From the IMG/VR virus record IMGVR_UViG_3300031952_000023, positions 1 to 51,478 of that record: a stretch of 51,478 nucleotides of DNA. One strand, written 5' to 3'. This document shows, piece after piece, positions 1 through 51,478 of the stretch (positions are counted from its first letter, which is position 1; every line of letters starts with the position of its first letter). A program made the translations under genes and the position numbers. The stretch is from a virus. The notes under the pieces were generated by a model. The model was not told the DNA's origin. It made no database searches and worked only from the letters and a program-made list of their open reading frames with translations.

Positions 1-112
1 CTTGTTTAAATAATACTCTTTTATCTGTTATCTTTTGAGGAATTGCAACAAATGGAACAGTTGTCTGTTCACCGTTTACTAAGAATTTTTGATATCTGTT
101 ATAATATTGCAT
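1..112 (-). CDS. Baseplate protein, LysM/gp53-like (partial, N-terminal 37 codons)
   Basis: Only the first 37 codons are in the window; the gene continues past the left edge. It starts MQYYNRYQKFLVNGEQ and continues with a segment containing PFVAIPQKITDKRVLFK. This opening resembles small baseplate proteins of T4-like phages that carry a LysM-type domain (gp53-like), which usually begin with a tyrosine-rich stretch followed by 'P-x-x-x-I-P-x-K-x-T-D-K'. The ATG abuts the TAA of the upstream 1614-residue baseplate gene, so the two are probably cotranslated. The family assignment is from memory of such sequences; the diagnostic LysM part lies outside the window. Confidence 0.5.
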   Translation of the reverse strand, partial: MQYYNRYQKFLVNGEQTTVPFVAIPQKITDKRVLFKQ

Positions 113-3100
113 TTATTGAATCTTTTTAAAATTGAATTTAGTCGAATCTATTAATATTCCTTGGGTTGGTCCTATTTCTGGTGATAATAATAAATATTCA
201 TTAACCCAAATATCAGAATTATTGGTTTCAACTGTTGTATAATTTAATGTTCTTGATTCTGTACCATATAATATTAATGGCACAAGTTTATTACTTACAT
301 AATCTTTATATTTTTTAAGATTTTCAGTATAGTATTTATTTTCATTATCTAATATTGTTATTGTCCAATCATGATCTAATGAAGGTATAATTAATCCATT
401 GAATTCGGCTCTTAATTTATCCCATAATAAACTACTTTTTTTAGATTTAACATCTTCATTAACCGATATTAATTCATCGCTTAATACCATTATATTTGAT
501 AATAATATATATTCCAAGTATAAAGTATCAATTGTAACTCCAGTAGTTATTATTGTTATTAACCCAAAATTATTAAAATTATTTGTTATATCATTATAAT
601 TAAATGTTGATTGAGTTCCAGGAATAAATTCAAATTGTGGTATATCAGTTACATTATTAAAATCTACACTACCTGCATTAGTAGGACTATCAGGATTTAA
701 AAAGATAGATATACCTTGCAATGAATTAGTATAGTTAGTTATAAATTTAGTGAATATTTCCCAATCATGACTTAGTACGTCTTTACTGTTTGGTGGTAGG
801 GTTGTATTAATAGTTTGACTTATTCCAGATAATTCCATTACTATTAATGTATTATTAGATTTATATAAATCATGTCCTGTCTGAACAACATTCATTCTAT
901 CACTATATGATATTAACTGAGATTCTATTTCATTAATTTTATTAAATTCCTGATTTAATAAATCAATTATACCAGTTACCTGATCTGTAACAATATCTGT
1001 TAATAATTTTTTTAATTTTTTACGCTTAGTTGAATTAAAATTATTATACGTTAATATATTACTTTGAATAGATGTTTGTTCATTTTCTATTGCTGTTTTC
1101 AAAGTAGTACCTAATGTAGAAATTTGATCAGATATATTTTTATTTAATTGACCTAATATTTTACCACTTGTATCTACATTATTTATTCTGAAATTACCTT
1201 CTTGGAAACTTCTATATGGATTAGCTAATGTATATTGTAATAATCCATAATTATAAGTTGTATAGATACTATCTAACATTGATATAATTCCCTCAAAATA
1301 TCTTTGCCCACTTACTGTTAAATTTTCATCAAGTAATTGATTATATTGTATAGTTCCAGATCCACCAGTTGTTCCACTTGATGTAACCAACTGTATCATA
1401 TTATTACCTATTGGTTGTCCACCTTGTAATGGTTCATATGATCCTTGTAAATTTTCATTAGCTAATTCAGATTCTACTTTATCATATAATTTACTTAAGA
1501 AATCTTTTTCATCAGGATCAGTATCAAATACCGTTTGGGTTGCTCTGTCATCATACATCTCAGTATTAGCAAAGAAATTAAACGATACTGCATTTTGTAA
1601 CTTCTCAACTGGTTCTTTTATACCTTGTCCACCAATATATTTAAATCCCATAGTTACCGTTGCAATCATCGGTTGAACCCCTATACCTTCTGGATTAAGA
1701 TCCATTAAATTTTCATCGTAGGTGAAATTCATTGTTTCAATAGCAATTTTAGTATTATAAAAATCACCAAATCTTAATACACAAATAGGCGGAGCTCCAA
1801 ATACGGTATTAGGTGCATCTTGTAATACATTACCAGGATTACTATTATTATTTATAGTTGGCATTGTTGGACCAGGTCTTAAACATTGTTGTAAGAATGT
1901 AAGTCTGCTATTAAGTCCTTCTGGTGTTATTGCGTGGAAAGCAGGATGGAAAAATTTTAATTTTTCTTTAATACTATTATAAACAAATTCACTTTGATCT
2001 TTTACCATATCAAAATATGAACATTCTGATATAAGTCCTCTCAATAATTTATTTGCTATTTCACGTCTTTTATTTCCAACCTCAACTTTTATTTTTGTAG
2101 TAGTTCCATTTATTGTTGTGGTTTTTGTTTCCGTTGCTGGTGGATTAGCTTCAAATTTTATTTGAAAATTTACTTGTGAACACTTAGATGCTTGTACTGA
2201 ATAAACTTTATATTGGTTTTGTAAATCAACATCGCATGATGTACCATCTGGCATAGCTACATTTTCACCTAATGGTGATATAACAATAATAAGATTATTT
2301 TTACTAACATCATTTATTGTCTTACCATCTTTAGTATAATTCAATATCCATTGTTGGATAACTTCACCTCTTTTTTGACTTAGATCTAAATTATATGCTT
2401 TATTATGTGGTGAACTAGCAGTTGTATTTAATATTATTGTAAACAATCCTGCATTATTATTTAATGCATCATATAATTTATCTAAGAATTCATATAATGT
2501 TGTATAATCAGTATTGATCTGATCAAAAAATCCACTGAGACTTGTTACTTCATTTGAATCATCAGGAAATTGATTCATATAATATTGTTTCTGATTATAG
2601 TAACCTGCTTTAATGGATTCGAAATCATCTGAAGTAGACGTTGGTAAATCATTCGGAAAATAAAGTGATTTTCTGTTATAGGTTGCTACATCAAAATTAG
2701 TTGTTGGTGCTTGTACAGTTTGTTGAGGTACACTAGTTACTCTTTTAATTTCTTCCGTCATTGTTTGCGGATCAGTAGTTTGTGTAAACTCATTTGAGTT
2801 AGCCAAATCAATAGCTGTCTGTAATTCTCCTATTGTAAATAATTCATATTTTCTTGCTAAATCAAAAATATCATATTCTTTACAACCTGAAAAAAATGAA
2901 TCAACTAACTGGTTAACCTCGTCATCTGTTCTATTTTTCCATTCTTTTCTAACTAATACATTTAATATAGATGGATGATCAACCACTACTTTAAAACTTA
3001 ATGTTCCAGTTCTAATTGTATTAATATATGTATATATAGGTTCAGGACGACCTAAAAAATCAGTCGTGTTCCAGATAGCAGTATTATTGTCTGTTACTGT

Positions 3101-4957
3101 TATATCATAAGGTGGAAACCACATAATTCTTCCACCATTTGGACCTCTTTCACAAACAGGTAAATCATCATATGTTAATCCATGTCCTTTAGATGATCTC
3201 CATGCTAAATTTTCAATAGAAAACATATATTTTTTAACACTACCTTTACCATTAACCCCATTTCTATTAATATTAGTTGACCCTTGATCATCACCATAAG
3301 GAACAATATTTAAATTCTGAGGACTATCTAATACAGAATAAGATTCTTTTCTTATATTTTGTATGGATTTTTGTAATCTGTTATATTGTGAATAAGGAAC
3401 ATCTTTAGTCCATACTCTACAATATTCTTTACCAACTTCAACCCCATTTTGTGTTGTAAAAGATTTAACTCTAGATCCTTTTGTTAATTCTTTATATCCA
3501 TCATTAAAAACTCTTGATATTTGATTTATAGCATTACCTACATGTTCTAATCTTTTACCACCTTTTGGAGTTGCCTCCATCAATTTTTGGGTTACATCAA
3601 GTATACTTCCATTTCTGAATTGTTTATCGGCAGATAAGTTTTGACTTAGATCAGATTTAACATTTTCTGTTTTATCTGGAATAATATCTCCACCTTTACC
3701 TTGTGGTTTACCTATATTATCTTTTGTTTTACTGGACACCCAAGTAAATCCACCTGCTAAACTAGATGTATCAATATATGGACTACCTTTAGGTGATAAT
3801 GCAAAGTTATAATCTAACCATAATGTTTGATTATTTACTGTATCAAATTCTTTAGCTACTTCAGCAGGTCCATATACTGGTGATTTTATTTTATTACCTT
3901 CTGAATCTGTTGGTACTGCATCAATAGGTGATTGAATATAATCAGGTTTACTAGTTTCTGATCCAATATATGAATTACCTTTTGGTGGGTTAAGTCCAAC
4001 AGCACCTTTAACAAAATTAACCGCATCTTCTGCAAATTTACCAGGACCAGTTAATCCAACATTACCATATTCAGGCAAATATCTGTTATATGATAATGAT
4101 CTGAATAATACAGATTTTTGTCCTCCACCTAAGTATTCAATGAATAATTGACTTGAATTATTTGTTTCAAATGGTTTAGAAAAAGCTCCTAATGGTAATA
4201 CTGTTGATAATCCGTTTAATACATCACTAAATATTTTACCTACACCACTTTTTTCTTTTTGATAATCCTTTGTTTCAAAATAATCTCCAGGTATAATAGA
4301 TAATGGGACATATACACCAGTTAATCTTGATACTAAATCAAAACCAGTTCCTATTGTACTTTTTGGTTGGGTTATTCTCCAATTTCTTTCAATAATTGAT
4401 TCTCTACCAGTTAATACATTTAAAAAACTTATTGGGTCAGTTGCATCTAAATTTATTCTACCTAATGTATTATTTTCAAGTTCCTGAGCTATTCTATTTT
4501 CAAATTGAGATTTGTATGCTATTGCACCATATTGTGCTAATAAGCTATCATCTAAGAATTGTGTTGATAATAAACCCTCAGCATTAACTCCTGTTATTAT
4601 TTCTATTGGTGAATAACTTTTTGATGTAAATGAATCAATATAAAGTCCTACCTGTGCTTTATTAGGTATTGTTATAACGTTAGTAGGTGTGTCATACCCA
4701 CCTCTTGGTCCAAACTGATTATGTATAAAACTATATTCAGTTAAAAATTCATTAGCTTCTATAAGTCCAGGTTGATCAATTACAGCAAAATCTCTTAAAC
4801 TTAAACTACTGAATAATGGTGGTGGCTGTAAATTTCTTGTAAATAAAGAATTCCTTATTGATTGTGTTGCCTGTAATGATAATGAACTAATATTTACATG
4901 CGCTAAACCAATTTGGTTTAAATCTATCTGACTATTTATATTTGAAAAAGATGGCAT
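113..4957 (-). CDS. Large tail/baseplate structural protein with an OmpA-like segment
   Basis: This 1614-residue protein follows the tape measure gene in transcription order and precedes the gp53-like gene, a baseplate position. A middle segment (about residues 600-660) contains WNTTDFLGRPEPIYTYINT followed by LSFKVVVDHPSILN, a signature I associate with baseplate or tail proteins of large marine-type myophages. Around residues 835-930, the sequence with ASSPHNKAYNLDLSQKR resembles the OmpA-C peptidoglycan-binding fold (small residues, then N-x-x-L-S-x-x-R). That would suit binding to the cell wall during penetration. The C-terminal third is rich in Asn, Thr and coiled-coil-like stretches. 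The start ATG has TATTTATA 5 bases upstream. Its role as a baseplate component is fairly safe; the exact T4 counterpart is not known to me. Confidence 0.7.
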   Translation of the reverse strand: MPSFSNINSQIDLNQIGLAHVNISSLSLQATQSIRNSLFTRNLQPPPLFSSLSLRDFAVIDQPGLIEANEFLTEYSFIHNQFGPRGGYDTPTNVITIPNKAQVGLYIDSFTSKSYSPIEIITGVNAEGLLSTQFLDDSLLAQYGAIAYKSQFENRIAQELENNTLGRINLDATDPISFLNVLTGRESIIERNWRITQPKSTIGTGFDLVSRLTGVYVPLSIIPGDYFETKDYQKEKSGVGKIFSDVLNGLSTVLPLGAFSKPFETNNSSQLFIEYLGGGQKSVLFRSLSYNRYLPEYGNVGLTGPGKFAEDAVNFVKGAVGLNPPKGNSYIGSETSKPDYIQSPIDAVPTDSEGNKIKSPVYGPAEVAKEFDTVNNQTLWLDYNFALSPKGSPYIDTSSLAGGFTWVSSKTKDNIGKPQGKGGDIIPDKTENVKSDLSQNLSADKQFRNGSILDVTQKLMEATPKGGKRLEHVGNAINQISRVFNDGYKELTKGSRVKSFTTQNGVEVGKEYCRVWTKDVPYSQYNRLQKSIQNIRKESYSVLDSPQNLNIVPYGDDQGSTNINRNGVNGKGSVKKYMFSIENLAWRSSKGHGLTYDDLPVCERGPNGGRIMWFPPYDITVTDNNTAIWNTTDFLGRPEPIYTYINTIRTGTLSFKVVVDHPSILNVLVRKEWKNRTDDEVNQLVDSFFSGCKEYDIFDLARKYELFTIGELQTAIDLANSNEFTQTTDPQTMTEEIKRVTSVPQQTVQAPTTNFDVATYNRKSLYFPNDLPTSTSDDFESIKAGYYNQKQYYMNQFPDDSNEVTSLSGFFDQINTDYTTLYEFLDKLYDALNNNAGLFTIILNTTASSPHNKAYNLDLSQKRGEVIQQWILNYTKDGKTINDVSKNNLIIVISPLGENVAMPDGTSCDVDLQNQYKVYSVQASKCSQVNFQIKFEANPPATETKTTTINGTTTKIKVEVGNKRREIANKLLRGLISECSYFDMVKDQSEFVYNSIKEKLKFFHPAFHAITPEGLNSRLTFLQQCLRPGPTMPTINNNSNPGNVLQDAPNTVFGAPPICVLRFGDFYNTKIAIETMNFTYDENLMDLNPEGIGVQPMIATVTMGFKYIGGQGIKEPVEKLQNAVSFNFFANTEMYDDRATQTVFDTDPDEKDFLSKLYDKVESELANENLQGSYEPLQGGQPIGNNMIQLVTSSGTTGGSGTIQYNQLLDENLTVSGQRYFEGIISMLDSIYTTYNYGLLQYTLANPYRSFQEGNFRINNVDTSGKILGQLNKNISDQISTLGTTLKTAIENEQTSIQSNILTYNNFNSTKRKKLKKLLTDIVTDQVTGIIDLLNQEFNKINEIESQLISYSDRMNVVQTGHDLYKSNNTLIVMELSGISQTINTTLPPNSKDVLSHDWEIFTKFITNYTNSLQGISIFLNPDSPTNAGSVDFNNVTDIPQFEFIPGTQSTFNYNDITNNFNNFGLITIITTGVTIDTLYLEYILLSNIMVLSDELISVNEDVKSKKSSLLWDKLRAEFNGLIIPSLDHDWTITILDNENKYYTENLKKYKDYVSNKLVPLILYGTESRTLNYTTVETNNSDIWVNEYLLLSPEIGPTQGILIDSTKFNFKKIQ

Positions 4958-4961
4958 CTAA

Positions 4962-4969
4962 TATAAATA
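4962..4969 (-). promoter_or_regulatory. TATTTATA start-proximal motif
   Basis: Reads TATTTATA on the minus strand, four bases before the ATG of the large baseplate gene. It is one of about fifteen start-proximal copies in the window (see findings). Whether it acts as a promoter or a translation signal cannot be told from sequence. Confidence 0.4.
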
Positions 4970-4984
4970 GATGATATGTTATTA

Positions 4985-6898
4985 TTAGGCGGTTACTACC
5001 TCGTTAGGTTGTCCATTAGTAAATATAAATGACAACAATTTTGTTTTTTCAATGTATGATAAATTTTCTACATTAAAATTCTGTCCATTTAATGTTATAT
5101 TACCTTTTATATTAACATCCATTTTATTTTGTTTATTTTCAGATACTATATTATTTGTTGTTGTATTATTTATATTTTTTTCTAATACCTGCATTCTATC
5201 CAACAATTTTTGAGTCATATTATTTGTTGTAACAAAACCATTGTGGGTTGGCGTAAATAATTCTGGTCCTTTTTCTCCTACAACATAACTTTTACTTTTT
5301 TGTACTGGATCACCTTCTTCTTTCTTACCATCAGGTTGTACTCCAATTACTGATTTACCAACATTAACAGTATTATCCTTAACTTTATCCCATAATATTC
5401 CAAAATTATTACCAGCAGCTACAAATCCATCGAACAAACTACTACCAGCTTTTAACCAATCAACATTTAATCCTTTCTGAATATTCTGAATAATTATTTT
5501 TTCCTGATCTTTAATTTCTTTAGCTATTGGTTCAATAACTTCGCCATACATCTGAACACCTTTAACTAATTTTGGATTTATTGCATCAGCAATTCTACCT
5601 TTAATTTTTGAATCAATACTTTCTACAAATCCATTAATTGATTCTGTTGCTGTTAATGTATTTTTTGCTATATCTTCTGGTGCAACTATTTCTTGTTTTT
5701 TTAAGTCCTTTATTTGTTCTTCACTTAAATCAGATAATTTTGTGAATATATCCTTATTATCTTTATCTTGGCCTACTTTAACTTTAAATTCACCATCTTT
5801 CATCTGGGATAAAGTTGTTATTTTATCTTTATCTTCTTCTGATAATTTATTAAAATTTACATTAGCTGATAGTTCAGATAATGCTTTTTGTGATTTAGCA
5901 AAATTTAAAGCTGATTTACTTAAATCATCATAACTAATTCCTGTTTCTTTTGCAACCTCTCTCAATCTTCTCATTTCTGTTTTAGATATTTGAAATTGAT
6001 TAGTTTGTTTATTAAATGTTACTGAAGCAGAAGCAGCCTTAACTATGGATTGAGTAAGTCCTTCCATATCATTAGTTGCTTGATACATTAAAGTAAAAGG
6101 ATCAGCTAATGCTGAGAATCCACCACCTAATAATTGTAATCCTGCTGCTGCTTCAATGGCTGATTGTGGATCAAATAATTTTTCAGCAAATCCATCAATA
6201 AATCCAAAATCAAGTCTTAATTTCTGGGTTAATTTTGCCATTTTTTCTAATCCATCTATACCATTCTTAAATCCAAATTTATTAACTTTATCAATATTTT
6301 TAACTACTGTTTCTATATATGCTTTAATATTTAAACCACTTTTAGTGGCTTTTTGACGCATATCTTCAACCTTATCCGCAGTATCATCTATTGATACACC
6401 TAATGTATTAAATGATTCAATTGCTGTTAGCATATTATATGGATCCAATGCACCAATTTTGTCTAATGCTAAAAATCTATTTAAACCATGTTCAGTTAAT
6501 TGAGTTTGAACTTTTAATGTTTCATTAATATTATTAAATGTTTCAGCAACCTCAGTATATGTTTTATCAAATAGTACAGCATCTTCATATGCTGATCTTA
6601 GATTTTCTCTTAATGTTTTTGATTCTTCACCAACTACACCAAGTTTTATAGCAGCATTTTCAAATTCTTTAGATATATCGGCCTGATTAAATCCTTTACC
6701 TGAGTTTCCTTTACCCATGGAACGCTGAAAGAAATCGTTTGGGATTTTGGCTGGTGCCATAGCTAAGTCATATGCACCACCGCTTATCTTTCCTACAGCA
6801 TCACCTGCACCTTTACCTATATTTGTTATACCACCTGCTCCTGCTATTTTTGATGCTATTTTTGACACAAGATCTGTAACATCTGTAACAAAACTCAT
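4985..6898 (-). CDS. Tail tape measure protein
   Basis: This 637-residue protein sits between the gp26-like gene and the large baseplate gene, where a tape measure is expected. It has a glycine/alanine-rich amphipathic N-terminus (about residues 1-50), a long helical middle, and near the C-terminus the phrase YVVGEKGPELFTPTHNGFV (about residues 540-560). That phrase is a hallmark of the C-terminal part of many tape measure proteins. It ends with an Asn/Thr-rich stretch and a short coiled coil. A tape measure sets tail length and passes through the tube; T4 gp29 is the functional analogue. At 637 residues it predicts a tail of roughly ordinary length for a myovirus. A TATTTATA motif lies about 15 bases upstream of the ATG. 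Confidence 0.8.
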   Translation of the reverse strand: MSFVTDVTDLVSKIASKIAGAGGITNIGKGAGDAVGKISGGAYDLAMAPAKIPNDFFQRSMGKGNSGKGFNQADISKEFENAAIKLGVVGEESKTLRENLRSAYEDAVLFDKTYTEVAETFNNINETLKVQTQLTEHGLNRFLALDKIGALDPYNMLTAIESFNTLGVSIDDTADKVEDMRQKATKSGLNIKAYIETVVKNIDKVNKFGFKNGIDGLEKMAKLTQKLRLDFGFIDGFAEKLFDPQSAIEAAAGLQLLGGGFSALADPFTLMYQATNDMEGLTQSIVKAASASVTFNKQTNQFQISKTEMRRLREVAKETGISYDDLSKSALNFAKSQKALSELSANVNFNKLSEEDKDKITTLSQMKDGEFKVKVGQDKDNKDIFTKLSDLSEEQIKDLKKQEIVAPEDIAKNTLTATESINGFVESIDSKIKGRIADAINPKLVKGVQMYGEVIEPIAKEIKDQEKIIIQNIQKGLNVDWLKAGSSLFDGFVAAGNNFGILWDKVKDNTVNVGKSVIGVQPDGKKEEGDPVQKSKSYVVGEKGPELFTPTHNGFVTTNNMTQKLLDRMQVLEKNINNTTTNNIVSENKQNKMDVNIKGNITLNGQNFNVENLSYIEKTKLLSFIFTNGQPNEVVTA

Positions 6899-6922
6899 TT
6901 AGTTATTTTATATATAAATAGA

Positions 6923-7088
6923 CTATTTTTTCTTTTCTTGTTCATCAATTAATTTATTAATAAAGAACTTGCGTTCAAATACTGGCATTTTTAATAAATC
7001 AGAATAGGTAAATCCTTGTATGGATCTGGAAATCCATAAAAATTCCATCAATTGAGCTTCTTTATATTTCGAAGAAAGGGCGAAAAAA
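6923..7088 (-). CDS. Frameshift extension of the gp26-like protein
   Basis: This is a second reading frame overlapping the end of the gp26-like gene. It continues 50-odd codons past that gene's stop, with a protein-like sequence that includes GFTYSDLLKMPVFERKFF and a charged tail. It has no good start of its own. It joins the upstream frame at a run of six T (minus strand, 7083-7088) by a -2 or +1 shift. Upstream reads AAC TTT TTT CGC and downstream reads TTC GCC CTT. A small 'Y-x-D-L-L-x-M-P' extension on a chaperone-like tail protein recalls the gpG/gpGT arrangement of tail assembly chaperones. The frameshift itself is inferred. Confidence 0.55.
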
Positions 7089-7826
7089 GTTAAAATTAAA
7101 GCCCAACCTCCCGTGAACCATTTTACCTGATGGTGCTTTGACCTCAAAATTTAATTCAAGACCTGGCTTTTTATTTTCAATATATTTTTTAAATTCTTTA
7201 GAATCATTTAATGGCATAGTTTGAATAAACTCAGCTATTTTAGACAGATCTCTATTACCATCAACTTCTTTAATATGTTTTTCTAATCTTTTAGTAACTC
7301 TAGGTATAATCCTTACTCCTTTTGTTTGATAACTTTCAACAGTTTTATCAATATCAATTTCATCTTCAGTTGTTAAAAATTTAAATTTAATAAGTTTATT
7401 ACTTGTTGGAAGCATAAATTCAAATTCACCATTTGAATCAGGAATAAGATCAAATTCTTTAATAGGTACACTTGTTAAATTAATAATATGTGAAAATTCT
7501 TTGTCAGTACCTGGATCATTTAATGTAATTTCATATTCAGGTCCAAATGACGTATTTCTTAAAAATATAAATACAGCTTGTTTATCACATTCCAATAATA
7601 ATTTAGGATCTATATCTTTATCTAATATTTTATGTCTTAAAAGAATATCCATTAATTCACCACTATTAACTAAATTAGGTGACATTAAGATATTTTCATC
7701 TGCTGCATTAAGATATCCTACTTTTAATGATGATTTTTTTGAAGGATAAAAAATTCCCTTAGAGGGAAGTTTAACAACATCAAACGGAACATTTGGTGTT
7801 GATTGGTCTATGTATTGATTTTCCAT
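7062..7826 (-). CDS. T4 gp26-like baseplate / tail assembly protein
   Basis: This 254-residue protein begins with a short acidic stretch, then LPSKGIFYP (residues 21-29), and soon after 'A-x-D-E-N-I-L-M-S-P' and a 'LLLECDKQAVFIFLRN' segment. This pattern matches the T4 baseplate protein family represented by gp26 (Pfam T4_baseplate, as I remember it). Proteins of this family often stand next to the tape measure gene and may serve as tail assembly chaperones. The position directly upstream of the tape measure supports this. The normal frame stops at 7062; a second frame from a T-run at 7083-7088 would give a longer product of about 300 residues. Confidence 0.65.
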   Translation of the reverse strand: MENQYIDQSTPNVPFDVVKLPSKGIFYPSKKSSLKVGYLNAADENILMSPNLVNSGELMDILLRHKILDKDIDPKLLLECDKQAVFIFLRNTSFGPEYEITLNDPGTDKEFSHIINLTSVPIKEFDLIPDSNGEFEFMLPTSNKLIKFKFLTTEDEIDIDKTVESYQTKGVRIIPRVTKRLEKHIKEVDGNRDLSKIAEFIQTMPLNDSKEFKKYIENKKPGLELNFEVKAPSGKMVHGRLGFNFNFFRPFFEI

Positions 7827-7865
7827 TCTTATAATAATTATAAGAAATCATATTTTATAGTAAAG

Positions 7866-8282
7866 TTATCTTATTTTAACTTCTCTTGAATGTGCTGTTG
7901 CAAATGGAATTTCATGAATATTAATTATTTTAATCCTATTATCATATTTTTGATCAATATCGTGTTCTATCATTTGTGCTCTTTTTATAATATCTTCATC
8001 ATTTTTACCCCATAAATAAAAATCCATGGTAACTGCATATCTTTTTCTGTCTTTTTCATCATAACTTGTCCAAGGTTCATCCTCATTATATTCTGGTTGC
8101 GGATCAATTTCTTCTTCCTCATCATCCATATCATCATAATCATCTATTGGTTTGTCTTTCTTAGGAAACATCCCACCTATACTTTTGCCAAGATTTTTTT
8201 CATCCTTATTTAATCTATTTTCGGAATCATCAATTTGTTCAAATAATCGTTTACGCTGACTTTCAGTTATTTTGTATTTCAT
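7866..8282 (-). CDS. Putative capsid-targeted internal protein, acidic
   Basis: The protein has 138 residues from the ATG at 8282; a TTG six codons upstream (8300) is less likely. It opens with MKYKITESQRKRLFE and then Q: a basic amphipathic leader ending in L-F-E. That fits the (L/I)-x-E rule of T4 prohead protease sites. Residues 45-75 are almost entirely acidic, and the C-terminal half ('RYAVTMDFYLWGKNDEDIIKRAQ...') looks like a small folded alpha/beta domain. I do not recognise the family. It is transcribed toward the gp26-like gene and diverges from the 8323 gene. TATAAATA/TATTTATA copies lie in the 40-bp divergent spacer. Capsid targeting is an inference. Confidence 0.5.
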   Translation of the reverse strand: MKYKITESQRKRLFEQIDDSENRLNKDEKNLGKSIGGMFPKKDKPIDDYDDMDDEEEEIDPQPEYNEDEPWTSYDEKDRKRYAVTMDFYLWGKNDEDIIKRAQMIEHDIDQKYDNRIKIINIHEIPFATAHSREVKIR

Positions 8283-8322
8283 TATATATAAATATAACAA
8301 TTTTTAAGATATTTATCATAAC
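8283..8322. promoter_or_regulatory. Divergent intergenic spacer with two ATATTTAT motifs
   Basis: The 40 bases between two divergent start codons hold TATTTATA for the minus gene (8287-8294) and GATATTTATC for the plus gene (8308-8317), each 5-6 bases from its ATG. There is no room for two ordinary promoters with leaders, so the motif may be a start-site signal or a very compact promoter. Confidence 0.45.
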
Positions 8323-9339
8323 ATGAAACTTTTATCTATATTATCTGAAGCAGTAAAATCTAAATTTACAAAGATTGAACTCAGATATATGAATTTTTTT
8401 CTTAAAAAAGGTTATACTAATGAAGATGGATCAGAATTATTCAGTTATCTTAAAAATGAATTGTATTTAGATTATGATAAATCAATAATATTAACCAATT
8501 TATTTCTTAAAAATTATGATGAAGATCATGAGTTTCTTAAAAATAAAAATATAGATAGATCACCAGATATATCAGATGATGACGAAATTATGGCATTAGC
8601 TAAATTTTTAGAAGTACCATATTTTACATTAGAAGAAATAAATTATACTAATCATGGATTAACTCAATATAGTATGGATAGAGAAGAATATTCTATTGGT
8701 ACTGATGAAGAAGCAGATGCAGCTTATGAAGAAGTTATAGATGATATGATAAATAATCCAAGTGAATGGTTTAGTACATCCACTTTAGAAAATTGTATAG
8801 ATGCTAGTGATGGTGAAAAACATGAATTAGCTGCTGATTTAGCGGATAGTAGTATTGAAGGAATGGATGATGATGATATATTAGAACAAAGTGATAAACA
8901 AGAAGAATTAGATGACTATGATAATGAAATATCAGATCTTGAATCAGAAATTTCTGATTTAGAAGAAGCTATTGCCGATGATGACAGAATAACTGAAAGA
9001 AATGAATTAGAAGAAGAATTAAAAGAAAAAACTATACGATTAAATCAACAACAAGAAGGTAGAGATACTTTTTATGATAATTTAGTTGAATCTGGAAGAG
9101 AATCTTATAGAGATGAATTATATGATAATTATAAATCTTCTTTAGATAGAAATTTTGTTGGTTTTATGCAAGGTGAAATGGGATATGATTTAAAAACACT
9201 TGGTATAAATTATGGTTATGACGATGATTGTCTTAAAAATAACATAGAAGGTTCAAGAGAATCTGAATTAGGTACTGATGAGAATGAAAATTCAATAGAG
9301 TATGATGGAACTACCTATTATATTTACAGAACTAATTAA
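8323..9339 (+). CDS. Putative capsid-targeted internal protein (paralogue family A)
   Basis: The 338-residue protein starts MKLLSILSE followed by A, a leader ending in L-S-E. A helical segment (about residues 18-65, with ELRYMNFFLKKGY) follows that aligns by eye with the N-terminal regions of the 10766-12016 and 22181-23416 products. It is strongly acidic. Residues about 195-250 form a probable coiled coil rich in Glu, Leu and Ile ('ISDLESEISDLEEAIADDD'). The function is unknown. It converges on the 9332 gene with an 8-base overlap of the stops. The start is supported by GATATTTATC just upstream. The packaging role is inferred from the leader only. Confidence 0.55.
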   Translation: MKLLSILSEAVKSKFTKIELRYMNFFLKKGYTNEDGSELFSYLKNELYLDYDKSIILTNLFLKNYDEDHEFLKNKNIDRSPDISDDDEIMALAKFLEVPYFTLEEINYTNHGLTQYSMDREEYSIGTDEEADAAYEEVIDDMINNPSEWFSTSTLENCIDASDGEKHELAADLADSSIEGMDDDDILEQSDKQEELDDYDNEISDLESEISDLEEAIADDDRITERNELEEELKEKTIRLNQQQEGRDTFYDNLVESGRESYRDELYDNYKSSLDRNFVGFMQGEMGYDLKTLGINYGYDDDCLKNNIEGSRESELGTDENENSIEYDGTTYYIYRTN

Positions 9340-10762
9340 TATCTACATCTGGAAGTAATTCTCGTAGTTTTTTCCTCATTTTATCATCCAAAGTAGATCC
9401 AATATTAATAACCATTAATTGACCACCATTTAATTGTTTAAGTGAATTTGGAGCTGTTTTAATATTAGATCCAATAAGATTAATAAATTCTAAACGCTTC
9501 AAATTACCTATACTTGCAGGTATAACGCTAATATTATTACCTGGTGCAAGGAGTGAGTCCAATTCTGTTAAATCACCTATATTGTCAGGTAATGCTGTTA
9601 ATCCACAATTCTTTAATACAAGTGCTGTTAATTTTGTAAATTTAGTAATTTCTGGTGGAAGATGAGTTATATGCATTCCAGAAAAATCTAATTTATCAAT
9701 ATTTGGGTCAATATTTTTAATAATAGTATCAACTGATTTAGTAATTTCAATTAATTCTTTAACATATTTGTCATTTAAACTAAATGATTTGGATTCAGAT
9801 ACTAATTTCATTAATTCATCAGTAAAGAATTGTTTTAACCCTTCATTAGCATCTAAAAATTCAATCCAGTCTATACCATGATTATTTGCATCATTATGTT
9901 GATTGGATTCAAAATGGATTTGATATAGATTACTATTATCACCATTCTGAATAAAATTCTTATCCATTATTACATATAACTTGGATTTTTCTTTATTTGG
10001 GCGTAATTGATTAGTATAACTGTCAAAGTATGTATTACCGCTTCTTCTTGTACACCATGAAGCATGTTCTTCAAATACACCACAAGAAGCCTTATTTGTT
10101 AAAGGGGCTACTACAGTCCATTTACTGTCCTCATAAAGTTTCTCCATTTCACTCATTTCAATATACTTACGAATTTCACTTGCTATATTGGATTCATCAG
10201 CTTTTGGTTTTAATGGACTAACAGCTTTAACTAAAGAAGGAATTGAAGAATAATTTTTAATATTAATATCTTTTGGTATTCTAAGTCCTAAAAAATCCTG
10301 ATTAGTTTGTCTGCTGAATTCTGGATTTCTTGGGTTTGTATGTTTATCAAAAATTAAAATAGCATCGGTTGCTTGTGGCAAATCCTCAGAAGCAAAACGT
10401 TGTAATTCTGCAAAATCTTTATGCGCTATTAAATTTTTCATTAAACTCATAATCCATAACAGATATTGCTTATTTTCTGTTGGATCAGCTTCAACCATTT
10501 TAAGAAACAATGAATTCCTTACTGCTTCTAATTTAAAGTTTGTTACACTTTCATTAGTATCTGGATTAGTCCAATCAATTTTTTTAATAAGAATTGATTT
10601 CTCAATTTCTGTATATGATTGTTTATCTTTTGATTTAAGAATTTTTTTAACAAGGTCATCATATACCTTATCATCTAAAACTTTAAATTGCTGACGGGCA
10701 AGTTCAACTTTACCTTGTTCTACAATTAATCCGTATTGTTGTTCAGTTACAAGTATTTTCAT
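9332..10762 (-). CDS. Leucine-rich-repeat protein with putative capsid-targeting leader
   Basis: The 476-residue protein starts MKILVTEQQYGLIVE then Q, a leader ending in I-V-E. Residues about 215-320 contain WTVVAPLTNKASC and EEHASWCTRRSGNTYFDSY. This tryptophan/cysteine-marked domain is something I have seen in phage proteins of unknown function. The C-terminal 120 residues are leucine-rich repeats of the 'L-x-x-L-P-x-x-I-G-x-L-x-x-L' type (phrases LTALPDNIGDLTELDSLL and IPASIGNLKRLEFINLI). LRR proteins of this kind act in protein-protein contacts, and as bacterial effectors in host binding. If packaged and injected, this would be an effector candidate. AATATTTATA lies 5-14 bases before the ATG. 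Confidence 0.6.
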   Translation of the reverse strand: MKILVTEQQYGLIVEQGKVELARQQFKVLDDKVYDDLVKKILKSKDKQSYTEIEKSILIKKIDWTNPDTNESVTNFKLEAVRNSLFLKMVEADPTENKQYLLWIMSLMKNLIAHKDFAELQRFASEDLPQATDAILIFDKHTNPRNPEFSRQTNQDFLGLRIPKDINIKNYSSIPSLVKAVSPLKPKADESNIASEIRKYIEMSEMEKLYEDSKWTVVAPLTNKASCGVFEEHASWCTRRSGNTYFDSYTNQLRPNKEKSKLYVIMDKNFIQNGDNSNLYQIHFESNQHNDANNHGIDWIEFLDANEGLKQFFTDELMKLVSESKSFSLNDKYVKELIEITKSVDTIIKNIDPNIDKLDFSGMHITHLPPEITKFTKLTALVLKNCGLTALPDNIGDLTELDSLLAPGNNISVIPASIGNLKRLEFINLIGSNIKTAPNSLKQLNGGQLMVINIGSTLDDKMRKKLRELLPDVDIN

Positions 10763-10765
10763 TTT

Positions 10766-12016
10766 CTATAAATATTTAGATTCTTTGAAAAGTAATGGAG
10801 AATTAACATAATTGGTTAAATCATCAGGGTTTATTCTATATCTTCTACGTCTATCACCTTGAATTGTCTCAAGATCAATTTTATATTCATTAATATCTAC
10901 ATCAATAATAATGTATTCTATTCCATTTTTAACTAATTTAAAATTCTTAAAACCAAGTCCATTTAATATACTATCAATATTATTTTTAGTATCTGTATAA
11001 TTTTCATTTGAATCGATATCATCAAGTATTTTATCTATATTTTTTATAAATTCCTTAGATACAACATTTCTAACAATATCCATATCATAATTATCGGTAT
11101 ATTCACCTTCTAATTCATAACCATCTCCATTTATATGTGCTTCTTTCATATCAGAAAAAGATGTAATTTCTGGATTATCTGTTATTATTTCTAAAATATT
11201 ATCTAATGTTAATAACATTTCACAAGATTCTGATCCACCATATTTTTTATTTTCATTAAAATATTCTATGGTATGTGTCGACCCTTGATCACTCAATTCA
11301 TAATTGATGTCATTAATCATTATATCACTTATTTCATTAGCTTTAGGTTCTCCTGCAACATCTTTTATCATATTATATACTTCCCCATTTCTATTATTTC
11401 TTAATTCATTTGGATTATTACATAAAAATATATAAAAACTTGATAATGTTAACTCTACTAATTCTTTTAATTTTAATATTGCTTCATCTGTTAAATAAAT
11501 TCCCATATTTGGGATTAATTCTGATACTTCATTATAAAATTCCCATCTGTCAGAGGATAATGCCATCATATACCAATGTTGATCATCTTCAGATAATCCA
11601 GACCAGTAATTATACCAATCTTCACATGACATTGTTAATAAAATAGTATTATTACGTTCAATGGATATGTTATTATATCTTTTCTTAAAATAATTTCCAA
11701 TAAATTGATCATCAATATCATCTAATCCATTTATTTTTTGATTATTTATAAAATTATAAAAAGGATTACCAACATAAACTAATTTAGTTAAATTATTATA
11801 ATCTTCTGGATTTTTTTTATAATTTGAAATAAATAGATACCATAATTTTAAAACTCTATCCTTTGATAACCCTAAATTTTCTACTAAATAACTTTGAACA
11901 TCTTTATATTCTGATTTAGGTGTAAAGTATTTAGACATCAACTTAAGATATTTTATATCTTTTTTAAGTTGTTGATTATCATACGTTACCTCGTTTATTA
12001 AAGAAATAAGTTTCAA
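10766..12016 (-). CDS. Putative capsid-targeted internal protein (paralogue family A)
   Basis: The 416-residue protein starts at a TTG codon as MKLISLINE then V, a leader ending in I-N-E. After it comes a helical domain (residues about 15-75) containing IKYLKLMSKYF and later LWYLFISNYKKNPEDY. It aligns with the corresponding part of the 22181-23416 product (IKYLKKLRNRF, LYFAFINNYRENIKDY). The rest is acidic, with no recognised domain; both large paralogues have a similar C-terminal beta-rich segment. No ATG lies nearby, and the conserved leader supports the TTG. The spacer to the next gene upstream holds the CTAGGGACC repeats. Confidence 0.5.
   Translation of the reverse strand: MKLISLINEVTYDNQQLKKDIKYLKLMSKYFTPKSEYKDVQSYLVENLGLSKDRVLKLWYLFISNYKKNPEDYNNLTKLVYVGNPFYNFINNQKINGLDDIDDQFIGNYFKKRYNNISIERNNTILLTMSCEDWYNYWSGLSEDDQHWYMMALSSDRWEFYNEVSELIPNMGIYLTDEAILKLKELVELTLSSFYIFLCNNPNELRNNRNGEVYNMIKDVAGEPKANEISDIMINDINYELSDQGSTHTIEYFNENKKYGGSESCEMLLTLDNILEIITDNPEITSFSDMKEAHINGDGYELEGEYTDNYDMDIVRNVVSKEFIKNIDKILDDIDSNENYTDTKNNIDSILNGLGFKNFKLVKNGIEYIIIDVDINEYKIDLETIQGDRRRRYRINPDDLTNYVNSPLLFKESKYL
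10767..10774 (-). promoter_or_regulatory. TATTTATA start-proximal motif
   Basis: Minus-strand TATTTATA four bases before the ATG at 10762, between this gene and the stop of the next one upstream (10766). The stop codon of the upstream gene overlaps the motif region, so a separate transcription start here would be unusually tight. Confidence 0.35.
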
Positions 12017-12051
12017 TAGCTATTGACTTTTTAAATTAATTAAATTAGCTT

Positions 12052-12150
12052 CTAGGGACCCCTCTAGAATTCCCAGTTTATAAGTATTTAATTAATTATT
12101 AATAAATATAAGAATTTGGTACTAGGGACCAGTAGAATATACTAGGGACC
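12052..12150. repeat. Three copies of CTAGGGACC
   Basis: CTAGGGACC occurs at 12052-12060, 12122-12130 and 12142-12150; the last two fall inside the final codons of the broken endonuclease gene. The GC-rich 9-mer stands out in sequence that is otherwise about 75% AT. The first copy is followed by CCTCTAGAATTCCC. Its function is unknown; it could mark a recombination or insertion scar at the end of the endonuclease gene. Confidence 0.5.
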
Positions 12151-13719
12151 CACAATCATATATTCTGTATATTTTTCTTTCAGTCATAATATTATTCTCA
12201 GTTTGATTTTTATCATAACCTTCTTTGATAAGTTTATATTTGGTATATTTTAATCTATGATGCCTTTTATTTTGATTTATATACCAGTAATTTGGGGTAG
12301 TTTTATGAGAATAAATAAATCCATTCTTTTCATATAAATTATTTCTTAGATTAGACCATCTAATATCAGCATAAGTAACTATTTTACCTGGATTATTATT
12401 TTTAATAAAATACTGGAGTAGTTTAGAGAATCCTCCTATAATATTATAGTTTAATTTGGAACAAAATCTAACTAATTCATAATAGTTATCATAACTGTGT
12501 CCTATACCATTTCTTTTTTTAGAAAACCCAATAACTGATACAAGATTATCATTATAATATAAACCCAATTTTATAGTAGTATTAACTTTACCTTGAATAT
12601 GATTTTCATCAACAAAAGAACTAAATTCTAAGAATTTAGTTCTTTTATAAAACATTTTCTTGCAAATATCTTATGTTCAGATAAACCAATAATTGATTTC
12701 AATCTGGATTTAACAATATCCTTTTTATGCATCCATTCATCCTCAAATATGTGAATTAATCTTATTCCTTTCTTATCTGCAGCAATAGTTTTATTTAAAT
12801 GATAATTTTTATCATCAATAAATAAATTAGAGTGATAATATAACCCATCAAATTCAATAGCTATATTATGATCAGGAAGAAATATATCTAATTCCTTACC
12901 ATCTAAAATTTCTTTATCCGATGTTATTATATTACTTATACCTAAATCATTAAGAAAATTAACAATATCAATTTCTGCTGAAGAAATAAATTTAGCACCT
13001 TTTTTATTGCAATTAGTACATAATTCAGAATTATATTCAGTTCTGCATCTGATTAATGATTTAGTTGTTTTATAAACTTTGTTACATTTTTCACAAAAAA
13101 TAGACATAGTTGATCCACTACAATCTTTATCAATAAAAGATAAATTTGGATATAATCCGTAAAAGTTCTGTTTTATAAGATTTTTAAAATATTCTGAATT
13201 ACTTATATTTTCTGTTCCATATTTTTCTAAATTAGATTGTTTCTGTTTTTCAGTATTAACATAAAATTCGTCATTATATTTTTCTATTTTAGTTGCTTTT
13301 GCTTTTTCAAAATTATTATAGTTTTCATCACCATAACGTTCTACCTTAGTTTTTTTAACTTTAGTTACATATTCCTTTGTTTTAGAATAACTATTTAATC
13401 CATATTTTTCCTGCATTGCTTTAATAACTCTTTCTTTATTATATTTTGAGCTATTAAAACAATCTTCTGAGCAAAATTCATTATAACCTTTTTTTAAAGT
13501 ACCAACAAATTTAGTTTTATTAGAACAATTTAAGCATTTAGGTGGTGACGTTAAATTAATGCAATATAGATATATTTTTTCTTTAAAAGGAATAGAATCA
13601 ATATTGTTAATTTTACTATGATTTATAATCTTAGTGTGTAAATCTGTATTATTCTTAGATAACCACTTTTCAGTAGATTTATAACCAGACTTATTATTTT
13701 CTAAAAAATACGATAACAT
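12122..13719 (-). pseudogene. Homing-endonuclease-like gene, split by a frameshift
   Basis: Two overlapping frames, 12628-13719 (363 codons) and 12122-12655 (177 codons), together match the intact 14323-15987 and C-terminal 25749-27557 proteins. The first part has CxxC zinc-binding pairs (CLNCSNKT, CEKCNKVY, CTNCNKKG) and repeats of the 'ERYG' type. It also carries a nuclease core with KELDIFLPDHNIAIEFDGLY and LIHIFEDEW, which resembles the Vsr-like PD-(D/E)XK homing endonucleases. The second part holds the conserved C-terminal domain ('NHIQG', 'YDCG'). One base appears deleted between ELNS and EFSSF, where an intact relative would read S-K-E. The break lies at the centre of a perfect 33-bp palindrome. 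It might still make a nuclease-only protein. The extreme C-terminus is also unusual, built from the CTAGGGACC repeats. Confidence 0.75.
12614..12646. repeat. Perfect 33-bp palindrome at the frameshift
   Basis: Arms of 16 bases (AAAAGAACTAAATTCT and its exact reverse complement) are separated by one base at 12630. It sits exactly where the endonuclease gene loses its frame. A quasi-palindrome corrected to a perfect one by template switching is a known route to single-base deletions and would explain both facts. A structure that stimulates frameshifting is the alternative. Confidence 0.85.
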
Positions 13720-13762
13720 CAGTATTGTTATACTGTTTATAAGATGTAAAGTTACAAATTAC

Positions 13763-14251
13763 TTAGAATACTAGAATGCATCTATCCATACGCAATGTTG
13801 CTTGGATACCTGCTAAAGCATCATCAGAATAACCCAATGTTTGGAAGTCAACATCACTTAAGAATGTTCCTTGTAATATCCATTTTTCAACCACAACACC
13901 TGTTGGATCAAGCATTTCTAAGTCAATATCTCGTTTATACCCCGATGCGTAGCCCATTCTACCAGTTACCGATTCTGCATGTAATCTAACCCATTCCATA
14001 AGTGCTTGTGAAGCAGAAGGTCCGATAGGATCCCTGAAAGTTACATTTATAGTACTCCAATTGAATCTTCCTGCTACGAAAGTAGATGTGTTAAGAAATG
14101 GAATTTCTATTGGGCCAATAGTAATATGAGGTCTTGAACCTGATTCAACATACCATTCGTTTATCCCTAAAGAAGAAGGAAATCTGAATATGAACCTGTT
14201 TTTCCTTTTAGGTTCGTAGGGCATCGGCATCGGTGAAAGTAAATCAGCCAT
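13763..14251 (-). CDS. Tail tube protein (T4 gp19-like)
   Basis: At 162 residues it is close to T4 gp19 (163). The sequence opens MADLLSPMPMPYEPKRKN and continues with RFIFRFPSSLGINEWYVES, ITIGPIEIPFLN, WSTINVTFRDPIGPSASQ and a C-terminal segment 'DVDFQTLGYSDDALAGI'. Together these are the classic layout of T4-like tail tube subunits, which stack as hexamers inside the sheath. It is flanked on both sides by homing-endonuclease-like genes and lies about 13 kb from its usual neighbour, the sheath gene. Codon use is less AT-biased than in the neighbours, as usual for a very highly expressed gene. A minus-strand AATAAATACTT lies about 18 bases upstream. Confidence 0.92.
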   Translation of the reverse strand: MADLLSPMPMPYEPKRKNRFIFRFPSSLGINEWYVESGSRPHITIGPIEIPFLNTSTFVAGRFNWSTINVTFRDPIGPSASQALMEWVRLHAESVTGRMGYASGYKRDIDLEMLDPTGVVVEKWILQGTFLSDVDFQTLGYSDDALAGIQATLRMDRCILVF

Positions 14252-14322
14252 TTATTTTTTGATTTTTTAAGTATTTATTATTATATTCCTCATTATAGGA
14301 ATTATATATAAATATACCAAAA

Positions 14323-15987
14323 TTGAAAAATGATCTGATTAATTTCTTTATTAACGAAAATAACAAATCTGGATGGAAAACCAATCCAAATATATTAAGT
14401 AAAAAATTTCCTTTATTATATGATGAAATAATAAATTATAGTATTCTGCATACCTTAGAAGATGTATCATTTAAACAAAAAATTTTTCATTATATATATG
14501 AAAAACAGGACATACCAATATGTAAAAATTGTCCTAATAAAATAAAATTCGGTAGATCATTAAAAGAAGGATATAATAAATATTGTTCTTTATCTTGTAC
14601 AAATAAAAATAAAGATCATATTAATAAAGTATTATTATCTAGAGATCAAAATATAATATCAGAAAAAATTAAAAAAACAACCTTAGAAAGATATGGGGTT
14701 GATAATATTTTTAAAGATAAAGATTATATAAAACAAAAAATATATGATAAGTATGGAGTACATTATATTACTCAATTACCTGATATTATAACTAAAATAA
14801 AAAATACTAACATAGAACGATACGGTGTAAGTAATACATTTTTATTACCAAACGTGAAAGAATTAGCCAAACAAGGTAATATTAAAAAATATGGGGTTGA
14901 TCATTATAGTAAAACTAAAGAATATAAGTTAAATAAATTTAAAAATACTATATCATCACTTAAAGATAAATTTATTGAATTAACTGATGACAGGGAATGT
15001 AGAATGTTATGTAATGATTGTAATAAAGAATACACAATATCGTGTGAATTACTTACATTAAGGAAGAACAGATTACATACCATCTGTTTACATTGTAATC
15101 CTATGTTTGGTAAATCTGTGTCATCACATGAGAAAGAATTATATAAATTTATCAAGTCTATATATAAAGATGAAATAATAAAAAAAGACAGAAAGATATT
15201 AGGTGGAAAAGAGCTGGATATAGTTTTACCAGAAAAAAAATTAGCTATCGAATTTAATGGAATATATTATCATAATGAATTATTTATTGATAAAAATTAT
15301 CATTTAAATAAAACTTTAGCTGCTAATAAAAATGGATATTCTCTTATACATATATTTGAAGATGAATGGGTTTATAATAAAGATATATGTAAATCAATTA
15401 TATCAAGTAAATTAGGATATAATAATAAAATATTTGCAAGAAAATGTATTGTTAAATCTGTAACAAATAAAGATTATAAGGAATTTATTGAAAAAAATCA
15501 CATTCAAGGATATGTTTCAGCCAAAATTAAAATTGGTCTTTATTATAACAATGATATAGTATCAGTAATGTCTTTTGGGTCAATGAGAACATCTCTTGGT
15601 TCTAAAAATAAAGAAGGAGAATATGAATTATTAAGATTATGTAATAAATTAGGATATACTATAATAGGTGGGTCTGATAAAATGTTTAAGTTTTTTATTA
15701 ATAAATTTAATCCGATAAAAATTACAACTTATTCTGATTTAAGGTGGTTTAATGGTAATGTTTATAAAAAAATGGGATTTAAATATATTAATACATCAAA
15801 ACCCAATTATTGGTATATTATAAAAAATATCCGTAAACACAGGTATAATTTCAGAAAAGATATATTAATTAAAGAGGGTTATAATAAAAATAAAACAGAA
15901 CGATCCATTATGATGGATAGAGAAATTTATAGAATATATGATTGTGGTAATATGAAGTATATATGGAATCAATCTGAAACTTTATAA
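14323..15987 (+). CDS. Vsr-like homing endonuclease with zinc ribbons (intact copy)
   Basis: The 554-residue protein starts at a TTG (MKNDLINFFINENNKSGW), matching the start of the broken copy at 13719. The order is: N-terminal helical domain; a CxxC pair (CKNCPNKI) and CSLSC; four or five repeats around 'ERYGV' (about residues 125-200) that are probably DNA-contacting; a second zinc site (CNDCNKEY, CLHCNP); and the nuclease core (GGKELDIVLPEKKLAIEF, then HLNKT and LIHIFEDEW). A 200-residue C-terminal domain follows, with 'NHIQG', PNYWYI and IYDCG, that may be a GNAT-like fold. Free-standing endonucleases of this type spread by cutting genomes that lack them. This one lies on the opposite strand, just behind the tail tube gene. 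Confidence 0.8.
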   Translation: MKNDLINFFINENNKSGWKTNPNILSKKFPLLYDEIINYSILHTLEDVSFKQKIFHYIYEKQDIPICKNCPNKIKFGRSLKEGYNKYCSLSCTNKNKDHINKVLLSRDQNIISEKIKKTTLERYGVDNIFKDKDYIKQKIYDKYGVHYITQLPDIITKIKNTNIERYGVSNTFLLPNVKELAKQGNIKKYGVDHYSKTKEYKLNKFKNTISSLKDKFIELTDDRECRMLCNDCNKEYTISCELLTLRKNRLHTICLHCNPMFGKSVSSHEKELYKFIKSIYKDEIIKKDRKILGGKELDIVLPEKKLAIEFNGIYYHNELFIDKNYHLNKTLAANKNGYSLIHIFEDEWVYNKDICKSIISSKLGYNNKIFARKCIVKSVTNKDYKEFIEKNHIQGYVSAKIKIGLYYNNDIVSVMSFGSMRTSLGSKNKEGEYELLRLCNKLGYTIIGGSDKMFKFFINKFNPIKITTYSDLRWFNGNVYKKMGFKYINTSKPNYWYIIKNIRKHRYNFRKDILIKEGYNKNKTERSIMMDREIYRIYDCGNMKYIWNQSETL

Positions 15988-16113
15988 AATATCTTTCGTA
16001 GTAGGATATATTAAAACAAAAAAAAGATGAAACTATTAAATCCACAAACCAAACCTTTTATTGTTTTGAAAAAACAAAGAAGTGCGGTGGCTTTTTGTTT
16101 TAATATTTTTTTA

Positions 16114-16216
16114 TTGAATAACAGTCGGGTGTATGAGAAGGTTTGCTTGTAGAAACTTTCAAATTTACCACAACTGCTAATAGCAAACTTTCTTATACAC
16201 CTTGTTATACACAGTA
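16114..16216. repeat. attC-like hairpin site 1
   Basis: An imperfect inverted repeat: left arm with ATAACAGTCGGGTGTAT and GAGAAGGTTTGC, right arm with GCAAACTTTCTTATACACC and TTGTTATACAC. The arms end in a TAAC/GTTA pair, as in integron attC sites, and the stem has G-A mismatches that make the two strands unequal. It lies in the 342-base gap between the endonuclease and the first cassette gene. The rest of that gap (15988-16113, 16217-16329) holds only A/T-rich sequence and the start of a long direct repeat. Confidence 0.65.
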
Positions 16217-16329
16217 CGGTTTAATTAGGTAGAACATTTGTTTGAAACACGAATAAAAACTTTTTAAAAATGTGCGGTTGAAAAATTGATTAATTAAAAT
16301 AATTTTAGTAACTTTATAAAAAATAAATT

Positions 16330-16572
16330 ATGAAAACACAAACACCAAAAATTAAAATTGAAAACGGTGAATTACAGATTGATGGAGATTTCAAATTTGA
16401 ATTATCACCAACCATTATTACAGAAGATTTAATTCCAATTAAAAAGGTTACATTCGATTGGTGTGTTGAAATCTCACAAGCGGAGTTGATGATTTATGGT
16501 GAAGATAAAATATTAGAAATGTTTGGTGAAAAATTGAAACATGATTTTATTAAATTAAATAAAAAAATATGA
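16330..16572 (+). CDS. Small cassette protein, unknown
   Basis: An 80-residue protein, MKTQTPKIKIENGELQ..., mixed beta/alpha with no membrane segment or known motif. The first gene of the first cassette. Its stop overlaps the next gene's start (ATGA), so the two are a translationally coupled pair inside one cassette. I do not recognise it. Base composition is less extreme than in the phage core genes, in line with acquisition from a bacterial source. Confidence 0.5.
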   Translation: MKTQTPKIKIENGELQIDGDFKFELSPTIITEDLIPIKKVTFDWCVEISQAELMIYGEDKILEMFGEKLKHDFIKLNKKI

Positions 16573-16886
16573 AAACAGGAAAATTAATTATTAATGACAT
16601 TATATGTCAAATAAGTTTTGAAGAAAATCCTTCAATTTACTTAGAGGAAAAAATAAATAAAGATGGTTCAAAATCTTTAACAGGTTATCAAAAGTGGAAT
16701 CCATTTAAAATTAGTTTAATATCAAAATATGAGTATGAGTTAATGGATGGAAAATACGATTCAATTTTTGTAATTCCAAGTAATGAAACAAATGTGTGGA
16801 AGTTATTTAATTGTGTTATTGATTTAGAAAAAAACGAAATTGAATTTCAAACTTGTGTTTTATATCAAGAGTGGGGAAATTTTTAA
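16569..16886 (+). CDS. Small cassette protein, unknown
   Basis: A 105-residue soluble protein starting MKTGKLIINDIICQISFEE, predicted mostly beta with two aromatic-rich stretches (WNPFKISLI, NVWKLFNCVIDLE). It begins inside the stop of the preceding gene. It is followed 45 bases later by the second attC-like site. I have no functional assignment. The paired arrangement would fit a toxin-antitoxin or two-component cassette, but nothing in the sequence shows that. Confidence 0.5.
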   Translation: MKTGKLIINDIICQISFEENPSIYLEEKINKDGSKSLTGYQKWNPFKISLISKYEYELMDGKYDSIFVIPSNETNVWKLFNCVIDLEKNEIEFQTCVLYQEWGNF

Positions 16887-16926
16887 AAAGTTTTTTACAC
16901 AGAACTATAATTGAAACACTGATGTA

Positions 16927-17035
16927 GTATTGTGTATAACAGTCGGGTGTATGAGAAGGTTTGCTTGTAGAAACTTTCAAATTTACCACAACTGCTAATA
17001 GCAAACTTTCTTATACACCTTGTTATACACAGTAC
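16927..17035. repeat. attC-like hairpin site 2
   Basis: Almost the same as site 1, here complete: TTGTGTATAAC on the left pairs with GTTATACACAGTAC on the right. The inner 19-base stem GGTGTATGAGAAGGTTTGC pairs with GCAAACTTTCTTATACACC. The left end GTATTGTGTATAAC is the reverse complement, with one mismatch in 14, of GTACTGTGTATAAC deduced from the right end of site 1. That is the signature expected of an integron cassette whose start and end derive from the same site. Confidence 0.7.
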
Positions 17036-17112
17036 GGTTTAATTAGGTAAATGTTTGTTTGGAATACGAATAAAAGCTTTTTAAAAATGTGTGTGGAAGA
17101 ATTAATTCCAAA

Positions 17113-17120
17113 TATTTATA
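17113..17120 (+). promoter_or_regulatory. TATTTATA start-proximal motif
   Basis: TATTTATA 15 bases before the ATG at 17136. It is notable because the following gene lies inside the cassette array but has the phage-type start signal. Confidence 0.35.
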
Positions 17121-17135
17121 TATAAACTAAAAACT

Positions 17136-17477
17136 ATGAGTAAAGATATTAGAATAATGATTGATAAAGTTAAGAACTATAATCAATTCATTAAAGAAGA
17201 ATATGATGAAGAGGAAAATGAACACTATGGGATGTGGTTACATGGTGGTACTGGTAATTTTCTTGGTGGAAGATTTTTATATGTTACTGACGAATTAGAT
17301 GAAGCGTTACATTATGCGAGACTTAAAGGTGGTAATGTATATAAATTAAAGGATGAATATAATCATATTGTTGATTGGGCGATGGGACAAAGTGAAGGTA
17401 TGATTTCACAAGAAAAATTAATGGATAGTGGTGGTTTTGATAATGTATTTGAATTGTTTATAGATTTAAAACAGTAG
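17136..17477 (+). CDS. Small protein with T4 IPIII-like leader, inside cassette array
   Basis: 113 residues. The N-terminal part contains KVKNYNQFIKE followed by E, close in form to the capsid-targeting leader of T4 internal proteins (MKTYQEFIAE). An alternative start, ATG 17157, gives MIDKVKNYNQFIKE, the length of the other leaders in this window. The remainder, with HYGMWLHGGTGNFLGG, FLYVTDELDEALHYARLKG and a YKLKDEYN segment, could be a small ADP-ribosyltransferase-like or DUF-type fold. I cannot name it. It stands between attC-like sites 2 and 3, so a phage-adapted gene may itself be a cassette. Confidence 0.5.
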   Translation: MSKDIRIMIDKVKNYNQFIKEEYDEEENEHYGMWLHGGTGNFLGGRFLYVTDELDEALHYARLKGGNVYKLKDEYNHIVDWAMGQSEGMISQEKLMDSGGFDNVFELFIDLKQ

Positions 17478-17530
17478 GAAAATTTTTAAAAAGTTTTTGA
17501 AACAAAATGATGATTAGAACGTATAATGTA

Positions 17531-17648
17531 GTATTGTGTATAACGGTTTGCAGATTTGTGAAGTTAAAAATGGCTACTTCACATTTCAATTTAAGCACCA
17601 AACTAAATGCCATTTTTAATTTAACAAATGTGCTGTTATGCGTAGTTT
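17531..17648. repeat. attC-like hairpin site 3
   Basis: Left arm GTGTATAACGGTTTGCAGAT and GAAGTTAAAAATGGC; right arm GCCATTTTTAATTTAACAAATGTGC and TGTTATGCG. The 15-base inner stem GTTAAAAATGGC / GCCATTTTTAATTTAAC is nearly perfect. The left end GTATTGTGTATAAC complements the start of its own cassette (GTTATACACAGTAC at the end of site 2). The sequence is unlike sites 1 and 2 except at the ends, as expected for attC sites. Confidence 0.7.
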
Positions 17649-17664
17649 AATTACAACAGATAAA

Positions 17665-17841
17665 ATGGAAGTAGAAATAGGAAAATATGTTTTTTATGTT
17701 GGTGGGACAATAATTTCACCTAAACCACAAAAACGATTAGTTACTGAAAATTGGTTACATGGAAACCCATATAAATCATATAAAAACATATTTTCAAATG
17801 AAGCAGAATGTTGGGAGTGGATTCGGATAAATTACGCATAA
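17665..17841 (+). CDS. Small cassette protein, unknown
   Basis: 58 residues from ATG 17665 (MEVEIGKYVFYVGGTIISP). An in-frame ATG at 17638 lies within the attC-like arm and would add nine residues; I prefer the inner start. The protein has several aromatic residues (NWLHGNPYKSYK, ECWEWIRINYA) and no hydrophobic helix. Its last codons run into attC-like site 4. No function is recognised. Confidence 0.4.
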   Translation: MEVEIGKYVFYVGGTIISPKPQKRLVTENWLHGNPYKSYKNIFSNEAECWEWIRINYA

Positions 17842-17970
17842 CGGTTCTCGGCTTTGCGATGGTGGGGTTTCAAGGCACAAGTGTTCAACCCACAACTAAA
17901 CTTTATTAAAAGCACTAAATATGAATTTACCACAAATGCCCCACTATTGCAAAACCGATGTTAGCGGTAG
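17831..17970. repeat. attC-like hairpin site 4
   Basis: Left arm ACGCATAACGG and GGCTTTGCGATGGTGGGG; right arm CCCCACTATTGCAAAACC and GATGTTAGCGGTA. The left end TTACGCATAAC complements the start of its own cassette (GTTATGCGTAG) with one mismatch. The right arm lies inside the annotated beginning of the methyltransferase gene. It is the most GC-rich part of the array. Confidence 0.65.
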
Positions 17971-18604
17971 TGTTTTGTTCCACGCAGATTGTTTGGAAGT
18001 ATTACCTAAATTATTTGAAAATTCAGTTGATTATAGTTTTACTTCTCCGCCTTACAATAGAAAGAGAAATGACAAATATTCTGATTTTACAGATATAAAC
18101 GAAAATTGGCTTCAACTAAATATTGATGTTATTACCGAACTTTTAAGAGTTACAAAAAAGCATATATTTTATAATATTCAAGCTAATTACTACAACCGCC
18201 AAGATGTTTATAAATTGATTGGTCATTTTAGTAAAAATATTGTTGATGTTCATATTTGGGAAAAATCAAATCCGATGCCAGCAAGTGGCAAAAACATCAC
18301 AAATGCTGTTGAATACTTTTTGATATTAGGAAGTGAAAGTTTGAAATCAAATACAACTTATACAAAAAATATTATTACAACTTCTGTAAATTCAAGTATG
18401 CCAAAAGAGCATAAGGCAGTAATGAAAACAGATGTAGCTGAACACTTTATTAGTAAGTTTACGAAAGAAAATGATATTATTTTAGATTGTTTTTTTGGAT
18501 ATGGAACTACTGGATTAGTGGCAAAACAAATGAATAGAAGATATATTGGAATTGAAAAAGAGAAATCTTATTTTGATATGTCGGTTGAGCGGTGTGGTTT
18601 GTAA
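17921..18604 (+). CDS. DNA methyltransferase (N4-cytosine or N6-adenine class)
   Basis: The protein has 227 residues. Motif IV is TSPPY at residues 41-45, preceded by FHADCLEVLPKL, the usual opening of the catalytic domain. The AdoMet-binding motif is near the C-terminus (LDCFFGYGTTGLVAKQMNR followed by YIGIEKE). The order IV then I is that of beta-type enzymes such as many restriction-modification and phage methylases. The first 18 codons coincide with the right arm of attC-like site 4, so translation may begin at the TTG at 17975 just before FHADC. The stop is four bases before site 5. No partner restriction gene is visible. It may protect phage DNA. Base composition is more balanced than in its neighbours, a sign of transfer. 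Confidence 0.85.
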   Translation: MNLPQMPHYCKTDVSGSVLFHADCLEVLPKLFENSVDYSFTSPPYNRKRNDKYSDFTDINENWLQLNIDVITELLRVTKKHIFYNIQANYYNRQDVYKLIGHFSKNIVDVHIWEKSNPMPASGKNITNAVEYFLILGSESLKSNTTYTKNIITTSVNSSMPKEHKAVMKTDVAEHFISKFTKENDIILDCFFGYGTTGLVAKQMNRRYIGIEKEKSYFDMSVERCGL

Positions 18605-18607
18605 CAT

Positions 18608-18680
18608 TACCGCTAACGGTTACAGCTATACGTCAGGTTTTGTTTTTCACAAAACTTGCGTATAGGTGGTGTTACCTGCT
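18608..18680. repeat. attC-like hairpin site 5
   Basis: A short site: TACCGCTAACGGTTAC, then TATACGTCAGGTTTTGT, loop, ACAAAACTTGCGTATA and GGTGTTACCTGC. Its left end TACCGCTAAC is the exact reverse complement (10 of 10) of GTTAGCGGTA at the right end of site 4, defining the methyltransferase as one cassette of about 710 bp. The right core (GTTACCT) is degenerate. Confidence 0.7.
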
Positions 18681-18732
18681 GGTGCGGTTAATTAACGAGA
18701 AAATTAAATTGAAATACTAATAAAAATTATTA

Positions 18733-18767
18733 CACATAACGGTTGAAAATATAAGTAGTAACCAGTA
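18733..18767. repeat. Truncated attC-like left half (end of the array)
   Basis: CACATAACGGTTG resembles the left arms of sites 3 and 4, but no matching GTTATGTG right end follows. The sequence passes at once into the DUF4031-like gene. This looks like the point where the array was joined to older phage sequence. Confidence 0.4.
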
Positions 18768-18992
18768 GTGTCCTGCTATACAGACGGAGTTCATCTAGTT
18801 GCTGATACACTAGATGAACTTCATTATTTTGCACAGAGTATAGGATTAAAAAAGAATTATTACGAGGGTGTTAGAAAAGGTCATCCCCATTATGATTTAA
18901 CCAATAAAATTATATCCGAAAAAGCTATAAATAATGGAGCTGTTTTAATATCCCCTAAGAAATTATTAGTTATAAGTAAAAACTTATTGTAA
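18768..18992 (+). CDS. DUF4031-like protein, 5' end replaced
   Basis: 74 residues from a GTG. The sequence CYTDGVHLVADTLDELHYFA followed by 'IGLKKNYYEGVRKG' and HPHYDLT matches the small DUF4031 family common in phages and bacteria (function unknown; 'D-x-x-H-x-x-A-D-x-x-x-E-L-H' and 'H-Y-D-L' are the hallmarks). Relatives normally start a few residues before the tyrosine with an ATG. Here the upstream bases belong to the truncated attC-like half, so the natural start seems to have been lost and the GTG would serve. It is the first gene of the small-gene operon that runs to 21756. Confidence 0.6.
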   Translation: MSCYTDGVHLVADTLDELHYFAQSIGLKKNYYEGVRKGHPHYDLTNKIISEKAINNGAVLISPKKLLVISKNLL

Positions 18993-19037
18993 CTTTTATT
19001 TTACTATGGCGTAAAAAGTATTCAAACCCATAATGTA

Positions 19038-19220
19038 ATGAGAAAATTATCATCCGAAAAAGATACCTTATTAAATCTGAACTATGATCTGGTTCTAGCT
19101 AACGCTAAAGAATTATCTAAATTATTAAAAGAAAACATATCTTCTTTAGGTGTTAACCTAACTGATTTTAATTCCGAAGCTGACGGATCAAGTGTCCGTT
19201 ATCCGACAATGCAAATTTAA
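19038..19220 (+). CDS. Small unknown protein, possibly frameshifted at its end
   Basis: 60 residues (MRKLSSEKDTLLNLNYDLV...), largely helical, ending SSVRYPTMQI. A second frame directly after (about 19192-19302) encodes CKFNYHYFKDFGKFDYKNE and a methionine-rich tail and ends two bases before the next ATG. It reads like the natural continuation. The gene could therefore once have been about 90 codons long. The alternative is that the second frame is a separate 36-residue ORF starting at GTG 19192. No function is recognised. Confidence 0.4.
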   Translation: MRKLSSEKDTLLNLNYDLVLANAKELSKLLKENISSLGVNLTDFNSEADGSSVRYPTMQI

Positions 19221-19303
19221 TTATCACTATTTTAAAGATTTTGGAAAATTTGATTATAAGAATGAATTTAATATGATGATGGCAGAAAAATTAAAAGGAT
19301 AGT

Positions 19304-19483
19304 ATGGATATATTAGAAAAAGAAAAACAAGAAGCAGTTCTTATTAATATGATAAATCAATTAGAATCAATAAAGATATGGGCAGTACGATGCCAAGAAT
19401 ATGAATTAGCAGCACATCTTCGAAAATCTCAAAAGGTAATACTCAACCTTAGAGCCGATTTACTTTTAAAAACTAATAATTAA
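19304..19483 (+). CDS. Small UVR-motif-like protein
   Basis: 59 residues, all helical. The middle, AVRCQEYELAAHLRKSQKVI, follows the 'F/Y-E-x-A-A-x-L-R' pattern of the UVR motif of UvrB/UvrC and related adaptor proteins. A stand-alone motif of this size would be a protein-protein contact element. The start ATG lies one base after the stop of the preceding frame, within a tight operon. The similarity is short and could be chance. Confidence 0.45.
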   Translation: MDILEKEKQEAVLINMINQLESIKIWAVRCQEYELAAHLRKSQKVILNLRADLLLKTNN

Positions 19484-19486
19484 CCA

Positions 19487-19609
19487 ATGTCAATTAAAAA
19501 CAAAATGAAACAGAAGTACCTTAGATTCTTGATTTCTACTAGAAATAAGATATCTGAGTTTTTAAACAATCAACGAATAGTGGTTGATGAAACAAACAAA
19601 CAAAAATAA
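19487..19609 (+). CDS. Tiny basic protein, unknown
   Basis: 40 residues, MSIKNKMKQKYLRFLISTRN and on, strongly basic at the N-terminus. It starts three bases after the previous stop and ends five bases before the next start. Support comes only from spacing and the operon context. Confidence 0.3.
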   Translation: MSIKNKMKQKYLRFLISTRNKISEFLNNQRIVVDETNKQK

Positions 19610-19614
19610 ATAAC

Positions 19615-19767
19615 ATGGAATTTACAAAAGAATTATTGCAGGAATTAAAATTAGCTTATAATAAAGCTGTAGCAGATGATGTTGAGTCATTTATTTTTCA
19701 TGATCATTTATTGATACCTGCTTATGCAAAATATCTTATCGAGTATCTGGATAATCAATTTAAATAA
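19615..19767 (+). CDS. Small acidic helical protein, unknown
   Basis: 50 residues (MEFTKELLQELKLAYNKAVA, then ending YLIEYLDNQFK). Its stop overlaps the ATG of the next gene by one base (TAATG), so the pair is likely coupled. No function is recognised. Confidence 0.45.
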   Translation: MEFTKELLQELKLAYNKAVADDVESFIFHDHLLIPAYAKYLIEYLDNQFK

Positions 19768-20462
19768 TGGATAAAGTAAAAGAAAAATGGAGTTATAATG
19801 GTGAATCATTTAATTTTTATTGGGGTTGGAATTTTGATATAAGTTATGAAATCTGTGGATATTTTGATCCAAGACATAGAATTAATTTACATTTTCTATA
19901 TTGTAATTTAACAATAAAATTACCATTTAAAAGTAAGTACACTGATGAATGTGACCCACCTAAATATGGAATTGCATATCATAATAAAACATTATGGATT
20001 CACAGAGGAGGTAAAGGAAATGATAATGGCGGAAATAAATGGTGGACATTTAATATGCCATGGCAATTAGATTGGGTAAGAACAAGTAATCTCAGGAAAG
20101 ATGGAACTTGGGAACACGAAACCAAGAAAAATAGAAAACGATTTTATTTAGAAGGTTGGGATAATATTCTATGGAAAGAAACTCATCCATATGTTTATAT
20201 TCTATATTCAGGAGAAATTCAAAATAGATTGGCAACAATTAGATTGTCTGAAAGAGAATGGAGACAACAATGGCTTAAATGGACAAAATTATTTGCTAAA
20301 GTTAGTAAATTTATTGAAATTGATTTTAATCAGGAAGTAGGTGAAAAAAGTGGGGGTTGGAAAGGTGGATGTAGTTATGAAATGAAAGATAATGAAACTC
20401 CTTTAGATGCTTTACGTAGAATGGAGTTAGATTGGCATCGTAAGAAAATTTTGATATGGTAA
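19767..20462 (+). CDS. Tryptophan-rich phage protein, unknown
   Basis: 231 residues with a high content of Trp and Tyr (FNFYWGWNFDISYEICGYF near the N-terminus; WIHRGG; KWWTFNMPWQLDW; LSEREWRQQWLKWTKLF). Proteins with these phrases occur widely in phages of aquatic bacteria and are unassigned as far as I know. There is no signal peptide or membrane helix. It overlaps the nucleotidyltransferase gene by 7 bases, so the two may act together. Confidence 0.6.
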   Translation: MDKVKEKWSYNGESFNFYWGWNFDISYEICGYFDPRHRINLHFLYCNLTIKLPFKSKYTDECDPPKYGIAYHNKTLWIHRGGKGNDNGGNKWWTFNMPWQLDWVRTSNLRKDGTWEHETKKNRKRFYLEGWDNILWKETHPYVYILYSGEIQNRLATIRLSEREWRQQWLKWTKLFAKVSKFIEIDFNQEVGEKSGGWKGGCSYEMKDNETPLDALRRMELDWHRKKILIW

Positions 20463-21628
20463 CTGAACAAGAAAGAGAAGAACTAAGAAAAAATAGTCCT
20501 ATACCTGATGGATGTATATTTCAAGCAATTGTTGGATCTCATGCATACGGCACTAATGTAGAAAATTCTGATTTCGATGTCAAAGGAATTTACATGCAAG
20601 ATCCTGAAGATGTTCTTAATAATGGTTATAGAGAACAACTGACAATAAATAAAGATGAAGTTTATTATGAACTACGCCGATTTTTAGATCTTGCTTGTGG
20701 CGGAAATCCAACTATGTTAGAATTAGCCTTTTTACCAGAAGATTGTATTTTATATAAACATCCTGTTATGGATATGCTGATAGCTAATAAAGAAAAACTA
20801 TTATCTAAATCATGTAAGCATTCTTATGGGGGTTATTCATGGAGTCAGATAAGTAAGGCAAATGGTCTTGAGAAGAAAATGAACTGGGAGAAAGAAAGAA
20901 TCAATAGAAAGGATATTCTTGATTTTTGTTATGTTATGGAGAAGCAAGAGGATTTTAAAACCTTACCTGTTAAACAATGGTTAAAATATAACAATTATAA
21001 ACAAGAAAACTGTGGATTACTCAATCTTCCACACTTTACTGATTGTTATGGTTTGTTCTATGATCATGTAATGGATATTGATATAACTAATCCGAGGTAT
21101 ACACCTATTGGATATAGAGGTATTGTAACTGATATGGAAAAAGCAAATGATATATGCTTATCCAGTATTCCTAAGTATTCAATAAGAGAAGCTATGTTAT
21201 TCTTTAATAAGAATGCTTATAGTATTCATTGTAAAGAATATTTGGAGTATCAGGAATGGTTAAATAAAAGAAATGTTCAACGATATGTTGATGTTGCTAA
21301 TCATAATCAGTCCGTGGATGGAAAAAATTTATTACATTGTATGCGTTTAATTGAAACAGGTATTGAGATAGCTGAGTATAAAACTATTAATGTAAGAAGA
21401 CCTAATGCTGATTATCTGATCGGTATAAGAAAGGGTGCTTATGATCTTAAAAAGCTATTAGGGGAAGCAGAAGCCAAAATTACCACTATGAACCAGGCCT
21501 TTGTTACTTCCACCTTACCAGATAAGGCTGATCGTGGATTTTTTCTTGGATTAATACCTAAAATGCGTAAGATCTACTACGAAGAGAGTACTTACTATTT
21601 AATAAAATGGATTGTCAAAGACCAGTAA
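20456..21628 (+). CDS. Predicted nucleotidyltransferase (COG3541-type)
   Basis: The 390-residue protein has the nucleotidyltransferase signature near the N-terminus: GSHAYGT (residues 27-33) then SDFDVKGIY, with Gly27-Ser28 and Asp39/Asp41 as the metal- and nucleotide-binding residues. The long C-terminal part matches the layout of the COG3541 / YcgL family of predicted nucleotidyltransferases found in bacteria and in many large phages. The substrate is unknown; RNA or protein nucleotidylation are both possible. All catalytic residues seem present. The gene sits at the end of the operon and overlaps both neighbours. Confidence 0.85.
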   Translation: MVTEQEREELRKNSPIPDGCIFQAIVGSHAYGTNVENSDFDVKGIYMQDPEDVLNNGYREQLTINKDEVYYELRRFLDLACGGNPTMLELAFLPEDCILYKHPVMDMLIANKEKLLSKSCKHSYGGYSWSQISKANGLEKKMNWEKERINRKDILDFCYVMEKQEDFKTLPVKQWLKYNNYKQENCGLLNLPHFTDCYGLFYDHVMDIDITNPRYTPIGYRGIVTDMEKANDICLSSIPKYSIREAMLFFNKNAYSIHCKEYLEYQEWLNKRNVQRYVDVANHNQSVDGKNLLHCMRLIETGIEIAEYKTINVRRPNADYLIGIRKGAYDLKKLLGEAEAKITTMNQAFVTSTLPDKADRGFFLGLIPKMRKIYYEESTYYLIKWIVKDQ

Positions 21629-21756
21629 AGGAAAATAATAAATGGATTGTATATGATTTTGCATATGAAGAGAATGGTCATAGATTTTATGAGAAACATG
21701 AATTTTTTGATTTTATAGATGCTATTGAATTTTGGAAAACAAGAAATCCAAAATAA
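21607..21756 (+). CDS. Small protein at the operon end
   Basis: 49 residues (MDCQRPVKENNKWIVYDFAY and on). It starts inside the last codons of the nucleotidyltransferase gene (22-base overlap) and ends right before a hairpin terminator, which supports it as the last gene of the operon. Aromatic-rich and soluble; no known family. Confidence 0.5.
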   Translation: MDCQRPVKENNKWIVYDFAYEENGHRFYEKHEFFDFIDAIEFWKTRNPK

Positions 21757-21757
21757 A

Positions 21758-21793
21758 AAACCACTCATCGGTAGCGATACTTTTGAGTGGTTT
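21758..21793 (+). terminator. Rho-independent-type terminator
   Basis: The stem AAACCACTCA / TGAGTGGTTT (10 bp) has a 16-base loop. It stands directly after the stop of the small-gene operon and before the convergent DUF192 gene. The tail is A/T-rich rather than a clean T-run, so it may serve both directions weakly. Confidence 0.65.
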
Positions 21794-21827
21794 ATAATAT
21801 GACCGAGGTCATAACAGTCCTAAGCTG

Positions 21828-22184
21828 TTATCTTAAATTAATTTTTAATATCTGCCCTTCTTCTATATTGTTTTCTTCGCAGAATCCCCCATTAAATTCA
21901 ATAACCATATTAGCATACCCAGTATATGTTTTACAGGGTTCTTTATCACATGGCTTACAATTACTATATATTTTTGTTATCTTACCATTATCTGTAAAAA
22001 CTATATCAAGCGGTATAAGACAGTTTAACATGAAGAATGACTTATCATCGCTATAAGGAAATAAGAACACCATAGGACGGTTCATAACCCTTCTGCCCAT
22101 CATTCCCTTCATTATACCTTCATGTGTTGTTTTTAACTCAACTGGATAATTTGTTCCATTTATTATAATAGATGGTGTTGTCAT
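21828..22184 (-). CDS. DUF192 family protein
   Basis: 118 residues. The N-terminal 'TTHEGIMKGMMGRRVM' (residues 19-34) matches the 'R-x-x-G-L-M-x-R' block of DUF192. The later NCLIPLDIVFTDNGKITKI matches 'T-x-I-P-L-D-I-I-F' with the usual glycine-rich C-terminal beta-hairpin. DUF192 proteins are small beta-rich proteins of unknown function found in bacteria, archaea and phages. Here it has no signal peptide, unlike many bacterial members, and two CxxC-like cysteine pairs (CKPCDKEPC). Its ATG overlaps the stop of the internal-protein gene 22181-23416. Confidence 0.85.
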   Translation of the reverse strand: MTTPSIIINGTNYPVELKTTHEGIMKGMMGRRVMNRPMVFLFPYSDDKSFFMLNCLIPLDIVFTDNGKITKIYSNCKPCDKEPCKTYTGYANMVIEFNGGFCEENNIEEGQILKINLR

Positions 22185-23416
22185 TTTAAACCAGGCATTT
22201 CGTATTGTGTAACATATTTATAAAGATTATCTAAAAAAATCTTTCCTTTATATACAGTTAAATTAATGTTATTGGGTTCTCCGTAAATATATTCCATTTC
22301 TGCAATTCCTTCTGATGGATTAATCTGACTTATTGTTATTATTTTAGAATAGCCATTTTTTTTATATTTATATTCCATTTTATCTTTATCTACCCTAAAT
22401 CCTAATTTAGTTATCATAGATAGATTTATATAATTTGGTAAATTTTCTTCTATTATATCATATAATTTTTGTATATCAATTTCTAATTCATCTGTTGCTG
22501 TTGAAGCAGATGAAAAATTATCATATCTTGCTTCCATAACATTTATATCACCATCAACTTTATCATTTAAATCATCATTAGATAATAAATCAGCAAAATC
22601 TATAATAACAGGATGTCCTAATAAATAATCATATAATTTTTCATAATTCACTTCCATAGCATAACCTCTACCATACCATATTAATGGAAATTTCATTTCA
22701 CTTAACAATTCATTTGCTGCTTTTTCTTGTTCTACAGCTCTGTCATAACCAATATTATATAGAAAATTACTAATTATACTATAATCTAATTTATATTCTG
22801 TTAAAAAATTAATAAAAACTCCTTCATCATCAAAATCATAAACTCCTTCTATACCTAATACTTTTTCAATTCTATCTAAAATATCATAACACTCTTTACT
22901 GAACCAACCACTTATATATCTTGCTTCCTCGCTATTCTCACTATCGAAATTATTTGATCCATTATTAGCGTTTGCTAATACCCATTCATATCCATTCATA
23001 TTAGAATATTTATTTGCATATTCTGTTTCTTCCATATAAAAAAATATAGCATCTTTTTCTATATCATATTCATAAGTTACACCTTTAAATAAATCAGGAG
23101 TTAATATTTTATTTGGATCAGTTCCGTCTATAATGTTTTTTATTTTAGATAATAAATTAATATGTTCTAGATTAAGATTAGTTATAGTATCATAATCTTT
23201 TATATTTTCACGATAGTTGTTAATAAATGCAAAATAAAGATCAATTATCTTTTCTTTTGGTACACCTATTTCCTGAAGATAATTTTTTATATAAAAAAAA
23301 GGGGTTTCATCATCAAATCTGTTACGTAATTTCTTTAAATATTTTATTATTATTTTAATATTACTGATTGCTTCATTTAATATCTTATATTGATAGTCAG
23401 TTAATAATATTTTCAT
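22181..23416 (-). CDS. Putative capsid-targeted internal protein (paralogue family A)
   Basis: The 411-residue protein starts MKILLTDYQYKILNE then A, a leader ending in L-N-E. The start is nearly the same as that of the LRR protein (MKILVTEQQYGLIVE) although the bodies are unrelated. The next 60 residues (IKYLKKLRNRF, LYFAFINNYRENIKDY) match the 10766-12016 product. The rest is acidic, with a C-terminal beta-rich stretch of unknown function. The repeated combination of one leader with different bodies argues that the leader is a module of its own. Confidence 0.55.
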   Translation of the reverse strand: MKILLTDYQYKILNEAISNIKIIIKYLKKLRNRFDDETPFFYIKNYLQEIGVPKEKIIDLYFAFINNYRENIKDYDTITNLNLEHINLLSKIKNIIDGTDPNKILTPDLFKGVTYEYDIEKDAIFFYMEETEYANKYSNMNGYEWVLANANNGSNNFDSENSEEARYISGWFSKECYDILDRIEKVLGIEGVYDFDDEGVFINFLTEYKLDYSIISNFLYNIGYDRAVEQEKAANELLSEMKFPLIWYGRGYAMEVNYEKLYDYLLGHPVIIDFADLLSNDDLNDKVDGDINVMEARYDNFSSASTATDELEIDIQKLYDIIEENLPNYINLSMITKLGFRVDKDKMEYKYKKNGYSKIITISQINPSEGIAEMEYIYGEPNNINLTVYKGKIFLDNLYKYVTQYEMPGLK

Positions 23417-23421
23417 AACAA

Positions 23422-23664
23422 TTAAACTCTGACATTTTTTATTTCATTAGCCCAGAAACTCTTTTTTGACCAAAGTATTTTATATAAATTTTCAAGAACT
23501 GCTGCTGATATTTTAGCTACTCTGGCATCATGTGCATCAGATTTTAGCTCTTTTTTAATAACATCCGTTATTTTGTTATTAAAAGAGTTATCTTTCAAGA
23601 AATCCTTTAATTCCTTTCTTATTACACGTTCTATTTCGGATTTATCTGTCTGAGTAAGTGCCAT
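23422..23664 (-). CDS. Small helical virion-associated protein (putative)
   Basis: 80 residues, MALTQTDKSEIERVIRKELK then FLKDNSF, a middle helix pair, and a C-terminus with Trp (ILWSKKSFWANEIKNV). Similar short 'x-E-I-x-x-x-I-R-K-E-L-K-x-F-L' proteins are frequent in the structural regions of large phages of aquatic bacteria; I know of no defined role. It is cotranscribed with the internal-protein gene downstream (5-base gap). The ATG has GATATTTATA 15-24 bases upstream. Confidence 0.5.
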   Translation of the reverse strand: MALTQTDKSEIERVIRKELKDFLKDNSFNNKITDVIKKELKSDAHDARVAKISAAVLENLYKILWSKKSFWANEIKNVRV

Positions 23665-23707
23665 TTATTATATATTCCTATAAATATCTAATATATTTAT
23701 TAAAGAT
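23665..23707. promoter_or_regulatory. Divergent spacer with two ATATTTAT motifs
   Basis: The 43 bases between divergent starts contain minus-strand GATATTTATA (23679-23688) and plus-strand ATATTTATTA (23693-23702). The plus copy lies six bases from its ATG. Confidence 0.4.
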
Positions 23708-24151
23708 ATGTTGAAAGAATTAATTAAGGAAAATATTAAATTGCAAAAATTGATGAAATGTCTAACTAAAATGAAGCATATTAGTTTAGAATCACTTCAT
23801 GATACATTAGGATATGATGATGGATTTAATGTTGATTTAATAAAATATTTTCTTGAATCAACTGAAAAATATGATGGATCAATAGATTTAGAAGGACTTA
23901 AGATAAAATCTCTTGGTAAATTAAAATATGTTGGCGGTAATTTAGATTTATATTATTCTGATTTACGAAATTTAGGTAATCTTGAATTTGTTGGTGGACA
24001 TTTAAATATTCAAGGTACAAAAATAAAATCTCTTGGTAAATTAAACCATGTTGAAGGAAAAATATATGTTGACGGGGATTTCCAGATGGGTTATGGCAGT
24101 AATGTAATAGAAAAACAAACTGGTTGTTGGGCTGTTGTGTATGGAGAATAA
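23708..24151 (+). CDS. Short leucine-rich protein with (L/I)xE leader (paralogue family B)
   Basis: The 147-residue protein starts MLKELIKE then N, a leader ending in I-K-E. After a helical stretch come three repeats of about 23 residues with the pattern 'SLGKLKYVGGNLDL' / 'NLGNLEFVGGHLNI' / 'SLGKLNHVEGKIYV', which would form a small beta-solenoid. The 33050-33493 product has the same layout and repeats. Such repeats are known from phage proteins without an assigned role. Its strand is opposite to its upstream neighbour, and the downstream sequence is the methyltransferase relic. Confidence 0.55.
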   Translation: MLKELIKENIKLQKLMKCLTKMKHISLESLHDTLGYDDGFNVDLIKYFLESTEKYDGSIDLEGLKIKSLGKLKYVGGNLDLYYSDLRNLGNLEFVGGHLNIQGTKIKSLGKLNHVEGKIYVDGDFQMGYGSNVIEKQTGCWAVVYGE

Positions 24152-24154
24152 GAA

Positions 24155-24533
24155 GTTTATCCAGTAACGGTACTGGATTTAACATCACCTGTTCACCATC
24201 TATCTGATAATATATTGCTTCAATTGTTTTATGCATCTGTCCTTTTAATTTAACTAATGGTTCAAATGGAAGCCACGTAGCTTTTGTATTTTCACATACA
24301 ATAACTTGTCCTTCTCTAGATTTAGACCATTCACCAAGATGATTAAAATCTAATTTTAAACTACTATGTCTATACCATTTTCCACCTGAAAAATATGGAC
24401 TATCTACATACCAAGTAGCAGGTTCATTTGGAATATCTGCATATGTTCCTTGTTGTACTTTCCAATGTTTTATTTTATAAAGATGATTTGAAACAAAAAA
24501 CTTTAAATTACGTATAAATGATTGTAAAAGGTG
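24155..24533 (-). pseudogene. Relic of a DNA adenine methyltransferase-like gene (C-terminal part)
   Basis: A minus-strand frame without any start codon in its first 115 codons encodes a clearly protein-like sequence: HWKVQQGTYADIPNEPATWY, VDSPYFSGGKWYRHSS and GQVIVCENTKATWLPF. The 'W-Y/F-V-D-x-P-Y' motif is motif IV of a methyltransferase type common in phages. The N-terminal part with the AdoMet site is missing; the frame is closed by a TAA at 24534-24536, 22 bases before the tyrosine recombinase gene. It fills what would otherwise be a 400-base gap. Confidence 0.7.
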
Positions 24534-24557
24534 TTATGAAAATCAATTAATTATAAA

Positions 24558-25397
24558 ATGGAAAATAATTTAACTCTACATGAATACTATCATAAAAGAT
24601 TATTAAATTATCTGCGTTTACAAGGTTCAAAAAGTATAAATACATTAACTGTTTATCGATCCAATCTTGATTTAATTTTAAAACATTTTCCTGAACCTGA
24701 AAAAGTAGATTTATTACAAATACAAGATTTTGCTGTTTCATTTACGAATGATAATACTCGCAAAAATATTTGTGTGTTACTTAGATTTCTTTTTAACAAA
24801 GTGCTGAATAAAAATATTAGTTGGACTGACTTACCATATCCAAAGAAAAAACAAAAGGTTCAACCTGTTTATTTACAAGATGATATTTTGAAAGTGTTAC
24901 ATACTATTCAGAATCCAAAACAGAAAGCAATATTAGCTTTGATAATTGATTGTGGATTGCGTGTATCTGAACCTTGCTCTATTCTGATTTCCGATTGTAA
25001 TTCAAAAGAAAGAAGTATGTTAATTCGTGGAGGGAAAGGTGACAAAGACCGCATTGTTTACCCATCCCAATTTGCTTGGGATTTAATTAAAGAATATTGG
25101 AATAAATTTAAGGATGATATACCTGTTAAGTTTTTATTTGAAGGGCAATTTAAAGGCAATCCATATACACCAGAAAGTATTAGAGGATTTTTAGAATCAA
25201 ATTGTAAAAAGTGTGGTGTAAAGTATTTAGGTGTTCACGCTATCAGAAGATTCACAGGAACTTGGTGGATTGAAAATGAAGTTCCACTTACTGTTGCTGC
25301 AAAAAATTTAGGTCATTCAGGAACGCAAACGCTTGAAAAACATTATATAATTCACTCCCCTAAATATTTAAAATCAATTCCAACCCCACTCACATGA
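24558..25397 (+). CDS. Tyrosine recombinase (integrase)
   Basis: The 279-residue protein has a SAM-like N-terminal domain (residues about 5-90) and a catalytic domain. All key residues are present: Arg135 (in CGLRVSE), Lys160 (GGKGDKD), His227-x-x-Arg230 (HAIRR), His253 (LGHSG) and Tyr263 (KHYII). It is of the XerC/D-like size; it lacks the extra helix insertion typical of integron integrases. It might act in phage dimer resolution, in integration, or on the nearby cassette array 6 kb away; the last is only a proximity argument. Its last codons overlap the start of a lipoprotein gene. No attachment-site pair was identified. Confidence 0.9.
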   Translation: MENNLTLHEYYHKRLLNYLRLQGSKSINTLTVYRSNLDLILKHFPEPEKVDLLQIQDFAVSFTNDNTRKNICVLLRFLFNKVLNKNISWTDLPYPKKKQKVQPVYLQDDILKVLHTIQNPKQKAILALIIDCGLRVSEPCSILISDCNSKERSMLIRGGKGDKDRIVYPSQFAWDLIKEYWNKFKDDIPVKFLFEGQFKGNPYTPESIRGFLESNCKKCGVKYLGVHAIRRFTGTWWIENEVPLTVAAKNLGHSGTQTLEKHYIIHSPKYLKSIPTPLT

Positions 25398-25756
25398 AAT
25401 ATCTGTTCATCCTCCTTCTTTCAAGTTGTCAGATAGATTCAAAACCTAATTTTAACTTCATAAAGCAAACACCAATGAAATCATTAAAAACCAGAATAAC
25501 TGGGGAAGAATATATAGGTATATGTAATAATACACATAGTAAAGGAAGATATAAAGACGGTAAATTTATTAAAAATACCGAACAAACAGAATTAAAAATA
25601 ATGATTAATATTGATTCCTTCCAATATAAAAAGAATGGTAAAGCATATGTATTGTTACATCCAGATGGTGATGTAACTTATCATTATAATGTTGATCAGG
25701 CAAAATATTATGCTTCAGAATGCGGTTATGACGCTAAGTGGACTAAGATTAAGTAA
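25394..25756 (+). CDS. Small lipoprotein, unknown
   Basis: The 120-residue protein begins with a short signal peptide MKYLFILLLSSC; the lipobox is L9-S-S-C12, so Cys12 would be lipidated after cleavage. The mature part is polar, with ITGEEYIGICNNTHSKGRY and a C-terminal 'YHYNVDQAKYYASECGYD'. Its ATG overlaps the recombinase stop (ATGA), an arrangement that ensures coupled translation. Phage-encoded small lipoproteins are often superinfection-exclusion factors, which is a possibility here but not shown. The stop overlaps the convergent endonuclease gene by 8 bases. Confidence 0.7.
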   Translation: MKYLFILLLSSCQIDSKPNFNFIKQTPMKSLKTRITGEEYIGICNNTHSKGRYKDGKFIKNTEQTELKIMINIDSFQYKKNGKAYVLLHPDGDVTYHYNVDQAKYYASECGYDAKWTKIK

Positions 25757-27557
25757 TAACTAGTTCATAACAGATAGTACCACAATCATATATTCTATAT
25801 ATCTTTCTATCTAACATTATCTGATGTTCTGTTTTATTAACAGTATCGTATCCTTCTTTTTTTAGAATATGTTTTCTGAATCCAAATCTATGTTTTCTAT
25901 TATAACTTATAATATACCAATAATTTGGGTTGTTAATATGTTTATTTTTAAAATTAAGAGTTTCGTATAAATTACCAGAGCTCCATCTTCTATCAGCATA
26001 ACTTATTATTTTAGTTGGTTTATGTGTTTTTATAAAATGATTTAATAATTTAGATGCTGATCCCATAACAGAGTAATTAATTTTATTACAAAATCTAGTT
26101 AATTCATAAACATTTAATTCATTGTTATTACCGATGCCTAATCTGGGTTTATTAAACATCATAATTGATACAAGGTTATCATTATAATATAATCCATATC
26201 TTATACTTCCGTTTGTATTACCTTGTAAATGATTATCATCTAAAAATTTACCACATTCTTTACTATCAACATCTTTAATAACACATTTTCTACCATATAT
26301 TTTATTTTCAGTTAATTTTAAAAAATTCTTTATTCTTGATTTAACAATATCTTGTTTAAAATCCCATTCATCTTCAAATATATGAATAAGAGTAATTCCT
26401 TTTTTTAAAGCTAACTCAGTTTTATTTAAATGAAAATTACTTGTTTTATAAATTTCATTATGCCAGTATAACCCATCAAATTCAATAGCTATATTATGAT
26501 CAGGAAGAAATATATCAAGTTCAAGACCATTAAGAATGGATTTATCATTTTCAATTATATTAACATTTAATGTTTTTAAAAAATCTTTAATTTCTTGTTC
26601 TTTTTTAGTATATAAAAAACTGCATTTAGGACATCCACAACCTCTTAAATGACTATCTGCTTGTTGTTCAAATATACCATGTTCTGGACATATAATTTTA
26701 ACTTTTAATCTTGCACTATCATATTCACTAACTGAATAATCATATTTGTTATTATGTGTAAGATTAGCTTCATTTATAAAATTTTCTAATGTCTTTCTTT
26801 TTTTTGTGCCTTTACATTTAGGGCATCCACAACCACTTAAATGTAATCCAGATATTTGGTAAAATTCCCCATGTTCTGGACATATTATTTTAACTTCTGA
26901 TTTGCTATTTATATAGTCAACCAATGAATAATTATATTTATTATTGTGGGTTATATTTGCTTTATTAATCCATTCATCCTTAGTATATTTAAAAAATCCT
27001 CCGCATAATGGGCAACCATGTCCTTTTGAATGAACGTCAAATAATTGTTCAAACATACCATGTTCTGGACATATTATTTTAACTCTTACAGTATTTAATT
27101 TAAAATCAACTAATGAATAATCATATCTATCACCATGAACTTCTTTAAAAATATTTATAATATCATCTGTAGTTCTATTTTTTCCTGCACATTTAGCACA
27201 TCCATTGCCTGATAAATGTTCTTTTGATAAAATACTGAATTCTCCATGTTCTGGACATATTATTTTAACAACAGATAAACTTTTTTTATAATTCACCAAT
27301 GAATAATCATATCTGTCACCATGAACTTCTTTATATTCTTTTATTATTTCTTCATTAGTTTTATTAAATCCACGACACTTTGGACAATTTTGTTTTTCAT
27401 TTATGTGTTTTTCTGGTTTTTGTTCAAACATACCATGATATGGACATATTATTTTAACTTTTATTTTGGTTGATTTATAATTCACCAATGAATAATCATA
27501 TTTGTTGTTATGAACAATATTTGCTTTTGTTATAAAATTTAATATTTTTTCATTCAT
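25749..27557 (-). CDS. Vsr-like homing endonuclease with five zinc ribbons
   Basis: The 602-residue protein carries five tandem modules of about 60 residues (residues about 1-305). Each has the pattern Y-D-Y-S-L-V-x-Y, then 'K-I-I-C-P-x-H-G-x-F', a histidine, and CPKC or CAKC: a repeated zinc ribbon, likely DNA-binding. Next is the nuclease core (LELDIFLPDHNIAIEFDGLY, HLNKTE, LIHIFEDEW; about residues 325-395), of Vsr-like PD-(D/E)XK type. The last 200 residues form the domain shared with the other two copies (NHLQG, YADRRW, PNYWYII, IYDCG). The reading frame is intact. It lies between the sheath terminator and the lipoprotein gene. A minus-strand AAGTATTTATT motif lies 15-25 bases upstream. 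Confidence 0.82.
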   Translation of the reverse strand: MNEKILNFITKANIVHNNKYDYSLVNYKSTKIKVKIICPYHGMFEQKPEKHINEKQNCPKCRGFNKTNEEIIKEYKEVHGDRYDYSLVNYKKSLSVVKIICPEHGEFSILSKEHLSGNGCAKCAGKNRTTDDIINIFKEVHGDRYDYSLVDFKLNTVRVKIICPEHGMFEQLFDVHSKGHGCPLCGGFFKYTKDEWINKANITHNNKYNYSLVDYINSKSEVKIICPEHGEFYQISGLHLSGCGCPKCKGTKKRKTLENFINEANLTHNNKYDYSVSEYDSARLKVKIICPEHGIFEQQADSHLRGCGCPKCSFLYTKKEQEIKDFLKTLNVNIIENDKSILNGLELDIFLPDHNIAIEFDGLYWHNEIYKTSNFHLNKTELALKKGITLIHIFEDEWDFKQDIVKSRIKNFLKLTENKIYGRKCVIKDVDSKECGKFLDDNHLQGNTNGSIRYGLYYNDNLVSIMMFNKPRLGIGNNNELNVYELTRFCNKINYSVMGSASKLLNHFIKTHKPTKIISYADRRWSSGNLYETLNFKNKHINNPNYWYIISYNRKHRFGFRKHILKKEGYDTVNKTEHQIMLDRKIYRIYDCGTICYELVIT

Positions 27558-27640
27558 ATGTATAATTTAATAATAAATACTTAAAAAGTCAAATAATACT
27601 TATTATATTTATAATGAACCCAATTAGTGCTTATTATAAA

Positions 27641-27670
27641 ATAAAAAAGCACGGTAATTGTCCCGTGCTT
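27641..27670 (-). terminator. Terminator of the sheath transcript
   Basis: The stem AAGCACGG / CCGTGCTT with an 8-base loop (27647-27670) is followed on the minus strand by a run of T (27641-27648, read as AAAAAA on plus). It lies 23 bases after the sheath stop. A strong stem of 8 bp with GC pairs in an AT-rich genome is a clear intrinsic terminator. Confidence 0.85.
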
Positions 27671-27692
27671 AGTGTTTTAATAATTAATAATG

Positions 27693-30600
27693 TTATTCAC
27701 TAAATGATGCACCTGTTGGAGTTATAATGAAATCCACAATTAAAAACTCGAGTGATCTAGTTGGTTTAAGATATATTTTCGCTGTTAACTGATTACGATC
27801 AATATCATCAGGATTATTACTAACAACTACTCTGAAATCGGTTAATCCTCTTTCTCTTCTTATACTATCCAAAATTGGATTAACTAAATCCAAAAATTCA
27901 TTTCTAACTTGTTGATCATTTTGTTCGAACAATAATCTTACAGCAACAGCAGAAATTAATTTTCTTGCTTGCAACAATAATCGTCTAACATTTATTCTAT
28001 CTAATGCAGATTGTCTTACTTGTAATGTTTTATTACCAAATATAACAGTTCCAACATCACTGAATGTAGCAATAGGATTTAATCTTCCTTTATATAAAGT
28101 ATCTCTATTATCTAAAGTAAGTTTTTTTCTTGCTTTAATTGCATTAACAATACCTCTGTTATAACCTGCGGTAGCAAACCATGGGAATGATATGTTATCT
28201 GTTAAAGCTATATTTTTAACAACTTCACCAGTAGACGGAAGATAAACCTGAACATTATTTTCGCTATCTTTAATTTGAATCCATGGATAATAAGTTGCGG
28301 TATAGTTACTATCAATATCAGAGTTATCAATATTATCAACAGCTTCATCTGGTTCAATTCTATTAGTTACATCTGTTGATGTAGGAACTAATAAATTATA
28401 GTCAGGTGTAGTTACAATATATAATGAGTCAGCTCTGTCATTTTCGATCATATCAATTGCATCATTAACTAATTGTCCGTTATTAACATAATCAATACCT
28501 GGAGTTGCAAAAACATTTATATTAACAGCTTCAGGGTTTTCGTAAGTTAATATTCCATCCTGATAAGCATAATAGTCAGTATTAGCTTTAACTGTTGATA
28601 TTTGTTTAAATGAACCATCACCTGTTCCAGAAGCAAAATTAGTTGAACAAGCGCCATTTCTGAAACCAATCATACCTAATTTAAACTGATCGCCATTAGA
28701 TCTGTATTTTCTGTATATATCCCATCCATCAAATCCACCATACGGCATGAAAGTAAACTTTCTAGCTCTGATGTCATCATAAGGATTACCATAATCTGGT
28801 TCAGTTGTAAAGTCACCTTCACCAACTTCATATATAGATTGTCCGCTTAATGGTGATGTTGGGCTACCTAATACAACAGTTGCTCCACTATCTAAGTGGA
28901 ATCCTTTTGTTAGTATAGGCCAATCATTACCTGATGTGTCATTACAAACATCAGCAGGAGTAACGTGTCCTTTATATTCAAAGAAATCAGCATCATAGCC
29001 CACTGTATCAGATATTCCAAGAAAAACCTTTCTTACTTTATCGCCAGAGCTTATAGTTGTATTATCTGTCGATACTGTTGTAGTAAATGGTGGATTATAA
29101 ATAACCTCACCTGCTAAATCATATTTTAATTTATACATAAGGAAAGGATTATTTGCCCCTGTATATTTTCTAAATATATAACCTTCAAAACCAGAAGCAA
29201 CTGCATCAGTTGGATGTTCTTCTGCCATGTAAAGCATAACATAACTTGATTTAAGTTCATATTCACCATCACATGTTCCTATTTTCTTAGCAATGTAAGT
29301 ATTCAATTGAGGATCCATACTACATCTTGTGAATTTTTCAAGAATAATAGGATTATCATCAGTATCATAAAAATCTCTAACTACAACATCAAATTCCTGA
29401 TTAGCTAAACTGACATTCATTACAGAAATTTTAACTTCTCTGTTTGCGCCATTACCATCTGATATTAATATAAATTTAAATAATCTATATGTTTTTGTAC
29501 CTCTTAATTCAGATACTACCCATGGTGTTCTTGGTGTTTGATATTGTTCCATATACCAACCAATAGATGATAATGAACTATTATTAAATCTTGAAGCAGG
29601 TAATGATAAGAAATCACAATTTAATCCTGCTATTCCACCTTTTAAATATGCTTGATTTAACAAATTAGGATAAACTTCCTCAACAAATAATGGAGTTGAT
29701 GCTGCATCTTTATCAAATGGAGCTCTACCAAATACTTTAGAAATAAAATTTTTAGATGAAGAATTCATAGATGCTTCAAATAAGAATGATTTACCTAAAT
29801 CTGTGGTTACATTTATTCCAAATGTGGCAAATGGATTAGATAAAACAGAAGAATATGTTGAAGAACTACAATTAAATACAACATTTGAACCTGTATCAGC
29901 ACTAATATTATAAACTGGTCCTCCTGATGACAATGTAGATTGTCCTCTTGATCGTAAAGTGGCAACAACTAGATCATGATAAGTTGTTTCTGGTGTTGCT
30001 GTCCAAGTTATTGCTGAACCTGATGTTATACCTGTATAAGCAATAGTATTTAAACAACTTGCAGTATAAAAAGAAGTTGTTGCTGTAGTGAATCCTGTTA
30101 AACATGCACCACTAATTGATATAGGTGCTGATGCAACATATAAACTTGTTTGTTGTCCTGTAAATGTACAATTACTTGTAAATACAAATGTTGGATCAAC
30201 TCCGACAAATGTTGTTGGATAAGTAGAAGCAGTTCCTACATTTAAAGTAACATAACCAATATTATTATCACCACTTATATTACTATAAGTTACTGATGAA
30301 AATGAACCACTTGTACCTGTACAACCAGTATAACTGTAAACACCTATTGATGTTCCACTAGTTCCTGATGTTGTTAAATCCACAGTAGTTGGTGTTAAAT
30401 TACTTGTTCCACCAGTAGTTACATATAAAATATATGAATGTCCAACAAAATTATCGGTAGTTGAATTATAATCAAATAAACCATAATACCATGGATCATT
30501 AATATCTGAGTTAAGATTAGTACCATCTGAATTTAATCTGTTATCGGCACTTACTAAGGTATAACCAGCTCCTGTTATTGAATTTGTTATTCCAGATGGA

Positions 30601-31226
30601 ATAACTCCCCAATAAAATACTGTATTAAATTGTCCATTAGCTATATAATCATTAAAGAATGTTTTAACATCTGTTCTAATATCTGGTAAAGTTGTTGAAT
30701 CAAGTAAATTTATAGTTTTATCAATATCATTATATAAAGTAACGGGTAAAGCATTAAAATATTCATCAGCAGTTGTAAATGTTGTTGATGTATAAATATA
30801 AGCCGTATTTGCGCCAGAAAGTGCAAATTGTGCAGTAAATCCAGCTGAACCAGTTGAAGCTACAGTACTTCCACTAACACTACCAACAGTTGTTATTGAC
30901 CAAGAAGGTCCTGCATCATATCCTGATAAACCTAATACTCTTGTGACGAATAATTGATTTGATTGACTTAAATAAGATTTTGCTATATAAGGTAACTCAT
31001 ATTTTGGTATCTGAGTTTCTACAAATTTTTCTGGACTTAATCCTCCAAAAAGTGTAGTGAATTCATCATATGAATTTATAAAAATAGGTTCAAAAGCGGG
31101 TCCTTTAATTGTTTCTCCAACCAAGCCCAATGTTGTAACACCAACGCTCTGTGATACAAAGGTTAAATCTTTTTCTGATGTGTAGACACCAGGGCTTACA
31201 AAAATACGGTTAGCACCATTTGCCAT
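27693..31226 (-). CDS. Tail sheath protein (T4 gp18-like, enlarged)
   Basis: The 1177-residue protein opens MANGANRIFVSPGVYTSEKD, followed by VGVTTLGLVGETIKGPAF: the typical sheath N-terminus. The C-terminal 150 residues contain RRLLLQARKLISAVAVRLLF, RNEFLDLVNPILDSIRRERG and LKPTRSLEFLIVDFIITPTG, the conserved sheath C-terminal domain that links subunits. It is far longer than T4 gp18 (659 residues). The extra length is a Ser/Thr/Gly-rich beta-type region around residues 120-480, presumably an outer domain on the sheath surface. A clear terminator follows. GAATATTTATA lies about 18-28 bases before the ATG. Confidence 0.92.
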   Translation of the reverse strand: MANGANRIFVSPGVYTSEKDLTFVSQSVGVTTLGLVGETIKGPAFEPIFINSYDEFTTLFGGLSPEKFVETQIPKYELPYIAKSYLSQSNQLFVTRVLGLSGYDAGPSWSITTVGSVSGSTVASTGSAGFTAQFALSGANTAYIYTSTTFTTADEYFNALPVTLYNDIDKTINLLDSTTLPDIRTDVKTFFNDYIANGQFNTVFYWGVIPSGITNSITGAGYTLVSADNRLNSDGTNLNSDINDPWYYGLFDYNSTTDNFVGHSYILYVTTGGTSNLTPTTVDLTTSGTSGTSIGVYSYTGCTGTSGSFSSVTYSNISGDNNIGYVTLNVGTASTYPTTFVGVDPTFVFTSNCTFTGQQTSLYVASAPISISGACLTGFTTATTSFYTASCLNTIAYTGITSGSAITWTATPETTYHDLVVATLRSRGQSTLSSGGPVYNISADTGSNVVFNCSSSTYSSVLSNPFATFGINVTTDLGKSFLFEASMNSSSKNFISKVFGRAPFDKDAASTPLFVEEVYPNLLNQAYLKGGIAGLNCDFLSLPASRFNNSSLSSIGWYMEQYQTPRTPWVVSELRGTKTYRLFKFILISDGNGANREVKISVMNVSLANQEFDVVVRDFYDTDDNPIILEKFTRCSMDPQLNTYIAKKIGTCDGEYELKSSYVMLYMAEEHPTDAVASGFEGYIFRKYTGANNPFLMYKLKYDLAGEVIYNPPFTTTVSTDNTTISSGDKVRKVFLGISDTVGYDADFFEYKGHVTPADVCNDTSGNDWPILTKGFHLDSGATVVLGSPTSPLSGQSIYEVGEGDFTTEPDYGNPYDDIRARKFTFMPYGGFDGWDIYRKYRSNGDQFKLGMIGFRNGACSTNFASGTGDGSFKQISTVKANTDYYAYQDGILTYENPEAVNINVFATPGIDYVNNGQLVNDAIDMIENDRADSLYIVTTPDYNLLVPTSTDVTNRIEPDEAVDNIDNSDIDSNYTATYYPWIQIKDSENNVQVYLPSTGEVVKNIALTDNISFPWFATAGYNRGIVNAIKARKKLTLDNRDTLYKGRLNPIATFSDVGTVIFGNKTLQVRQSALDRINVRRLLLQARKLISAVAVRLLFEQNDQQVRNEFLDLVNPILDSIRRERGLTDFRVVVSNNPDDIDRNQLTAKIYLKPTRSLEFLIVDFIITPTGASFSE

Positions 31227-31244
31227 GTTAAATTTAGTTTTTCT

Positions 31245-31252
31245 TATAAATA
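31245..31252 (-). promoter_or_regulatory. TATTTATA start-proximal motif
   Basis: Minus-strand TATTTATA in the spacer ahead of the sheath gene, 18 bases from its ATG. It is the best-placed copy for a true promoter element, since the sheath is a high-level late product. Confidence 0.4.
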
Positions 31253-31271
31253 TTCAAATAAAAACCAAAAG

Positions 31272-32306
31272 TTATATCTTAATCCTACCTACAAAATTAA
31301 TAAATGAAGTTCCGCTATATGATTTAACAATATCTATTGTTAAAGTATCATTTTTATTAATTAAAACGGGTAAAGTAGTATCTATGGAATTAACAGATAA
31401 TGAATAAGATGACACATTTTCTTTTGATTCTACATCTATATCAACAGGGTATTCAAATGTATATGTTGATGAACTAGCAGTTATTGCAAAATTTATTTTT
31501 AAATAAACCTTATCTTTATTTATAATTTCCTTAAATGGTTTTGTTTTAACTTTTTTTGTTGAATCAACTTCGAAAAAAAATAATTCTCTTGATATAGCTG
31601 GAGTAACTTCAAATTCTTCTTCATCAATAAGAAATCCCATCATAAGAAAAGTATATTTTGTTAAATAAAATTTTCTTTTTTCTAAATCTTTTTGAGATTC
31701 ATCAACTATTTCCTGATTAACTATTGGTATATAATGTCCTTTAACAAAAGTGTATGCTTGTCTTGAACTGAATTTCTGAAGTATTTCTTTATTAAAAAGA
31801 TTAACCTCACGTAATCGATTAGCGACTATTATAATATCATATGTTATATCAATAGGAACTGGTTGTGGTATTTTATACACATCCGCACCTTTTCTTGTTC
31901 CATCCCATGTTGGAATCACTGAATAAATATAATTATTTTTTCTATTTGGTATAGTATATTGAAGTGAAGGATTTGTTCCGTATTTTGGATCTGGATGACG
32001 AATAACAGCAATAAATGGTGGATCTACATTTTTATTATCATCTGTAAATTGCCATGTAGTAGTATATTCAGCCCATTTTTGTAAAGTTAAAATTTTATTA
32101 ATAACAGGAACTTTTACTCCTTCTGAAGTTATGGAAATTTCATTGGTAACAAAATCAAGCATACCTTTATCTAAATCTTCATGTAATATACTTTTTGGTA
32201 GATATGTCCCATCTTTAGATATAAATTGAGACAATTCTTTTCTTCTGTCACTTAATTCAGGACCAGGATAAGGGTTGATATCTTTCTTAACTTTCTTCGG
32301 TATCAT
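31272..32306 (-). CDS. Tail terminator / sheath-stabilising protein (gp15-like, putative)
   Basis: 344 residues, located directly upstream of the sheath gene. The centre contains VIRHPDPKYGTNPSLQYTIP, YSVIPTWDGTRKGADVYKIP and PVPIDITYDIIIVANRLREV: a beta/alpha fold that looks like the terminator proteins joining the tail to the neck (T4 gp15 type). A C-terminal beta-domain (about residues 260-344) is added. The assignment leans on gene order (sheath, gp15-like, gp14-like, gp13-like) and general motif shape. The start is 12 bases from a divergent start and shares a palindromic TATTTATAAATA. Confidence 0.6.
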   Translation of the reverse strand: MIPKKVKKDINPYPGPELSDRRKELSQFISKDGTYLPKSILHEDLDKGMLDFVTNEISITSEGVKVPVINKILTLQKWAEYTTTWQFTDDNKNVDPPFIAVIRHPDPKYGTNPSLQYTIPNRKNNYIYSVIPTWDGTRKGADVYKIPQPVPIDITYDIIIVANRLREVNLFNKEILQKFSSRQAYTFVKGHYIPIVNQEIVDESQKDLEKRKFYLTKYTFLMMGFLIDEEEFEVTPAISRELFFFEVDSTKKVKTKPFKEIINKDKVYLKINFAITASSSTYTFEYPVDIDVESKENVSSYSLSVNSIDTTLPVLINKNDTLTIDIVKSYSGTSFINFVGRIKI

Positions 32307-32318
32307 GTATTTATAAAT
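32307..32318. promoter_or_regulatory. 12-base divergent spacer with palindromic TATTTATAAAT
   Basis: The entire space between two divergent ATG codons is GTATTTATAAAT. It contains TATTTATA on both strands (32308-32315 and 32312-32319). Two ordinary promoters cannot fit, so the signal must act in translation, give leaderless mRNAs, or serve only one gene. Confidence 0.5.
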
Positions 32319-32537
32319 ATGAACTTAATCAATAAACTGATACGAGAAGAATTACATAATCATCCTAAAAAAGTTAAAATTAATGGTTTTGATTATTATT
32401 ATCATAAAAAAGAAAGAAAATTATGTTTAGATGTAAATGGATTAAAATGTACAAGTTATGATAAGTTAACAAAAAATGAGAAAGATCAAATTTATGATCA
32501 AACCCATTTTAAGAATCCAATGATCAAACACCATTAA
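32319..32537 (+). CDS. Small protein with (L/I)xE leader, unknown
   Basis: 72 residues: MNLINKLIRE then E, a leader ending in I-R-E. A compact basic domain follows (KVKINGFDYYYHKKERKLCL, 'GLKCTSYDKLTKNEKDQIYD'). It resembles the very common small phage ORFs that start with a 'L-I-R-E-E' peptide. Its orientation opposes the structural genes, and its 3' end overlaps the gp14-like gene by 14 bases. No function is recognised. Confidence 0.5.
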   Translation: MNLINKLIREELHNHPKKVKINGFDYYYHKKERKLCLDVNGLKCTSYDKLTKNEKDQIYDQTHFKNPMIKHH

Positions 32538-33036
32538 ATTCATTAGGACTTGTTGGTGTACATAATATAGTTCGATAATAAGCTCTTGTACCTAATATAG
32601 TATGTTTATTATCTGATGTTACTCTTCCATCATTAACTACAGTGTAATATTTAAATTTCTTTTCAGTTTCAGAATAACCTACATAATCGCCAACTTGTAT
32701 ATCTATACCAAGTTCTTCTAAATGATGAATATAAACGCTAATTAATAAATTACCAGGTTCTAATCTTTGAATTAAATTATCTTTATATGATGTATTATCT
32801 GGTGGAGCAATTTGAACTAATCCTTTAAATTCAACTGGTGTATTATATCTTATTTCATTTTTTCCACTTTCACCATAAATGTCATCAGTCTGTGAATTTT
32901 TTTTATCAACACTAAACAGAACAAGTGTAAAATTTAAATCCCCATGTAGATATTCCTCACCCATGGATCTTTCTAAATAAAAATCATCATCTGAAAAAAA
33001 CTTATTAACTCTATTAATTGGAATAAAATTACTCAT
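32524..33036 (-). CDS. Neck / head-closure protein (gp14-like, putative)
   Basis: 170 residues with NTPVEFKGLVQIAPPDNTSY, LEPGNLLISVYIHHLEELGI, IQVGDYVGYSETEKKFKYYT and RAYYRTILCTP near the C-terminus. The 'G-D-x-V-x-Y' turn followed by a 'Y-x-V-x-x-x-G' beta-hairpin fits a head-closure (Hc1/gp14-like) fold. Position between the gp15-like gene and the gp13-like gene supports this. Shorter than T4 gp14 (256). The call is inferential. Confidence 0.5.
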   Translation of the reverse strand: MSNFIPINRVNKFFSDDDFYLERSMGEEYLHGDLNFTLVLFSVDKKNSQTDDIYGESGKNEIRYNTPVEFKGLVQIAPPDNTSYKDNLIQRLEPGNLLISVYIHHLEELGIDIQVGDYVGYSETEKKFKYYTVVNDGRVTSDNKHTILGTRAYYRTILCTPTSPNEFNGV

Positions 33037-33049
33037 CTATTATAAGTAT

Positions 33050-33493
33050 TTAAGAATGAAGATTACCACCAATATCCACTTGTTTTTTTATATCTCTAGT
33101 ACCTTTTTTAAACCAAAGAGGTGTTCCATATACTTTAAAATCACCAACAACCCGTCTTAGTTTACCTAAATCTTCAATAGCAGTTTCTCTTATATCTAGA
33201 TTACCTCCAACATATTCTAAATTACCAAAAGATAGAATTTTAGAATTATTTAAATTTAAACCTTCACCAACATACCTGAGTTTACCTAGTGATGTAATAT
33301 TACTATCAGATAAATCAATATAAGAATAATATTCTTCTGTGTTATTAAGAAATAGTTGAATAACTTCCATTGTTTTATCTGTACTATAACCAAGTAAATC
33401 TTCTATAATAAAAAAATCGATGTATGGTAATTTAGTCAATATTTTAACTAAACCAAGACGATTACTTATTTCTTCTTTAATTAAAGTTTTCAT
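33050..33493 (-). CDS. Short leucine-rich protein with (L/I)xE leader (paralogue family B)
   Basis: 147 residues from the ATG at 33493 (MKTLIKE then E); starts at 33502, 33508 and TTG 33511 are possible but make the leader longer than in the relatives. It resembles the 23708-24151 product throughout: the shared helix (LLGYSTDKTMEVIQLFLNNT), then 'SLGKLRYVGEGLNLNN', 'SFGNLEYVGGNLDIRE', 'DLGKLRRVVGDFKVYG'. The start lies inside the end of the gene upstream. The repeats would form a small solenoid; partner unknown. Confidence 0.55.
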   Translation of the reverse strand: MKTLIKEEISNRLGLVKILTKLPYIDFFIIEDLLGYSTDKTMEVIQLFLNNTEEYYSYIDLSDSNITSLGKLRYVGEGLNLNNSKILSFGNLEYVGGNLDIRETAIEDLGKLRRVVGDFKVYGTPLWFKKGTRDIKKQVDIGGNLHS

Positions 33494-33836
33494 AGTTATC
33501 ATTTTCATCAATTACATCAATATTTGTTATATTACATTCTAAATTATTTTCTACAATATATTCTATTAAATTTATATAATCATCCATACTTATTCCATAA
33601 TTTTCACAAAACATTTTTCCATAAGAATATGAATATCTTAATGAATATCCAATATAACCATCTTGAATAAGATAAAAAATTTCTTCATTTATTTTCTTAT
33701 CATTACAATTAATATAATTAATATCATCAACTACATCATCTGAATAATAAGAATTCTTATCAATTTTATCAATAAGATAATTTTTTATCTTATTAGATAA
33801 TTCTTCTCTTAACAACTTAGCAATTACAGTTTCCAT
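33477..33836 (-). CDS. Small acidic protein with (L/I)xE leader
   Basis: 119 residues from the ATG at 33836: METVIAKLLRE then E, a leader ending in L-R-E. The body is acidic and tyrosine-rich (SYYSDDVVDDINYINCND; YSLRYSYSYGKMFCENYG). It overlaps both neighbours in other frames (20 bases upstream, 17 downstream), a tightly packed row of three genes. No known family. A TTG two codons before is the alternative start. Confidence 0.5.
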   Translation of the reverse strand: METVIAKLLREELSNKIKNYLIDKIDKNSYYSDDVVDDINYINCNDKKINEEIFYLIQDGYIGYSLRYSYSYGKMFCENYGISMDDYINLIEYIVENNLECNITNIDVIDENDNYENFN

Positions 33837-34203
33837 TAACAAAACTATCAGATATTGTTATATATAATTGTTCTCTTAAAGGAACAATTAGATTAGTGCA
33901 GTCATCTAAAAAATTAATATTAAATTGGGCAATATATCTACCACATTCATCAATGTCATCACTATCCCACCTATAATAGATGTAGTATTCAGTAGGTGTT
34001 GTTGGTTCAATTGAAGTTTTTGCTACTATACCACCAGATTTGTTTAATATCTTGAATATTCCATTTTTTTCATTTTTCATTGAAAATGAAATAGATGAAT
34101 TTTCTAACATGGTATGAAATTCATTAAAATCATTTATACCATCCTGAATTAATTTTAATTTAAGTATAGGTAAAAGACTATCTTTTCGTATGAAAAATTC
34201 CAT
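33817..34203 (-). CDS. Small protein, unknown
   Basis: 128 residues from the ATG at 34203 (MEFFIRKDSLLPILKLK). The body contains YYIYYRWDSDDIDECGRYIA followed by FNINFLDDC. No (L/I)-x-E leader is evident, unlike the two genes downstream. AAGTATTTATT is 5-15 bases upstream of the ATG and diverges from the polymerase gene. No function is recognised. Confidence 0.5.
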   Translation of the reverse strand: MEFFIRKDSLLPILKLKLIQDGINDFNEFHTMLENSSISFSMKNEKNGIFKILNKSGGIVAKTSIEPTTPTEYYIYYRWDSDDIDECGRYIAQFNINFLDDCTNLIVPLREQLYITISDSFVNGNCNC

Positions 34204-34207
34204 TAAC

Positions 34208-34218
34208 AATAAATACTT
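34208..34218 (-). promoter_or_regulatory. AAGTATTTATT start-proximal motif
   Basis: Same motif and spacing as before the endonuclease gene at 27557. It lies in the 71-base divergent spacer ahead of the polymerase gene, whose own start is preceded by TATAAATTTATTAG. Confidence 0.35.
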
Positions 34219-34274
34219 GTAATTATTGTTTAGTTTTTTTGACTTTATAGTATAAATTTATTAGAATTATACCG

Positions 34275-37200
34275 ATGGAACAAGATATCCAAAAATTCTT
34301 AGAAGGATTTGATGACGAGAAATATATAACAGCTTTAGAATATGATTATAAAACATCATCTATAATAAAAATTAAAGATGATCCTATCAGTGGAAAATTA
34401 CTTGTATCAGATAAATTAACCCCATTTTGTTTTATAGGTAATTTATCTAATCTTAATTTTTATGGCGGATCAAAAGAAGAACAAAAAAAAGCAATATCCA
34501 AACACGGTATAGTAATTGAAAAATTAAATACTGGTAATAATATTTCATTACAAAATGGATTAAAATATGTTGTTAAAACAACAAAAACATTAAATAATTT
34601 AATTAATTTTTTTAAAGACGGTGGAATAGATCCTTGGAAAACAGATGAAGCAATAATGCTTCCTATAAAAGAACAATATTTAATTCAAAAACAAAAAAGA
34701 TTATTTAAAGGATATGAAGATTATGAATCAATTCATAAATTATGTTTTGACTTAGAAACAACTTCATTAGATCCAACTAAAGGAACTATATTTCTTATTG
34801 GGTTAAAAGATAGTAGAGGATATGAAAAATTAATTGAATGTAATAATGAAGAAAAAGAACGGAATGGTATAATTGAATTTTTTAATACAATTGATAAATT
34901 AAAACCATCTGTTATAATGGCATATAATTCATCAACATTTGATTGGCCATTTTTATTAAAACGTGCTGAAATATTAGGTATAGATTATTCTGAAGTTATA
35001 AAAACTTTGGATCCAGATACGACAATAAAAATAAACGATAAAGCTGTTTTAAAATTAGGTAATAAATCAGAGTATTTTAATCAGATTAAATTGTGGGGTT
35101 ATAATGTTGTGGATGTTGCACATGCTGTTAGACGTGCCAAAGCAATTAATAGTGATATAAAAGCATGGAATCTTAAATATATTACCAAATATATAGGAGC
35201 AAATAAAAAGAATCGTGTTTATATCAAAGGAGATAATATATCTAAAATATATTTTTCCGATGAAATGTATTATTTTAATGATATTGATGGTAGATACACA
35301 ACAAAGAAACCAGAACAAAACATTATATTTAAAGAATTTATAACAAGAGAAGATATTAAAAATAATCCAGCTACATGGTATATTTTTGGTGATAATATGC
35401 AACGTTCAGGTCATGGTGGGCAAGCAAAAGAAATTAGAGGTGAACCCAACACTATTGGTATAAGAACTAAAAAGAAACCTTCTATGGAAGATGATTCTTT
35501 TTTTACTGATGATGAATTTGAAAATAATTGTAAATTAATAACAGAAGATATTGATGCTATTAAATTAAAAGTTTTAGAAGGGAGAATAATTATTTTTCCA
35601 AAAGCAGGAATAGGGACAGGATTATCTGGATTAAAAAATAAAGCACCTAAAACTTTTGAATGTTTAATTGCGCAGCTAAAAGAATTAAAACAATACAGTG
35701 ATAATTTTAAATTAGTTGATGGAAAATATATTGTTAAAAGATATTTGATGGATGATCTGGACGAAACTTTTGAAGTTGATAGAGAATTCAATCAAGCAGC
35801 ATATCTTCTCGCAAAAAATATTCCAACAGATTATGAAAGAGTAAGTACTATGGGTACTGCTAGTTTATGGAAAATGTTAATGTTGTCATGGAGTTATGAA
35901 AATAATTTAGCAATTCCAAAGAAACAAAGTAAAAGAGAATTTACTGGTGGGTTATCAAGACTTGTTAGTGTAGGGTATAATAAAAATGTGGTTAAATTTG
36001 ACTTTTCATCTCTTTATCCATCTATTCAATTAGTTAATGATGTATTCCCAGATTCAGATATAACAGGTGTTATGAAAAGAATGTTAAAATATTTTAGAGA
36101 TACTAGAATATTTTATAAGAATGAAACAGCAAGAGTTGAAAAATCTGATCCTATTTTATCTAAATCATATGATAGAAAACAATTACCATTAAAAATATTT
36201 ATTAATTCTATGTTTGGTGCTCTATCAGCACCACATGTTTTTCCATGGGGAGATATAGATAAAGGTGAAATGATAACATGTACTGGAAGACAATATTTAA
36301 GAAAAATGATTAAATATTTTATGGACCGTGGATTTAAACCGCTTGTATTAGATACAGATGGTGTTAATTTTACTATTCCAGATGATATTGAATCGTGTAC
36401 TTATATTGGACAAGGATTAAATGAATTAACTGAAAAAGATAAAGAATATAAAGGAATAAAAGCTGTTGTTGCTGAATTTAATGACATTTATTTACGGAAT
36501 GAAATGGGTTTAAGTATTGATGGACAATGGCCTTCATCCATTAATCTTGCACGTAAGAATTATGCTTTATTAAATTATAATGGTAAAGTTAAATTAACAG
36601 GTAATACAATTAAATCAGACAGACTTCCAGGGTATATTGAAGAATTTTTTGATAAAGGACTTAAAATGTTATTGAACGGTAATGGCTCAGATTATATTGA
36701 ATATTACTATGAAACAATAAATAAATTATTTAATAAAGAAATACCATTATTAAAATTAGCCAATAAATCAAAAGTTAATATTTCTCTTAAAGATTATATT
36801 AATAGATTAAGTAAAAAAAATAAGGCAGGTAATAGCATGTCAAGAATGGCGCATATGGAATTACTTATTAAGGATGGAATAGAACCAGATTTAGGTGATG
36901 TAGTTTATTATGTTAATAATGGAAAAGTTGCATCACATGGTGATGTTCAGAAAAAAGGTGACGGTATAATTTTAAATTGTTATAAACTTGATGTTAGAGA
37001 ATTAGAAGTAAATCCTAATATGTTAGGTGAATATAATGTACCAAGATATATTAAAAATTTTAATGAAAGTATTTCACCTTTGTTAATTGTTTTTAAAGAA
37101 GAAATTAGAAATACTTTATTAATTAAAGATCCTAATAACAGACAATATTATACTAAAGAACAAACTGAATTAATTAGTGGTATACCTACATCAGCAGATG

Positions 37201-37322
37201 GACAAGATGATCTAGAAGAAGATGTTTTTAAAATGGAAGAAAAGGAAAATATTTTTTGGAATAAAGTAGGAATTGACTCAAATTATATGTTCTCAACCAA
37301 CGATACTCTTACTACCATCTGA
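34275..37322 (+). CDS. Family B DNA polymerase with inserted domain
   Basis: The 1015-residue protein carries 3'-5' exonuclease motifs Exo I (FDLETTS, Asp159/Glu161), Exo II (YNSSTFDWPF, Asp223) and Exo III (RYLMDD, Tyr490/Asp494). The polymerase motifs are A (FDFSSLYPSI, Asp576), B (Lys640 with NSMFG) and C (LDTDG, Asp693/Asp695). All catalytic residues are present, so it should be active in replication with proofreading; T4 gp43 is the analogue. The distance between Exo II and Exo III is about 270 residues, against about 105 in T4-type enzymes, because an extra domain of about 125 residues is inserted. The 3' end overlaps the convergent fibre gene by 30 bases. It is the only replication polymerase in the window. 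Confidence 0.93.
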   Translation: MEQDIQKFLEGFDDEKYITALEYDYKTSSIIKIKDDPISGKLLVSDKLTPFCFIGNLSNLNFYGGSKEEQKKAISKHGIVIEKLNTGNNISLQNGLKYVVKTTKTLNNLINFFKDGGIDPWKTDEAIMLPIKEQYLIQKQKRLFKGYEDYESIHKLCFDLETTSLDPTKGTIFLIGLKDSRGYEKLIECNNEEKERNGIIEFFNTIDKLKPSVIMAYNSSTFDWPFLLKRAEILGIDYSEVIKTLDPDTTIKINDKAVLKLGNKSEYFNQIKLWGYNVVDVAHAVRRAKAINSDIKAWNLKYITKYIGANKKNRVYIKGDNISKIYFSDEMYYFNDIDGRYTTKKPEQNIIFKEFITREDIKNNPATWYIFGDNMQRSGHGGQAKEIRGEPNTIGIRTKKKPSMEDDSFFTDDEFENNCKLITEDIDAIKLKVLEGRIIIFPKAGIGTGLSGLKNKAPKTFECLIAQLKELKQYSDNFKLVDGKYIVKRYLMDDLDETFEVDREFNQAAYLLAKNIPTDYERVSTMGTASLWKMLMLSWSYENNLAIPKKQSKREFTGGLSRLVSVGYNKNVVKFDFSSLYPSIQLVNDVFPDSDITGVMKRMLKYFRDTRIFYKNETARVEKSDPILSKSYDRKQLPLKIFINSMFGALSAPHVFPWGDIDKGEMITCTGRQYLRKMIKYFMDRGFKPLVLDTDGVNFTIPDDIESCTYIGQGLNELTEKDKEYKGIKAVVAEFNDIYLRNEMGLSIDGQWPSSINLARKNYALLNYNGKVKLTGNTIKSDRLPGYIEEFFDKGLKMLLNGNGSDYIEYYYETINKLFNKEIPLLKLANKSKVNISLKDYINRLSKKNKAGNSMSRMAHMELLIKDGIEPDLGDVVYYVNNGKVASHGDVQKKGDGIILNCYKLDVRELEVNPNMLGEYNVPRYIKNFNESISPLLIVFKEEIRNTLLIKDPNNRQYYTKEQTELISGIPTSADGQDDLEEDVFKMEEKENIFWNKVGIDSNYMFSTNDTLTTI
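35313..35684 (+). other. Macro-like phage domain inserted in the polymerase exonuclease
   Basis: Residues about 347-470 of the polymerase begin KEFITREDIKNNPATWYIFG and contain GDN, SGHGGQAKEIRGEPNTIGI, TKKKPSMEDDSFFTD and FPKAGIGTGLSGLKNKAP. This is the complete pattern of a stand-alone phage protein family I know as a DUF (DUF7831, from memory), with a glycine-rich nucleotide-binding look resembling macro domains. The polymerase sequence resumes with DGKYIVKRYLMDDL. The insert keeps the reading frame, starts and ends cleanly, and has no intein splice motifs. Confidence 0.8.
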
Positions 37323-38138
37323 AGAAAGAATAATCCAAGTACCGTTATAAAAAATTAATTCAATACATGATGATTTAGTTAATTTTGTTAAATTAAAATC
37401 ATTATCTATTGTACAATCATTTGATCTTATATTAATATCAGAAAAAGTTTTTATCTTAATTTTTTTATTATTAAAACTTTTATTTAATGTCATATTAACA
37501 TTAGTACCACTAACTATTAAAATATTATCATCATCACTAATACTATAATCGGATGATATTTCTTTTATTTGATTATCACCGTTTAATTCTTTAAATCCCT
37601 GAATAAGAAGTCCAACTAAACCATAATAATCAACGGATAATCTTTCAGGTGTTCCTTTAACTACTTCTGGAAGAATATCAGTTAAATCCTGAGCAATAAC
37701 ACCCATACTTGTGCCATCAATATGTTCAGAAGGTATCCATTCATATTTAACAGGCTTTAACTGTTGAATAATATTTAATGCATTATTAAAAGATCTGACA
37801 TTTATTTTTAATCTTCCATCAGAAGTAGATATTACTTTACCTGCTGAATTTGTCTGTAAACCTGCTGCTGATGGTAAATTTTTTATTGTTATATCAGGAA
37901 CATAAACCATGTTAGCGACAGTACCAGTTACTCCTGTTGTTGCTAATATAACTGTATTAATTGATGTTGCAGTATTTCCTGATCCACCTAATATAACCGT
38001 GTTAGTTGCTGCTGAACCTACTACATGGCCTAATCCAACAACTAATATTTGATTTATATACGTAGATCCACTGAATGTTGCCGTAGTGCCAGCATTCTGA
38101 ACAAGTTGTCTAGAATAATCTATTTTTGTTACGAACAT
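37293..38138 (-). CDS. Fibre protein with S74 intramolecular chaperone domain
   Basis: 281 residues. The N-terminal 95 residues are a Gly/Thr/Ser-rich fibre part that includes the phrase NMVYVPDI, also repeated in the large fibre. Then comes the S74 signature STSDGRLKINV (Ser near residue 106 as self-cleavage nucleophile), followed by LKPVKYEWIP, GVIAQDL, 'LPEVV' and 'YYGLVGLLIQGFKELN'. S74 domains trimerise fibres and then cut themselves off. About 80 residues follow the usual S74 core, perhaps a further small beta-domain. One base separates its start from the stop of the neck gene upstream. Confidence 0.88.
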   Translation of the reverse strand: MFVTKIDYSRQLVQNAGTTATFSGSTYINQILVVGLGHVVGSAATNTVILGGSGNTATSINTVILATTGVTGTVANMVYVPDITIKNLPSAAGLQTNSAGKVISTSDGRLKINVRSFNNALNIIQQLKPVKYEWIPSEHIDGTSMGVIAQDLTDILPEVVKGTPERLSVDYYGLVGLLIQGFKELNGDNQIKEISSDYSISDDDNILIVSGTNVNMTLNKSFNNKKIKIKTFSDINIRSNDCTIDNDFNLTKLTKSSCIELIFYNGTWIILSSDGSKSIVG

Positions 38139-38139
38139 A

Positions 38140-39255
38140 TTATATAATGTAAATTGAACCAGGATTCATCGGTCTATATTTTAATGATTTATTAAGATTT
38201 TCAGCTTCCATACCTTTTCTCTCTAACATTTTTAATGAACCCAATCTTTCCAATCTTTGATTTAATTCTTCAATCAATTTCATTTTATCATCTTTACCTT
38301 GAGTAAGAAGCATTTGATAATCCATTACAGCTTCACTATCAGGAACTTTTAAATTACCAGAGTATTTACCTCTGATTAATCCAAGAGTTTCTTTAGCTGA
38401 GGCAAAGAAATATTTTCTAACCCATGTCTGAGCAGGTGTATTTAAATCAACCCATTTTAAATTATCTAATGGAACATCTGATGGCAATCTGACAACATCA
38501 GGATTCTCTGCTAAACATTGATCTCTGTTATCAGTATCATAATACCAATACCATACTTTACCATGATTAAACATTGTATTCCCAAGATCATAATTTCCAC
38601 CAGGGACAGGCATAAGATGGATAAATTTTGTGCCATTTGGACCTGCTGTTATTTTATATGTTAAATCAGAGCCAATAACTCTGTTCTTCATTGTTCTATC
38701 CTGCATGGCAAGAACAACATCAAATGCAGGGAACATATATGAACCATAACCAGCTCCGAATTGAGCAAATCCACCATAAGCACCTGTACCTCCTCCTCCG
38801 AATCCACCAAAACCTCCAGTTACAGGATCAGCATAAATTTGATCTCTTTCTGGACGATTAAACCATAAAACTTCATTTATTTCTCTTCCTGCAGGTACTT
38901 GATATATTTGTGTATTTGCACTTAAAGTAAGAAAATCTTTTTTAATCTCCCAATTGCCACCTGCTTGTAAACCGACTATTTTTGAATAAGCAAATGTAAA
39001 TGAAGTTTCATAATCTAAACTTCTTGTTATAAATGCTCTTTGAACATCCTGAGTATCTATATTAAGTCCATATAAAGAAGACCATTGGTTTTCAACTAAC
39101 CAATCATTTACATATTGTGAATAATCCTGAATACTTATTTCCAATAAAGAATCAAGTTGCTCATCAACTAGTTCAACACCACGGATAGGAGCACCAAGAC
39201 TATGTTTTAGCTGCGTAAATAATTTAGACCTGATTTCCCCGTCAATAATTGGCAT
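38140..39255 (-). CDS. Neck protein (gp13-like)
   Basis: 371 residues starting MPIIDGEIRSKLFTQLKHSL followed by 'VELVDEQLDSLLEISIQDYSQYV', the layout of T4-like gp13 N-termini. Further landmarks are TFAYSKIVGLQ, YQVPAGREINEVLWFNRPER, a glycine-rich loop (about residues 148-170) and a C-terminal tail rich in basic residues. gp13-type proteins sit at the head-tail interface and lock DNA in. The glycine loop is longer than expected. AATATTTATA precedes the ATG by about 14 bases. Confidence 0.7.
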   Translation of the reverse strand: MPIIDGEIRSKLFTQLKHSLGAPIRGVELVDEQLDSLLEISIQDYSQYVNDWLVENQWSSLYGLNIDTQDVQRAFITRSLDYETSFTFAYSKIVGLQAGGNWEIKKDFLTLSANTQIYQVPAGREINEVLWFNRPERDQIYADPVTGGFGGFGGGGTGAYGGFAQFGAGYGSYMFPAFDVVLAMQDRTMKNRVIGSDLTYKITAGPNGTKFIHLMPVPGGNYDLGNTMFNHGKVWYWYYDTDNRDQCLAENPDVVRLPSDVPLDNLKWVDLNTPAQTWVRKYFFASAKETLGLIRGKYSGNLKVPDSEAVMDYQMLLTQGKDDKMKLIEELNQRLERLGSLKMLERKGMEAENLNKSLKYRPMNPGSIYII

Positions 39256-39268
39256 TTTATTCTTTTAT

Positions 39269-39276
39269 TATAAATA
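39269..39276 (-). promoter_or_regulatory. TATTTATA start-proximal motif
   Basis: Minus-strand TATTTATA 13 bases from the ATG of the neck protein, in the 24-base gap behind the superoxide dismutase gene. Confidence 0.35.
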
Positions 39277-39279
39277 TTA

Positions 39280-39987
39280 TTATTTCCGTTTGAAATTGAT
39301 ATAATTTTCATTTACGAAATCCCAGTTTAAATAATCAAAGAAATTGTTAATATATTTTTCTTTTTCATTTCGATAATCAAGATAATAAGCATGCTCCCAT
39401 AGATCTAAACCAAATAATATTTTACCGTTCATTGGACCATATATATTTTCTTTTATTTCTCCAGACAAATAATCTTTTTGTGGAAATATATTCATCATTG
39501 GGTTATCCTGATTTGGAGTCATTACTATTTTTAATTTACCTTTATTTGATATTAACAACCATATCCATCCAGATCCCATTTTTTGTTTTCCTATCTCAGT
39601 AAACTTTTTTTTAAATTCAGATAAAGATCCAAATTGTTTATTTATTTTAACTAATAGTTTTTCATCTGGTTTTGTTTTTTTATCTGATAAACTATTCCAT
39701 AATATTTCATGATTCAAAACTCCACCTGCATTAAATCTGATTTTATAATCAAAATTCTTTGTTCTTGAGATTAATTTCTCAATTGTAGATGGTACATTTT
39801 TGTCTTTTATTAAATCATTTAATGTTTTAATATAATTTTTATAATGTTTATTGTAATGAGTTTCTAATGTTTCATGTGAAACATATGGTTCCAAGGCCTT
39901 AAATGAATAATTTAATTTCTTTGGTTTAAATGATACACCTTTTTCTTCTAATAAAAGAGAATCAGCTATATTTGTTAAGTTTATCAT
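39280..39987 (-). CDS. Fe/Mn superoxide dismutase with a putative capsid-targeting leader
   Basis: 235 residues from ATG 39987; a TTG six codons upstream (40005) is less likely. The Fe/Mn SOD fold is clear: ETHYNKHYKNYI with His44, FNAGGVLNHEILWNSL with His93, MGSGWIWLL, and GLDLWEHAYYLDYRN with Asp195 and His199. These are the four metal ligands, all present. Bacterial enzymes begin right at the 'F-x-L-x-x-L-P-Y' equivalent (here around residue 20). This one has an extra N-terminal MINLTNIADSLLLE then E, ending in L-L-E, like the leaders of the internal-protein candidates. The enzyme converts superoxide to peroxide and oxygen. Packaging into the capsid is an inference; metal preference cannot be told. 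Confidence 0.9.
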   Translation of the reverse strand: MINLTNIADSLLLEEKGVSFKPKKLNYSFKALEPYVSHETLETHYNKHYKNYIKTLNDLIKDKNVPSTIEKLISRTKNFDYKIRFNAGGVLNHEILWNSLSDKKTKPDEKLLVKINKQFGSLSEFKKKFTEIGKQKMGSGWIWLLISNKGKLKIVMTPNQDNPMMNIFPQKDYLSGEIKENIYGPMNGKILFGLDLWEHAYYLDYRNEKEKYINNFFDYLNWDFVNENYINFKRK

Positions 39988-39993
39988 GTATTT

Positions 39994-40003
39994 GATAAAT
40001 ATC
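39994..40003. promoter_or_regulatory. GATAAATATC motif in the divergent SOD-helicase spacer
   Basis: Reads GATATTTATC on the minus strand, six bases before the SOD ATG; the same 10-mer precedes the gene at 8323 and, further away, the one at 46516. The helicase gene starts 27 bases on the other side. Confidence 0.4.
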
Positions 40004-40029
40004 AACTTTTTTATTACATTTTATACTGT

Positions 40030-42846
40030 ATGGATATGTTACCAGAACAAAAAGCTCTTGATATTCTTGAAAAATATCAAGGTACTAATGATTATATTAA
40101 TGAATTACAATATAAAGTTAATAAACGTAATTTTCCATTAAATAGGAATCAATCGGAATATATTATAAATAATCATGAATATAAACCCAAAATTGCTAAA
40201 AAATATATAAAAATAGATGAATATTTTGGAAAAAAAATAATGGAAGAATTATTACTTACAGTTATACCGAATCAAATATGGGTTGAAAAACTATTAACTG
40301 AAAGTGATAAAGCATATCATATATTAGGTAAAAGATATAGTGGAGAAACATTATGTCATTTCTGGATTCCTAAAACTCAGATTATACCAGATAAAAAAGA
40401 TAGAATTTTTGAAATAGATTATACTAAGTATGAACATAGAATGCCTATGGAACATCAAAAATTAGGTATTCAAAAATTATTAAATAATAATAAATTTATT
40501 TTAGCAGATGACATGGGAGTAGGTAAAGAAGAATATATAGAAAATAGATTATTTACACCATATGGAAGAAAAAGAATTGGGGATATAATTGTTGGTGATT
40601 ATGTTATAGGTTCTGATGGTAATAAAATTAAAGTTATTGGTGTTTATCCGCAAGGAGTAAAAAAATTATATAGAGTATCATTTAATGATAAATCTTCTAT
40701 ACTTGTTGGTGAAGAACACTTATGGTGTGTTTATAATAGAGATAATAGACGAAATACTCATAAATATATAACATTAACAACCAATCAATTGATAGATAAA
40801 AATTTAATATTGATTAATAATAGTAAAAAATATGATTATAAATTTAAAACTTATTATAAAGAATCAAATAATAACAATAAATGGAGAATACCAATAGTTA
40901 AACCAATACAATTTAAAAATAAAGGTAAATTACCAATAGATCCTTATTTATTAGGTATAATTTTGGGTGATGGATGTATAGGCGAAAAAGATATTACTAT
41001 TACTTTACATAAAAATGATTATGAAGAATTAATAGGTGAATTTCCTCACAATAAAAAAAAAATATATAAAAATATAACAAATTCTTCTTTTAATTATCTT
41101 CTACCATCTATTATTAAATTAGGATTAAAACATAAAAGGTCATATGAAAAATTTGTACCTGATATTTACAAATACTCATCTATTGAAGATAGAATAAAAT
41201 TATTAAGAGGTTTAATGGATACTGACGGTACTGTTTCCAAAGGATTTAGAAAAAATAGAATTAAAAAAACTAATATAGCGCAATATTGTTCAGTGTCAAA
41301 ACAATTAATAGATGATGTTGTAGAAATAGTTAATTCTCTTGGTGGTATAGCAAGAATAAGTAAAAAACAAGGTAAATATAAAAAAGATGGTAAAGTAATT
41401 ATATGTAAAATGGCATATAATGTAAGTATAAAATTACCTAATGATATTAATCCATTTAAATTAAAAAGAAAAGCTGATATCTATAAACCACCAACAAAAT
41501 ATAAAGTAAGTAGATATATAACGTCAATAGAATTTGAAAAATATGGCGAAGCTGTATGTATTAAAGTAGATGCACCAGATCATTTATATGTAACAGAACA
41601 TGCTATTATAACACATAATACAACTACAGCAGTAATGGGTTCAATTGAATCCAATGCTAAGAAGATATTAATTGTGTGTCCAAAGAGTTTAAAATTAAAT
41701 TGGAAAAGAGAGATAGAACATTATACACCATCAGATGATATTGTTATAATAGATGGTAAAAAATGGAATTCAGCAAAATATATAATAATAAATTATGACA
41801 TATTAAAAAATTTTCATTCTTTAGATAAAGAAAATCCCATAACTACTCTTATAGATGAAAATTTTGATTTAGCTATTATAGATGAGGCACATGCAATTTC
41901 CAATACATCTAAACGTACTAAATTAACCAGTGATATTTTATCCAAAATAAATAAAGTTTGGTTACTTACTGGGACACCTGTTACATCTAGACCAATAAAT
42001 TATTATAATTTATTAAAAGTTATTGGTAATCCTGTTGCTAATAATTGGATATATTATATAAGAAGATATTGCGATGGTAAGCAAATTTTTATGGGTAGAA
42101 AAAGAATATGGAAAACCGATGGAGCATCTAATTTAGAAGAATTACATGAAAAAACAAAACACCAAGTTTTAAGAAGATTAAAAGAAGATGTTTTAGATTT
42201 ACCTGAAAAAATAAGAACTCCAGTTTATCTTAAAATGAATTCTGCTGAATATGAACAAGAAATGGGTGAGTATCTTAATTGGTTAGATGAAAATCAGGAT
42301 AAAAGTTTAAGTATACAATTAAATAAAATTGTTAAAATAAGACAGATTATAGCTAATGAAAAAATACCTTATACTATTGAATTAACTGAAAATGCATTAG
42401 ATCAAGATAAAAAAGTTATTATATTTACTAATTTTACTGATCCATTAATGAAATTACATGAATATTTTGGTAAACAATCCGTTGTACTTCATGGACAAAT
42501 GAAAGATGAAGATAGACAAAAAAGTATTGATGATTTTCAAAATGATCCTAAAATAAAAATATTCATTTCTAATATGAAAGCAGGTGGGGTTGGTATAACT
42601 TTAACTGCTGCTGAAGTTGAAATTATGAATGATTTACCATTTGTTCCATATCTAGCCCTTCAGTGTGAAGATAGATCGTATAGGAAAGGTCAAAGAAATA
42701 ATGTAAATATATTTTATCCATTATTTGAAAATACTATGGAAATGGTTATATATGATATGTTAAATAAGAAAAAACAAAATATTAATACTATAATAGGTGA
42801 TGCCGAAGATGATGTATTTAAAATAGTTTTAGAAAATTTAAAATGA
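40030..42846 (+). CDS. SNF2-family helicase interrupted by an intein
   Basis: The precursor has 938 residues; after removal of the 364-residue intein, 574 remain. P-loop: MGVGK (162-166) plus Thr531 after splicing, giving GVGKTT. Walker B is IIDEAHAIS (DEAH from Asp618), motif III LLTGTP (about 645-650) and the C-terminal helicase motifs 'VVLHGQM', 'MKAGGVGITLTA' and QCEDRSYRKGQ (from 878). The arrangement is that of SNF2/SMARCAL1-type DNA translocases, which remodel forks or displace proteins from DNA; in phages they accompany replication and recombination. Activity should depend on splicing, since the intein splits the ATP site. It overlaps the sulfotransferase start by four bases. Confidence 0.9.
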   Translation: MDMLPEQKALDILEKYQGTNDYINELQYKVNKRNFPLNRNQSEYIINNHEYKPKIAKKYIKIDEYFGKKIMEELLLTVIPNQIWVEKLLTESDKAYHILGKRYSGETLCHFWIPKTQIIPDKKDRIFEIDYTKYEHRMPMEHQKLGIQKLLNNNKFILADDMGVGKEEYIENRLFTPYGRKRIGDIIVGDYVIGSDGNKIKVIGVYPQGVKKLYRVSFNDKSSILVGEEHLWCVYNRDNRRNTHKYITLTTNQLIDKNLILINNSKKYDYKFKTYYKESNNNNKWRIPIVKPIQFKNKGKLPIDPYLLGIILGDGCIGEKDITITLHKNDYEELIGEFPHNKKKIYKNITNSSFNYLLPSIIKLGLKHKRSYEKFVPDIYKYSSIEDRIKLLRGLMDTDGTVSKGFRKNRIKKTNIAQYCSVSKQLIDDVVEIVNSLGGIARISKKQGKYKKDGKVIICKMAYNVSIKLPNDINPFKLKRKADIYKPPTKYKVSRYITSIEFEKYGEAVCIKVDAPDHLYVTEHAIITHNTTTAVMGSIESNAKKILIVCPKSLKLNWKREIEHYTPSDDIVIIDGKKWNSAKYIIINYDILKNFHSLDKENPITTLIDENFDLAIIDEAHAISNTSKRTKLTSDILSKINKVWLLTGTPVTSRPINYYNLLKVIGNPVANNWIYYIRRYCDGKQIFMGRKRIWKTDGASNLEELHEKTKHQVLRRLKEDVLDLPEKIRTPVYLKMNSAEYEQEMGEYLNWLDENQDKSLSIQLNKIVKIRQIIANEKIPYTIELTENALDQDKKVIIFTNFTDPLMKLHEYFGKQSVVLHGQMKDEDRQKSIDDFQNDPKIKIFISNMKAGGVGITLTAAEVEIMNDLPFVPYLALQCEDRSYRKGQRNNVNIFYPLFENTMEMVIYDMLNKKKQNINTIIGDAEDDVFKIVLENLK
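40528..41619 (+). mobile_element. Class 3 intein with LAGLIDADG endonuclease
   Basis: Residues 167-530 of the helicase precursor. It starts with Glu instead of Cys or Ser and ends THN, with Thr as the first residue after it. The class 3 'WCT' set is present: Trp232 (GEEHLW, block B), Cys510 (GEAVCIKV, block F) and Thr528 (ITHN, block G). In class 3 inteins the block F cysteine replaces residue 1 as nucleophile, so the Glu is not a defect. Two LAGLIDADG motifs, LGIILGDGC (Asp314) and GLMDTDGTV (Asp399), form the homing endonuclease. The insertion point, between Lys and Thr of the P-loop, is a favourite of inteins in ATPases. All parts look intact. Confidence 0.92.
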
Positions 42847-43640
42847 AAAAATTTTATTATATCTCTGGATTACCAAGAAGTGGATCCACTTTATTATGTA
42901 ATTTATTATTACAGAATCCAAAAATTCATGCAACAACTACATCATCATTACCTGATTTATTAATTCAATTAAGAGACAACTGGGATAGTTTTGAAGGACA
43001 TAAAACGAATCCAGAAGGACAAAATAAATGGAATGTTATTAATTCTGTATTATTATCATATCATAATACTGATAAAACAATAATATTTGATAAAAATAGA
43101 AGTTGGACAAATCATATTGAATTTCTTGAAAAAATAACTAAGGAAGAAGTTAAAATGATTTGTTGTGTTCGTAATTTTGAAGATATTTTAACAAGTTTTG
43201 AAAAACTTTTTAGGAAGAACAGAGCTGATGGGGAAATTCATTCTGAATTTAAAAATACTAAAATGAAAACTGTTCAAGGAAGATGCGAAGTGTGGATGTC
43301 AGATGAAGGGGTTATAGGCAGACCTTACTTAAATTTAAAAGACGCATTCGATAGAGGATTAGGTAATAGGATAAAATTACTTCCATTTGAGTATTTTACT
43401 GCTAATCCTAAAGAAAGTATGAAAGTAATATATGAATTTATAAATGAACCATATTATAATCATGACTATAAAAATATTAAACAGATAGTGTATGAAAATG
43501 ATTTACCTTATGGTTGGGGTAATGATTTACATAAAATAAAAGAAGGTAATATAATATCATCCGTATCTAATGCTAATGAAGTTATAGGAAAAGAATTAAC
43601 TGATTTATATAAAGATAAAGAATTCTGGAAATATTTTTAA
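42843..43640 (+). CDS. Sulfotransferase family protein
   Basis: The 265-residue protein has an N-terminal YYISGLPRSGSTLLCNLLLQ, the 5'-phosphosulfate-binding loop of PAPS-dependent sulfotransferases. It is followed by a helix and a central FDKNRSWTNH, and later by CVRNFEDILTSFEKLFRKN, which fits the 3'-phosphate-binding block. It would move sulfate from PAPS to an unknown acceptor (glycan, lipid or peptide); kinase or glycosyltransferase activities are less likely. There is no signal peptide, so it acts in the cytosol. It is translated with the helicase gene through an ATGA overlap and abuts the convergent structural gene without a spacer. Confidence 0.85.
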   Translation: MKKFYYISGLPRSGSTLLCNLLLQNPKIHATTTSSLPDLLIQLRDNWDSFEGHKTNPEGQNKWNVINSVLLSYHNTDKTIIFDKNRSWTNHIEFLEKITKEEVKMICCVRNFEDILTSFEKLFRKNRADGEIHSEFKNTKMKTVQGRCEVWMSDEGVIGRPYLNLKDAFDRGLGNRIKLLPFEYFTANPKESMKVIYEFINEPYYNHDYKNIKQIVYENDLPYGWGNDLHKIKEGNIISSVSNANEVIGKELTDLYKDKEFWKYF

Positions 43641-45065
43641 CTATTCAAAATATCCATTTAAAACAACAACTCCTCTATAAACTAATGAAGGTGCCACTGT
43701 TGAAATAGGTGCTTTTAAAATAATATGACAATATGATCCAGCTTCAATCATTATAGGTACAGGTGCTTCATAAATAATTGTTCTATCTGCTGCTGATCCT
43801 GTTGTTGCGGATAAAGCAAAAGATTGTATACCTAAACCAAATCTTCTTGGTGCTCTAGTACCTGCTGTAACAGAATCTTGTTCTGTTAATGAAATAGCTG
43901 TTCCACCAACAGCCATACTCCATTGAAATAAAGTTGGAGTGCCTGTTATTGTTGCTCCTGTCATATATGTATTAATATATGCATTATTAATAACAAGTGT
44001 TTTACCAGGAACAGTAGAAGTTGCAACAGGATTTAAATAAGCAAATAAAATATAATCAGTTTCAGCACTAGTTGTAGCTGTAAATTGAAAATCGCCACCT
44101 AATGTAGTATAACCTGCTGTTGTATTTGCAAGATCAGTTACTGATGGATTAAGAGAATTAATAATATTAGCTGTTGATGCTGTACCATCTGGTGCATTTA
44201 TTGATGATTGTCCCATTAATATTTTTGATAATCCATAATTTTTATCTGAACTTAAATCACCATATAAAACATCAACTTGTGCTATATTAAAATTAATTGC
44301 TGATGATATTGTTCCTGTATTATAATTTCTTAATAATAATGGTAATGCATTTGATAAAGATGTTGAACCAGTTGTTGATACTGGTGTTACTTTTGTAACA
44401 ATAACATCATTTATCCAAAATTCAACGTTATCTTCATTTATTGCTAATAAATAATCATAAACTATTCCAGATAATGGAACTTGGACATTTGTTGCTACTG
44501 TTTCATATCCACCTTTATTTACTACTGCTGTTAATGTTCCACCTGTTGCTCTGAAAAATATACCATCTGTTGGAGTTCCAGATGTGGATGTTATTAATCC
44601 AAGTCCAAATTCAGTAACACTATTATTTTGTAATGTTGTTGAAAATTTAGCTTTTATATTAACATATAATGGTCCTTCATCAGTTAAAGTAAATGTCTTA
44701 AATGTTTGTACTATCGATGATGTTCCTGATGTGGTAGTATTATTTGCATTAAGTGTTAAAAATCCGCCAGATAAAACAGTAGTTTGGGTAACTGCTGATC
44801 CACGATATTTATAATTATTAAATATAGAATAACCAAAACTATCATTCCATAGTGGCATCTCTAAATTTATCTTACTTCTATAATCTTCTGAAATATTTAA
44901 CGCTCTGATTGTTTTAGTACCTGTAATAGATCCATCATCAGCTTCCATTGTTACTATAGAATATCCAGTTTGTGTAGTTGCTGTTGGATAATTTACATAT
45001 AAATTATTACTCGCATAAACATCGGCATTTTTTATTGAATGCCCACTTTTTATTACTATACTCAT
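43641..45065 (-). CDS. Virion surface / fibre protein (duplicate B)
   Basis: 474 residues, about half identical by eye to the 479-residue neighbour 45077-46516. It starts MSIVIKSGHSIKNADVYASN. A lectin-like beta-sandwich is suggested by VQTFKTFTLTDEGPLYVNIK, 'EFGLGLITS', GIFFRATGGTLTAVVN and 'VEFWINDVIV' (about residues 100-230). The C-terminal part (from about residue 300) contains TLGGDFQFTATTSAETDYIL and ends VVLNGYFE. This type, found in many phages of aquatic bacteria, is thought to be a fibre or a head/tail decoration; no exact role is established. Confidence 0.6.
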   Translation of the reverse strand: MSIVIKSGHSIKNADVYASNNLYVNYPTATTQTGYSIVTMEADDGSITGTKTIRALNISEDYRSKINLEMPLWNDSFGYSIFNNYKYRGSAVTQTTVLSGGFLTLNANNTTTSGTSSIVQTFKTFTLTDEGPLYVNIKAKFSTTLQNNSVTEFGLGLITSTSGTPTDGIFFRATGGTLTAVVNKGGYETVATNVQVPLSGIVYDYLLAINEDNVEFWINDVIVTKVTPVSTTGSTSLSNALPLLLRNYNTGTISSAINFNIAQVDVLYGDLSSDKNYGLSKILMGQSSINAPDGTASTANIINSLNPSVTDLANTTAGYTTLGGDFQFTATTSAETDYILFAYLNPVATSTVPGKTLVINNAYINTYMTGATITGTPTLFQWSMAVGGTAISLTEQDSVTAGTRAPRRFGLGIQSFALSATTGSAADRTIIYEAPVPIMIEAGSYCHIILKAPISTVAPSLVYRGVVVLNGYFE

Positions 45066-45076
45066 AATTATTTTAT

Positions 45077-46516
45077 TTATTCAAAATATCCATTAACTAC
45101 AACTAAACCCCTGATTATTTCTGTTGCTGTTGCTGTGGATATTGGCATTTTTAAAATAATATGACAATATGATCCAGCTTCAACCATAAGTGGAGATGTA
45201 AATTTAACATCAATTGTTTTATCAGCCATACCACCTGCAGCAGTACCAACAGGCATTGCTTGTATTCCAAGCCCTAATCTTCTTGCTGCTCTAGTACCTG
45301 TTGTAACAGAATCAGCAGTTAATAAACTTATTGCTGTTCCGCCTACACCGATAGCCCATTGAAGTACTGTTGGGGTTGTTGCAACAGCAGCTACAGTATT
45401 AAATGTATCTATTTTTACACCTGTTATAACAAGTGTTTTACCAGGTATGGCTGATGTTGCAATAGGATTTAAATAAGCAAATAAAGCATAATCAGTTTCT
45501 AATGAACCAACAGCAGCAAATTGAAATTGACCTCCTAAAGTAGCATATCCTGCTGTTGTGTTAGATAAGGTAGCTGATGCAGGTGCAGTAATATTTACCA
45601 TATTAGCTGTATATGTTCCTGCTGCTGCTGCTATTGTTCCATCTGTTGCATTTATTGATGATTGTCCATTTGTTACCATAACAGTATTCCAATCCTTACC
45701 ACTATCCATATCACCAAGACTAATACCAAGTTGAACTATATTAAGTTGAACAGCAGTAACAGGTGCGCCATTATTATAATTTCTTATTAATAATGGTAAT
45801 GAATTTGATTGACAAGGGGCACCTAAACCAGTAGGTGTATTAATATACCCTATCATATCATCATTAACCCAAAAACTACATTTATTTTGATCAATAATTA
45901 TTGCATAATGATATACTACTCCAGCAACAGGCGTATGGATATTAGTGATTGATGTTTCAGCACTATTATTATTAATAACACCATTTAATTGTCCACCAAC
46001 AGCTCTGAAAAATATACCATCTGTTGGTGTTGCAACACCAGTAGCTAAACCAAGCCCAAATTCAATAACACTATTAGCTTGAAGTGCAAAAGAAAATTTC
46101 GCTTTAAAATCAATATATAATGGATATGTATTAAATAAGGGGAATGTTTTAAATGTTTGTACTCTAGCAACGTTACCTGATGCTACGGCATTACCTGCAT
46201 TTAAATTTAAAAAGCCACTACCAACAGTTATGGTCATTGTTGATGTTACACCAATATATTTACTATTATTTAATACAGCATGACTAAATGTATCCATCCA
46301 TAGTATTTTATCAATACCAGTTCTAAGTCTATAATCCTGAGAAACATCAACAGGTCTAACTAATTTTTCACCAGTAATTGATCCATTATCAACCTCACCA
46401 ACAATAGAATTATATCCTGATGCTGATAAAATAGTTGGTAAATTAACTTTTAAATTATTATTTGCATCAACATCAGCTAAAATATTAGATGTTCCACCTT
46501 TAATTATTGTACTCAT
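45077..46516 (-). CDS. Virion surface / fibre protein (duplicate A)
   Basis: 479 residues, MSTIIKGGTSNILADVDANN, with the same domain order as its neighbour: N-terminal linker, beta-sandwich (VQTFKTFPLFNTYPLYIDFK, 'EFGLGLATG', GIFFRAVGGQLNGVIN, 'CSFWVNDDMIG'), and a C-terminal beta-domain ending IRGLVVVNGYFE. The tandem pair lies directly downstream of the large fibre gene, 11 bases apart, and is probably cotranscribed with it. Two diverged copies may give two binding specificities. GATATTTATC is found about 30 bases before the ATG. Confidence 0.6.
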   Translation of the reverse strand: MSTIIKGGTSNILADVDANNNLKVNLPTILSASGYNSIVGEVDNGSITGEKLVRPVDVSQDYRLRTGIDKILWMDTFSHAVLNNSKYIGVTSTMTITVGSGFLNLNAGNAVASGNVARVQTFKTFPLFNTYPLYIDFKAKFSFALQANSVIEFGLGLATGVATPTDGIFFRAVGGQLNGVINNNSAETSITNIHTPVAGVVYHYAIIIDQNKCSFWVNDDMIGYINTPTGLGAPCQSNSLPLLIRNYNNGAPVTAVQLNIVQLGISLGDMDSGKDWNTVMVTNGQSSINATDGTIAAAAGTYTANMVNITAPASATLSNTTAGYATLGGQFQFAAVGSLETDYALFAYLNPIATSAIPGKTLVITGVKIDTFNTVAAVATTPTVLQWAIGVGGTAISLLTADSVTTGTRAARRLGLGIQAMPVGTAAGGMADKTIDVKFTSPLMVEAGSYCHIILKMPISTATATEIIRGLVVVNGYFE

Positions 46517-46565
46517 TTTTTTATTATTTTAATTTCTTTTAGATAAATATCCATTTATTAATAAT

Positions 46566-49500
46566 TTAATTGATTATTCGGTAAATTACATTATAAATAC
46601 CCCATGTACCATTACTACTATAAGCATTCAAGTTAAATCCAACACCGTCAACAATATCTGTTTGATTAAAAGTAAGTCCAGCAAGTAATGCATCTTCTAA
46701 TGTTGGGTGATCTGTTGATCCAGATATATTAATAATAACACTTGAATATTGATTTATATTACTATTTGTTACTGCTGTGGTAGTATAATTAGTTTCGCCA
46801 CTTATTGCTGAATCAAAATTTAATGTTGTTATTCCTGTAAAATTTGTTCCTGCTATTGTTGATACTGCTCTTTGTCTAACAGTTCCATCGGTATCTAATA
46901 CTAATAATCCAGTTAAACTATTATTAGTTGTAGCTGAATTTATTCTTAAACTAGGAACATATACCATATCAGAACATGCTGATAATGTAAGATTCTGTCC
47001 TCCTATAATAGATGATCTAGTTGATGCTGATATTAAATTATTATTCCCACCTATAATAAATGAATTATTTGTAGAAGCACTAATTACATTATTATATCCA
47101 CCAATAATAGCAGATCTGCAAACAGATGCCATTATATTAGATGTACCATCAATTGTAAATGAATTATAACCTTGTGTAATATTATTACCACCACCACCTA
47201 TAATAGAAGAAAAACAACCTCTATTAATTATATTACTTGAACCATTTATAATACTTGCATACGATGTAGTACATATAACGTTATTTCTTCCATTTAATAT
47301 TGATGATAATGTTGCCGTTATAGCTGAACTAGCATTTGAACCTAATATTATCGATTCTGATGATGCTGATAAAACATTAAAAATTCCGCCAATAATTGAT
47401 GAATAATTATTGTTATTATTTGTATTACCACTACCACCTATAATAGTAGAATTATCTGACCCTTGATTAATTGTATTATTATTTCCACCTATAATGGATG
47501 AATTATTTGATGCACCACTTATTCTATTTGAAATTCCTCCATTTATATTATTAGAATATCCACTAAAAATAATATTATTATTACCACCTATAATAGATGA
47601 ATAAGAAGATGTATTTATTATGCTTTGAAAAGATAATAAATTTGCATTATTAGAATAAACTAATATATTATGAGCTCCGCCTAATATTGATGAAGAATTA
47701 CTACCTGAAATAGAATTTGATAAACCTCCTATAATAGAACTACTTGCTCCTTGATTAATTGTATTACCACTACCACCTATAATGGATGAATTATTTGATA
47801 CTTGATTAATAATATTAATAGTACCACCTATAATAGATGAATAATTACTTGCGGTTATTAAATTAGTATTTCCACCAGCAATAAATGAATTTAAAGTAGT
47901 ATCTAATTGATTAAGTCCTCCACCAATAATAGCAGATTCAGTTGCTTTTAATAAGTATGTGGCATTTCCACCAACTGCTATTGATTTTGAGCCTTGTCTT
48001 ACTGTTGAACAAACACTTCCTATAATACTACTCGAAGTAGTACCACTTAATCTATTATTATATCCTCCTAATATTGAAGAATTATTTGATCCTTCTGAAA
48101 CAATATTATTATATCCATTTATAATAGATGAATAATTACTACCACTATATATAATATTATTTTTTCCTCCACTATTTAAACCATAATTTGAATATAACGT
48201 ATTTCCACTACCAAGAGCAAAAGAAAAATTACCATTTACAGTATTCCCATGTCCCAGTGCTTTAATAGATCTAGTTCCACTATCTCCAGAAATGAAAGGG
48301 GTAATAATATCTGTCTGAACATTAATTCCATCTGTTCTTTGTAAGAAAGCATTTTGATTTACTGAAGTAGTACCTGAATAAGTTGCCCCTGTAATATAAG
48401 GACTTGTTCCACCACTTAGAGAACTAACATTTCTTTGTCTTACCGTACCATCAGTATCCAGTACTAATAAACTAGTTAAACTATTATTAGTTGTAGCTGA
48501 ATTTATTCTTAAACTAGGAACATATACCATATCAGAACATGCTGATAATGTAAGATTCTGTCCTCCTATAATTGCTGATCTATCACTACTTATTAATGTA
48601 TTTTGATTTCCTCCTAATAAAGAACTATTTGTTAATCCTGCTCCGCTTAAATTATTTCTTCCACCACCAATAATAACATTATTTGAAGCACTAGATCCAG
48701 AATTACCAATAATTGCGCTGCAATATGTAGCAGTCATAAATGATCTTATTGAATAATTTAAATTAGAACATGTAGAAGAATTAATACTTGATCTATTAGC
48801 TGATGTTGTATTAACTTTACCTTTAATATTAGAACATAATGATGATACAATAGATACACCAATAGAATCACATATAGTTGAACATGCAGATCCAAAAATA
48901 ATAGATACATTTGAATCAGATATATAAGATAATCTAGATCCAATAATACTTGAACATGCCTCAGTAGTGTTATGTTCAGATGTTATACAATTACTAGCAC
49001 CACCTATAATAAATGAATTATTTGTGTTAGTACCACTAATAATATTTCTGGTTCCACCAATAACTGATGAATAAGAACCACCAGTTATTATGTTATTTCC
49101 ACCAACACCAAAAGAAAAATCAGAACATATAGTTAATCCACTATGACCTAAAGCTTTAATGGATCTGGTTCCACTATCTCCAGAAATGAAAGGGGTAATA
49201 ATATCTGTTTGTACATTTATTCCATCATTCCTGCTAATAAATGCATGTTGATTACTTGGTGTTGTTCCACTGTATGTAGCACCAGTAACAAATGTATCTC
49301 CGCTAATAAATCCACTTACATTAAATGTTCCACCTGTATTGTTTGTAAATATAACTGTTCCTCCTGAGTATGTTCCTCCAGTTACTCTAATATCAATAGG
49401 TAAATTTAAATATGTTGTTGCACTTATTGTATCAACAGTAAGACCCTTCATTGTATTAACTAACACACTAAGGGATCCACCAGTTGAATTAGTTATCGTT

Positions 49501-51478
49501 AATGTATTAGCATTATTATATGTAAATCCTGTAACAAAAGTATCGGTACTTAATCCTCCTGTAATAGAGGACAAAGTTCTATTTCTAACAGTTCCATCAC
49601 TATCCAGAACAAGAACATTAGTTAAATTATTATTAGTTGTAGCAGTAGATATTCTTAACTGAGGAACATATACCATATTATTACAAGAAGATAATGATAA
49701 ATTTCTTCCTCCTATAATTGCTGATCCACATGATAAATTAATTACATTACAATATCCACCACCTAATAAAGAATTATTACTATAAGTTGCACAGTTATAA
49801 CTTGCTCCTATAATAGATGTATAAGTAGATCCTGTTGAATGATTACCATATCCTCCTATTATTGTTCCAAAAGAAGATTGTTGAATTGTATTACTTTGTC
49901 CACCTATAATAACACTTGATATAGTATTTTGAATACATGTATTAGCTCCACCGAATATACTTGCATTAATATTACAAAATAAATGATTACCATACCCACC
50001 AACAACATTTGAATAAGTTGAATTATTTATAAAATTTTTAACTCCGCCAATAATATTAGATGATGTTGATGCTGATATTATAGTATTTGTTAATGCTTGA
50101 TGTTTAGCAAATGCTATATTTGAAAATACTGAATTAGTAATAGTAGAAGCACTTGAACTAATAATACTAGATGTATCTGAACTTGTAATAATATTAGTTG
50201 AACCTCCAATAATAAAATTAGATCTTCTACCATTTGATTTACCAGTTCCAGTATTACCACTAATAATATTATTACTACCATTAATAATTGATGAATATGA
50301 ATTAAATTGTATTATATTAGTTTTACCATTTATTATACTTGATGTATCAGAACTAAAAATACCATTAGATGGTCCTAAAACAAGACTATAATCACCATCA
50401 ACATAACTTTGATGTCCCAGAGCTTGAATAGATCTAGTTCCACTATCTCCAGAAATGAAAGGAGTTATAATATCTGTTTGTACATTAATTCCATCTGTTC
50501 TTTGTAAAAAAGCATTTTGATTAACGGAAGTAGTTCCTGAGTAAGTTGCTCCTGTTGTATATATGTCGGTAGTTCCTGTTAGGTATCCAGTTACATTAAA
50601 TGTTCCACCTGTATTATTAGTGAAAGTTGTAGTCCCTGCTACATAAGTCCCACCAGTAACATAAACATCTGTAAAACCAGTTATAAGAACATTATTACCA
50701 TCAGTTCTGTTTAATGTTAATATTTTGCTATTATTATTAAAAGTACCACCACTTACATACACATCAGTAAATCCTGTTAAAAATCCAGTTACATTAAATG
50801 TTCCACCTGTATTATTAGTGAAGGTAGCTGTTCCTGTTGATGAATTATATGTTCCCCCTGTTATTGTAATATCGGATGCTAATATTGATAAATTTTGTGT
50901 AAAATCAATTCCATCATTTCTACTAACAGTTAAATCATAATTGCCGACATTAAATGTAAGTCCTGTAACATAAACATCAGTAATACCAGTTACATTAAAT
51001 GTACCTCCAGTATTATTAGTAAAGGTAGCAATACCATTAACTTTATTATAAGTCCCTCCTGTTACATATGTATCTGCACTAACTCCACCTGATCCACCAC
51101 TTATAGTACTAACATCTCTAACTCTTACAGTCCCATCAGTATCTAAAACTAATAAATTAGGTAATGTATTATCTGTATTAACAACATCTATTCTTAAACT
51201 AGGAACATATACCATATCACTACATCCAGATAATGTAAGATTCTGTCCTCCTATAATAGATGATCTACTTGAATTATCTATTGAGTTATGATAACCTCCT
51301 ATAATAGAAGATCTATATGAGTTATTATTAATATTATTATAATAACCACCATTAATTATTGATTCAATAGAGTTATTATTTATAATATTATAAAATCCTC
51401 CAATAACAACTGATGATGTTGATGCTGATATTAAATTAGCATTTCCACCTATAATAGAAGAATAATATGAATCATGAA
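46566..51478 (-). CDS. Giant repeat-built tail fibre / adhesin (5' end beyond window)
   Basis: The frame is open from the right edge to 46566, so at least 1637 codons; the ATG at 51215 is internal. The protein is built from alternating blocks. Long tracts repeat a 14-16 residue unit around 'SSIIGGxxNxI', as in the head domain of YadA-like trimeric adhesins. Linkers are marked by MVYVPSLRI and LLVLDTDGTVR (at about 51.2, 49.66, 48.5 and 46.95 kb) and beta-blocks with 'TFTNNTGGTFNVTG'. It ends with a short C-terminal domain (SGSTDHPTLEDALLAGLTFN). The likely role is host attachment as a trimer. Several blocks are nearly identical in DNA. No S74 domain is attached; one is encoded 8 kb away. Confidence 0.82.
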   Translation of the reverse strand, partial: HDSYYSSIIGGNANLISASTSSVVIGGFYNIINNNSIESIINGGYYNNINNNSYRSSIIGGYHNSIDNSSRSSIIGGQNLTLSGCSDMVYVPSLRIDVVNTDNTLPNLLVLDTDGTVRVRDVSTISGGSGGVSADTYVTGGTYNKVNGIATFTNNTGGTFNVTGITDVYVTGLTFNVGNYDLTVSRNDGIDFTQNLSILASDITITGGTYNSSTGTATFTNNTGGTFNVTGFLTGFTDVYVSGGTFNNNSKILTLNRTDGNNVLITGFTDVYVTGGTYVAGTTTFTNNTGGTFNVTGYLTGTTDIYTTGATYSGTTSVNQNAFLQRTDGINVQTDIITPFISGDSGTRSIQALGHQSYVDGDYSLVLGPSNGIFSSDTSSIINGKTNIIQFNSYSSIINGSNNIISGNTGTGKSNGRRSNFIIGGSTNIITSSDTSSIISSSASTITNSVFSNIAFAKHQALTNTIISASTSSNIIGGVKNFINNSTYSNVVGGYGNHLFCNINASIFGGANTCIQNTISSVIIGGQSNTIQQSSFGTIIGGYGNHSTGSTYTSIIGASYNCATYSNNSLLGGGYCNVINLSCGSAIIGGRNLSLSSCNNMVYVPQLRISTATTNNNLTNVLVLDSDGTVRNRTLSSITGGLSTDTFVTGFTYNNANTLTITNSTGGSLSVLVNTMKGLTVDTISATTYLNLPIDIRVTGGTYSGGTVIFTNNTGGTFNVSGFISGDTFVTGATYSGTTPSNQHAFISRNDGINVQTDIITPFISGDSGTRSIKALGHSGLTICSDFSFGVGGNNIITGGSYSSVIGGTRNIISGTNTNNSFIIGGASNCITSEHNTTEACSSIIGSRLSYISDSNVSIIFGSACSTICDSIGVSIVSSLCSNIKGKVNTTSANRSSINSSTCSNLNYSIRSFMTATYCSAIIGNSGSSASNNVIIGGGRNNLSGAGLTNSSLLGGNQNTLISSDRSAIIGGQNLTLSACSDMVYVPSLRINSATTNNSLTSLLVLDTDGTVRQRNVSSLSGGTSPYITGATYSGTTSVNQNAFLQRTDGINVQTDIITPFISGDSGTRSIKALGHGNTVNGNFSFALGSGNTLYSNYGLNSGGKNNIIYSGSNYSSIINGYNNIVSEGSNNSSILGGYNNRLSGTTSSSIIGSVCSTVRQGSKSIAVGGNATYLLKATESAIIGGGLNQLDTTLNSFIAGGNTNLITASNYSSIIGGTINIINQVSNNSSIIGGSGNTINQGASSSIIGGLSNSISGSNSSSILGGAHNILVYSNNANLLSFQSIINTSSYSSIIGGNNNIIFSGYSNNINGGISNRISGASNNSSIIGGNNNTINQGSDNSTIIGGSGNTNNNNNYSSIIGGIFNVLSASSESIILGSNASSAITATLSSILNGRNNVICTTSYASIINGSSNIINRGCFSSIIGGGGNNITQGYNSFTIDGTSNIMASVCRSAIIGGYNNVISASTNNSFIIGGNNNLISASTRSSIIGGQNLTLSACSDMVYVPSLRINSATTNNSLTGLLVLDTDGTVRQRAVSTIAGTNFTGITTLNFDSAISGETNYTTTAVTNSNINQYSSVIINISGSTDHPTLEDALLAGLTFNQTDIVDGVGFNLNAYSSNGTWGIYNVIYRIIN
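46911..48572. repeat. Near-identical 100-bp repeats in the fibre gene (46911-47010, 48474-48572)
   Basis: Both copies run from GTTAAACTATTATTAG through CTTAAACTAGGAACATATAC to GATTCTGTCCTCCTATAAT with hardly any difference. A third copy, diverged at one end, covers 51191-51258. Such repeats allow block deletion or exchange by recombination. Confidence 0.85.
48262..50495. repeat. Second family of fibre repeats (48262-48330, 49155-49225, 50430-50495)
   Basis: The core GTTCCACTATCTCCAGAAAT then GAAAGG and ATAATATCTGT is repeated three times, about 0.9 and 1.3 kb apart. It encodes 'ITPFISGDSGTRSI' in each block. The flanks differ, so the repeats mark module borders. Confidence 0.85.

Follow-up and report, generated by a model that had tools for sequence, protein, structure and literature searches.

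The family B DNA polymerase of a virus that infects bacteria, encoded in the 51.5-kb virus record analysed here (the whole record is referred to as the window), carries a complete DUF7831 domain inside its exonuclease domain, in frame between Exo II and Exo III. The anatomy of this insertion, with all of the motifs of the host polymerase intact, is firm. To our knowledge, replicative polymerases rarely accept whole folded domains within the proofreading module. DUF7831 and the polymerase families are already known, and it is the combined architecture that appears to be undescribed: no paper in the literature searched, which included few subscription papers, names DUF7831, and nothing relevant to a polymerase fusion of this kind was found by title and abstract in the same coverage. 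In a survey of viral NAD and ADP-ribose systems (PMC9503650), the term "DNA polymerase" occurs once, matching the reference list. The original prediction, made from the letters of the window, had held that no such fusion is known; this holds for the literature searched but not for sequence collections, in which at least 32 other contigs carry the fusion.

The insertion in the exonuclease domain

The polymerase is encoded by a single uninterrupted ORF of 1,015 amino acids on the plus strand (34275-37322), in which Pfam recognised DNA_pol_B, DNA_pol_B_exo1 and RNase_H_2 in addition to DUF7831, while PHROG 262 (DNA polymerase) and PHROG 2072 (a family of unknown function) matched the same places. 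The exonuclease residues are all present, namely D159 and E161 of Exo I (D159-x-E161, 34749-34757, conserved in A4), N218 and D223 of Exo II (34926-34943, aligned to the Pyrococcus abyssi PolB) and Y490 and D494 of Exo III (Y490-x3-D494, 35742-35756, directly after the insert, from the same alignment and a motif check). So are those of polymerase motifs A (DFSSLYPS, D576), B (KIFINSMFG, K640, N644 and G648) and C (DTD, D693 and D695), which were located by a motif check within 36000-36359, and the claim that every exonuclease and polymerase residue is intact was thus borne out. A structure prediction of the whole protein, one of the checks proposed with the original prediction, gave a polymerase fold (mean pLDDT 86.8) that matched archaeal PolB structures (E ~1e-29, TM normalised by target of 0.63-0.73) together with a separately folding insert. 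With these motifs and the PolB fold, the protein is a family B DNA polymerase.

The inserted domain occupies residues 347-472 (35313-35690, plus strand), as delimited by Pfam, PHROG 2072, the structural model and its absence in relatives. The DUF7831 (PF25176) match itself covers residues 350-466 (35322-35672) and profile positions 1-117 of 118, with an E value of 6.9e-46 and 155.4 bits against a cut-off of 27, and the segment originally noticed at 35313-35684 is essentially this domain. The sequence that is extra relative to insert-free polymerases extends from residue ~346 to 474 (~35310-35697). The alignment to the P. abyssi PolB covers Exo II (D223) and picks up again at residue 480, just ahead of Y490 and D494 of Exo III, which places the insert within the exonuclease domain, in the loop that leads to Exo III. 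Two signature blocks, whose borders are approximate, were defined by conservation among the non-polymerase members of the family. In the first, FGDN...GHGGQAKEIRGEPNTIGI (35385-35459, plus strand), domain positions D27, N28, G33, G35, E44 and N46 are found in all of these members, and Q37 and R42 in 99% of them; in the second, FPKAGIGTGLSGLKNKAP (35595-35651, plus strand), G101 and G103 are found in 99% and P112 in 97%. The insert of the window keeps 31 of the 32 signature positions (FGDN, GxGGQAKE(M/I)RGExN and G(I/L)GTG); in the numbering of the polymerase, FGDN contains D373 and N374, and GGQAKE contains Q383. Given the whole-domain match above the cut-off and the signature residues, the insert is a member of DUF7831.

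An intein was considered and rejected, since the polymerase has no Hint match and the insert borders have neither a Cys or Ser start nor a His-Asn end. The view that the segment has no splice motifs was thereby upheld, and the DUF7831 domain should stay in the mature enzyme. Intein-like elements were observed elsewhere. At 40030-42846 on the plus strand of the window, an SNF2-type helicase is split by an intein-like segment with matches to Hint and to LAGLIDADG homing endonucleases, and outgroup polymerases from other contigs (L233, L234 and L236, and also L235 and L237) contain a separate insertion of ~250-350 amino acids beside motif A, which is probably an intein and in L233 has a weak LAGLIDADG match.

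Distribution and history of the insert

A search for other polymerases with the insert, which had also been proposed, recovered 32 other viral contigs with DUF7831 at the same polymerase site, some of them larger than 290 kb (320,934 bases for L222 and 298,833 bases for L223). The chance that two genes were joined by an assembly error is practically negligible, as the identical junction occurs in these 32 contigs from many samples and the insert does not differ in base composition from the gene around it. In polymerases 58-63% identical to that of the window (L002, L004-L006 and L030-L093), the flanks are kept and a short loop replaces the insert, and the insert is likewise absent from a group further removed (L224-L237), whose polymerases share 39-44% identity with the insert-bearing one of L027. 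The comparison with these relatives shows that the DUF7831 segment is a true insertion and not part of the normal polymerase fold. Thus, neither of the two readings named in advance as fatal to the prediction, an ordinary part of the polymerase or a misassembly, survived. A complementary distribution, in which insert-free phages would carry DUF7831 as a separate gene, was rejected, as a stand-alone copy was found in none of the 16 insert-free records in which it was sought. In a scan of bacterial genomes, DUF7831 was found at only nine loci, most of them from Alphaproteobacteria, Bacteroidota or Acidobacteriota, and the host is not identifiable from these. Some irregular reading frames were also observed: two insert-free polymerases contain one in-frame TAA within an otherwise intact gene (L003, position 2348; L052, position 6207), and in the 321-kb contig L222 the polymerase is in two overlapping frames (5283-5346), split within the polymerase domain by a frameshift or a sequencing error.

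In a polymerase tree from which the insert was left out and which was rooted on L224-L235, the window is the sister of the insert-free clade (100/100), 17 other insert-bearing rows form the next group out (100/100), and the outgroup is insert-free, so that the tree needs two changes of insert state. A phylogeny of the insert against stand-alone members, a further check that had been put forward, set all 16 polymerase inserts apart by one branch (SH-aLRT 92), with that of the window outside the remaining 15. Furthermore, the identity of the inserts follows that of the polymerases, being 43-56% between the window and the other inserts and 48-51% for the polymerase. A single capture, followed by long vertical inheritance and one clean loss in the sister clade, fits these results better than a recent transfer or a second, independent capture at this site would, with the SH-aLRT of 92 not being decisive. 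The two trees disagree on one contig, L107, which the polymerase tree joins to the L105/L014 set (96/94) and the insert tree to L021 (SH-aLRT 88); this conflict hints at an exchange of the insert or at fast divergence.

Closely related intact inserts have pairwise dN/dS values of ~0.04-0.2, with ~0.03-0.07 for the remainder of the polymerase, and judged from these ratios the intact inserts are under purifying selection. Most inserts, including that of the window, keep 29-32 of the 32 signature residues. Four contigs (L020, L021, L024 and L025) have a domain that is still full-length but in which the conserved GGQAKE and GTGL segments have eroded, with changes such as GEQSKE for GGQAKE and GTDS for GTGL, and such inserts have diverged far beyond their polymerases (48% identity for the insert and 84% for the polymerase between L014 and L021). 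Either these lineages have lost the site and still make use of the fold, or their specificity has changed. The loss of conserved residues in some relatives weakens the case for a strictly required enzymatic role and, together with the insert-free sister clade, keeps alive the explanations based on docking, sensing or a passenger domain that are weighed below.

Candidate functions of the inserted domain

The original prediction regarded DUF7831 as a family that is usually encoded as its own small protein. This is true in part: at least 98 isolate-phage records contain the domain, and the isolates whose annotation was read encode it as small hypothetical proteins, but it is also common within giant multidomain phage proteins and occurs in giant-virus proteins. 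Caulobacter phage phiCbK and Roseobacter phage DSS3P8 are cultured phages with a stand-alone DUF7831 gene. One multidomain protein combines a YpsA-type SLOG domain, DUF7831 and DUF488-N3a (L174), and in another (L106) DUF7831 is joined to segments resembling NADAR (E 0.0019) and SLOG (E 0.0037), both below the curated cut-off. In four giant phage ORFs (L103, L104, L164 and L165; 1,661-2,782 amino acids in the stretch fetched), DUF7831 lies in the middle of the protein. Two of these (L103 and L164) contain a DFDID-like motif, which we take to resemble that of the crAss-like virion RNA polymerases, and L164 has a helicase downstream.

A NAMPT-type enzyme is encoded in 14 of the 34 records with mostly stand-alone DUF7831. 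In six of them (L094, L121, L122, L161, L163 and L252) it lies within 4 kb of the stand-alone DUF7831 gene, and in all six a NadM-Nudix-type gene is paired with it, in varying arrangements. Random placement would give 1.1 such cases (P 3e-4; 0.011 when three related loci are counted as one). This connection to NAD+ and ADP-ribose through gene neighbours is the best functional clue, and it concerns stand-alone members only. NAD genes are frequent in large phages, and thus the linkage of the stand-alone genes may not transfer to the polymerase. NAMPT was found in none of nine insert-bearing records checked and a NADAR gene in only one insert-bearing record checked; NADAR, macro or NAMPT genes as companions of the fused phages were therefore rejected, being mostly absent.

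AlphaFold2 predicted, from 77 domain sequences, a compact alpha/beta domain (mean pLDDT 93.4), with the same secondary-structure elements as the insert has within the model of the whole polymerase. A search of PDB structures with the domain model gave no match at E <= 0.001, and no significant sequence relative of the insert was found in the PDB. In a library of viral structures searched with Foldseek, the significant matches were only DUF7831 proteins and giant phage proteins; models of viral macro/Tk.4 proteins reached a TM of 0.53-0.55 (query-normalised) at Foldseek E values above 1. When the DUF7831 profile was compared with 30 macro domains by hhalign, the result was not significant (probability 0.9%, 11 aligned columns), the aligned part being a short FPx-IxTG-like loop. 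Pfam Macro had no match in the window, and the NADAR profile had none in the polymerase at E values up to 1. Membership in the macro-domain family was therefore rejected, though the predicted fold looks loosely macro-like. Accordingly, the idea of an ADP-ribose- or nucleotide-binding domain draws on the gene neighbours and domain partners, whereas the resemblance to macro domains failed the profile test. We consider the chances about even that the ligand of DUF7831, as inferred, is of the NAD+/ADP-ribose type.

The explanation that we tentatively favour, holding it to be somewhat short of even, is that in one phage lineage a DUF7831 gene that had been free-standing was captured into the replicative polymerase, at a surface loop immediately preceding Exo III, and was then passed on vertically. 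DUF7831 would recognise an NAD+- or ADP-ribose-derived group, and, tethered to the polymerase, would act at the replication fork, where this group would be bound or removed on the single-stranded template, at the primer end or on the polymerase itself. Replication might thereby survive host defences such as DNA ADP-ribosylation of the DarT type. Viral DNA is ADP-ribosylated by DarTG, from which T-even phages escape through mutations in PolB (PMC11348598; PMC11481870); PMC7003065 describes replication as stalled by DNA ADP-ribosylation. A polymerase-borne binder or remover of ADP-ribose would sit at the site of the block. The shared insertion in related viruses suggests a defence-evading or sensing function on the replication machinery. 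The counter-defence step at the fork is itself speculative and doubtful, and it is no less doubtful that the polymerase itself reads or erases NAD-derived (ADP-ribose) marks, in which case a single enzyme at the fork would combine proofreading with the removal of modifications that the host places on the DNA or the polymerase. Several observations weigh against the favoured explanation: the catalytic residue and ligand of DUF7831 are both hypothetical, neither the macro profiles nor the solved structures gave a significant relationship, the conserved residues are eroded in the four lineages named above, a large sister clade lacks the insert, no stand-alone copy was found in the insert-free records checked, and NAMPT is missing from the insert-bearing records checked.

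The window also has, on the plus strand at 19767-20462, a match to the CBASS inhibitor Acb3 (124.7 bits), which would be another counter-defence gene of this phage; its end overlaps by a few bases an RlaP-type nucleotidyltransferase gene ("RNA repair pathway DNA polymerase beta family") at 20456-21628 on the same strand.

Alternatively, the insert may chiefly serve the replisome as a docking or structural module, through contact with another phage protein or by holding the exonuclease in position, with the ancestral ligand site being dispensable. The place of the insert in the exonuclease domain just before Exo III and the inserts that have lost the conserved residues yet remain full-length are in agreement with such a role. 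However, a pure spacer would need none of the 29-32 signature residues kept in the window and most other inserts, and the sister polymerases function without the insert, so we regard this as unlikely. It is slightly less likely that the domain is a sensor, through which NAD+ or a breakdown product would shift the balance between synthesis and proofreading, or would pause replication under attack by host NADases. The linkage to NAD genes and the SLOG and NADAR-like partners of other DUF7831 members, as well as a position inside the proofreading domain, would suit a sensor, but the regulation is purely hypothetical and the site is eroded in some lineages. It is improbable that the domain handles nucleotides of replication, for instance by cleaning damaged or modified dNTPs or primer ends: the tie to a replicative polymerase and the helicase, poly(A) polymerase-type or exonuclease genes near stand-alone DUF7831 in some phages are in its favour, but Pfam and NCBIfam recognised no known signature of a nucleotide hydrolase, and the NAD context points elsewhere. 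Finally, a neutral passenger that has no function at present would account for the clean absence from the large sister clade and for an insert that often evolves faster than the polymerase, but it is more improbable again, for the domain has been kept across polymerases only ~49% identical, with dN/dS of ~0.2 or lower in close intact pairs and with its signature residues preserved.

Comparison with known systems

A phage domain without an assigned function has become fixed in an enzyme with which defences such as DarTG interfere. If DUF7831 reads or removes NAD-derived marks, this would be the first function for the family, and if the counter-defence explanation is true, a polymerase carrying its own counter-defence would represent a new strategy. 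The intact inserts, eroded inserts and empty sites form a natural series that makes the function directly testable.

The role proposed for the insert is that of NADAR and the DarG macrodomain, which undo the DNA ADP-ribosylation that blocks phage replication (PMC11481870, PMC11125620). The window polymerase differs from them in having no match to the NADAR or macro families, and the activity of its insert is a prediction. Macro domains and the Tk.4-like proteins of phages, which bind or hydrolyse ADP-ribose, give a weak fold resemblance to DUF7831 at Foldseek E values above 1 and have no significant profile relationship to it. DUF7831 also occurs, with SLOG, NADAR-like and helicase parts, in giant multidomain proteins of phages, which in this respect are like the polyvalent proteins (PMC5512222); in contrast, the protein of the window is a replicative enzyme with a single inserted domain. 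The family B polymerases of Pyrococcus, KOD and 9N have the exonuclease and polymerase motifs and the fold in common with the window polymerase, at ~17-19% sequence identity in structural alignments, but their loop ahead of Exo III holds no domain. DUF7831 (PF25176; PHROG 2072), which elsewhere stands alone or within giant proteins, is here built into a replicative polymerase.
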